From assembly GCA_017506735.1 (NCBI GenBank), contig JAFVMW010000080.1:1-39830 (forward strand): DNA of 39,830 nucleotides, in the 5' to 3' direction. Below, piece by piece: positions 1 through 39,830 of this stretch (its first letter is position 1; each line of letters opens with the position of its first letter). A program made the translations under genes and the position numbers. This stretch comes from Oscillospiraceae bacterium. Its GTDB lineage: Bacteria > Bacillota > Clostridia > Oscillospirales > Oscillospiraceae. The notes beneath the pieces are model-generated. The model ran no database searches and was not told the origin of the DNA. It worked only from the letters and a program-made list of their open reading frames with translations.

Positions 1-179
1 AGCCTGACGCTCACCGGCCTAAATTGCACCAGAATGCGTTCTCCTCCTAGGTGGGCGACAGCCCACCGTCGTCGTCGGCCTTTTCTGGCACAATTTATCC
101 TCGCTGAGCATCTAGGCCGTTCTATCAAGAATTAGTATTACGGGACTGTAGTGCGTTTGTAAATGTAATGCGAGTAAAA

Positions 180-218
180 ACCGCCCGGTTCGGTACCTTG
201 GTACCAAAACCGGGCGGT
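180..218 (-). terminator. Intrinsic terminator hairpin
   Basis: Arms ACCGCCCGGTT and AACCGGGCGGT are perfectly complementary, with an inner GGTACC-TT-GGTACC palindrome. On the minus strand the hairpin is followed by TTTTTAC, so it could end the transcript of the noc-like gene upstream; the composite repeat lies in between. Confidence 0.7.
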
Positions 219-269
219 ATTTTCTGGATAACGGAACGATAAGTTGGAGTTTATAGAGGTAACGAAATC

Positions 270-355
270 GTAGGGGACGGCCTCCCGGACGTTCCGCTCG
301 GCAATCGCTGATTGCCGCTTACGCGGCACGGGTCGTCGAGGACGCCGACCCCTAC
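270..355. repeat. GTAGGGG-type palindromic repeat, copy 1
   Basis: Starts with GTAGGGGACGGCCTCC, ends with the inverted form GACGCCGACCCCTAC, with a small GCGGCAATC/GATTGCCGC palindrome inside. Very similar units occur at 20393-20484, 21875-21961 and 31164-31250, with partial ones at 8373, 25160 and 39727 and inside the transposase gene at 14696 and 14875. Confidence 0.85.
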
Positions 356-378
356 GGTCGTACCCGAAAAAACGCACG

Positions 379-474
379 TCATTGCGAGCCAGTGCACACA
401 CTGGCGTGGCAATCCCCTGAAAGTTTCCGGAAACCCGGAGTGGATTGCCACGTCGCTTCGCTCCTCGCAATGAC
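379..474. repeat. TCATTGCGAG-type palindromic repeat, copy 1
   Basis: Begins TCATTGCGAGCCAGTG, contains a GGCAATCCCC...GGATTGCC inverted pair, and ends CTCGCAATGAC. Close relatives lie at 7052-7146 and 31727-31827. Together with copy 1 of the GTAGGGG family it forms one composite unit flanked by inverted TTGGAGTTT sequences. Confidence 0.85.
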
Positions 475-498
475 AGCGTAAAACTCCAATTTCTCTTT

Positions 499-1284
499 CT
501 ATTTCGGAATCGTAATCGTCACCACGATTTCCTTTTCCGTTTCCCTTCTTTCAGACACGGCGCAGATGCCTGCGGACTGGAACCGGGCCATGGTTTGATT
601 CAGGTGATTGAGGAAGCCCCCCACGTTCACTCTTCTGGGGCTGTGAACCTTCCCCTCTGCCAGCAGCTCCTCGATGTACCGCTCCGTCCGGGCCACACTG
701 AGGCTGTGCCGGACGATCTGGGAAATGGCAAGCAGCTTTTCCTCCTCCCGGTCAAGCTTCAGCAATGCCCGGGCGTGGCGCTCCGTCAGTCCCCCCTCCC
801 GGATGGCCCGAAGCACCGGCGGCGTGTGCCGCAGGAGCCGGAGCTTATTGGCCACCGCGCTCTGGCTCTTTCCCAGCAGCTTCGCCGCCTGCTCCTGGCT
901 CAGATTCCGGAGCTGAATCAGCCGGGAGATTCCCAAGGCCTCCTCCACAAAGTCCAGATCCTGCCGCTGCAGATTCTCCACCAGCGCCACCGCTCCGGAC
1001 TCCGTGTCATCCATGTTCATCACGATGCAGGGAATCTCCGTCAGCGCCGCCATCTGGGCCGCCCGGAGCCGCCGTTCCCCGGCGATCAGCTCGTAAGCGT
1101 TCCCCACCCGGCGGACAGACAGGGGCTGAAGAATCCCGTGGAGCCGGATGGAATCCGCCAGCTCCTCCAGGGCCTTTTCTTCAAACACCCGACGGGGCTG
1201 CTCCGGATTGGGCCGGATGGCCCGGGCCGGCAGGAACACCACCCGTCCGGTTTCCATGTAGGTTCTGAGTTTGGTACACTGCAT
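499..1284 (-). CDS. noc: Nucleoid occlusion protein Noc (ParB/Spo0J family)
   Basis: A 261-residue ParB-family CTPase and DNA-binding protein. The N-terminal half carries the nucleotide-binding motifs GERRLRA (about residue 60) and ENLQRQDL (about 95); an HTH follows (LSQEQAAKLLGKSQSAVANK), then a C-terminal dimer region ending in VTITIPK. The start was set at 1284 because AAGGGGAG sits six bases upstream; the frame stays open further upstream. It resembles Noc more than ParB/Spo0J: it lacks the N-terminal KGLGKGL motif and shares the GKSQSAVANKLRLL and TERHARALL blocks and the C-terminal end with Noc. Noc keeps division septa away from the nucleoid by binding NBS sites; a near-consensus NBS lies 73 bases upstream. 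The N-terminal membrane-targeting helix of Bacillus Noc is not obvious. No parA partner is adjacent. Confidence 0.78.
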   Translation of the reverse strand: MQCTKLRTYMETGRVVFLPARAIRPNPEQPRRVFEEKALEELADSIRLHGILQPLSVRRVGNAYELIAGERRLRAAQMAALTEIPCIVMNMDDTESGAVALVENLQRQDLDFVEEALGISRLIQLRNLSQEQAAKLLGKSQSAVANKLRLLRHTPPVLRAIREGGLTERHARALLKLDREEEKLLAISQIVRHSLSVARTERYIEELLAEGKVHSPRRVNVGGFLNHLNQTMARFQSAGICAVSERRETEKEIVVTITIPK

Positions 1285-1356
1285 CGTGCGCTCCCCTTTC
1301 GCTGAAGTAGTGCCACCAGTATAGCCCCTTTCCGTTGGGAATCCCATCGAAACAGC

Positions 1357-1370
1357 ATTCCCCGGGAAAT
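1357..1370. promoter_or_regulatory. Candidate Noc-binding site (NBS)
   Basis: ATTCCCCGGGAAAT matches the Bacillus NBS consensus ATTTCCCGGGAAAT at 13 of 14 positions and lies just upstream of the noc-like gene. Binding is inferred from the motif and the position. Confidence 0.45.
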
Positions 1371-1384
1371 TTATTCGGACAGCA

Positions 1385-1535
1385 AAATTGGAGTATGGCG
1401 GCGAGTCGCCGCTGACAATTCGTGCCTTCAGGACCCTTAAAAATCCAACGCCATTGGGCACCGCCCGACTGGAACGTGGGAGCAATGGATGGTATCCATT
1501 GTCGGGCGAGGGCATGCCCACGCCCTACAATAGAT
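1385..1535. repeat. TTGGAGT / GGCGAGTCGCC repeat
   Basis: Holds AAATTGGAGTATGGCGGCG followed by AGTCGCCGCTGACAATTCG, then a second palindromic part ending in CACGCCCTACAAT. The same module recurs inverted at 34311-34340 and directly at 39533-39577. Confidence 0.75.
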
Positions 1536-1562
1536 TATCAAACGCCTAGCCAAACTGCAAAA

Positions 1563-1588
1563 ACTCCCACCCGGCGCCGGGTGGGAGT
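1563..1588 (-). terminator. Terminator of the rplU-prp-rpmA-obg operon
   Basis: A perfect 26-base palindrome, ACTCCCACCCGGC paired with GCCGGGTGGGAGT, starts 8 bases beyond the obg stop codon. On the minus strand it runs into TTTTTGC, a typical rho-independent terminator. Confidence 0.9.
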
Positions 1589-1596
1589 CACAATCG

Positions 1597-2871
1597 TTAT
1601 CTCTGGTACTCGAACTCGAAATCGTAGATGTCCACGGTGTCGCCGTCCTGGATGCCCATATCCTCCAGCCGCTGGAACAGGCCGGAGCGGCGCAGGATCA
1701 GGTCGAAGTAGTTCCGGGCTTCGTAGTCGTCGAAGTTGATGTCCATAATCAGATTCTCCAGCCACTGACCGGTGACAACCCAGGTGCTGCCCAGATGCTC
1801 AATGGTCAGCTCGTGGGGATCTCCGGCCATGGGCATGGGAGCCACATACTCCGGCTCATAAATGGTCACGGGAGGCAGCTCTCTCAGCTTCTCGGCCACC
1901 ACACGCATGAGCTGACGGGTGCCCTGGGTGGTGCCGGCGGAAATCTCGTACAGCTCGCAGCCGGCTTCCTCCACATGGGCTCTCAGCCGCTCCAGATTAT
2001 CGGACTCGGGGTCCATGATATCCGTCTTGTTGGCAGCCACGATCATGGGCCGGTTGCTCAGATCCACAGAGTAGTTCTTCAGCTCGGCGCAGATGGCATC
2101 GAAATCCTCCACAGGATCTCTCCCCTCGCTGCCGGACACATCGATGACATGAACCAGCAGACGGCACCGGTCGATGTGCCGCAGGAAGTCATGGCCCAGG
2201 CCAGCGCCCTCAGCGGCACCCTCGATGATGCCGGGAATGTCTGCCATGACGAAGGACACGCCCTCCTCCACATAGATCACGCCCAGATTGGGGAACAGGG
2301 TGGTGAAGTGGTAGTTGGCGATCTTGGGCCGGGCGTTGGAGGTGACGGAGAGCAGTGTGGACTTGCCCACGTTGGGGAAGCCAACCAGGCCAACGTCTGC
2401 CAGCAGCTTCAGCTCCAGAATGATGTCCCGTTCCTCACCCTTCCGGCCGGACTTTGCGAACCGGGGAACCTGACGGGTGGCAGTGGCGTAATGGGAGTTG
2501 CCCCAGCCGCCGCGACCGCCTTTGGCAATGACAAAGTCATCGTTGGTGGACATATCCACGATGATCTGATTGGTCTCCGCGTCCCGGACAACGGTACCCC
2601 GGGGAACCTGGATCACCAGAGGCTCGCCACGCTTGCCGGCCATCTTCCGGCCCTGACCGTTGACACCGGCCCCGGCCTGGTACTTGCGCTTATAGCGGAA
2701 GTCCAGAAGGGTGGTCATATTGTCATTGACCCGGAGAATCACGGAGCCGCCATGACCGCCGTCGCCGCCGTCGGGACCGCCGGAGGCCACATACTTTTCC
2801 CGATGAAACGCCACCGCGCCGTCGCCGCCGCGACCGCCGATGACGGTAATTCGTACTTTATCTACAAACAT
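1597..2871 (-). CDS. obg: GTPase Obg (CgtA)
   Basis: 424 residues, the normal length for the Gram-positive form. The glycine-rich N-terminal Obg fold (MFVDKVRITVIGGRGGDGAVAF, KGGRGGWGNS) covers about residues 1-158. The G domain follows, with the P-loop GFPNVGKST near 165, ADIPG and NKTD. A C-terminal OCT domain ends in YDFEFEYQR. Obg is an essential ribosome-associated GTPase linked to 50S assembly and stress signalling. It follows rplU, prp and rpmA on the same strand, the usual Firmicutes order; a 175-base gap with a terminator-like hairpin and a repeat lies between rpmA and obg. The start has a good site (AGGAGG). Confidence 0.97.
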   Translation of the reverse strand: MFVDKVRITVIGGRGGDGAVAFHREKYVASGGPDGGDGGHGGSVILRVNDNMTTLLDFRYKRKYQAGAGVNGQGRKMAGKRGEPLVIQVPRGTVVRDAETNQIIVDMSTNDDFVIAKGGRGGWGNSHYATATRQVPRFAKSGRKGEERDIILELKLLADVGLVGFPNVGKSTLLSVTSNARPKIANYHFTTLFPNLGVIYVEEGVSFVMADIPGIIEGAAEGAGLGHDFLRHIDRCRLLVHVIDVSGSEGRDPVEDFDAICAELKNYSVDLSNRPMIVAANKTDIMDPESDNLERLRAHVEEAGCELYEISAGTTQGTRQLMRVVAEKLRELPPVTIYEPEYVAPMPMAGDPHELTIEHLGSTWVVTGQWLENLIMDINFDDYEARNYFDLILRRSGLFQRLEDMGIQDGDTVDIYDFEFEYQR

Positions 2872-2892
2872 AGAAATCCTCCTATCGTCGGA

Positions 2893-3003
2893 TAAGTTGA
2901 AAGTTGACAGTTGAAAATTGAAAGTTATGATATCCGATTCGCAGGTCTGATAACCGTTTTCCGAAAAAATACCTTAACTTTCCACTTTCAACTTTCAATT
3001 TTA
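2893..3003. repeat. GTTGAAAATTGAAAGT inverted repeat, copy 1
   Basis: AT-rich inverted repeat: GTTGAAAGTTGACAGTTGAA at one end and CTTTCAACTTTCAATTTT at the other. A second copy with the same ends lies at 23361-23468 between dnaN and dnaA. It resembles a small non-autonomous element. Confidence 0.7.
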
Positions 3004-3008
3004 CACGA

Positions 3009-3041
3009 AAAAAGCTGCCGCAGAACTGCGGCAGCTTTTTA
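3009..3041 (-). terminator. Terminator or attenuator after rpmA
   Basis: AAAAAGCTGCCGCAG pairs with CTGCGGCAGCTTTTT, giving a hairpin with a T-run in both directions, directly after the rpmA stop. Confidence 0.85.
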
Positions 3042-3047
3042 CTCAAA

Positions 3048-3329
3048 TTACTGTGCAGCGTAAACGGAGCACTGTCTGCGATCCTTGCCCTTGCGCTCGA
3101 ACTTGACAACACCGTCAACCAGAGCGAACAGAGTGTCGTCGGAGCCGATGCCGACGTTCACACCGGGATGGATGTGGGTGCCTCTCTGGCGGACCAGGAT
3201 GTTGCCGGCCAGAACGAACTGACCATCAGCACGCTTGGCGCCCAGACGCTTGGCGTTGGAATCACGGCCGTTCTTGGTGGAACCGCCGCCCTTGTGGTGA
3301 GCGAAGAACTGAATACCAATCTTCAGCAT
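3048..3329 (-). CDS. rpmA: 50S ribosomal protein L27 with cleavable leader
   Basis: 93 residues. The N-terminus [21 protein letters not shown] carries the Firmicutes-type extension. In Staphylococcus the equivalent LNLQFF sequence is cut off by the protease Prp so that the mature L27 tail can reach the peptidyl-transferase centre. Here the IQFF-A junction, about residues 7-10, is in the same place. The rest ([23 protein letters not shown]) is canonical L27. The prp gene lies immediately upstream, which supports the same processing. Confidence 0.97.
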
Positions 3330-3333
3330 GGTG

Positions 3334-3657
3334 TTACACCTCCAAAACTTCGATATAATCAGGATAGTCGTCCCGCATGCTCATGAGAGTGACCATCATG
3401 CCGGCGAGAACCGCCTGGACAGTGTCCTCTTCGTCGCAGGATGCGGGGAGGGTCAGAGTGATGCGAGCCTGCTCGTCCTTGACCCGGACCTTGGCCTTTG
3501 CGCCGCACACATCATTGATGGTGGCTTCGGCCATGGTAACAACCGCGGAAATGGCGGCGCACACGATATCCGTGCCTGCCTCGCCGTAACCGCTGTGACC
3601 GGAAACGGAGAATCCGGTGATTCTCTCGCCCTCGGTGAAAAATTCACATCTGGTCAT
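3334..3657 (-). CDS. prp: Ribosomal-processing cysteine protease Prp
   Basis: 107 residues. The catalytic pair is visible in [18 protein letters not shown]: His near residue 21 and Cys near 33, the spacing typical of Prp (formerly YsxB/DUF464). Prp removes the N-terminal extension of L27. The gene is sandwiched between rplU and rpmA with gaps of 8 and 4 bases, so all three are surely cotranscribed and translated together. Confidence 0.95.
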
Positions 3658-3665
3658 AGCACCTA

Positions 3666-3977
3666 TTACAGAGCGATCTTGACGATCTCGACCTTGGTGT
3701 AGGGCTGACGATGGCCCATCTTCTTCTTCTCGTTCTTCTTGGCCTTGTACTTGAAGACGGTGATCTTCTTGCCCTTGCCATTCTTGACGACCTTAGCCTC
3801 AACGGCTGCGCCCTCAACCACGGGAGCACCGATCTTGGAATTCTCGCCGTCCAGGACAGCCAGAACCTCCTCGAACTTGACGGTGGCGTTCTCCTCAGCG
3901 TTCAGCTTCTCAACGAACAGAACATCACCCTCAGCGACGGTGTACTGCTTACCGCCGGTAACGATAACTGCTTTCAT
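3666..3977 (-). CDS. rplU: 50S ribosomal protein L21
   Basis: 103 residues, the standard length. [18 protein letters not shown] at the N-terminus and [17 protein letters not shown] at the C-terminus are the family signatures. L21 binds 23S rRNA in the large subunit. It is the first gene of the rplU-prp-rpmA(-obg) operon and has a near-consensus promoter about 85 bases upstream. Confidence 0.98.
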
Positions 3978-4056
3978 GTTTTCACCTACTTTTTTTGTGT
4001 AGACTCGCTCTTGAGGCGCATGGAATGCATGACTTTTAGAGCCCCTTCAATGCGGC
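3978..4056 (-). promoter_or_regulatory. 5' leader of rplU, possible L21 leader
   Basis: About 78 bases separate the predicted transcription start from the rplU start codon. The transcript can form GAGCC...GGCTC and further short stems. Many Firmicutes have an autoregulatory L21 leader at this position; whether this one fits that family needs a covariance-model search. Confidence 0.35.
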
Positions 4057-4062
4057 TCGAAT

Positions 4063-4091
4063 ATTTTAGCATGGCAAAAATCAAAAGTCAA
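4063..4091 (-). promoter_or_regulatory. Promoter of rplU operon
   Basis: On the minus strand TTGACT, a 17-base spacer and TAAAAT, near the sigma-A consensus. Confidence 0.85.
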
Positions 4092-4111
4092 GAACTTTTC
4101 ACAGCTTTTTC

Positions 4112-4140
4112 TTGATATTTTTCAGTTTTTTTGATATACT
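4112..4140 (+). promoter_or_regulatory. Promoter of the NusG-domain-II gene
   Basis: TTGATA, a 17-base spacer and TATACT, on the plus strand and divergent from the rplU promoter 20 bases away. Confidence 0.75.
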
Positions 4141-4160
4141 CCATATGTATTTGGCATTCA

Positions 4161-4195
4161 AATTGGAGCATGGCGACTCGCCGCCATGCTCCAAT
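4161..4195. repeat. TTGGAGCATGGCG hairpin in a 5' leader
   Basis: TTGGAGCATGGCG pairs perfectly with CGCCATGCTCCAA over 13 bases. It is a minimal copy of the TTGGAGT/GGCGAGTCGCC repeat family and lies in the transcribed leader of the next gene, just upstream of its ribosome binding site. Confidence 0.75.
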
Positions 4196-4218
4196 ATATC
4201 ACCCCAGGAGGGATGTTT

Positions 4219-4560
4219 ATGAAAACGAAATACTGGCTTCTCTGTTTTGCTCTGCTGGCGGTGATCTGTGCCTTGTTCACCCTCCCCCTGCTGGGCGGCG
4301 AAGCGGCTGAATATGCTGAGATTTACTCCGGCGGAACACTGATCAAAACCGTGGCCCTTTCCATTGATCAGGAATTCACCGTGGATGGCAGAAACACGGT
4401 GACGGTGAAGGACGGCAGGATCGCCGTGACCTGGGCAGAGTGTCCCGATCAGTACTGCGTCAAACGGGGCTTCCGCTCCTCCGGCGGCGATATTGTGTGC
4501 CTGCCCAACCGCCTGGTGATCCGGTTCGCAGGAGAACAGGAGATCGACGCCGTATCCTGA
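4219..4560 (+). CDS. NusG domain II-containing small exported protein
   Basis: 113 residues. An N-terminal hydrophobic segment (WLLCFALLAVICALFTLPLL) is a signal anchor; the rest is a beta-rich extracellular domain with IYSGGTLIKTVAL and a WAECPDQYCVKRGF motif with two cysteines, typical of the NusG_II (KOW-like) family. The start is the second of two close ATG codons, since AGGAGG is seven bases before it and only one base before the first. Homologues often sit near FMN-binding or ApbE redox genes; here the gene stands alone, so its role is unknown. Confidence 0.8.
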   Translation: MKTKYWLLCFALLAVICALFTLPLLGGEAAEYAEIYSGGTLIKTVALSIDQEFTVDGRNTVTVKDGRIAVTWAECPDQYCVKRGFRSSGGDIVCLPNRLVIRFAGEQEIDAVS

Positions 4561-4598
4561 TTCCCCGGAAAATTTTTCGAAAATCGCGAAAATAATGG

Positions 4599-4627
4599 TT
4601 GACAAATCCGGTACGCCGTTATATAAT
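4599..4627 (+). promoter_or_regulatory. Consensus promoter of the tRNA-Val pair
   Basis: TTGACA, 17 bases, TATAAT: perfect matches at both boxes, about 33 bases before the first tRNA. Confidence 0.92.
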
Positions 4628-4659
4628 ACATCTTGTTCCGGGAAAACCCGGAGCAAAAT

Positions 4660-4736
4660 GGACGATTAGCTCAGCTGGCTAGAGCATCCGCTTGACGTGC
4701 GGAAGGTCATAGGTTCGAGTCCTATATCGTCCACCA
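4660..4736 (+). tRNA. tRNA-Val(GAC), copy 1
   Basis: 77 bases with encoded CCA. Acceptor GGACGAT pairs with ATCGTCC; anticodon stem CCGC/GCGG holds loop TTGACGT with anticodon GAC; the T-arm has GGTTCGAGTCC. It decodes GUC. Confidence 0.97.
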
Positions 4737-4744
4737 TAAAGAAA

Positions 4745-4772
4745 ACCTGAACTTCGGTTCCGGTTTTTTCTT
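4745..4772 (+). terminator. Terminator after tRNA-Val copy 1
   Basis: AACCTGAAC pairs with GGTTCCGGTT, followed by TTTTCTTT. It is duplicated together with the tRNA. Confidence 0.75.
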
Positions 4773-4805
4773 TGCTTAATGTTCCGGGAAAACCCGGGGC
4801 AAAAT

Positions 4806-4882
4806 GGACGATTAGCTCAGCTGGCTAGAGCATCCGCTTGACGTGCGGAAGGTCATAGGTTCGAGTCCTATATCGTCCACCA
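4806..4882 (+). tRNA. tRNA-Val(GAC), copy 2
   Basis: Identical to copy 1 in all 77 bases. The upstream TGTTCCGGGAAAACCCGG and the downstream terminator are also repeated, so the unit of 146 bases arose by tandem duplication. Confidence 0.97.
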
Positions 4883-4885
4883 AAA

Positions 4886-4918
4886 AACCTGAACCTCGGT
4901 TCGGGTTTTTTCTTTTTT
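4886..4918 (+). terminator. Terminator after tRNA-Val copy 2
   Basis: AACCTGAACC pairs with GGTTCGGGTT, followed by a run of T. Confidence 0.85.
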
Positions 4919-4947
4919 GTCAAGCGGTAAATCGCTTGCAGTGGGTC

Positions 4948-4980
4948 AGGTCATAGGTTCGAGTCCTATATCGTCCACCA
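4948..4980 (+). pseudogene. 3' fragment of tRNA-Val
   Basis: The last 33 bases are identical to the 3' end of the two tRNA-Val genes (T-arm, acceptor and CCA). The 5' half is missing; the sequence before it (CAAGCGGTAAATCGCTTG) is unrelated. It is either a decayed third copy or an attachment-site scar; no integrase is nearby. Confidence 0.85.
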
Positions 4981-5002
4981 CACTTCCGAAAAAACAATCA
5001 AA

Positions 5003-5039
5003 AACCGCGTCTGCCTCATCACATTTCAGCAGACGCGGT
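5003..5039 (-). terminator. Terminator of the PBECR4-like gene
   Basis: ACCGCGTCTGC pairs with GCAGACGCGGT nine bases past the stop codon. On the minus strand it is followed by TTTTTGATTGTTTTTT. Confidence 0.88.
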
Positions 5040-5047
5040 CATTCTTT

Positions 5048-5641
5048 TCACTGCTCCGAAGCAAATCCCTCTCTGCAGTAGATCACATCTTCCCTGCCGG
5101 TAGCCAGCTCTGTACGGTTAATCTTCAAAACAGTCAGCTTGGTCTGTCCCTTTCGGAAATCCCGATGATCCATCACAAAGGTGGAACGGGCAAAATAAGT
5201 AGCTCCGCCGTCAGAGGTATCTGTAAACAGAAACACAACCTGCGTTTTTTCATCCACCAGCAGATATCGCGCCCGAATTTCGGTGTAAAACGGACTCTTC
5301 CACCGGTCATACTGGTACACCTGGAACGGGCTGTTCAGCAGCTCCTCCAGCTGGGTTAATGCCTCCAGTTTCCGGCGAATGATCGGTTCGTAATTATCAC
5401 TCTTGACAATCATGGATTCCTTAACAGTCCCCTTCAGCACCTTGCTAAGGGTCTGCTTCTGAGAAAACCGAACGGGCAGGACAATATCCTTCATGTGCGG
5501 AAATCCTGCCAGATGATAAAACTCACTGGCTTCAAAATCCAGCGAAATCGGATACAGCACACCACTTCTTCCACAAACAATATCATATTTATATCCCAGC
5601 AGATGATTCCAAACCATCGCTGCATCGTACAGAAGATCCAT
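5048..5641 (-). CDS. PBECR4-like domain protein, putative nuclease/toxin
   Basis: 197 residues from the ATG at 5641, which has GGAGAG six bases upstream; an upstream GTG in frame falls inside a terminator hairpin and was not used. The N-terminal part (MDLLYDAAMVWNHLLGYKYDIVCGRSGVLYPI split by a loop, then FYHLAGFPHMKDI) resembles PBECR4 domains, one of the barnase-EndoU-colicin E5/D-RelE-like nuclease families of phage and polyvalent proteins. The C-terminal half has a DGGATYFARSTF strand and an HRDFRKGQTKLTVLKI segment suited to RNA contact. No signal peptide or membrane segment. The family assignment is from memory of the motif pattern, so activity is inference. It is a single-gene transcription unit with its own promoter, structured leader and terminator, which would fit a toxin-type or defence gene. 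Confidence 0.6.
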   Translation of the reverse strand: MDLLYDAAMVWNHLLGYKYDIVCGRSGVLYPISLDFEASEFYHLAGFPHMKDIVLPVRFSQKQTLSKVLKGTVKESMIVKSDNYEPIIRRKLEALTQLEELLNSPFQVYQYDRWKSPFYTEIRARYLLVDEKTQVVFLFTDTSDGGATYFARSTFVMDHRDFRKGQTKLTVLKINRTELATGREDVIYCREGFASEQ

Positions 5642-5668
5642 CTTTTTCTCTCCATGGTATGTATACGC

Positions 5669-5834
5669 AAAAAGACCTTGCTTCACACAGCAAGGTCTTT
5701 TTGAAAAGTGTTTTCGTTCGGCACAGCCTATTCAGGTTGAGGTAACACATAACCCTCGATTAAGCTCCACAAACAACTGCGTCCTGAAACAGCCGCTTGC
5801 TTCAACACTGCGATAGACACACTGGTTGCTATCT
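5669..5834 (-). ncRNA. Structured leader RNA ending in a strong terminator
   Basis: From the predicted start near 5834 to 5669 the minus strand gives a transcript of about 166 bases. It can fold into GATAG/CTATC near the 5' end, a long-range AGTGTT/AACACT pairing, an inner hairpin CAAGCGGCTG/CAGTTGTTTG, and finally the hairpin AAAAAGACCTTGCT/AGCAAGGTCTTTTT with a T-run. The terminator lies about 28 bases before the ATG of the PBECR4-like gene. The architecture is either a free small RNA, an attenuator or riboswitch, or an RNA antitoxin. It does not fit SRP, tmRNA, T-box or an obvious 6S rod. Confidence 0.55.
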
Positions 5835-5840
5835 ACCTAT

Positions 5841-5869
5841 AGTATAAGCACAGCACCCGGTTTTGTCAA
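5841..5869 (-). promoter_or_regulatory. Promoter of the leader RNA / PBECR4-like gene
   Basis: TTGACA, 17-base spacer, TATACT on the minus strand; five of six bases match at the -10 box and six of six at the -35. Confidence 0.88.
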
Positions 5870-5880
5870 GGAATTTTTAT

Positions 5881-5917
5881 AAAAAAATTCTACATTGTCC
5901 CCTCTCCGGGGAACAAT
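5881..5917 (-). terminator. Terminator of alr
   Basis: Minus-strand ATTGTTCCCC pairs with GGGGACAAT (plus 5894-5917), followed by AATTTTTTTAT. It abuts the next promoter. Confidence 0.75.
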
Positions 5918-5938
5918 CCCCCAATTCCGATCCACGAA

Positions 5939-7018
5939 TTACTCAAACACAACCGGCACTGCTTTCAGCACCAGGGGGTTGATGTTCACCTCTGCCACAT
6001 CGCCCACGGCACAGTCGCAGTCTGTAACATCGGCCACCAGGTTCACCATGCCCACATGGCCCAGAACCCGGCAGTTTTTGCCATTGATGGACACATACAG
6101 GGCCTTTTTCTGCAAAAACGCCTTCACATACCGGGCCACACCTCTCACGCAGTCGGACAGGCGCCACAGGTCGAAGCCCCGGTCTACGGCGAAGCCGTTG
6201 TGATAGCCGATGGGAATAACGGCGGTCCGGGTCTGGCGTCTGGCCTTCCAGCCTGCGCCGTAGCCCACGGTATGGCCTGCCGGAAGGGTCCGCAGCTCCT
6301 CCACCGTGGCCTGGCACTGGCCGATGACCTTCAGGCCCGTATTGCATCCCACAGTGACCCTGCCCAACAGGCCGGAGCCTACCCGGACGGCATCGCAGTG
6401 CATTTCGGGATACTTCAGAAAGGCGGAGGAATTGCAGCAGTGAACCATGCCCGGGTCAATGCCCCGTTCCTTCAGACCCTCCACCACCCGGGTGAAGGCG
6501 GCGAACTGGGCCTTGGTAGGCTCGGGCTCGGAGGAGTTGTAGAAATGGGTATAAATTCCGGCGAAGGTGATGCCGGGATAATCCCGGTACAGGGCCTCCA
6601 GCGCCTCCAGATCGCCGGGAAGGAAGCCGTACCGGCCCATACCCGTGTCAATCTTCACATGGGCCTGGACGGGCTTCTCCCACCCCAGGGCCGCAATGGC
6701 GGCGGCATCCGACCGGGAGCTTACAGTGACGATGGCTTCCAGCTCCAGAAGCTGGCGAAGGGTATCGGCCTCGGCGGTGGCGCTCATCATCAGAACAGGG
6801 CCGGTGAAGCCGCTGTCCCGGAGGGCCCGGACCTCTGCCACGTCCGTCACAGCGAAGTGGTCAATCCCCTGCCCTGCCAGCTCCCGGGCCATGTTCACCA
6901 CGCCCAGACCGTAGCCGTCCCCCTTGATCACGCCCCAGACCGTCTTTCCGGCAGCCTTCTCCAGAATCAGACGGATGTTGTGATGCAGATCTTCTCTCTT
7001 TACAAGATAGCGTTTCAT
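5939..7018 (-). CDS. alr: Alanine racemase
   Basis: 359 residues, close to the usual 370. A fold-III PLP enzyme that interconverts L- and D-alanine for peptidoglycan. The PLP lysine lies in WGVIKGDGYGLG near residue 33 (usually KANAYGHG), the partner catalytic Tyr in TVGYGAGW near 250, and the phosphate-binding region around CNSSAF. The KGDGYGLG and missing AYGHG variants make it a somewhat divergent member; a serine/alanine racemase relative is possible. The FemAB gene upstream on the same strand suggests a small cell-wall unit, although a repeat of about 95 bases separates them. Confidence 0.87.
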   Translation of the reverse strand: MKRYLVKREDLHHNIRLILEKAAGKTVWGVIKGDGYGLGVVNMARELAGQGIDHFAVTDVAEVRALRDSGFTGPVLMMSATAEADTLRQLLELEAIVTVSSRSDAAAIAALGWEKPVQAHVKIDTGMGRYGFLPGDLEALEALYRDYPGITFAGIYTHFYNSSEPEPTKAQFAAFTRVVEGLKERGIDPGMVHCCNSSAFLKYPEMHCDAVRVGSGLLGRVTVGCNTGLKVIGQCQATVEELRTLPAGHTVGYGAGWKARRQTRTAVIPIGYHNGFAVDRGFDLWRLSDCVRGVARYVKAFLQKKALYVSINGKNCRVLGHVGMVNLVADVTDCDCAVGDVAEVNINPLVLKAVPVVFE

Positions 7019-7051
7019 GGATGTACCTCTGTAAGTTGGAGTATATCTACG

Positions 7052-7146
7052 TCATTGCGAGCCAGTGCGCACACTGGCGTGGCAATCCCCTCTGGGTTTC
7101 CGGATGCTTTCGGGGATTGCCACGTCGCTACGCTCCTCGCAATGAC
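7052..7146. repeat. TCATTGCGAG-type palindromic repeat, copy 2
   Basis: Same ends and inner pair as 379-474, preceded by AAGTTGGAGTATA. It fills the gap between alr and the FemAB gene. Confidence 0.85.
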
Positions 7147-7153
7147 AGAATCA

Positions 7154-8212
7154 TTACTTCTTATTCTTCAGAATATACTTGATATGGGCGGCCTTATGGT
7201 ATGCCTTGGTGGCCACCTTGATGGTGTTGTACCAGAAGCCGGAAATCACCAGGTCGAACTCTCCGATGAACTCCACCAGCTCGGAATTGAAGCCCTTTTT
7301 GAACTTATACAGGCCGTACAGGGGGTTATTCTCGTCCAGATCGCCGGAAACGCCGCGGAAATCGTAGATCCGGCACTTGTTCTCGATGGCCCAGCGGATC
7401 ATCTCCCACTGGAGCAGGTAATTGGGCATGGTCTCACGCTTGACGTTGGAGCTGGCACCGTAGAGATACCAGACCTTGTCGCCGAAGTGGATGGCCAGGG
7501 TGCCGGCGATGGGCTGGCCCTCGCAGAAGGCCATGTACAGCCGGCAGTGCTCCCCCAGATTCTTCAGCATATTGGAGAAATACCGCTCGTCCCGGGTGAC
7601 GAAATTGTCCCGGAGGCCGGTTTCCACCATGATCCGGGTGAACTCGGGAATCATCTCCTGACCGCAGACCCGCACCTCCACGCCCTTTTTCGGGCCGGTG
7701 CGGACCTTCCGCCGGTGGGACTGGGTGAAGGAAGCGATGACCTCCTCCTCGGTCTTGCCCTCCACGTCCAGGTGCATGACAAACCGGGGCTGGATGCCCT
7801 CGAAGTTCTTGCCCTCCTGCATGCACTTGAAGCCCAGCTTCTCAAGAGAGGCCTTGAAAGCGGTGTTGGTGACGGGAACGTAGGGGTCGATCTTGATGAC
7901 GTAGCCCTTATGCTCCTTTGCCAGGGCCTTCGCGCCTTCCACAAGCTGGGCCAGGGTGTCGGTATCCTCCAGGTCGCAGACCGGGCCGCGGCAGATGTAG
8001 AGCATACTCACCGGGAACACAGGAGCCTTGCGGATCAGCACGCCGATGGAGCCACGGATTTTGCCGTCCTCCCCACGGACGACCACTGCCTGGAATTTCC
8101 AGGCGGATTTCTGCTTGCCCCACATATGGCTCTGGCAGAAATGGCCCTGGGGATGGGACTGGATGAACGCCTCATATTCGGGCATGGTTTTTTCGGTAAT
8201 CAGTTCGTACAT
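7154..8212 (-). CDS. FemAB family peptidoglycan bridge transferase
   Basis: 352 residues. FemX/FemAB/MurM proteins transfer amino acids from aminoacyl-tRNA to the lipid II stem peptide. Two GNAT-like folds are visible: one around GHFCQSHMWGKQKSAWKFQA, the second with LYMAFCEGQPIAGTLAIHFGDKVWYLYGASS and DFRGVSGDL near the C-terminus, both family hallmarks. The start ATG at 8212 has GGGAG seven bases upstream; in-frame ATG codons further upstream lie in a repeat. No membrane segment. Donor amino acid cannot be told from sequence. Confidence 0.87.
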   Translation of the reverse strand: MYELITEKTMPEYEAFIQSHPQGHFCQSHMWGKQKSAWKFQAVVVRGEDGKIRGSIGVLIRKAPVFPVSMLYICRGPVCDLEDTDTLAQLVEGAKALAKEHKGYVIKIDPYVPVTNTAFKASLEKLGFKCMQEGKNFEGIQPRFVMHLDVEGKTEEEVIASFTQSHRRKVRTGPKKGVEVRVCGQEMIPEFTRIMVETGLRDNFVTRDERYFSNMLKNLGEHCRLYMAFCEGQPIAGTLAIHFGDKVWYLYGASSNVKRETMPNYLLQWEMIRWAIENKCRIYDFRGVSGDLDENNPLYGLYKFKKGFNSELVEFIGEFDLVISGFWYNTIKVATKAYHKAAHIKYILKNKK

Positions 8213-8321
8213 ATATGTTCTCCCTTTCATTGGGTGGTCATTCTTTTGCAATTTATAGCATACCATAAATGCCCATAAGAAGCAAGGGCCAGTGTAAACT
8301 GTGAATTGATCGAAATTTTGT

Positions 8322-8345
8322 CCACAGCTTTGCGCAAAGCTGTGG
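8322..8345. repeat. CCACAG-TTGCGCAA-CTGTGG palindrome, copy 1
   Basis: CCACAGCTTTGC pairs perfectly with GCAAAGCTGTGG. With flanking bases each arm gives a DnaA-box-like nonamer: TTGTCCACA on the left and TGTGGATAT on the right. Confidence 0.85.
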
Positions 8346-8406
8346 ATATTTTTCACAAAACATCTACCTCCCGTAGGGGTCGGCGTCCCCATAAACTGCA
8401 ATTTCT

Positions 8407-8430
8407 CCACAGCCTTGCGCAAGGCTGTGG
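8407..8430. repeat. CCACAG-TTGCGCAA-CTGTGG palindrome, copy 2
   Basis: CCACAGCCTTGC pairs perfectly with GCAAGGCTGTGG; the left arm is preceded by TTCT, the right followed by AAAAG. Confidence 0.85.
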
Positions 8431-8445
8431 AAAAGTAAAGAAAAA

Positions 8446-8466
8446 CCTCCCAAAAAGGGAGGTTTT
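8446..8466 (-). terminator. Terminator of the Stn-like operon
   Basis: AACCTCCC/GGGAGGTT with a T-rich tail (TTTCTTTAC) on the minus strand, 16 bases after the last stop codon. Confidence 0.85.
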
Positions 8467-8482
8467 CCACAGTATGCACAGA

Positions 8483-10513
8483 TTACTTCAGGATCTTCAG
8501 CGCGCCGGTGGGGCAGGCGTAGGCACACTTCATGCAGTCCGCGCATTTGGCGATCTTTGCAGGATCACGGAACTCGGGCTTGATGACGGTGCCGAAGCCA
8601 CGGCCAACCAGGCCCAGCAGGCCCTCGCCGGCAACCTCCTCACAGACACGGACGCACAGACCGCAGAGGATGCACTTACCCTCGTTGCGCTCGATACAGA
8701 CCAGCTTCTGCTCAGAATTCTGCTGACGCTTGGCACCGGCAAACCGGCCGGGATTCACGGGATACAGGTTTGCGTGATGGACCAGGGAGCAGTCATGGAA
8801 ATCATGGCAGCCGCACTCCAGGCAGCGCTTTGCCTCGGCTCTTGCCTGCTCGTCGGTGAAGCCGTTGATGACGGCATCGAAGTTGCCACGGCGGTAAGCA
8901 GGGTCCTTGCAGGACATCTCGGCACGGGCGATCTTCTCCCGGTCAGCGAACTCCTCGGCAGTGACCTTCCGCTCGGAGTAGTAGGGAGCCTTGACGGTCA
9001 TATCCTGGCCGTTCAGGTAAGCATTGATGGCGTAGGCGGCGTCGTTGGCCTCGCCGATGGCGCGGACAGCGATGCTGGGGCCACGGTTGGTGGCATCGCC
9101 CACGGCGAACACGCCGGGAACGTTGGTGGTGCCGTTGTTCTCGGAAGCCTCGATGGTGCCCTTACGGGTCTGGGTCAGCTCCTCAAAGCCGGCCAGGTTG
9201 CACCGCTGACCGATGGCGGAGATGACGGTATCCACATCCAGGATCTCGAACTTGCCCTCCACGGGCACGGGGGAACGGCGGCCGGAAGCGTCGGGCTCGC
9301 CCAGCTCCATGACCTGGAGCTTGATCTTGCTGACCTTGCCGTTCTCGCCGATGATCTCGGCAGGATTGGTCAGCCACTTGAAGTTCACGCCCTCTTCCAG
9401 TGCCTCCTCGATCTCCAGATCCTCAGCAGGAGCCTCGGCACGGGTACGGCGGTAGATGACGTAGACGTTCTCCGCGCCCAGACGGACAGCGGTACGGCAG
9501 GCGTCCATGGCAACGTTGCCGCCGCCCACGACAGCCACGTTCTTGCCCAGGTCAGGACGCTCGCCCAGGTTGACCTGGCGCAGCACGTCGATGCCGCCCA
9601 GAACACCCTCCAGCTTGTCGCCCTCGCAGCCGATGTTGGTGGACTTCCAGGCACCAACGGCAACCAGAACGGCGTCGAACTGAGCCTTCAGAGTCTCCAG
9701 GGTCACATCGGAGCCGACCTTGATGTTGTTGATCATGGTCACGCCCAGAGCCTCGATGGCAGCCACTTCAGCGGCCAGAACTGCCTTGGGCAGACGGTAC
9801 TCGGGGATGCCGTAGCGGAGCATACCGCCCATCTCGGGCATCATGTCCATGACGGTGACCTCATGGCCCAGGACAGCCAGCTGGTAAGCGGCAGTCAGAC
9901 CGGCAGGGCCGCCGCCCACGATGCCGACCTTCTTGCCGGTAGCGGCAGCGACGGCAGACTTGTAGGGCTTCTCGGAGGCCAGGTCATTGTCAGCGGCAAA
10001 GGCCTTCAGATAAGCGATGGACAGGGGCTGCTCCACCAGAGCGCGGCGGCACTTGTCCTCACAGGGATGGGGGCAGACACGGCCGATGGAGGCAGGCAGG
10101 GGGATCTTCTCCTTGATGATCTTGACAGCCTCGTGGTCATCGCCGTTTGCGATGGCCTTGACGTAGCCCTGAACATCGGTGTGGGCAGGGCAGTTCAGGC
10201 CGCAGGGGCCCTTGCAGTCGCCGTCGTGATCGGACATGAGCAGCTCCAGAGCCACCTTCCGGGCCTGGACGACTCTTGCGGACTCGGTGTTGATGTCCAT
10301 GCCGTCGGCAGCCAGGGTGGAGCAGGAACGCATCAGCTTGGGCATATTCTTGCCTTCGACGACGCAGACACCGCAGGCGCCGTAGTGCTTGACAGTGGCC
10401 AGGTGGCACAGGGTGGGCACGAAGATGCCGTTGGCCTGGGCGACCTCCAGAATGGTCTGGCCCTTGGTGCCAACGCACTCCTTGCCGTTGATAATCAGTT
10501 TGATTTCAGACAT
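8483..10513 (-). CDS. FAD/Fe-S oxidoreductase, StnC-like (NfnB/GltD type with N-terminal 2Fe-2S domain)
   Basis: 676 residues from the ATG at 10513 (AAGGAGG eight bases upstream). Domains in order: a plant-type [2Fe-2S] domain (residues 1-80, LCHL then CGVC and RSC); a GltD-type [4Fe-4S] domain (CGLNCPAHTDVQGY, GRVCPHPCEDKC); an FAD site VGIVGGGPAGLTAAYQLA near 195; an NADPH site VAVVGGGNVAMDACRTA near 330; and two C-terminal [4Fe-4S] clusters (CILCGLCVRVCEE, CADCMKCAYACP). This is the architecture of the large subunit of the Sporomusa-type Nfn (Stn) in the Bfu electron-bifurcating family, which couples NADH, NADPH and ferredoxin. Cytoplasmic. The NADPH partner and bifurcation are inferred from architecture. 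Confidence 0.85.
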   Translation of the reverse strand: MSEIKLIINGKECVGTKGQTILEVAQANGIFVPTLCHLATVKHYGACGVCVVEGKNMPKLMRSCSTLAADGMDINTESARVVQARKVALELLMSDHDGDCKGPCGLNCPAHTDVQGYVKAIANGDDHEAVKIIKEKIPLPASIGRVCPHPCEDKCRRALVEQPLSIAYLKAFAADNDLASEKPYKSAVAAATGKKVGIVGGGPAGLTAAYQLAVLGHEVTVMDMMPEMGGMLRYGIPEYRLPKAVLAAEVAAIEALGVTMINNIKVGSDVTLETLKAQFDAVLVAVGAWKSTNIGCEGDKLEGVLGGIDVLRQVNLGERPDLGKNVAVVGGGNVAMDACRTAVRLGAENVYVIYRRTRAEAPAEDLEIEEALEEGVNFKWLTNPAEIIGENGKVSKIKLQVMELGEPDASGRRSPVPVEGKFEILDVDTVISAIGQRCNLAGFEELTQTRKGTIEASENNGTTNVPGVFAVGDATNRGPSIAVRAIGEANDAAYAINAYLNGQDMTVKAPYYSERKVTAEEFADREKIARAEMSCKDPAYRRGNFDAVINGFTDEQARAEAKRCLECGCHDFHDCSLVHHANLYPVNPGRFAGAKRQQNSEQKLVCIERNEGKCILCGLCVRVCEEVAGEGLLGLVGRGFGTVIKPEFRDPAKIAKCADCMKCAYACPTGALKILK

Positions 10514-10526
10514 TTCAGGTACCTCC

Positions 10527-12284
10527 TTATTCCACGCACACGGCACCCTTGCGGCAGGAGTTGATACAGGCGCCGCAGCGGATACAGACGTTGGGATCGA
10601 TGGAATAGGTCTTCTTCAGCTCGCCGGTGATGGCGCCCACGGGGCACTTCTTGGCACACAGGGAGCAGCCGATGCACTTCTCGGGATCGATGGAGTAGGT
10701 CAGCAGGGCAACGCACTCCTTGGCAGGGCACTTCTTGTCCCGGATGTGGGCATCGTACTCGTGACGGAAATAACGGATGGTGGTCAGAACGGGGTTGGGA
10801 GCGGTCTGGCCCAGGCCGCAGAGCGCGCCGTCCTTGATGGTGGTGCACAGCTCTTCCAGCAGCTCCACGTCGCCTTCCTTGCCCTCGCCCTTGACGATGC
10901 GGTCCAGGATCTCGGACAGACGCTTGGTGCCGATGCGGCAGTGGACGCACTTGCCGCAGGACTCCTTGGTGGTGAACTCCAGGAAGAACTTGGCGATGCC
11001 CACCATACAGGTGGTCTCGTCCATGACGACCATACCGCCGGAGCCCATGATGGCGCCGGTTGCGCCCAGGGCGCGGTAGTCAATGATGGTATCCAGCAGG
11101 TGGGCAGGGATACAGCCGCCGGAGGGGCCGCCCATCTGGACAGCCTTGAACTCGTGGCCGTCACGGATGCCGCCTGCGATATCGAAAATCACGTCCCGCA
11201 GGGTCTTGCCCATGGGGATTTCCACCAGACCGGAGCGCTTGACCTTGCCGGTGACGGCAAAGACCTTGGTGCCCTTGGAGTTCTCGGTGCCCATGGCAGC
11301 GAAGGCAGCGCCGCCGTTGTTGATGATCCATGCGATGTTGGCGAAGGTCTCAACGTTGTTGATGTTGGAGGGCTTCAGCCAGTAACCGGCCTGTGCAGGG
11401 AAGGGAGGCTTCAGACGGGGCATACCGCGGTTGCCTTCCAGGGACTCGATCAGAGCGGTCTCCTCGCCGCAGACGAAGGCGCCTGCGCCGGCCTTGATGC
11501 GCATCTTGCAGCTGAAGCCGGTGCCCAGGATGTTCTCACCCAGGTAGCCCTTTGCCTCGGCCTGCTTAATGGCGTTGGTCAGACGGACGATGGCCAGGGG
11601 GTACTCGGCACGGACGTAAACCACGGCTTCCTTCGCGCCGATGGCGTATGCTCCGATGAGCATACCCTCGATCAGGTTGTGGGGGTCGGACTCGATGACG
11701 GCACGGTCCATGAAGGCACCGGGGTCGCCCTCGTCGGCGTTGCAGATCAGATACTTCTCATCGCCGGGGCTCTGACGGGCAGCGTTCCACTTGAACCAGG
11801 TGGGGAAGCCTGCGCCGCCGCGGCCGCCCAGGCCGGAGATCTTGATCTGCTCGATGACGTCCTCAGGGCTCATGGTCTTCAGAACCTTCTCCAGAGCCTG
11901 GTAGCCGTCATCGGCGGTGTATGCGTCGATTTCGTCGGGATTGATGATGCCGCAGTGCCGCAGGGCAATACGGGTCTGCTTGGACAGGAACTGAGCGTCC
12001 TCATCCTTGATGACGATGTCATTCAGCAGGGCAAAGTCGCCGGTCTCGGCGGCCTTGACGATGGTGTCAGCATGGTCGGGAGTCACCTGGACGCAGCGGT
12101 AGAGCTTGCCGTCGGGAGCGTAAACGTCCACGATGGGCTCCAGGTAGCAGATGCCGATACAGCCGGTGATGGAAAGCTCGGCAGGAATGGAGGCATTCAG
12201 CTTGGCCTCCAGAGCGGAATACACCGCGCCTGCGCCGGCAGCCAGGCCGCAGGAGCCCTGGCCAACAACGATTCTGGTATTCAT
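10527..12284 (-). CDS. NuoF-like NADH-binding subunit, StnB-like
   Basis: 585 residues. The N-terminal 90 residues are a thioredoxin-like domain with C12, C42 and C46 visible (GSCG, GCIGIC). The 51-kDa core has the FMN/NADH site GLGGRGGAGFPTWFKW and NADEGDPGAFMDR, then an SLBB domain, and the N3 [4Fe-4S] motif SCGKCVHCRIGTKR. The C-terminus adds two [4Fe-4S] clusters (CIGCSLCAKKCP, CIRCGACINSC). This extended form is the BfuB/HydB type of bifurcating enzymes, not the respiratory NuoF. It starts directly after the stop of the NuoE-like gene, whose last codons supply the ribosome binding site, so the two are coupled. Confidence 0.9.
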   Translation of the reverse strand: MNTRIVVGQGSCGLAAGAGAVYSALEAKLNASIPAELSITGCIGICYLEPIVDVYAPDGKLYRCVQVTPDHADTIVKAAETGDFALLNDIVIKDEDAQFLSKQTRIALRHCGIINPDEIDAYTADDGYQALEKVLKTMSPEDVIEQIKISGLGGRGGAGFPTWFKWNAARQSPGDEKYLICNADEGDPGAFMDRAVIESDPHNLIEGMLIGAYAIGAKEAVVYVRAEYPLAIVRLTNAIKQAEAKGYLGENILGTGFSCKMRIKAGAGAFVCGEETALIESLEGNRGMPRLKPPFPAQAGYWLKPSNINNVETFANIAWIINNGGAAFAAMGTENSKGTKVFAVTGKVKRSGLVEIPMGKTLRDVIFDIAGGIRDGHEFKAVQMGGPSGGCIPAHLLDTIIDYRALGATGAIMGSGGMVVMDETTCMVGIAKFFLEFTTKESCGKCVHCRIGTKRLSEILDRIVKGEGKEGDVELLEELCTTIKDGALCGLGQTAPNPVLTTIRYFRHEYDAHIRDKKCPAKECVALLTYSIDPEKCIGCSLCAKKCPVGAITGELKKTYSIDPNVCIRCGACINSCRKGAVCVE

Positions 12285-12773
12285 TTACTTGCCCTCCTTC
12301 TCACGGATATCCCGCAGGATCTTCTTGACCTTGTCGGGAGTCAGGGAGCCATAGGTATCCTCGTTGATCATCATAACAGGTGCCAGGGAGCAGCAGCCCA
12401 GGCAGGACACCAGGCTCAGGGAGAACAGGCCGTCAGCGGTGGTCTGATTGTCACCGATGCCCAGCTCCTCCTGCACAGCCTCAATGATCCGCTCCGCGCC
12501 GTTGACATAGCAGGCGGTACCCTTGCAGATCATGATCAGGTACTTGCCCACAGCCTGGAAGCGGAACTGGGAATAGAAGGTCGCAACGCCCAGAACCTTG
12601 GCAGGGGTGGAGCCGGTACGCTCGGCAATGTGGTAAACTGCATCGATGGGGATGTAGCCATAGATCTCCTGCGTCTTTTGCAGAATGGTGATCAGGCTGC
12701 CCTTGACATTGGCATAGCTGGCCAGAACGTCCTCAAGCAGAGCAAGATCCACACTCTCGTGATTGCAGCACAT
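12285..12773 (-). CDS. NuoE-like 2Fe-2S subunit, StnA-like
   Basis: 162 residues from the ATG at 12773 (AAGGAG nine bases upstream; a TTG directly before it is also possible). A helical N-terminus is followed by a thioredoxin-fold [2Fe-2S] domain with CKGTACYVNGAERI and SLVSCLGCCSLAPVMMIN, the C-x4-C...C-x3-C pattern of NuoE/HydC. First gene of the three-gene operon, behind a promoter with a likely operator. It passes electrons between subunits in the complex. Confidence 0.9.
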   Translation of the reverse strand: MCCNHESVDLALLEDVLASYANVKGSLITILQKTQEIYGYIPIDAVYHIAERTGSTPAKVLGVATFYSQFRFQAVGKYLIMICKGTACYVNGAERIIEAVQEELGIGDNQTTADGLFSLSLVSCLGCCSLAPVMMINEDTYGSLTPDKVKKILRDIREKEGK

Positions 12774-12814
12774 CAAGATTCACTCCTTATCGTTTTTGAA
12801 TTTGCATTTCCATA

Positions 12815-12837
12815 ATTTGGCTCAATATAGGCCAATT
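12815..12837. promoter_or_regulatory. Inverted repeat, likely operator of the Stn-like operon
   Basis: TTGGC-N9-GCCAA with flanking AATT, located just downstream of the -10 box at 12841. It does not match the Rex consensus TTGTGAA-N4-TTCACAA. The cognate regulator is unknown. Confidence 0.5.
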
Positions 12838-12840
12838 TCC

Positions 12841-12868
12841 ATTATAACAAAAGATATAAAAATATCAA
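12841..12868 (-). promoter_or_regulatory. Promoter of the Stn-like operon
   Basis: TTGATA, 16-base spacer, TATAAT with a TG extension before the -10 box. Confidence 0.75.
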
Positions 12869-12952
12869 TTGGAAATTTCGCAAAATCCCCGTTCTTTCCC
12901 AGTAATATTTCCAACAAAACCAACATAATTTCCAGGGAAGGGGGCTGAACCT

Positions 12953-13726
12953 ATGGAAAAACTGGACATCTTCATCATCATCTTCGCCATTGCCCTGGCG
13001 CTTGCCCTGCTGCTGGCAGGATTTGGAGGCGCGGTGCTGGAAACGGGAAGCTGGGGGCTGAGCTTCGGCATCACCGGCCAGACCCCGGCCGGAAACGCCA
13101 CGAAGGAGGAGCTTGCCCGGTACGGCGGCGCCTATGTGGGGGACGAGGGGGAGCAGGTGCTGTATCTGACCTTCGATGCCGGCTACGAAAACGGCTTCAC
13201 CCCGGCCATTCTGGACACCCTGAAAAAGCACCAGGTCCCGGCGGCCTTTTTCCTGGTGGGCCATTATCTGAAGGAGAATCCGGATCTGGTCCGCCGGATG
13301 GTTTCCGAGGGCCACACCGTGGGCAACCACACCATGCACCACCCGGACATGAGCAAAATTACGGATTTTGAAAGCTTTTCCAAAGAGCTCCAGGAGCTGG
13401 AGGGGCTGTACCGGGAAATCACCGGAGCCGAAATGCCGAAATTCTACCGTCCGCCCCAGGGAATCTACTCCCAGGAAAATCTGGAAATGGCCCAGAAGCT
13501 GGGCTACAAAACCGTATTCTGGAGCCTGGCCTACGCCGACTGGGACAATGAAAACCAGCCCAGCCCGGAAACCGCCATGGAAAAGCTGACCGGGAGAGTC
13601 CACAACGGCGCCGTGATCCTGCTCCACTCCACCTCCAAGACCAACGCCCAGGTTCTGGATCAGCTGATCACCCGATGGAAGGAAATGGGCTACCGGTTTG
13701 GAACACTGGAGGAGCTGGTTTCGTAA
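12953..13726 (+). CDS. Polysaccharide deacetylase (PdaA-like, CE4)
   Basis: 257 residues. A membrane anchor (about 6-29, IFIIIFAIALALALLLAGFGGAV split by polar ends) precedes a NodB domain. CE4 motifs: LTFDAGYENGFT (motif 1, metal Asp), GHTVGNHTMHHPDM (H-x3-H metal site), RPPQGIYS (motif 3) and LLHS near the end (motif 5). TFDAGYENG is close to the PdaA sequence TFDNGYENG, so the substrate may be peptidoglycan N-acetylmuramic acid and the job muramic lactam synthesis for spore cortex; the second Asp of classic motif 1 is replaced. Divergent from the Stn-like operon. Confidence 0.85.
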   Translation: MEKLDIFIIIFAIALALALLLAGFGGAVLETGSWGLSFGITGQTPAGNATKEELARYGGAYVGDEGEQVLYLTFDAGYENGFTPAILDTLKKHQVPAAFFLVGHYLKENPDLVRRMVSEGHTVGNHTMHHPDMSKITDFESFSKELQELEGLYREITGAEMPKFYRPPQGIYSQENLEMAQKLGYKTVFWSLAYADWDNENQPSPETAMEKLTGRVHNGAVILLHSTSKTNAQVLDQLITRWKEMGYRFGTLEELVS

Positions 13727-14177
13727 ATGAAATTGGAGTTTGGCAAGGTGTTTCGATGATACCGTAGGGGCGACCATTGGTCGCCCGGCCTTCCCCAAAG
13801 GGGAAGGTGGCACGGCGGAACGCCGTGACGGATGAGGTGAAAAACCTTCCGTTTTTCTGTGTGCTTCTGCGCAATGGTACGTTTTTTACCTCACCCGTCT
13901 TTTCAAAATCCATTGCATTTTGAAAATCCACCCTCCCCAAAGGGGAGGGCATCGGGCGTGCAATGCACGCCCCTACGGGGATATCCCGGTACCTCTGCAA
14001 ACTCCAATTGTCAGAGCTGCCGTTGTCGAGCGTGGTGCTCCGCGCAGCGAATCCAAAATTCCAATGAGTGCCGGTGGCAATCATACCGATACAAATTGAA
14101 CTCGCAGGACAGCTACACACGCACAAACGCACGAATCGCCCGTGGGGGCGTCCCCACAAACTCCAACTTGACCACCA
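13727..14177. repeat. Composite palindromic repeat cluster, no gene
   Basis: Starts with AAATTGGAGTTTGGC (13732) and reads through several palindromes: GGGGCGACCATTGGTCGCCC, CCTTCCCCAAAGGGGAAGG, CTCCCCAAAGGGGAG and CGGGCGTGCAATGCACGCCC. Inverted AAACTCCAATT occurs at 14000 and again at 14158. The stretch 14000-14106 is repeated inverted at 39594-39700. No open frame in it looks real. Confidence 0.8.
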
Positions 14178-14220
14178 ACGCGAAAAAGCACCGCCCATTC
14201 CGGACGGTGCTTTTTCGCGT
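14178..14220 (-). terminator. Terminator after the 93-residue gene
   Basis: ACGCGAAAAAGCACCG pairs with CGGTGCTTTTTCGCGT; symmetric, so it may act in both directions. Confidence 0.8.
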
Positions 14221-14222
14221 AT

Positions 14223-14504
14223 TCAGAAATAATAGCCTGCGTTCAGCAGCCGCATGAGGGCGGTGTTGGCCTCCTCGTCGGAGAACAGGGCGCCGAAGCG
14301 CTTGTCCACCGCCAGGGCTTCCAGGGAAAGCTCCAGATGGTGCTTGTCGGCAAGGATCAGGAAGCCGTCGGACTCCCGGTGGCCCTGGAGCGCGCGGTGG
14401 GCGGTTTTCATGGCATCCTCTGCCGCCATCGGCCGCAGCCGCACCCCCATCCGGGCCGCAGTCTCCCGGGCAGAAAGCCAGGCTTCAATAAATTTTTGTT
14501 CCAT
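14223..14504 (-). CDS. Hypothetical protein, coupled to the transposase gene
   Basis: 93 residues, not recognised. Mostly helical, no signal or membrane segment: MEQKFIEAWLSARETAARM, then ALQGHRESDGFLILADKHHLEL and a C-terminal FSDEEANTALMRLLNAGYYF. The ATG is one base from the stop of the transposase, and its ribosome binding site (GGAGGAATAAC) lies in the last codons of the transposase, so the two are translationally linked. Last gene of the gyrB-gyrA-rnhA string before a terminator. Confidence 0.6.
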   Translation of the reverse strand: MEQKFIEAWLSARETAARMGVRLRPMAAEDAMKTAHRALQGHRESDGFLILADKHHLELSLEALAVDKRFGALFSDEEANTALMRLLNAGYYF

Positions 14505-14505
14505 G

Positions 14506-15021
14506 TTATTCCTCCGTATAGAAGCAATCCTTCTCCCAAAGAGCCGGATTCGCATCAATATACTGCCAGATCATCTGATAATCCCGTTCTCCACGGATCA
14601 CATGGTCGTGATAAGAACGCTGCCATATATTCTCTCCGAATACCTTGTTGCACATTCGCTTTAAGGTAGACAAATAGCTTGGAATCACCGCATTCGTAGG
14701 GGACGGCGTCCTCGACGTCCCGCCTGTACGATGTTCCGGGTCTGAAATACCGATGAGCAAATGGATATGATTTGGCATGACCACATATTTCTCTGCCTGC
14801 ACATTGGTGTAAACCTGATTCATTTCACGAATCTGTGCATCCACAATACGTCCATATCCCGTCAGGTGGTTCTGCGGGGCGTCGAGGACGCCGCCCCCTA
14901 CGATCTGAGATAACAGACATTTCCGATTTTTCGTGCAGACCGTAATGAAATACGCCCCATTCTGGCTGTAATCGTACTTTTTGATCCGATTATCTTTTCT
15001 GACCGGCAGTTCCTGTTTCAT
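14506..15021 (-). CDS. REP-associated tyrosine transposase (RAYT, Y1_Tnp/HUH)
   Basis: 171 residues. [10 protein letters not shown] near residue 80 is the HUH metal motif; the catalytic Tyr is probably in [14 protein letters not shown] near the C-terminus. [17 protein letters not shown] is the typical N-terminal block. RAYTs cut and move palindromic REP sequences through single-strand intermediates. The start ATG overlaps the TGA of rnhA (ATGA). Two stretches of the reading frame, 14696-14722 and 14875-14901, are the same GTAGGGG...CGGCGTCC sequence as the intergenic repeats of this window, in inverted orientation to each other, and are translated as [11 protein letters not shown] and [10 protein letters not shown]. 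They lie on both sides of the HUH motif. Confidence 0.9.
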
Positions 15022-15455
15022 TTCAGCTTCTTCCACTCCCCAACCGCCAGTTCGTCGCAGCGGTTATTCTTGGGGTTGGAAGCGTGGCCCTTGACCCAGT
15101 GGTAGTGGAGCTCGTGGCGCATGGTGAGCTTCAGCAGGGTGTCCCAGAGGTCGGGGTTCAGGGCCGGCTTTTTGTCGGACTTGATCCAGTTCCGCTTTTT
15201 CCAGCCCCAGGCCCAGCCCTTTTCCAGGGCGTCGATGACGTATTTGGAGTCGGAGTACAGCTCAACCACACAGGGCTCCTTCAGGGCCTCCAGGGCCCGG
15301 ATCACGGCGGTGAGCTCCATCCGGTTGTTGGTGGTGTTGGCCTCTCCCCCGGACAGCTCCTTTTCGATGCCGTTGTACTCAAGGATCGCACCCCAGCCCC
15401 CGGGGCCGGGGTTGCCGGAGCAGGCACCGTCGGTGTAGATGGTTACGGTTTTCAC
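15018..15455 (-). CDS. rnhA: Ribonuclease HI
   Basis: 145 residues, slightly short at the C-terminus. Active-site residues are all present: Asp in [14 protein letters not shown], Glu in [10 protein letters not shown], Asp in LYSDSKYV, and His/Asp in [18 protein letters not shown]. The tryptophan-rich basic protrusion [11 protein letters not shown] is kept. It removes RNA from RNA-DNA hybrids. The GTG start overlaps the stop of the previous gene (GTGA). Confidence 0.95.
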
Positions 15456-15736
15456 TTGGTCATTTTCTCCCAGATCCCAGGGGTCTGTTCTCCCGGTTCG
15501 GGCAGATTGGCGTCCACTGTTTCGGACTGCTGTTTGCCCTGGCCGCCCATGCCGTGATACAGGCCCTGTTCCGGGTCATGGCCCATGCCCCGCATCAGCG
15601 TGGTATAGTGCATGGCCACGGCACACAGGCCGATCAGCAGCAGGATCAGTCCCGGCAGGATCTTGCCCAGCACCATCAGCAGCATACCTGCCGCCATATC
15701 GATCATACCCAGCGTTCCCAGCTTGATTTTTTTCAC
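15452..15736 (-). CDS. Small two-helix membrane protein
   Basis: 94 residues from a GTG start with AAGGAGG eight bases upstream. Two hydrophobic stretches ([19 protein letters not shown] and [15 protein letters not shown]) are followed by a polar tail rich in Gly, Gln and Glu. Not recognised. It sits between the 58-residue gene and rnhA, with three bases before it and an overlap of four after it. Confidence 0.65.
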
Positions 15737-15739
15737 GGT

Positions 15740-15916
15740 TTATTCCTCCTTGTCCATCCGGCAGAGGATGACCTGAAACACGGAGGCCGCCGCACTGCCC
15801 AGCAGGCCCAGTCCAACAAAATACAGCACCAGTGCCCACAGGCTGCCCGAAAGCAGCAGCAGCGTTCCTGCCAGCAGGCACAAGCCGCCCAAAAGGGTCA
15901 CGCGACCTTGCTTCAT
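15740..15916 (-). CDS. Small membrane protein coupled to gyrA
   Basis: 58 residues, [17 protein letters not shown] to the end QVILCRMDKEE. Two hydrophobic helices (LLGGLCLLAGTLLLLSG and LWALVLYFVGLGLLG) form a short hairpin. Its ATG overlaps the gyrA stop as TGATG, so translation is coupled to gyrase. Its last codons carry the ribosome binding site (AAGGAGG) of the next gene. Not recognised; the coupling and the intact frame support it as real. Confidence 0.65.
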   Translation of the reverse strand: MKQGRVTLLGGLCLLAGTLLLLSGSLWALVLYFVGLGLLGSAAASVFQVILCRMDKEE

Positions 15917-18417
15917 CAGGCTTCCTCCTCTTCCACCTTGGCGATGCGCTCCACGCTCACCACCTGGTTGCCCTCCTCGATGCGCATGACGATGACGCCC
16001 TGGACATCGCGCTTATACACGTTGATGGAGGAAGCAGGGATGCGGATGATCACGCCGCCGTTTTCGATCAGCATGACATCGTCGTCCTCGCCCACCACAC
16101 GGCAGCCGGCAACGATGCCGGTCTTTTCGGTGATGTTGTAGTTCTTCAGACCCTTGCCGCCCCGCATCTGGGGGATCTTCTCCCCGTCGGGGCCGGTGCG
16201 CAGGTATTCACTCAGCTCCGTGCGCTTGCCGTAGCCCTTCTGGGTCACGGTCAGCAGGCACTTGCCCTCCTCTGCCTTCTCCGCGCCCACCACGTAGTCG
16301 TCCAGGCTCAGAGCGATGCCCCTCACGCCGGTGGCATCTCTGCCCATGGGACGGGCGTCGGTTTCGGCAAAGCAGATGCTCATGCCCTGGGCGGTGGCAA
16401 TGAGGATATTGTCAGAGCCATTGGTGCGGATCACGTTGATCAGGTGATCCCCCTCCTCCAGGGTCAGGGCACGGATGCCGCCCTTGCGGTTGGTTTTCAG
16501 AGCGATGAACTCCATGCGCTTGATGGTACCCTTCCGGGTGACCATCATCAGGTATTCATCCTCCCGGAACTCCCGGGTAGTAACCACGGCAGTAACCTGC
16601 TCCCCGGGCTCCAGGGGCAGGATGTTGACCATGGCGGTGCCTCTTGCGGTACGGCCGGCCTCGGGAATCTGGTAGCCCTTCCGGTGGTGGACTCTGCCGT
16701 TATCCGTGAAGAAGAGCATATGGTCATGGGTGGAGGCCACGAAGATATTCTTGACGAAGTCCTCCTCCTTCAGATTCTGGGCGCTGACACCTCTGCCGCC
16801 TCTACTCTGGGTGCGGTAGGTGTCCACGGGCATCCGCTTCACATAGCCCTGGTTGGACAGGGAGAATACGCACTGCTCCTCCTCAATGAGATCCTCAATG
16901 TCGATCTCGTCCTCCACATCCTGGATCTCGGTCCGGCGGTCATCGCCGAACTTGTCCCGGATGGCGATCAGCTCGTCTCTCAGCACGCCCTTGAGCTTCT
17001 CGGGGTTTTCAAGCAGAGAGATGAAATAGCAGATCCGCTCCTGAAGCTCGTCGAACTCTGCCTGGAGCTTTTCCCGGTCAAGGCCCTGGAGGGCCTTCAG
17101 CCGCATATCCAGAATGGCCTGGGCCTGGATCTCGTCCAGAGCGAACCGCTCCATCAGGGCTTCCTTGGCGTCGTCATAGCGGCTGCGGATGATGCGGATC
17201 ACTTCGTCAATGTTGTCCTGGGCGATGAGCAGGCCTTTCAGCAGATGGGCACGCTCCCGGGCCTTGCGCAGGTCGAACTCGGTGCGCCGGGTCAGCACGT
17301 CGATCTGGTGGGCCAGATACTCGTCGATGATCTGCCGCAGGGACAGGATTCTGGGCTGCTTCTGGTCATCCACCAGGGCCAGCATGATGATGCCGAAGGT
17401 GGACTGAAGGGCGGTCTGCTTGAACAGGTTGTTCAGCACCACCTGGGGGTTGGCGTCCTTCTTCAGCTCGATGACGATGCGCATACCGATCCGGTCAGAC
17501 TCGTCCCGGAGGTCAGAAATGCCGTCCAGCTTCTTGTCCCGGACCTGCTCGGCGATCTTGCGCACCAGCTCGGACTTGTTCACCTGGTAGGGCAGCTCGG
17601 TGACGATGATCCGCACCCGGTCCTTGCCGAATTCCTCAAATTCCGTTCTTGCCCGGACGATCATCTTGCCCCGGCCGGTGGCATAGGCGGCCCGGATGCC
17701 GGAGCGGCCCATGATGATGCCGCCGGTGGGGAAATCGGGGCCGGTGATGTGCTCCATCAGGTCGGCCATATCGGCCTCGGGATCATCCAGCACGCAGACG
17801 CAGGCGTTGATGACCTCGGTGAGATTGTGGGGGGGAATGTTGGTGGCCATGCCAACAGCGATGCCGTTGGTGCCGTTGACCAGCAGGTTCGGGAACCGGC
17901 TGGGCAGAACCCGGGGTTCTTTCTTGCTCTCGTCAAAGTTCGGGTCCCAGTTGACGGTATCCTTGTCGATGTCCCGGAGCATCTCGTTGGAGAGCTTGGA
18001 AAGACGGGCCTCGGTGTATCGGTAGGCAGCGGCAGGGTCGCCGTCCACGGAGCCGAAGTTACCCTGGCCGTCCACCAGCATATAGCGCATGGAGAAGTCC
18101 TGGGCCAGACGCACCATGGCATCATACACGGAAGCGTCGCCGTGGGGATGGTAGGAACCCAGCACCGCGCCCACGGTGGTTGCGGATTTTTTATACTTTT
18201 TGTCAGAGGTCAGGCCGTCCTCGTACATGGTGTACAGAATCCGGCGGTGGACGGGCTTCAGACCGTCACGAACGTCCGGCAGGGCACGGCCCACGATGAC
18301 GCTCATGGCGTACTCGATGTAGGATTTCTCCATCTCGTCCACCAGATTGCTCTCGGTGATGTGCTGATCCGGGAACAGAATGTCCTCGGGCTTGTAGTTA
18401 CGATTATGCTTTGCCAA
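15916..18417 (-). CDS. gyrA: DNA gyrase subunit A
   Basis: 833 residues. The catalytic Tyr lies in [11 protein letters not shown] near residue 124; the quinolone region reads [17 protein letters not shown]. The C-terminal beta-pinwheel carries the GyrA-box-like QSRGGRG near 560. GyrA breaks and rejoins DNA so that GyrB can drive negative supercoiling. It follows gyrB with a 14-base gap. The position equal to Ser83 in E. coli is Ala (GDA), as in mycobacteria, which may lower quinolone sensitivity. Confidence 0.98.
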
Positions 18418-18431
18418 TTTGCGTCACCTCC

Positions 18432-20369
<1,938 letters not shown>

Positions 20370-20392
20370 TCAATGATCAAAAAATCTCATTT

Positions 20393-20484
20393 GTAGGGGC
20401 TGGCGTCCCCGACGTCATGCCCTCCCCAAAGGGGAAGGCTTTGCCGCTTCCGCGGCACGGGGCGTCGGGGACGCCGCCCCCTAC
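20393..20484. repeat. GTAGGGG-type palindromic repeat, copy 2
   Basis: GTAGGGGCTGGCGTCC at one end, GACGCCGCCCCCTAC at the other, with CCCTCCCCAAAGGGGAAGG inside. Fills the recF-gyrB gap. Confidence 0.85.
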
Positions 20485-20495
20485 AATTCACGGTG

Positions 20496-21593
20496 TCAAA
20501 CAATTTTTCCCTTGCTGATCTGGATGGTCTGTCCAAGCTTTGTAAACCTTCCCGGCTCGCAGCAGGTGATGAACACCTGGCCCGAGGTGATCTGGTTCAG
20601 CACGAAATCCTGCCGTCCCGGATCAAGCTCCGACAGCACATCGTCCAGAAGCAAAACCGGCTCCTCCCCCAGCTCTCGTCTGGCAAGCTCCCGCTGGGCA
20701 AGCTTCAGAGAAATGGCGGCGGTCCGGGTCTGGCCCTGGGAGCCGTAGGTTTTCACGGACAGGCCGTTTAAGGTCACATCGAAATCGTCCTTGTGGGGGC
20801 CGGTCAGGCACTGGCCGGATTCCAGCTCCGCCCGGGCGTGGCTTTCCATGTGATTTTGCAGGTCTTCCGTCAGTTTTGCCACACTGGCGAAGGGATCCTC
20901 CACCGTGGAAACGGTGTGGTAGGCAAGCCGGAATTCCTCGGCACCGCCGGAAAACTGTCCGTGGTACACGGACGCCGCTTTTCCAAGGCCCTCATAGAAT
21001 CTGGCCCGGTAGGAGATCAGCAAAGCCCCCACCTGGCAAAGACGCAGGTTGTAATCCGGCAAAATTTCAAGGAGTGCAGGATGGTCGAACCGATCCTTCA
21101 GAATCCGGCTTTTCTGATCCAGCAGCCGGTTGTATTCCGCCAGGGCCGCGTCATAATTGGGCCGGAGCTGGCACAGGGCCGAATCTCCCAGCCGCCGCCG
21201 GGCAGATGCCCCGGCTTTCAGCACCATCAGATCCTCCGGGCAGAACAGCACGGTGTTGAGCACGCCGCTCAGCTCCCCGGCGGATTTCTTTTTCACCCCA
21301 TTGCGCCAGAGCTGCCGGGGCCTGCCGGGAAAAATCACCGAGCGCAGGGTCTGAATTCTGTCCTGGCTTTCCACCCTGGCGTTCAGATCGGCAAAATCCG
21401 AGCCGAACCGGATCAGCTCCCCGGATTTCTGAGTCCGCCAGCTTTTTCCGGAGCCAAGATATACGATGGCCTCCAGCAGATTGGTCTTGCCCTGGGCGTT
21501 GTCGCCCACAATCAGATTCACCCCCGGGGCCGCTTCAAAGGACAGCTCCTCATAATTCCGGAACCCGGAAAGGGATAATTCACACAGGCGCAT
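20496..21593 (-). CDS. recF: DNA replication and repair protein RecF
   Basis: 365 residues. SMC-like ABC ATPase: Walker A GDNAQGKTNLLEAI near residue 30, signature LSVKTYGSQGQ region, Walker B PVLLLDDVLSELD near 315. RecF helps load RecA at gapped DNA. Starts inside the yaaA gene (14-base overlap). Confidence 0.96.
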   Translation of the reverse strand: MRLCELSLSGFRNYEELSFEAAPGVNLIVGDNAQGKTNLLEAIVYLGSGKSWRTQKSGELIRFGSDFADLNARVESQDRIQTLRSVIFPGRPRQLWRNGVKKKSAGELSGVLNTVLFCPEDLMVLKAGASARRRLGDSALCQLRPNYDAALAEYNRLLDQKSRILKDRFDHPALLEILPDYNLRLCQVGALLISYRARFYEGLGKAASVYHGQFSGGAEEFRLAYHTVSTVEDPFASVAKLTEDLQNHMESHARAELESGQCLTGPHKDDFDVTLNGLSVKTYGSQGQTRTAAISLKLAQRELARRELGEEPVLLLDDVLSELDPGRQDFVLNQITSGQVFITCCEPGRFTKLGQTIQISKGKIV

Positions 21594-21837
21594 GAACGGT
21601 GATCAGATAGGTCTGGCCCATGAATTCAAACCGGTCGCCGGGATAGAGCTTCTTGCCCCGCATGGTGCAGACTTCGCCGTTGACCTTGGCTTCGCCCTCC
21701 TGGATCAGCATTTTTGCCTGGCCGCCGGTGGGCACCGCGTTTGCCAGCTTCAGCGCGGATTCCAGCTTGATGAATTCGGTGCCGATCATCACCGGAATCT
21801 CCGGGGACTCGCCACGCTTTTTCACAACAACTCGCAT
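21580..21837 (-). CDS. yaaA: S4 domain protein YaaA
   Basis: 85 residues with an S4 RNA-binding fold (FIKLESALKLANAVPTGGQAKMLIQEGEAKVNGE). Small companion of dnaN and recF in Firmicutes; role in RNA binding unproven. Overlaps recF by 14 bases; AGGAG precedes the ATG. Confidence 0.93.
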   Translation of the reverse strand: MRVVVKKRGESPEIPVMIGTEFIKLESALKLANAVPTGGQAKMLIQEGEAKVNGEVCTMRGKKLYPGDRFEFMGQTYLITVHAPV

Positions 21838-21874
21838 ATTTTATCTCCTATTGTCAAACACAACGTATCCATTT

Positions 21875-21961
21875 GTAGGGGACGGCCTCCCGGACGTCCC
21901 GCTGCCGCGTAAGCGGCAATCCGTAATTGCCGAACGGGGCGTCGAGGACGCCGCCCCCTAC
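21875..21961. repeat. GTAGGGG-type palindromic repeat, copy 3
   Basis: GTAGGGGACGGCCTCC to GACGCCGCCCCCTAC, with inner GCCGCGTAAGCGGC. Between dnaN and yaaA. Confidence 0.88.
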
Positions 21962-21974
21962 AATATTTTTTCAA

Positions 21975-23081
21975 TCAGCCCTTCAGTCTGACGGGCAGCA
22001 CCATATAGGCAAAATCCTGCTTGTCATCCACAGGGGTCAGCACGATGGGGCTCAGACCGTTGGTCAGCTCCAGGCAGACCTCCTCACTGGGGACGGCCTT
22101 CAGGGCATCGGCCAGATATCTTACATTGAAGCCGATTTCCAGATCCTTGCCGTCGCCGGCGATGGCGCACTGATCCTCAGCCGCGCCGATGGTGGTGGAG
22201 GTCCGCAGCAGCAGCACCTGGTCAGAGAACACGCAGCGTACCGGGCTCTTGAATTTTTCGGAAACGATCAGACCCACACGCTCGATGGAGCTGGCCAGAT
22301 CGGATACATGGGCCACCAGCTTGATGGGGCAGCCGGTGGGAACCACCTTTTTCCAGTCCAGGAAATCACCGTCCAGCAGACGGCAGACCAGAGTGGCCGT
22401 GCCGATCTGGAACAGAATGTGCCGGGTGCCCAGGGTGAAGGAGGCGTTTTCCTCGGTGTCGGTGAGGATTTTTTCCACTTCCTTCAGGGCAGGGGCAGGA
22501 ACCACAAAGGCAAGGGTCCGGCCGGTGCTGATTTCGGGATGGAAGGTCCGCCGGGCCAGACGGAAGCCGTCCACAGCAATGGCGGAAATGGACTTGTCCT
22601 CTACCTCAAACCGCACGCCGGTGTGGATGGGCCGGGCCTGGTTCTCGGAAACAGAGAAAATGGTGCCGGAAATCAGATTCTTCAGAGCGTTCTGGGGAAT
22701 CTGCACGCCCCGGCCCTCGCCCACGTCGGGCAGCTCCGGATAATCGTCGGCGGATTCGGCGGCAATGTTGAAGGAAGCGAAGCCGGCCCGGATGGAAACC
22801 TTATAATTGTCGTCCACCACCACGGTAACGGGGCCCTCGGGGAGCCGGCGGACGATATCGCCGAAGAGCTTGGCAGGCAAAATGCATTCGCCGGGGTCAG
22901 CCACATCGGCAGGAATCTGATAGGTGATGGCGGTTTCCATGTTGTAGCCGGTGAGGCTCAGCCCCATGCCGGCCCGGCAGAGGATGCCCTCGATGACGGA
23001 AAGACTGGACTTCTGAGCCACAGTCCGGCTGGCAATGCTCAGTCCGGAAACCAGTACACTTTTTTCACAGGTGAAGCGCAT
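21975..23081 (-). CDS. dnaN: DNA polymerase III sliding clamp (beta)
   Basis: 368 residues from the ATG at 23081, where AAGGAG lies seven bases upstream; an open frame further upstream runs through the origin. Three clamp folds: MRFTCEKSVLVSGLSIASRTV, then DVGEGRGVQIPQNALKNLISGT with FRLARRTF, and the C-terminal VLPVRLKG (usually LPVRL). It forms the ring that tethers the polymerase. Confidence 0.97.
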   Translation of the reverse strand: MRFTCEKSVLVSGLSIASRTVAQKSSLSVIEGILCRAGMGLSLTGYNMETAITYQIPADVADPGECILPAKLFGDIVRRLPEGPVTVVVDDNYKVSIRAGFASFNIAAESADDYPELPDVGEGRGVQIPQNALKNLISGTIFSVSENQARPIHTGVRFEVEDKSISAIAVDGFRLARRTFHPEISTGRTLAFVVPAPALKEVEKILTDTEENASFTLGTRHILFQIGTATLVCRLLDGDFLDWKKVVPTGCPIKLVAHVSDLASSIERVGLIVSEKFKSPVRCVFSDQVLLLRTSTTIGAAEDQCAIAGDGKDLEIGFNVRYLADALKAVPSEEVCLELTNGLSPIVLTPVDDKQDFAYMVLPVRLKG

Positions 23082-23089
23082 GAGCAAAC

Positions 23090-23330
23090 TCCTTCTTTGT
23101 AAAAGATAAAGAAAATATATAAACAGAAAGAATAAGGGTAGTAGTAGCAGCAGTAGGGACAACTTATGTGGATAACTCCCAAAAGCCCTGCTGTCCCAAC
23201 GGTTTTTTCTCCACAGCCCCTGCTGTGGAAATCCAAAACTTATCCACAGGTTGGTGACGAAGCTGTGTGCAGAAAATTTGTCCACAGATTCCATCCCGTG
23301 GATTCCACAGCAGCCTGTGGATAAATTTCA
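23090..23330. other. Chromosomal replication origin oriC
   Basis: Between dnaA and dnaN. Perfect DnaA boxes TTATCCACA or its complement at 23167-23175, 23240-23248 and 23316-23324, plus TTGTCCACA at 23278-23286 and weaker ones. Read from dnaA to dnaN the order is boxes, a short GC-containing gap, a DnaA-trio (plus strand 23139-23156: TAGTAGTAGCAGCAGTAG) and an AT-rich stretch (23098-23135, with AAAATATATAAACAG). This is the basal unwinding system as in Bacillus subtilis. The origin has only the dnaA-dnaN half; no cluster is seen upstream of dnaA. Confidence 0.92.
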
Positions 23331-23360
23331 GGGCAAAATCAACCCTTGGTGGGAGCGTAA

Positions 23361-23468
23361 AGTTGAAAATTGAAAGTGAAAAGTGAAGGTGTCCCTTCGG
23401 GACAATTCTGAAATGATATGCGGAGCAAATGCAATCAATTTCAACTGTCCACTTTACACTTTCAACTT
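23361..23468. repeat. GTTGAAAATTGAAAGT inverted repeat, copy 2
   Basis: AAGTTGAAAATTGAAAGTG at one end and CACTTTACACTTTCAACTT at the other. Same ends as 2893-3003. Lies between the DnaA boxes and the dnaA stop codon. Confidence 0.7.
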
Positions 23469-23487
23469 GACGCAGGCAATGCCTGCG

Positions 23488-24801
23488 TCAAAGGCAGGAA
23501 TTGATATTTGCGGTAATATCCCGGATGTTGTCCTGGAGGGTGGTATTGCCGCTCTTCAGGGCGGTTTCCACCTTGCGGATGGAGTGGATGACCGTCGTGT
23601 GGTCCCGGGCGAATTCCCGGCCGATGTCCGGCAGGCTCAGATTGGTGAGCTGACGGATCAGATACATGGCAAGCTGCCGGGCCTCGGCGGTGCCCTTGTT
23701 CTTCTTGCTGCCGCGCAGAACGATTTCGTCGATGGAGTAGAACTTGCAGACCTGGCTGATGATCAGACTGGGGGTGGGCAGGGCGTTGCCCTCGGCCTTG
23801 AACATATCGCTGATGGCACGCTGAACATTGGGCAGATCCAGGGGCATCTGGGAAAGATTGTGGTAGGCCATGATCTTCTTCACGGTGCCCTCAATCTGCC
23901 GGACGTTGTTGGTGATGTTGATGGCGATGTAGTTGCACACCTCGTTGTCAAGATCCAGGGAAAGGGACCGGGCCTTGTTCTTGATGATGGCCATTCTGGT
24001 CTCATAATCCGGGGGCTGAATGTCGGCAAGCAGGCCCCACTCGAACCGGGACTTCAGCCGGTCCTCCAGGGTGGACATATCGCTGGGCCTCCGGTCGGAG
24101 GTCATGACGATCTGCTTTCCGGATTCGTAAAGCTTGTTGAAGGTATGGAAGAATTCCTCCTGGGTGGATTCCTTGCCGGCGATGAACTGAACGTCGTCGA
24201 TGAGGAACAGGTCAGATTCCCGGTATTTGGTGCGGAATTCGGCGTTTCGGCCGTTTCTCAGGGCTTCGATCAGCTCAATGGTGAACTGGTCGCCCTTGAT
24301 GTAGACGATTTTCGCGTCGGGATTGTCCCGGCGGATGTCGTTGGCGATGGCGTAGAGCAGATGGGTCTTGCCCACGCCGGGAGGGCCGTAGATGAACAGG
24401 GGGTTGTAGACCGTGCCGGGGTTGTTGCTGACGGCGATGGCCGCGGAATGGGCGAACCGGTTGGAGGGGCCGACCACGAAGTTTTCAAAGGAAAACTGGG
24501 GGGCAAAGTCCATTTTGGTGTTGCTCTTGCCTCTGGAGCGGTAGTTTTTCAGCTCTTCCTCGTCAAAAACGATGAGCTTGGCGTTGGAGTTGAAGATTTC
24601 CTTCAGCGCGTTCTGGATGTAGTCCGTGCAGCGCTTGCGGATGATGTCCCGGCGGAAGTCGGAGGGGGAGTAGATGATCAGATTTTCATCGTTGAGCTCC
24701 ACCACCTCGGCGTCATCGAACCAGCTGGAGATGGTCACGGCGCCAAGCTGATCCTCCAGGTGGATCAGCACCTTTGCCCAGACATAGGCGGAAGAATACA
24801 T
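23488..24801 (-). CDS. dnaA: Chromosomal replication initiator DnaA
   Basis: 437 residues. Domain I at the N-terminus (VTISSWFDDAEVVEL), a short linker, then the AAA+ domain from about 105: Walker A GPPGVGKTHLL, Walker B LFLIDDVQFI, sensor MTSDRRPSDM. Domain IV ends with the DnaA-box reader FARDHTTVIHSIRKVE. It opens the origin and loads helicase. Preceded by AAAGGAG. Confidence 0.98.
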   Translation of the reverse strand: MYSSAYVWAKVLIHLEDQLGAVTISSWFDDAEVVELNDENLIIYSPSDFRRDIIRKRCTDYIQNALKEIFNSNAKLIVFDEEELKNYRSRGKSNTKMDFAPQFSFENFVVGPSNRFAHSAAIAVSNNPGTVYNPLFIYGPPGVGKTHLLYAIANDIRRDNPDAKIVYIKGDQFTIELIEALRNGRNAEFRTKYRESDLFLIDDVQFIAGKESTQEEFFHTFNKLYESGKQIVMTSDRRPSDMSTLEDRLKSRFEWGLLADIQPPDYETRMAIIKNKARSLSLDLDNEVCNYIAINITNNVRQIEGTVKKIMAYHNLSQMPLDLPNVQRAISDMFKAEGNALPTPSLIISQVCKFYSIDEIVLRGSKKNKGTAEARQLAMYLIRQLTNLSLPDIGREFARDHTTVIHSIRKVETALKSGNTTLQDNIRDITANINSCL

Positions 24802-25266
24802 ACGAAGCGGCTCCTTTCATATCTGTCTGTATTGCATCGGGCATGGAAAGCCCGAAAAACGGGCATAAAAATACACAATAAGTTTAACACAATTGAGGAT
24901 AAAAAACAAGAGTATTTTGACAGATACTATTTAATAAAAACAAGGCCCAAAAAATCCAACAAATTGTGCATCTCACGCCAGCGGAAAGACGGAGGGGTGA
25001 ATTTGATTTAATTGGGCTGCTGGATATTCCTCTGTAGGGCGGAGGCACGCCTCCGCCGACCTTGTTACGGTTTCCATAATGGACGGATAACTGCAGATAC
25101 CAACCGCCTTGTCATAAAACCGACCCTGCTGCAAGGCGAACGGCGGCCGGAAAGGGCATGTAGGGGACGGGTTTCCCGTCCCCTGCGAAGCAAGACAGCT
25201 CGATAAACTCCGATGAACAATGCACTATGTCACCGGGGACTCCTGCAATCTCCCGGGAAAAACAGA

Positions 25267-25300
25267 AAAACCGGAGCGGCCTTTGCCGCTCCGGTTCTGG
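25267..25300 (-). terminator. Terminator hairpin before dnaA
   Basis: CCGGAGCGGC pairs with GCCGCTCCGG; minus-strand tail TTTTTCTGTTTTT. It would insulate dnaA from leftward transcription. Confidence 0.7.
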
Positions 25301-25304
25301 GGAA

Positions 25305-25320
25305 TGTTCCACGTGAAACA
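25305..25320. promoter_or_regulatory. parS centromere site
   Basis: TGTTCCACGTGAAACA fits the consensus TGTTNCACGTGAAACA at all 16 positions, about 2 kb from oriC. Bound by ParB for origin segregation; the matching parB is not in this window unless the noc-like gene does it. Confidence 0.92.
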
Positions 25321-25597
25321 TGGTTTTTTCGGGAGAACGCTCTGCTTCTCCGGGAGAATATGGACGCTGGCCACCCGGACCCGTTGTCCGCCAGGGGGGC
25401 CGCTGACATAGCTGCCCCGGAAAAATTCCCCGGCAGACAGGCCAGGATCAGCAGAACGCTGCCGTGACAGGCTTCAGCTTTCCTTCTTTGCTTTCAGGAG
25501 GATCAGTACGCAGAAAGCATATCAAAAAAACCGGTGGGCAAACTGAACCGCCCCTTGTCAAGTAGACCAGAGAAATAATAAAAAATATATACACTAA

Positions 25598-25632
25598 GCA
25601 TGCTCGTAGATTTTCGAATCTGCGAGCATACT
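25598..25632 (-). terminator. Hairpin after the IS passenger gene
   Basis: ATGCTCGTAGATT pairs with AATCTGCGAGCAT around a TTCG loop, four bases after the stop; the T-run on the minus strand is weak and lies further on. Confidence 0.6.
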
Positions 25633-25635
25633 TTG

Positions 25636-25962
25636 TTAGAACGGCAGTTCTTCGGCAGGATCCGTGTGTCCACTGAGTCTGACCAGGATCATCGGTTCGC
25701 TCGGAGCCGTGTCGTAAGCATATGTACATTCTTTCATAGCTGCTTCATCTTCCACAATGCGCAGTGCATGGATAAAATCCAATGGGCAACCATCTTCATT
25801 GCAAAGATACCAACCGTTGTCATAAGGACTGTGACCGGCCAGGACCCATTGGCGCAGCTCTCTGCGTTCCTCAATACACATATCTGTTGCTTTCTCATAA
25901 TCCTGAAGCTGAGCCGACAAAATGTTCCTTAATTCAGCAGAAATGTTTCTATGAAATCGCAT
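25636..25962 (-). CDS. Hypothetical protein inside the IS element
   Basis: 108 residues, not recognised. No membrane segment. MRFHRNISAELRNILSAQLQDYEKATDMCI, then CNEDGCPLDFIHALRIVEDEAAMKECTY. ATG at 25962 with GAGGAG upstream. It follows orfB on the same strand within the apparent IS ends, so it is either IS cargo or a gene the IS landed next to. Confidence 0.55.
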   Translation of the reverse strand: MRFHRNISAELRNILSAQLQDYEKATDMCIEERRELRQWVLAGHSPYDNGWYLCNEDGCPLDFIHALRIVEDEAAMKECTYAYDTAPSEPMILVRLSGHTDPAEELPF

Positions 25963-25988
25963 AATTGATACTCCTCTCATTAGCTGGT

Positions 25989-26960
25989 TTATGCTGCATA
26001 GCGGGCTTTGTACTTCTGGATTCGCTTATTGACGGGAATTGGATACTGCGTCGGTGTTCCGGCATTCAGAGCTTCGGCACGAACCTCTGCTGGGGTCTTA
26101 CCGCCAAAGCGACTCTGTATCCGCTCTGTTGTGTAGAAATTCATATAGTCCGCTATGGCATTGCAAAGAGAAGCTTCGTCTGTAAACGTATTCAGATAAT
26201 ACATTTCACTCTTTACGATGCCCCAGAAGTTCTCTGTAGGTCCGTTATCAATACAACGACCTACTCTAGACATGGATTGCACCATTTCCTGCTTTTGCAG
26301 CTTGCTCTGGAATACTTTGCTGGTGTACTGAAAACCTCTGTCACTATGGAAAATGGGCTTTGCATCCGGATTATTACGGATTGCATCTTCAAAGGTATCC
26401 AGTACCAGCTTGTTATCATTTCTTTTGCTGAGAACCCATGCCACCGGAGATAAATCATACAGATCAAGAATGGCGCTCAGATATATTTTGTGAACAACAG
26501 GTCCATCGTACCACTTGAATTCCGTTACATCGGTAGCCCACTTCTCATTGGGAGCCTTTGCATAGAAATCCCGGTTCAGAATGTTTTCTGCAGTGGTTTC
26601 CGGAGTAGAAAGTTGATATTTCTTTCGTTTCCTCCGGATAACAGAATGGATATCCAACACCTTCATAATTCGGTGAACACGGTTTTTGCTGTAATGCTTA
26701 CTGTTGAATCTGTTTATGTATAATGTCATACGACGGTAGCCCAGAATGTGATTAAATCTGTCATCATATTCCTGAATTAGCTGGGACAGCAGAATGTTTT
26801 CCTGTTCTGCGGCAGGAATATCACGATGTAGCCATTTGTAATAAGCTGCCTTGGTTACACCTAACTGCTGACACATCCAGCGGATGCCCCAGCCTTCTTC
26901 TGCGTGGTAGTACTGAATTGTCCTGTACTTTGATTCAAAGCGTACCTTGCCAAGCCTCAC
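25989..26960 (-). CDS. IS3-family transposase orfB (DDE integrase)
   Basis: 323 residues. HTH_21 near the start (YYHAEEGWGIRWMCQQLGVTKAAYYKW), then the rve core: ATDVTEFKW (first Asp), HSDRGFQYTS (second Asp), GPTENFWGIVKSEM (Glu), the DDE triad of the IS150 branch. The frame starts at a GTG that overlaps the orfA stop. A run of seven A in orfA (plus 26981-26987) allows a -1 shift to make an OrfAB fusion. Confidence 0.93.
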   Translation of the reverse strand: MRLGKVRFESKYRTIQYYHAEEGWGIRWMCQQLGVTKAAYYKWLHRDIPAAEQENILLSQLIQEYDDRFNHILGYRRMTLYINRFNSKHYSKNRVHRIMKVLDIHSVIRRKRKKYQLSTPETTAENILNRDFYAKAPNEKWATDVTEFKWYDGPVVHKIYLSAILDLYDLSPVAWVLSKRNDNKLVLDTFEDAIRNNPDAKPIFHSDRGFQYTSKVFQSKLQKQEMVQSMSRVGRCIDNGPTENFWGIVKSEMYYLNTFTDEASLCNAIADYMNFYTTERIQSRFGGKTPAEVRAEALNAGTPTQYPIPVNKRIQKYKARYAA

Positions 26961-27633
26961 ATCCTTTCGAATTCCTTCACTTTTTTTAACAGGAGTACCG
27001 TCCTTTTTTCTTCCTCCAGCTGGCGTTTCAGTCGAAGGTTTTCTCTGCGAAGTCGCTCCAGCTCGTCCACTTCATCATCTCTCTTGTGGTGGCCGCGCTT
27101 ATCTGCAAGACCTTCTTCGCCGTTTTCGCGGTACTTCTTGACCCAGGAATATACCTGGCTGTAGGAAACCTCATATCTGGATGCAGTTCCTTTGTAATCG
27201 TTGTTGTGGCTGATACAGTAGTCCACAATTTCCTTACGTTCTTCCAGCGTTGTCTTTCTCCGTGCTTCTGCCATATAGACCTCCCGTTTTGGTTCGTAAT
27301 CTTTGAGTTCCGTATTGGCATTATAACACGCAATCCAGCGGCGGAGAACGCTTCTATCAGAAATATTATTTTTTGCAACAATATCGTCGACAGAGCCGTC
27401 GCCACGCAATACCGCTTCCACACACAGCGTTTTGAATTCTTTCGTGTAATGTCGATTTCCTGGCCCCTTGAAAAGCCTGCTTCGCCCTGCTCACAATATC
27501 GAGCTACCCAAACCTCTAATGTCGAATGCGCGATGCCGTTTGCTTTTGCAATAGACAAATAGGAACCCTCTCCAGACAGATATGCCCGGACCATTGAAAT
27601 CTTTTGCTCCGGTGTCCATTTTGATTTGGACAT
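26957..27633 (-). pseudogene. IS3-family transposase orfA, frameshifted
   Basis: The N-terminal part (MSKSKWTPEQKISMVRAYLS, HTH) is in one frame from 27633 and the rest (HYTKEFKTLCVEAVLRGDG, then an IS150-type second HTH and a leucine-zipper-like LERLRRENLRLKRQLEEE) in another. The break lies near 27465-27475, where the minus strand reads GGCTTTTCAAGGGGCC; one extra base explains it. Without that, one continuous orfA of about 220 residues results. Confidence 0.8.
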
Positions 27634-27714
27634 AGAAATACCCCCTAAAATAGACTTTGGATATTTCCGTGGTCTACTTTAGGGGGATCATATCAAACCC
27701 TGACGGTTTTCAGA

Positions 27715-28194
27715 TCAAAGATACTGTTCCGGAACGGGATAGCCAATGTTTTTCAGCATCCAGGCATATTCCCTGTCCTGAAGCCGGCGGATGGATTCCT
27801 GCCGTTCCCGCTCCAGCTCCTTCTGTTTGGAGCCGCTTTTGATCTTGATGGCATTAACGATGGTGTATACAAAGAAAAGGGCGAAAAAAGCGGTGACGAT
27901 CAGCAGTCCGATGTGGAGTCTGCCCCGGTTCAGAAAGAATCCAAGCAGCCCACCGCAAATCACCGTGGCAACCAGACTTCCAAACAGATTCTGGCCGAAA
28001 TTTTTGACAGTGACATCAGCTTCCCGGATGCCCTCCACGGCGATTTCATGGTAATTCTGATCCCAATAGGAATTTCCGCAGCTGGGGCATTGACGGATGG
28101 GACTTCCGTACAAATAGGCGCTGCCGGGCATCGAAATTTCCAGGGTCGCACCGCAGCTGGGACAGCTGGAGGTCTGATATGTGATTTTTGCCAT
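27715..28194 (-). CDS. Zinc-ribbon membrane protein
   Basis: 159 residues. Two CxxC pairs at the N-terminus (SCPSCGATL, QCPSCGNSY) form a zinc ribbon; two membrane helices (LFGSLVATVICGGLLGFF and HIGLLIVTAFFALFFVYTIV) follow; the tail is a charged coiled coil (KQKELERERQESIRRLQDREY). Not a named family; likely a cytoplasmic ribbon tethered to the membrane. The stop is close to the right end of the IS. Confidence 0.7.
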   Translation of the reverse strand: MAKITYQTSSCPSCGATLEISMPGSAYLYGSPIRQCPSCGNSYWDQNYHEIAVEGIREADVTVKNFGQNLFGSLVATVICGGLLGFFLNRGRLHIGLLIVTAFFALFFVYTIVNAIKIKSGSKQKELERERQESIRRLQDREYAWMLKNIGYPVPEQYL

Positions 28195-28281
28195 GAAAAA
28201 ACACCTCTTATTCGTGTGTAATATATTTCCATAGTATCAAAAATAACCGGCAGAGTCAAGAAGTCATGCCAAAAAGAAAAA

Positions 28282-28486
28282 GGGCGGATTTCTCCGCCCT
28301 CCAGACTGTCGATAAACCCTCTCTGTGACGATTTCGGAGGGAGGGGGAGTGTGAGGGGGAACCGTCAGGGTTCCCCCTTCGCGTTCAATAAGACCCCGAA
28401 AATCCAACTTTTTGAAGTTGGATTTTCATAGGGCAGCTTGTCGAAAACACTTTTTCGACAAGCTGAAGGGCGGATTTCTCCGCCCT
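28282..28486. repeat. Chain of five perfect or near-perfect hairpins
   Basis: GGGCGGATTTCTCCGCCC occurs twice (28282-28299 and 28468-28486). Between are GGGGGAACC/GGTTCCCCC (28353-28377), AAAATCCAACTT/AAGTTGGATTTT (28397-28427) and CAGCTTGTCGAAA/TTTCGACAAGCTG (28434-28466). Confidence 0.75.
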
Positions 28487-28523
28487 CAATCTCTGAAATA
28501 AAAAGTTCTTACGAAAAATAACA

Positions 28524-28680
28524 TCAAAGGATACCACTCACATTTCCCAACTCGATTGCGTTGATATGACTGCGGTAGATCTCAACAAATTCCGCAAGTT
28601 TCATTTGGGTCAAACGTTTCCCTTCCTATACATTCAACTGCTTGCTCTTGCAGGCAGGATAGTGGTGGAGCAAGGAGGCG
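28524..28680 (-). pseudogene. Remnant of an XRE-family HTH regulator
   Basis: One frame reads KRLTQMKLAEFVEIYRSH followed by INAIELGNVSGIL and a stop, which is the Cro/C1 HTH pattern (LTQ..LAE..... RS.I.AIE.G). An in-frame TAG just upstream of the HTH and missing ends mark it as decayed. Confidence 0.55.
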
Positions 28681-28971
28681 GTGTCAAAGGTCCGTCCCAA
28701 GTGGTCAATCAGCAGAAGTATGGCAAACCGTAATTTTCCGGTCATTCAAATCAATATGCTTTTGAGATGTCCTGTTCCTGACACAAAAACCGTAGCAGAT
28801 CCCCCAGCGCAAGTGTTCCTTTTTTGGAATACGTTTGTTTTTCGACGCAAACAACCACATCAGTATATCTCCTCTTCTGTTATTTGTAGCGTATAAAATG
28901 CTGATTTTATTGCAGCAGTACAAGGAAATGAAGAAACAGGGGGCGGTTGATGTCTGTTATGGGACAAAAAA

Positions 28972-28994
28972 CCGGTGGGCACAAGGCCCACCGG
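28972..28994 (-). terminator. Terminator of the perR-rubrerythrin operon
   Basis: CCGGTGGGC pairs with GCCCACCGG; minus-strand tail TTTTTTGTCCC. About 100 bases past the rubrerythrin stop. Confidence 0.85.
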
Positions 28995-29092
28995 CTGTAT
29001 CATTGCAATGTTCCTTCCCGGGCGGTTTCAACTCGCATGACAGCAAGCACAGACTCCCAGTCCCGAGTTTGGGTGCAGGGCACTGGCCCTGC

Positions 29093-29683
29093 TTACTTGA
29101 AGTAGCGGTTCAGCAGACCCTGCAGAGCCTTGCCGTGGCGAGCCTCGTCACGAGCCATCTCGTGGACGGTGTCGTGGATGGCATCCAGGCCGTTCTTCTT
29201 GGCGCAGACAGCCAGATCAACCTTGCCGGCGGTAGCGCCGAACTCGCAGTCAACGCGCCATGCCAGGTTGTCCTTGGTGGTGGCCTTCATGTTGGGCTCC
29301 AGATCCTCGCCCAGCAGCTCGGCGAACTTGGCTGCGTGCTCAGCCTCCTCCCAGGCTGCCTTCTCCCAGTACAGGCCGATCTCGGGGTAGCCCTCACGAT
29401 GGGCGATCCGGGCCATGCACAGGTACATACCGACCTCGCTGCACTCGCCCTGGAAGTTGGCCATCAGCTGGTCGAAGATGAACTTCTTGTCCTCGGCGGA
29501 GATGTCGGGGTTATTCTTCACGGTCTTGGCATACACGCCGAAGTCGTGCTCAGCGGCCAGAGTGGTGGTCTCCAGAACCTTGAACTTGGAGCCGGGAACG
29601 CGGCACAGGGGGCAGCGGAAATCAGCGGCCATCTCCTCGGCCTCATGAACATAACCACAAACGGGGCAAACAAACTTCTTCAT
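29093..29683 (-). CDS. Reverse rubrerythrin (peroxidase)
   Basis: 196 residues. The rubredoxin-like Fe(Cys)4 domain is N-terminal (KFVCPVCGYVHEA, FRCPLCRVPGSKF), followed by the di-iron four-helix part with GECSEVGMYLCMARI, EEAEHAAKFAELL and DEARHGKALQG. The domain order is inverted relative to classic rubrerythrin, as in clostridial revRbr, which reduces peroxide and oxygen with NADH-derived electrons. Start at 29683 (GGAGG upstream). Second gene after a PerR-like repressor; the spacing is about 100 bases and includes a palindrome. Confidence 0.93.
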   Translation of the reverse strand: MKKFVCPVCGYVHEAEEMAADFRCPLCRVPGSKFKVLETTTLAAEHDFGVYAKTVKNNPDISAEDKKFIFDQLMANFQGECSEVGMYLCMARIAHREGYPEIGLYWEKAAWEEAEHAAKFAELLGEDLEPNMKATTKDNLAWRVDCEFGATAGKVDLAVCAKKNGLDAIHDTVHEMARDEARHGKALQGLLNRYFK

Positions 29684-29783
29684 AATCTTTTCCTCCAAAT
29701 AATATGTTTTGATTTTTAGATTTTTACGATTGAGTCTCTCCCCTCTGGGGAGGGTGCCGCCCCTCCAAAGGGGAAGGCTGTTG

Positions 29784-30179
29784 TTACTTGTTTTCAGCGC
29801 ACTCCTGGCAGATGCCGGTGAAGGAGAGCTGGCAGGCCTGGATCTTCGCGTGGGACAGAACAGCGGCCTGACTGTTCAGCTCCTGGGGAATGTGCATTTC
29901 GTGCAGGTCCTTCACCGCGCCGCAGCAGGTGCAGATGAAATGGACATGGGGGTTGATGTTTCCGTCAAACCGTTCCACACCCTTCACACTGCCCAGGCTC
30001 CGGATCATACCCTGATCCTTGAACAGCGACAGATTCCGGTAGACGGTGCCCAGGGAGATGTCCGGCATAGTAGACTTCAGACCGGCGTAGACCGTCTCGG
30101 CAGAGGGGTGGGCGTCGGTATGCTGCAGGTAGCTCAGGATGGCTTCCCGCTTGCGGAAGCGTTTTGTCTGGGGCTCCAT
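29784..30179 (-). CDS. Fur family repressor, PerR-like
   Basis: 131 residues from the ATG at 30179; an upstream in-frame ATG has no room for the AAAGG site. Winged-helix HTH (PSAETVYAGLKSTMPDISLGTVYRNLSLF), then NPHVHFICTCCGAVKDL (metal His and structural Cys pair) and C-terminal CQECAENK (second Cys pair). The pairing with rubrerythrin and GVERFDGN in the metal region suggest peroxide sensing. The promoter carries a candidate operator. Confidence 0.9.
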   Translation of the reverse strand: MEPQTKRFRKREAILSYLQHTDAHPSAETVYAGLKSTMPDISLGTVYRNLSLFKDQGMIRSLGSVKGVERFDGNINPHVHFICTCCGAVKDLHEMHIPQELNSQAAVLSHAKIQACQLSFTGICQECAENK

Positions 30180-30209
30180 AGGCAACATCCTTTCTGTGTG
30201 GAGTTGTCT

Positions 30210-30234
30210 GTAAATGTGAATTATTCTTATTTAC
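30210..30234. promoter_or_regulatory. Candidate PerR/Fur operator
   Basis: GTAAAT-N13-ATTTAC with AATAAGAATAATT inside, resembling the AT-rich per box TTATAATNATTATAA; lies between the promoter and the repressor gene. Confidence 0.5.
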
Positions 30235-30240
30235 GCCTAG

Positions 30241-30269
30241 ATCATAACACGCCGATCCCGATTTGTAAA
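30241..30269 (-). promoter_or_regulatory. Promoter of perR-rubrerythrin
   Basis: TTTACA, 17 bases, TATGAT on the minus strand. Confidence 0.8.
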
Positions 30270-30349
30270 GCATTATTTTTGAAAAAAAGGCCACAGAAAA
30301 AATTTTGGTTAAAATGATGAAAAAGTTTCAAAAATCCTATAAAACGCTC

Positions 30350-30378
30350 TTGCTTTTTGTGCGATATACCACTATAAT
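30350..30378 (+). promoter_or_regulatory. Promoter of minD
   Basis: TTGCTT, 17 bases, TATAAT on the plus strand. Confidence 0.8.
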
Positions 30379-30410
30379 GAAGGTATCGTAAAAAATGGGA
30401 GGACTGTCCA

Positions 30411-31148
30411 TTGGGAGAGATCATCGCCGTTCTGTCCGGCAAGGGCGGAACCGGCAAAACATCAACCTGCGCCGCAGTCAGCACCGCCCTGGCCCGGGAA
30501 GGCTTCCGGGTGCTGGCCATCGACTGTGATGTGGGACTGCAAAATCTGGATATTTCCCTGGGCCTGTCGGATGCCGGCGCGCTGAGCTTTGCCGATGTCT
30601 ATGGCGGCGGCTACGGCCTGGATCAGGCGGCAGCCCATCCTGCCTTCCCCAGACTGTCCTTTCTGACCTCGCCGGTGAATCTCAGCCCCCGGGAGGTGGA
30701 TCACGATGCCTTCGGCAGAATGCTGAAGCAGGCGGCGAAGGAATATGACTATATTTTCCTGGATGCCCCAGCAGGCATTGACGAGGGCTTCCAGTTGGCA
30801 GTGCGCCACGCCCACCGGGTGATCTTAGTGACCCTTGCAGACCCTGCCGCCGTCCGGGATGCCAAATACGCCGGCGCCCGGCTGGAGCTGATGGGAAAAA
30901 CCGACGTGCGCCTGGTGGTGAACCGGGTGAACCGGAAGATCTTCTCCACCATGGCCGTGACCATCGACGATGTGATGGACGATACAGGCATTCCCCTGCT
31001 GGGCATCGTCCCCGAGGACCCCAATGTGACCCTGGCCGCCGCCTTCGGCAATGCCCTGCTGTCCTACACCAGCAAGGGCGCGGCAAAGGCCTGCGAAAAC
31101 ATCGCCAAACGGATCCAGGGCATTACGGTGCCCCTGTCTGTAAAATAA
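30411..31148 (+). CDS. minD: Septum site-determining ATPase MinD
   Basis: 245 residues, TTG start with GGGAGG eight bases upstream. Deviant Walker A KGGTGKTS near residue 10, DCDVGLQNLD (switch I), and DAPAGIDEGF (Walker B/switch II) are the MinD/ParA signatures; the C-terminal amphipathic helix (ENIAKRIQGITVPL) could bind membrane. MinD with MinC blocks septa near poles. No minC or minE is adjacent, so an orphan ParA-like role is possible. Confidence 0.87.
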   Translation: MGEIIAVLSGKGGTGKTSTCAAVSTALAREGFRVLAIDCDVGLQNLDISLGLSDAGALSFADVYGGGYGLDQAAAHPAFPRLSFLTSPVNLSPREVDHDAFGRMLKQAAKEYDYIFLDAPAGIDEGFQLAVRHAHRVILVTLADPAAVRDAKYAGARLELMGKTDVRLVVNRVNRKIFSTMAVTIDDVMDDTGIPLLGIVPEDPNVTLAAAFGNALLSYTSKGAAKACENIAKRIQGITVPLSVK

Positions 31149-31163
31149 ATGAGTATTTATTGT

Positions 31164-31250
31164 GTAGGGGTCGGCGTCCCCGACGACCCGCCCGGCAATC
31201 CCTGATCGCCGCTTACGCGGCATCGGGACGTCCGGGAGGCCGTCCCCTAC
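31164..31250. repeat. GTAGGGG-type palindromic repeat, copy 4
   Basis: GTAGGGGTCGGCGTCC to GGAGGCCGTCCCCTAC, with GCCGCTTACGCGGC inside, between minD and the mgsA-like gene. Confidence 0.88.
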
Positions 31251-31287
31251 AATTGTTCTTTAACTATACCAACGAGGAGTGAATGAT

Positions 31288-31701
31288 GTGAATATCGCGT
31301 TTCTTGCCCATGATAAGAAGAAGGAACTGATGGTTCAGTTCTGCACCGCCTACAAGAGCATTCTTTCCAAGCACAGCCTCTTCGCCACGGCCACCACCGG
31401 CCGTCTCATCGCGGACAATACCGGTCTGCCCATCACCATGCTGCTCAGCCACAAGCAGGGCGGCCACCAGCAGATCAACGCCCGGATCGCCTACAATGAG
31501 ATCGATCTGGTGCTGCTGTTCACCGATCCCAATACCAACGATCATTATGACGATGCCAACATGATCGAGACCATCCGTCACTGCGACAAGCATAACGTCC
31601 CCATCGCCACCAACCTGGCCAGCGCCGAAATGTTCATCATGGGCCTCCAGCGCGGCGATCTGGACTGGAGAGAAATGCTGCACACCAAGCCCCGCTACTG
31701 A
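31288..31701 (+). CDS. mgsA: Methylglyoxal synthase homologue lacking the catalytic Asp
   Basis: 137 residues from the GTG at 31288, eight bases after GAGGAG. The enzyme normally converts dihydroxyacetone phosphate to methylglyoxal. AFLAHDKKKELMVQF (E. coli Asp20), TATTGRLIADNTG (phosphate loop) and DHYDDANM (His98, Asp101) are kept. The key loop is SHKQGGHQQI, where E. coli has SGPMGGDQQV: catalytic Asp71 is His (codon CAC) and the Gly-Pro before it is His-Lys. Either the chemistry differs or the protein is a sensor or binding relative. Confidence 0.85.
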   Translation: MNIAFLAHDKKKELMVQFCTAYKSILSKHSLFATATTGRLIADNTGLPITMLLSHKQGGHQQINARIAYNEIDLVLLFTDPNTNDHYDDANMIETIRHCDKHNVPIATNLASAEMFIMGLQRGDLDWREMLHTKPRY

Positions 31702-31726
31702 GATAACACCAACGATCCATGTGATG

Positions 31727-31827
31727 TCATTGCGAGGAGGGGCGTAGCCCCGACGTGGCAATCCCCAAAGATTTCCGGAATGTTGAGGGAGATTGCCACG
31801 CCAGTCTGCGGACTGGCTCGCAATGAC
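31727..31827. repeat. TCATTGCGAG-type palindromic repeat, copy 3
   Basis: Same ends as 379-474 with the inner part inverted (GCCAGTCTGCGGACTGGC on the right side). Between the mgsA-like gene and hisS. Confidence 0.85.
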
Positions 31828-31855
31828 ATACTGTTTTTTAGAAAGGAAAATCATT

Positions 31856-33214
31856 ATGGAAATCATCAAGCCCCGGACCTTGTCCGGTTTTATGGAGCTC
31901 CTTCCTGCCAATCAGGCTCAGATGGAGCGTATTATGAACATTCTGCGCACCACCTACGCCTCTTACGGCTTCGCCCCCCTGGACACCCCCATCATTGAGG
32001 ATGCCCAGATCCTCCTGGCCAAGGGCGGCGGCGAGACCGAGAAGCAGATTTACCGCTTCCAGAAGGGCGACAGTGACCTTGCCATGCGGTTTGACCTGAC
32101 CGTGCCCCTGGCAAAGTATGTGGCCCTGCACTACAATGACCTGGCATTCCCCTTCCGCCGGTATCAGATCGGCAAGGTCTACCGTGGCGAGCGTGCCCAG
32201 AGAGGCCGGTTCCGGGAGTTCTACCAGGCCGACATCGACATCATCGGCGACGGCAAGCTGGACATTCTCAACGAAGCGGAGATCCCCTCCATCATCTATA
32301 ATATTTTCAACCGGTTCGGCCTGAAGCGGTTCCAGATCCGGGTGAACAACCGGAAGATCCTCAACGGCTTCTACGCCATGCTGGGTCTGTCCGAGCAGTC
32401 CGGCGAGATCATGCGCACCGTGGACAAGCTGGACAAGATCGGCGCGGAGAAGGTCAAGGCCATTCTGATGACCGACTGCGGTCTGAGCGAGGAGAACGCC
32501 GACGAGATTCTGAAGTTCATCGCCATCACCGGCACCAACGCCGAGGTCATCGCCGCCCTGGAGGGCTACCAGGGCCGGAACGAGATCTTTGATCTGGGCC
32601 TGGGTGAGCTGAAGGCCGTCACCGCGAACCTGGCCGCCTTCGGTGTGCCCGAGGAGAACTTTGCCGTGGATCTGACCATCGCAAGAGGTCTGGACTACTA
32701 CACCGGCACCGTCTACGAGACAACCCTCCTGGATCATCCGGAGATCGGCTCCGTCTGCTCCGGCGGCCGATATGACAATCTGGCTGGCTACTATATTGAC
32801 AAGAGTCTGCCCGGCGTGGGCATTTCCATCGGCCTGACCCGTCTGTTCTACGTGCTGGACGAGCAGGGCCTGCTGAACCCCGACCAGAACAACGCCCCGG
32901 CTGACGCTCTGGTGATCCCCATGACCGCTGACCCTGCCGCCGCCATCTCCCTGGCCCAGAGCCTGAGAGCCAAGGGGGTCCGGGTCCAGGTTTACGGCGA
33001 GCAGAAGAAGTTCAAGCAAAAGATGGCCTACGCCAACAAGCTGGGCGTGCCCTTCGCCGTTCTGCTGGGCGAGGACGAAATTGCCGAAGGCAAGTGCGCG
33101 CTGAAGAATATGCGCACCGGCCAGCAGGTCACCGTCACCGCCGAGGAGGCCGCGGCCCAGATTCTGGCCTTCAACGCCGAGCTGGAAGCCGCCGCCGTGA
33201 TTCTGGAGAAATAA
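31856..33214 (+). CDS. hisS: Histidyl-tRNA synthetase
   Basis: 452 residues. Class II motif 1 around GFAPLDTPIIEDAQIL, motif 2 KVYRGERAQRGRFREFYQADIDIIG, the histidine-specific loops LTIARGLDYYTGTVYE and GGRYDNLAGYY, motif 3 GVGISIGLTRLFYVL, and a C-terminal anticodon domain. Start ATG at 31856 with GAAAGGAA upstream. In an operon with remB, two bases downstream. Confidence 0.96.
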   Translation: MEIIKPRTLSGFMELLPANQAQMERIMNILRTTYASYGFAPLDTPIIEDAQILLAKGGGETEKQIYRFQKGDSDLAMRFDLTVPLAKYVALHYNDLAFPFRRYQIGKVYRGERAQRGRFREFYQADIDIIGDGKLDILNEAEIPSIIYNIFNRFGLKRFQIRVNNRKILNGFYAMLGLSEQSGEIMRTVDKLDKIGAEKVKAILMTDCGLSEENADEILKFIAITGTNAEVIAALEGYQGRNEIFDLGLGELKAVTANLAAFGVPEENFAVDLTIARGLDYYTGTVYETTLLDHPEIGSVCSGGRYDNLAGYYIDKSLPGVGISIGLTRLFYVLDEQGLLNPDQNNAPADALVIPMTADPAAAISLAQSLRAKGVRVQVYGEQKKFKQKMAYANKLGVPFAVLLGEDEIAEGKCALKNMRTGQQVTVTAEEAAAQILAFNAELEAAAVILEK

Positions 33215-33216
33215 GG

Positions 33217-33459
33217 ATGTATCTGTCCATCGGCTCAGACCTTGCGGTCCGGGATTCCTCCATCATCGGCATCTTCGATCTGGACAACACCTCCACCTCC
33301 AGGCGCACCATGGAGTTCCTGGAAAAGGCGGAGCAGGAAGGCCAGATTGTCCCCTGCGACGACCTGCCCAAGTCCTTCATCCTCACCGCCGAGTACGGCA
33401 TCCCCCGGATCTATCTGACGGAATACTATTCCTCCACCCTGGAAAAAAGACTGAAATAA
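33217..33459 (+). CDS. remB: Extracellular matrix regulator RemB (YaaB/DUF370)
   Basis: 80 residues. MYLSIGSDLAVRDSSIIGIFDLDN matches the YaaB pattern MYIHLGGD...IVGIFD. The ATG lies two bases after the hisS stop, with GGAG in the hisS end. In Bacillus it sits between recF and gyrB; here that gap holds only a repeat. RemA/RemB are DNA-binding regulators of matrix genes. Confidence 0.88.
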   Translation: MYLSIGSDLAVRDSSIIGIFDLDNTSTSRRTMEFLEKAEQEGQIVPCDDLPKSFILTAEYGIPRIYLTEYYSSTLEKRLK

Positions 33460-33465
33460 GGAAAA

Positions 33466-33496
33466 CTGCCACCGAAAAAATGCGGTGGCAGCTTTT
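33466..33496 (+). terminator. Terminator of hisS-remB
   Basis: CTGCCACCG pairs with CGGTGGCAG, followed by CTTTTTT. Confidence 0.92.
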
Positions 33497-33506
33497 TTCA
33501 CAATTG

Positions 33507-33532
33507 TCCACAGAATTGCACAAGGTTGGGGA
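33507..33532 (+). repeat. Left 26-bp inverted repeat of the small-gene cassette
   Basis: TCCACAGAATTGCACAAGG and then TTGGGGA. Its inverted partner is at 34134-34159 with one mismatch. Preceded by TTG, the arm is also a TTGTCCACA DnaA-box-like site. Confidence 0.9.
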
Positions 33533-33543
33533 TAAATAAGAAG

Positions 33544-33567
33544 AACCTCCGCCCTTCGGCGGAGGTT
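33544..33567 (-). terminator. Terminator of the ribbon-helix-helix gene
   Basis: AACCTCCGCC/GGCGGAGGTT around CTTC. The same hairpin occurs at 34379-34402. Confidence 0.7.
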
Positions 33568-33579
33568 TTACGCAAAGGT

Positions 33580-33780
33580 TCATTTTCGGGAGGGTTTAAC
33601 ATTCACATCGGGGCGAATTTCCCCTTCGATGGGGCCGTGTTCTGATTCAAAGGCTTTGATACAATCCCGGATCAGAACCAGGATATGGCTGTTTACACTT
33701 CTTCCCTCATAATCAGCTACATATCCGATTTTTTCCAGCATTTCTTCTTCAATTCGGATGGATACACTCTTGATTGCCAT
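33580..33780 (-). CDS. Ribbon-helix-helix DNA-binding protein
   Basis: 66 residues. MAIKSVSIRIEEEMLEKIGYVADYEGRSVN gives a beta strand and two helices with the RHH pattern, and an acidic tail (FESEHGPIEGEIRPDVNVK). Antitoxin-like size. GAGGAG is eight bases before the ATG. Divergent from the next gene across two copies of an operator, so it probably represses both. Confidence 0.85.
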   Translation of the reverse strand: MAIKSVSIRIEEEMLEKIGYVADYEGRSVNSHILVLIRDCIKAFESEHGPIEGEIRPDVNVKPSRK

Positions 33781-33796
33781 AAATATCTCCTCTTGT

Positions 33797-33812
33797 GGAT
33801 ATATTGTATGTT
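33797..33812. promoter_or_regulatory. Operator copy 1 in the divergent region
   Basis: GGATATATTGTATGTT agrees with the palindromic copy (GGATATACTGTATATC, opposite strand of 33850-33865) at 13 of 16 bases. Close to the RHH start codon. Confidence 0.55.
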
Positions 33813-33849
33813 TATTTTATGGCTTTTATATGTTACAATGTGCTTGATA

Positions 33850-33864
33850 GATATACAGTATATC
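33850..33864. promoter_or_regulatory. Operator copy 2, perfect palindrome
   Basis: GATATAC-A-GTATATC, 15 bases, upstream of the 80-residue gene; typical for an RHH dimer pair. Confidence 0.65.
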
Positions 33865-33886
33865 CAAAGAATTGGAGGAAAAGGAA

Positions 33887-34129
33887 ATGAAGGATATCCG
33901 TCTGGAACAGTGGGAAAAGCTATATGAATTGATGCGGCAGGATCGGGACTGTATGGCCCTGGAAGCGGAATACCTGGCAGCAAGGGTTCAGTTTGAAAAG
34001 ATTGTATTTCGCCTTCCCAAATTTCTTCGGGACAAGCTGTGCGCGTTTCCGACATTGGGTCATCTTTACCATCAGCGGATCATCGCTCTGCTGATGGAGC
34101 AAATACAGTTTTCAAATGAAGCAGAATAA
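33887..34129 (+). CDS. Small protein divergent from the RHH regulator
   Basis: 80 residues, not recognised. All-helical (MKDIRLEQWEKLYELMRQDR, LEAEYLAARVQFEKIVFRLP, HLYHQRIIALLMEQIQF), no membrane segment. ATG at 33887 with GGAGG nine bases upstream. With the RHH gene it fills a cassette between 26-bp inverted repeats. Confidence 0.6.
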   Translation: MKDIRLEQWEKLYELMRQDRDCMALEAEYLAARVQFEKIVFRLPKFLRDKLCAFPTLGHLYHQRIIALLMEQIQFSNEAE

Positions 34130-34133
34130 TTTT

Positions 34134-34159
34134 TCCCCAATCTTGTGCAATTCTGTGGA
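34134..34159 (-). repeat. Right 26-bp inverted repeat of the small-gene cassette
   Basis: Complement of 33507-33532 except for one base (the A/G after CACAAG). It starts five bases after the 80-residue gene stop. Confidence 0.9.
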
Positions 34160-34486
34160 AAAAATTTTTCGATTCGGTACGCCCCTCTTGTAGGGCGGAG
34201 GCATGCCCTCGCCCTACAATGGATTTGAATACATCCTTACAAATCGTAATTTGACTCTCTATGCAGTTGTCGAGCGGTTTCTGCTCGCATGGCGCTTTCT
34301 AACGTACTGGCGCACGAATTGTCACCGGCGACTCGCCGGTATCCCCAGCCTTGTGCAAATCTGTGGACAAATAAGAAGAACCTCCGCCCTTCGGCGGAGG
34401 TTCCATTTTTAAGTATTAGCCAAACACGCTCAGCAGGAAGCCTGCTTGCGCATTCTTCCTGCCACGCTATGGCTTAAAGGGTGCAT
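34160..34486. other. Repeat-filled stretch, no gene
   Basis: GTAGGGCGGAGGC palindrome at 34190-34217; a diverged TTGTCGAGCGG module; GACAATTCGTGC/GGCGAGTCGCC module inverted at 34311-34340; a TTGTGCAAAT-CTGTGGACAA half-palindrome at 34350-34370; hairpin 34379-34402; and at 34414-34450 a copy of the last codons of oadB. Confidence 0.7.
34414..34450 (-). pseudogene. Duplicated 3' end of oadB
   Basis: The plus-strand stretch from ATTAGCCAAACACGCTCAGC to GGAAGCCTGC equals the real oadB end at 34524-34553 except for one base. It encodes GFLLSVFG-like residues with no upstream gene. Confidence 0.75.
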
Positions 34487-34512
34487 AAAACCCCACCTTG
34501 AGGTGGGGTTTT
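34487..34512 (-). terminator. Terminator of the oad operon
   Basis: AAAACCCCACCTT/GAGGTGGGGTTTT, 12 bases past the oadB stop. Confidence 0.92.
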
Positions 34513-34524
34513 GTGCTTCAGGAA

Positions 34525-35736
34525 TTAGCCAAAGACGCTCAGCAGGAAGCCTGCGGCGATGGCGGAGCCGATAACGCCAGCCACGTTGGGGCCCATGGCG
34601 TGCATCAGCAGGAAGTTGGAGGGGTTGTTCTTCTGGCCAACGGTGTTTGCCACACGGGCAGCCATGGGAACAGCGGACACGCCGGCAGAGCCGATCAGGG
34701 GGTTGACCTTGCCGCCGGTCAGCTTGCACATGATGTTGCCGCCCAGCAGGCCGCCTGCGGTGGACAGGCCGAAAGCCACAACGCCCAGGACAACGATCTT
34801 CAGCGTTTCAGCGGTCAGGAAGGTGGAGCCAACCATGGTGGCGCCCACAGAGGTGGACAGCAGGATGGTGACGATGTTCATCAGAGCATTCTGCATGGTG
34901 TCGGACAGACGGTCGGTAACGCCGGTCTCCTTAGCCAGGTTGCCCAGCATCAGGCAGCCGATCAGGGGAGCGGTGTCGGGCAGCAGCAGAGCCACGAAGA
35001 TGGTGACCAGGATGGGGAAGATGATCTTCTCGGACTTGGACACGGGACGGGTCTGCACCATCTTGATCTTCCGGTCCTCAGCGGAGGTCAGAGCATTCAT
35101 GATGGGGGGCTGAATCAGGGGGATCAGAGCCATGTAGGAGTAAGCGGCCACGGCGATGGCGCCCAGCAGGTGGGGAGCCAGCTTACTGGTCAGGAAGATG
35201 GCGGTGGGGCCGTCAGCGCCGCCGATGATGCCGATGGAGGCAGCCTCGGGGCCGGTGAAGCCCAGCAGGATTGCGCCGAAGAAGGCCACGAACACGCCCA
35301 TCTGAGCGGCAGCGCCCAGCAGCAGGCTCTTGGGGTTGCTGAGCAGGGGGCCGAAGTCGGTCATGGCGCCAACGCCCATGAAGATCAGACAGGGATAAAT
35401 AGAGGTTTTAACACCGATGTAGAAGAAGTCCAGCAGGCCGCCCTCCCGGAGGATGACACCGTAGGAGTGGTAGGCCTCATGGGTTGCGTCCATGAAGTTG
35501 GTCCACAGCTCCTGGTGGTACAGACCGCCCAGGGGCAGGTTGGTCAGCAGACAGCCGAAGGCGATGCCGACCATCAGCAGGGGCTCGAACTGCTTGACGA
35601 TGCCCAGGTACAGCAGGCCGCAGGCGATGACCAGCATAACCAGGTTCTGCCAGCCGCCGCCGCCGAAATTCGCGAAAATGTAGGCAAAACCGGAGCTTTC
35701 CCACAGATTCAGAAGTACTTCACCAATATTGATCAT
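34525..35736 (-). CDS. oadB: Oxaloacetate decarboxylase, Na+-pumping beta subunit
   Basis: 403 residues with about ten membrane helices. The Na+-site motif [12 protein letters not shown] (Asp203 type) and the C-terminal [20 protein letters not shown] are family signatures, as is [12 protein letters not shown]. It takes up the carboxyl group on biotin, releases CO2 and exports Na+. Last gene of the oadA-oadG-BCCP-oadB operon. Confidence 0.95.
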
Positions 35737-35748
35737 TGGAGTTCCTCC

Positions 35749-36144
35749 TTAGCCGATGACGACCAGGGGAGCGCCGGTATCAACAGTGGAGCCCTTGGAA
35801 ACCACGACCTGGGTAACGGTGCCGGCCTTGGGAGCCATGATCTCGTTCTCCATCTTCATGGCCTCCAGAACCACCAGGACCTGGCCTTCCTTGACCTGGT
35901 CGCCGGCAGCGACGTTGACCTTCAGAATGTTGCCGGGCATGGGAGCGGTGACAGGCTCGCCTGCGCCGGTGACAGCAGGAGCGGCAGGAGCAGCGGCAGG
36001 GGCGGCAGCCACAGGAGCGGCGGCCACGGGAGCAGCAGCGACAGGAGCGGGAGCAATGGCCTCATACTCATCCAGGAGCATGGCCTTGCCTGCTTCGACC
36101 TCAACCTCATAGGTGCGGCCGTTCAGAGTAACCTTATATTTCAT
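35749..36144 (-). CDS. Biotin carboxyl carrier protein of the decarboxylase
   Basis: 131 residues. An N-terminal [17 protein letters not shown] segment, an Ala/Pro linker (about 30-60), and the biotinyl domain with EAMKMEN: Lys near 96 carries biotin. Shuttles CO2 from OadA to OadB. Separate here; in enterobacteria it is fused to OadA. Confidence 0.95.
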
Positions 36145-36146
36145 TT

Positions 36147-36524
36147 TTACTTAACCTCCTTGATGGAAATGAAGCGCAGCTCGTTGATGGGCTTACCCAT
36201 CTTGTCGGCCACAATGGCCATCAGCATAGCTGCGGTCTTGGGCTCCACGTCATGGAGCTTGAGCTGACCGGCGGAGCCGGGAGCGGTGGGCTTTTCAGCA
36301 GGGGCGGCGGCGGCAGCGGCTGCGGGAGCAGCGGCGGCAGGAGCGGCAGCCTTGGCCTTGGCGTCCTTGGCAATGAAGAACTTGCCCAGGGCGGTGATGA
36401 CACACATCAGCAGGATCAGGCCGAAGAAAACAACGGCATAGCCCAGAACGGCAACGATGGCGGCGTTCAGGATGCTGATGTTCACCAGGTCAACCGCGCC
36501 GGTGGTAGCAGTGAGAAACAGCAT
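36147..36524 (-). CDS. oadG: Oxaloacetate decarboxylase gamma subunit
   Basis: 125 residues: one membrane helix ([20 protein letters not shown]), an Ala/Pro linker, and a C-terminal domain ([21 protein letters not shown]) resembling OadG tails. It assembles the complex at the membrane. Two bases before the BCCP gene. Confidence 0.85.
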
Positions 36525-36536
36525 GAACAGTCCTCC

Positions 36537-37919
36537 TTAGCACTCAACGATGGTGTAGGTGACCTCGTTCTCTTCCTTCGCCTTGCGCTCTTCGAAGTAC
36601 TTCTCGGCCAGGCTGGGGAATGCGATGTAGGACAGAACATCCTCGTCGGACTTGGCGATGCCCTTCAGCTGCTCACGGGTGGGCTCGACGATGGGAGCCA
36701 GGGAGTCAGCGTAACGGGTGGTCAGGGGCTGCTCGTCGCCCAGGATCATCTTCTGGATGTCAGCGTTGATGGGAGCAGGAGTCTTGCCGTACTCGCCGCG
36801 GCAGTAAGCCTTGATCTCCTTGGAGACGGTCTTGTAGCGCTGGCCGTCCAGCACGTTGCGGACTGCCTGGACGCCGACCATCTGGGAGGTGGGAGTAACC
36901 AGAGGGGGATAGCCCATGTCGGCACGGACCTTGGGAGTCTCAGCCAGAGCCTCGTCAAAACGGTCCATGGCGTTCATCTGCTTCAGCTGGCTCATCAGGT
37001 TGGACAGCATACCGCCGGGAACCTGGTAGGTCAGGCACTGGGTGTCGGTGGCCATAGCCTTGGGCATCAGGGTGCCGTCGGCAACGAACTCATCCCGGAT
37101 GCCCTTGAAGAAGGTGGCCATCTTGGTGGTCATCTCGTCGTTCAGGTCAACCTCGTAGCCCAGCTGACGCAGAGCGTAGGCCAGAGTCTCGGTAGCAGGC
37201 TGGGAGGTACCGCCGGAGAAGGGGGAGATTGCGGTGTCGATGATGTCAACGCCTGCCTCAACAGCCTTCAGGTAGGTCATGAATGCCAGACCGGTGGTGG
37301 AGTGGGTGTGCAGGTCGATGGGCATATCCACGGCGTCCTTGATGGCGGAAACCATGTCATAAGCCTCCTGGGGACCCATGATGCCGGCCATGTCCTTGAT
37401 GCAGATGGTGGAAGCGCCCATTTCCTTCAGCTCCTTGACCATCTCCACGTACTTGGCGTGGGTGTGGACGGGGCTGGTGGTGTAGGAGATGGTGCCGGAA
37501 GCGATGGCGCCGGCCTTGGTGGTGGCCTCCATAGCGACCTTCAGGTTGCTCACGTCGTTCAGAGCGTCGAAGATACGGATCACGTCGATGCCGTTCTCCA
37601 CAGCCTTCTGGACGAACAGCTTCACGAAATCATCGGGATAGTGGGAGTAGCCCAGAACGTTCTGACCGCGCAGCAGCATCTGCAGCTTGGTGTTGGGCAT
37701 CTTGGCGCGGATCTTGCGCAGACGCTCCCAGGGATCTTCGTGCAGGTAGCGCAGGCAAACGTCGAAGGTAGCGCCGCCCCAGCACTCGGCTGCATAGAAA
37801 CCAGCCTTGTCGATGGTTTCCAGCATGGGTTCGAACTTGTCGAAGGGCAGTCGGGTTGCGATGAGGGACTGGTTTGCGTCACGCAGAACAGTCTCAACAA
37901 ACTGAACTTTTCTTGCCAT
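36537..37919 (-). CDS. oadA: Oxaloacetate decarboxylase alpha subunit (carboxyltransferase)
   Basis: 460 residues, the carboxyltransferase domain without biotin domain. Metal and catalytic motifs: VLRDANQSL (Asp), ECWGGATFD, MLLRGQN, TICIKDMAG (Lys), LHTHSTTG (His pair), and the PTSQMVGVQA block. Close to pyruvate carboxylase subunit B. Transfers CO2 from oxaloacetate to biotin on the BCCP. GGAGG nine bases before the ATG. First gene of the operon, with a long leader. Confidence 0.95.
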   Translation of the reverse strand: MARKVQFVETVLRDANQSLIATRLPFDKFEPMLETIDKAGFYAAECWGGATFDVCLRYLHEDPWERLRKIRAKMPNTKLQMLLRGQNVLGYSHYPDDFVKLFVQKAVENGIDVIRIFDALNDVSNLKVAMEATTKAGAIASGTISYTTSPVHTHAKYVEMVKELKEMGASTICIKDMAGIMGPQEAYDMVSAIKDAVDMPIDLHTHSTTGLAFMTYLKAVEAGVDIIDTAISPFSGGTSQPATETLAYALRQLGYEVDLNDEMTTKMATFFKGIRDEFVADGTLMPKAMATDTQCLTYQVPGGMLSNLMSQLKQMNAMDRFDEALAETPKVRADMGYPPLVTPTSQMVGVQAVRNVLDGQRYKTVSKEIKAYCRGEYGKTPAPINADIQKMILGDEQPLTTRYADSLAPIVEPTREQLKGIAKSDEDVLSYIAFPSLAEKYFEERKAKEENEVTYTIVEC

Positions 37920-38129
37920 TGAAAAAAACCTCCATAAAAAATAAAGTACGCTGACCGGCTCAGGGCTTCCGGCAAAAAAGCCCGTACCGGTAAATATTTT
38001 TACCAACTCGTAATTGCCAGGAAATGACAGTTGGTTAAAAAAGACGAGTAAAAACGGATAAATTTACCTGAAGCAACACAAAATATATCACAATTTGGGA
38101 AGTTCAGTGAAATAAACCCAATTTCCACC
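37920..38129 (-). promoter_or_regulatory. Structured leader of the oad operon
   Basis: About 210 bases from the predicted start. It can form CCAACT/AGTTGG, GGTAAA-AATA-TTTACC and CCGG...CCGG stems near the gene. No named riboswitch recognised. Confidence 0.4.
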
Positions 38130-38135
38130 AAATAA

Positions 38136-38164
38136 ATAGTATCATATGAAACGGTAAATGTAAA
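38136..38164 (-). promoter_or_regulatory. Promoter of the oad operon
   Basis: TTTACA, 17 bases, TACTAT on the minus strand. Confidence 0.75.
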
Positions 38165-38261
38165 TATCTTTTTATCGATATTTTCCGAAAAAAAAGAATC
38201 CCCCGGCCCACGTTTTATGGGCATTGTGCAAGGACTCAGCACAGCCGCCGGAGGGATTGAT

Positions 38262-38433
38262 CCATTGGAGTTTGGCGAGCCAAACTCCAATTTAGGTTAT
38301 CGGCTTTACACAGCTTTCGCCGTGACTGAGAGGGGATTTTCCCTCTTCGCCCCCTCCGGGGACACCTCTCCCAGAGGGAGAGGCAAGAAGAAGTATTTGA
38401 TTGCTTAATAAAGCCGATAACCTAAACTCCAAT
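38262..38433. repeat. MITE-like element with long inverted ends
   Basis: TTGGAGTTTGGC palindrome (38265-38288), then AATTTAGGTTATCGGCTTTA, inverted at the other end as TAAAGCCGATAACCTAAACT. Inside are CCCTCTTC... and a CCTCTCCCAGAGGGAGAGG palindrome. No gene. Confidence 0.75.
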
Positions 38434-38479
38434 TCGGCCTTTGAATCATATCACAGAGGGGCCATGAAAAAGAAAAAAA

Positions 38480-38513
38480 CGGGACGCCCTCCTGGAATCA
38501 GGAAGGCATCCCG
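38480..38513 (-). terminator. Terminator of the thioesterase transcript
   Basis: CGGGACGCCcTCCTG pairs with CAGGAaGGCaTCCCG; minus-strand tail TTTTTTTC. The DnaA-box cluster lies between it and the gene. Confidence 0.8.
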
Positions 38514-38531
38514 GCAATTTGTTTGGTTATC

Positions 38532-38747
38532 TGTGGAAAGAAGCCAGTTATCCACAGTTGGCCACAGGGTTATCCACAGGTGTGCAAAGACTTATCCACA
38601 TTGTACCAATGGGAAGTTGTCCACATTGTCCACAGGGTTGTCCACAGGCAAAAGGGTGCAAAACCGGCCCTGGGCCGGGGATTTCCCGGTATTCGCCGGT
38701 TTTCCACCTTCTTTGTCCACAAACCTGTGGACAAATAGTTATTCACA
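38532..38747. promoter_or_regulatory. Dense DnaA-box cluster away from oriC
   Basis: Perfect TTATCCACA at 38548, 38570 and 38592. One-mismatch TTGTCCACA at 38617, 38626, 38638 and 38713, the complement TGTGGACAA at 38726, and TTATTCACA at 38739. Nearly all point the same way. No DnaA-trio or AT-rich tract adjoins, so it looks like a titration or control locus (compare datA or Bacillus DnaA-box clusters) rather than an origin. Confidence 0.85.
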
Positions 38748-39489
38748 GGTAACGGGCCTTCACCGCGAATACCCGGCGGTCTTTTTCCACACCCCCGGTA
38801 CAGTCGGTGACAAAGCTGTTCACAAGCAGCTCCCCCTCCGGGGTGAAGCCGTGACTCAGACGAATCCGATCCCCTTCCAGGGCCTCGCTGAGATAGCACA
38901 CCGTCAGCTCAGTCAGGGGATGCTCCGCGTGGAAGGCGCTGGGCAGCAGATCCTGGACCCAGTCGGCGCAGTGGGTGTTGTTCATGTGACCGTTCCGGTC
39001 CAGCTCGGAGAAGGTGACGGTGCGCTCCCGGCAGCCCTCCAGAGGCTTCAGACCGATGGAGGCAGGCACCGGCAGCTCACAGCCCCGGGTCCAGCCGTCC
39101 AGGGATACGCCGCTCTTGCCCGGGGTCACCATGGAACGGTTTTCCACATCCATCAGAACCCACAGGCTGATGCACCGGAATACCTCCCGGCCCTGTGCGT
39201 CATAGGCCACGGTGTTTCTGGGATAGGCCACCCGGGTGGTAACGCCGGGCCAGGTCTCCAGGGTGATGGTTTCCCCTGCCATGGGCATCCGGGCGATCCG
39301 GATGTGGGTCCGGGTGATGGCGAAGAACAGCCCCTTCCGTGCCAGGGCGGTCCATTCCACCTCTGTGCCCAGACAGTGGCTGCCTGCCACCTCCTGCAGC
39401 ATCCCCAGCATAGCCCCGGGCTTCAACCGGCCAAACCGGTCGCAGTCCGTGCTTTTCAGATGAAATGATTCCTGATAGATTTTTTCCAT
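38743..39489 (-). CDS. Acyl-ACP thioesterase (FatA/FatB-like)
   Basis: 248 residues with two hot-dog folds. YQESFHLKSTDCDRFGRLKP, then the SELDRNGHMNNTHCADWVQD block with the catalytic Asn/His of the plant-type family. Releases fatty acids from acyl carrier protein. ATG at 39489, AAAGG upstream. Its stop codon lies inside the last DnaA box of the cluster. Confidence 0.9.
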   Translation of the reverse strand: MEKIYQESFHLKSTDCDRFGRLKPGAMLGMLQEVAGSHCLGTEVEWTALARKGLFFAITRTHIRIARMPMAGETITLETWPGVTTRVAYPRNTVAYDAQGREVFRCISLWVLMDVENRSMVTPGKSGVSLDGWTRGCELPVPASIGLKPLEGCRERTVTFSELDRNGHMNNTHCADWVQDLLPSAFHAEHPLTELTVCYLSEALEGDRIRLSHGFTPEGELLVNSFVTDCTGGVEKDRRVFAVKARYL

Positions 39490-39532
39490 AAATATATCCT
39501 TTCCAGGTGAGTGAATGTGTATTGACAGCCAA

Positions 39533-39780
39533 ATTGGAATTTGGCGGCGAGTCGCCGCTGACAATTCGTGCGCAGGTGCGTCGGAAATTGTAAGGCGAGT
39601 TGAATTTGTATCGGTATGATTGCCACCGGCAATCATTGGGATTCTGGATTCGCTGCGCGGAGCACCACGCTCGACAACAACATATCTGCAAATTGGAGTT
39701 TGTAGGGCAGTTTGGTATCACCCATTGTAGGGGTCGGCGTCCTCGACGACCCGTTCGGCAATCTCCGATTGCCGCCTCGT
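39533..39780. repeat. Composite repeat cluster, no gene
   Basis: AAATTGGAATTTGGCGGCG and AGTCGCCGCTGACAATTCG modules (39533-39577), then the 39594-39700 unit that is inverted at 14000-14106, then half of a GTAGGGG-type palindrome from 39727. Upstream of the thioesterase. Confidence 0.8.
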
Positions 39781-39795
39781 AACCACACCGTATTT

Positions 39796-39828
39796 CCCAA
39801 AATCCGCCCATCGAGGTCGGATTTTGGG
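39796..39828. terminator. Terminator-like hairpin at the window end
   Basis: CCCAAAATCCG pairs with CGGATTTTGGG; the next gene is outside the window. Confidence 0.6.
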
Positions 39829-39830
39829 TC

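Follow-up and report, generated by a model that had tools for sequence, protein, structure and literature searches.

Behind the acyl-ACP thioesterase gene of the window, by which we mean the whole analysed stretch of 39,830 nucleotides of Oscillospiraceae DNA (from an assembly 81% complete in 117 contigs), lies a dense array of predicted DnaA boxes whose core is a head-to-tail triple of fixed internal spacing. Judging from sequence comparisons, we consider it somewhat more likely than not that the array is an oriC-proximal DnaA-box cluster which would sequester, inactivate or otherwise modulate the DnaA predicted to bind there. Most of the related species looked at retain the exact geometry of the core, and the array therefore probably has a part in timing the start of chromosome replication. 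What limits initiation is less settled in Bacillota than in Escherichia coli; here it is the exact geometry of a cluster, beyond its number of boxes, that is kept through deep divergence, and natural absences, placements on both sides of oriC and sister copies supply material for comparison.

A box count over 38548-38747 returned three perfect TTATCCACA boxes and six boxes with one mismatch, eight of the nine in the same orientation (Table 1), exactly as a first-pass annotation of this DNA had described them. Over the whole window, boxes with no more than one mismatch number 35, whereas 100 dinucleotide shuffles averaged 6.03 (sd 2.37) and never exceeded 12; scaled to 200 bp the shuffled expectation is about 0.03 boxes, far below the nine seen. 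The same annotation had called the array richer than the dnaA-dnaN gap and had placed it some 15 kb from oriC, and both statements held (nine boxes versus five at 23167-23324; 15.3 kb). It had not named the fixed geometry of the boxes at 38617-38646, which are separated by 0 bp and then by 3 bp. In generalised form this core unit is TTNTCCACA-TTNTCCACA-NNN-TTNTCCACA, or TGTGGANAA-NNN-TGTGGANAA-TGTGGANAA when read in the thioesterase sense. The 400 nt behind the thioesterase stop contain eight TTNTCCACA boxes in the window as against one to five at the other core-bearing loci. Elsewhere in the window, five DnaA boxes with one mismatch each are grouped more loosely at 8318-8471, in mixed orientation.

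Table 1 Coordinates and strands of the features discussed, in window positions
Feature	Position	Strand	Remarks
oriC proper, five-box array in the dnaA-dnaN gap	23167..23324	.	boxes with at most one mismatch
dnaA	23488..24801	-	PF00308 E 1e-68, PF08299 E 2.4e-25
remB-like gene	33217..33459	+	NF046065 MtxRegRemB, 44 bits (cut-off 40)
Intrinsic terminator past the array	38480..38513	-	15-bp stem, T-rich tail; fold z -7.07
Three perfect TTATCCACA boxes	38548, 38570, 38592 (span 38548..38600)	+	22-bp steps; lengthen the array in this genome
One-mismatch boxes	38617, 38626, 38638, 38713, 38739	+	from the box count
Core triple TTGTCCACA-TTGTCCACA-GGG-TTGTCCACA, head-to-tail	38617..38646	+	exact match to TTNTCCACATTNTCCACANNNTTNTCCACA
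Stable hairpin between thioesterase stop and core triple	38647..38712	-	-33.5 kcal/mol, z -3.83, 0/200 shuffles as good
Inverted TTGTCCACA pair	38713..38734	.	immediately behind the thioesterase stop
One-mismatch box	38726	-	sole box of opposite orientation among the nine
TTATTCACA box, one mismatch	38739..38747	+	overlaps the thioesterase stop codon (38743-38745)
Acyl-ACP thioesterase gene	38743..39489	-	PF01643 E 4.8e-17, PF20791 E 8e-10; neighbour anchoring the array in the genus

The thioesterase protein is present in 90 of the 101 genomes of the genus, and the 400 nt behind its stop, or whatever part of them the contig contained, were read at 85 of these loci (those of G003, G023, G073, G076 and G110 were left out). 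Beside the gene the core is exact at 47 of the 85 loci and recognisable at 73 with at most three of its 24 fixed positions changed, mostly beginning 80-150 nt behind the stop, while the remaining 12 show nine or more mismatches in 24 and are clearly without it. Boxes in the sense of the core number 206 over the 85 loci versus 28 in the opposite sense. Spacers between the triple and the next motif are 0.34-0.41 identical, as against 0.27-0.30 when shuffled, and because this is only near the shuffled level we regard the spacing as kept while the sequence drifts. Recurrence of the cluster next to the thioesterase gene in relatives had been named as a check, and its core was thereby found in 73 of 85 congeneric loci. 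An earlier result to the contrary, in which strict TTRTCCACA triples with gaps of 0-30 matched four of 60 genomes, the window's own included, was overturned by the relaxed pattern because position 3 of the box is free.

The exact triple occurs in 71 of the 101 genus genomes. Within the order it is present in 52 of 394 genomes, which represent 24 of 168 genera and include four of the five sampled genus members, and outside the order in six of 373 genomes of the class. Reversed-pattern controls gave no match in the genus, order and class samples of 101, 394 and 391 genomes. The triple appears from these comparisons to be dispensable or movable, with 12 of the 85 loci lacking a near copy and 30 of the 101 genomes, many of the assemblies being incomplete, lacking an exact one. 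In G024 the array is missing from the thioesterase locus and stands by remB instead, with dnaA 7.8 kb off on the same contig.

Sister copies of the triple are found at other chromosomal places. Among 20 further triples of the genus, hand-picked from the exact-pattern list, 19 are situated ahead of rpsT at a distance of about 300-500 bp, and in 17 of these 19 the divergent sporulation sigma factor gene sigG begins 300-440 bp on the other side (S20 and SigG were identified by Pfam and NCBIfam); of the two exceptions, one has sigG displaced to 3.8 kb and the other had no sigG on the fetched piece. The window's own genome has such an rpsT-side copy (G000:C76:3363-3392, L082). The rpsT-side triple of G077 is at least 65 kb from dnaA (position 65 kb of a 323-kb contig without dnaA), and that of L081 is 8.4 kb from it. 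At 10 of the 19 rpsT-side loci (L069-L088 without L087) a TTCGACA/TTTCGAC sequence was noticed at +85 to +98, which we take to resemble a Spo0A box. Of 14 more triples that were fetched, 11 come from other genera of the family, and eight of the 11 lie just upstream of mnmE (MnmE by Pfam/NCBIfam); members of other families have triples behind tsaD, yifB and further genes, recognised by eye with one TsaD and one YifB confirmed by Pfam/NCBIfam. The tsaD-side triples are L156, L157, L166, L167, L170-L174 and L233, and the mnmE-side ones L225-L230, L234 and L235. As outlined in PMC4447404, mnmE/trmE and tsaD/gcp also flank two regions of Bacillus subtilis that bind DnaA strongly in vitro; the neighbours common to both may reflect either old positional conservation or repeated choice.

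The array shares with the DnaA-box clusters of B. subtilis (Okumura et al. 2012, as relayed by reviews; PMC4447404) its several boxes outside oriC and the existence of oriC-proximal members; its relatives have trmE/mnmE and gcp/tsaD neighbours in common with those clusters, one of which also lies between two 3' ends. It differs from the clusters, as these sources describe them, in the strict 0 bp plus 3 bp triple, in the thioesterase/remB and sigG-rpsT sites and in a second motif at fixed offset. As in the Bacillus type, boxes are clustered outside oriC beyond chance and close to it (all 19 loci read for distance; in G082 the distance is 55 kb). The first-pass annotation had proposed a titration or control site like those of Bacillus, and the retention of the core by the thioesterase gene at 73 of 85 loci, together with its nearness to oriC at 19 of 19, favours the proposal in part. 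Removal of six clusters in B. subtilis leads to early initiation, according to the relevant portions of PMC5295017 and PMC13220808, although reviews differ on the weight of these clusters and PMC5295017 doubts a large role. The comparison with E. coli datA, which had also been drawn, holds as a functional likeness only: datA is non-coding, its essential boxes all face one direction and it draws DnaA from oriC, as the present array would (PMC5742627, in the passages on datA), but it requires an IHF site and boxes 2, 3 and 7. DARS1 and DARS2 of E. coli likewise have a three-box core with equal spacing at both sites; there, however, box I opposes boxes II and III (PMC5742627, in its account of DARS), whereas all three core boxes here are co-oriented. 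Because datA boxes face one way and one DARS box opposes, the head-to-tail triple seems tailored to an ATP-DnaA oligomer. For E. coli DnaA in vivo, pairs of boxes with a gap of 2-3 bp are preferred, and binding becomes weaker when a base pair is inserted (PMC11317965, in the part concerned with box pairs); the 3-bp gap of the triple fits this preference, while the abutting 0-bp pair falls outside it. Among literature titles and abstract openings there was no description of the triple, of its thioesterase or sigG-rpsT sites, or of a composite of DnaA boxes with a XerD arm.

We propose that DnaA would bind the array in vivo, the head-to-tail triple with its 0-bp and 3-bp gaps being suited to a short cooperative DnaA oligomer. 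The array would be copied soon after initiation, and each new copy would take DnaA from oriC, probably ATP-DnaA, as same-direction arrays favour. Such a withdrawal would delay the next initiation, either by plain titration or by promoted inactivation of DnaA.

Unbiased 8-mer counts beside the triple revealed a partner motif, TTMTGTNAAC. Counted from the start of the triple in the thioesterase sense, it lies at +65 to +76 at 60 of 73 loci, where about 0.05 would be expected at the genome-wide rate, and at -110 to -100 at 33 of the 54 loci with room for it. Neither position is filled at 10 of the 73 loci, including the window (where the closest sequence at the expected place departs from the motif at three bases). 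The form TTATGTNAAC was found at 62 of the 73 loci with the triple versus none of the 12 without it. At the sigG-rpsT site the motif lies at +71 to +73 in the box sense in 14 of 19 loci; two others have it at +61 and +82, about one helical turn off, and three do not have it. The copy of the window's own genome is the one at +82. It lies at +71 in three of the eight mnmE-side loci, and in two other families it lies at +127 or +128 at nine loci, seven of them behind tsaD, with no match at those offsets at the tsaD-side loci L166, L167 and L233; on the yifB side (L160-L163) it has the opposite orientation, at +44 or +45. Since the offsets remain fixed across drifted spacers, we argue that the triple and its partner motif would form one nucleoprotein complex, and this makes a concrete and testable prediction, a second protein at the predicted DnaA sites.

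In its commonest form the motif agrees at all 10 bases with the XerD arm of some dif sites, the Bacillus dif having been compared in what we take to be its sequence. The motif as a whole matches the XerD arm of several dif sites in a table of PMC2731167. A first pattern search for dif matched none of 61 genus genomes; a second pattern matched 15 of the 61, its four perfect matches corresponding by eye to a coding stretch for Ser-Tyr-Asn-Gly-Thr-Tyr-Val-Asn, and neither search yielded a dif. The assignment of TTMTGTNAAC as a XerD site was set aside, the resemblance to the dif arm being real but no dif having been found by pattern in the 61 genomes. On contigs of G011, G018, G116 and G120, TTATGTNAAC occurs 47 times in 863 kb versus a mean of 3.3 for 2008 same-letter motifs, an excess of about 14-fold. 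Long ORFs contain 38 of the 47 matches, and 35 of these read in the sense direction, with all three frames represented. Against reversed controls the counts were 36 versus 2 in the window's own genome, 76 versus 6 in G035, 25 versus 1 in G171 and only 16 versus 8 in G272. Because G035 is rich in the motif without having an exact triple, the partner motif is not tied to the triple alone.

These observations allow a wider reading, to which we give some credence while thinking it less probable than its negation by a good way: the array may be one case of an order-wide composite element, in which a DnaA triple stands at a fixed, helically phased distance from TTMTGTNAAC sites of a second protein and forms with them a DnaA-oligomer/XerD-like complex. 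If so, such complexes would be placed at several chosen chromosomal sites, above all near oriC, would link the start of replication with the organisation or segregation of the chromosome and would, for the present genus, replace a missing dnaA-proximal origin half. The second motif is missing from the dnaA-near copy in the window and kept in the sigG-rpsT copy of the same genome.

The position of the array relative to oriC was read at 19 loci chosen for having the thioesterase gene and dnaA on one contig, an arrangement available in 29 genomes; the two genes are separated by no more than about 27 kb in 28 of them and by 55 kb in G082. In the window, dnaN and recF were confirmed by Pfam, and gyrB and gyrA were recognised by eye. 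At all 19 loci the distance between array and oriC falls within 2.9-21.4 kb, with the array on the dnaN side in eight and on the dnaA side in 11. Every dnaA-dnaN gap read holds three to six TTNTCCACA boxes of its own, and none of the 19 holds the core triple. On a 400-kb stretch of contig C15 of G011 the cumulative GC skew is lowest at 185 kb, next to dnaA at 186.5 kb, with the array at 200.1 kb; skew was informative in this one of four contigs, the three others being without a clear minimum. Because the dnaA-dnaN gap keeps its own boxes and the skew minimum of G011 is at dnaA, the array is, as far as these sequence features indicate, not oriC itself.

The first-pass annotation had also raised the possibility that an upstream origin half has been displaced to this place. 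As such a half (oriC1) of a bipartite origin, the array would loop to the dnaA-dnaN half and act directly in initiation. Like oriC1, the rpmH-dnaA half of clostridial bipartite origins, it is a box-rich region in the dnaA neighbourhood, and rpmH is the usual neighbour of oriC1. At three loci (G011, G120 and G077) rpmH does lie 2.5-2.9 kb from the array, but these are the only three of 19 with rpmH within 3 kb; for the other 16, a motif scan of the stretches read gave no rpmH, which in G018 is 92 kb distant. The 800 nt upstream of dnaA contain no TTNTCCACA box at 16 of the 19 loci and one or two at three, and with the looser TTWTNCACA none at 13 and one to four at six, as against the 9-19 putative boxes that the excerpted text of PMC7561715 gives, by a box criterion different from TTNTCCACA, for the clostridia studied there; this speaks for an upstream half having moved away. 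However, the array does not adjoin dnaA or occupy the rpmH-dnaA position, and there are sister copies well away from oriC. Because side and distance vary, a displaced origin half is not the best reading, and we judge it unlikely. Judged by these 19 loci, the genus has few or no boxes upstream of dnaA, unlike the bipartite origins reported for other clostridia.

DnaA-dependent gene regulation has been reported for sda in Bacillus, and the array could similarly be a regulator of genes, acting through the sigG-rpsT copy as its working site, the one by the thioesterase gene being minor. The placing of 19 of the 20 second-site triples ahead of rpsT, and of 17 also ahead of the divergent sigG, is what such a regulator would show, but the thioesterase copy stands behind its gene and is strictly kept all the same, which leaves this explanation with a rather small share of our confidence. 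That position makes regulation of the thioesterase gene itself improbable; oadA, which in the window starts some 600 bp beyond the array, could be affected. In G093, G064 and G018 the remB-like gene and the thioesterase gene converge, and the array occupies the space between their 3' ends. A Pfam search gave no match for the remB-like gene of the window.

The array could further be a roadblock or terminator, in which bound DnaA would stop polymerase leaving the thioesterase gene. The boxes behind the stop are strongly biased to one orientation (206 versus 28), and where relatives often have a terminator-like hairpin in place of the inverted TTGTCCACA pair, its arms are built from box halves, TCCACA/TGTGGA, which were seen in 30 of the 44 hairpins of this kind between stop and core. 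Those 44 hairpins, however, mean that at 44 of the 73 array-bearing loci transcription would already meet a terminator-like hairpin ahead of the core (the window is among the 29 without one by the same scan), and a sister site lies in a divergent promoter region, so that a roadblock seems very improbable. The first-pass annotation had located the boxes between the thioesterase stop and its terminator: a strong terminator does lie past all nine, running from 38513 to 38480, but the last box overlaps the stop codon, and a stable hairpin separates the stop from six of the nine. Its statement that the boxes are transcribed may apply here but is not general, because of this hairpin and of the terminator-like hairpins that precede the core in relatives.

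Chance or simple descent without function is scarcely credible. Common ancestry of the loci and a spacer identity somewhat higher than the shuffled value would fit it, but the boxes with their gaps and offsets have persisted through the drift of the spacers, and the reversed-pattern controls gave nothing. A second origin, regulation of the thioesterase gene and a mobile or CRISPR-like repeat were also considered and set aside, the array lying behind that gene and the repeats consisting of boxes only.

A search of 37900-39830 against Rfam with E up to 1 gave three matches below the gathering score (ghrelin-locus RNA, a microRNA and whalefall-1), which were taken as chance. The region had been described as having no AT-rich tract, which needs qualification, as an AT-rich stretch was recognised by eye at 37940-38190, about 360-610 bp from the array and upstream of oadA. 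Between that upstream region and the array, at 38200-38440, a repeat-like block with GC-rich hairpins and TTGGAGTTTGGC-like flanking ends was likewise noticed by eye, and letters resembling it recur near 39520-39700.
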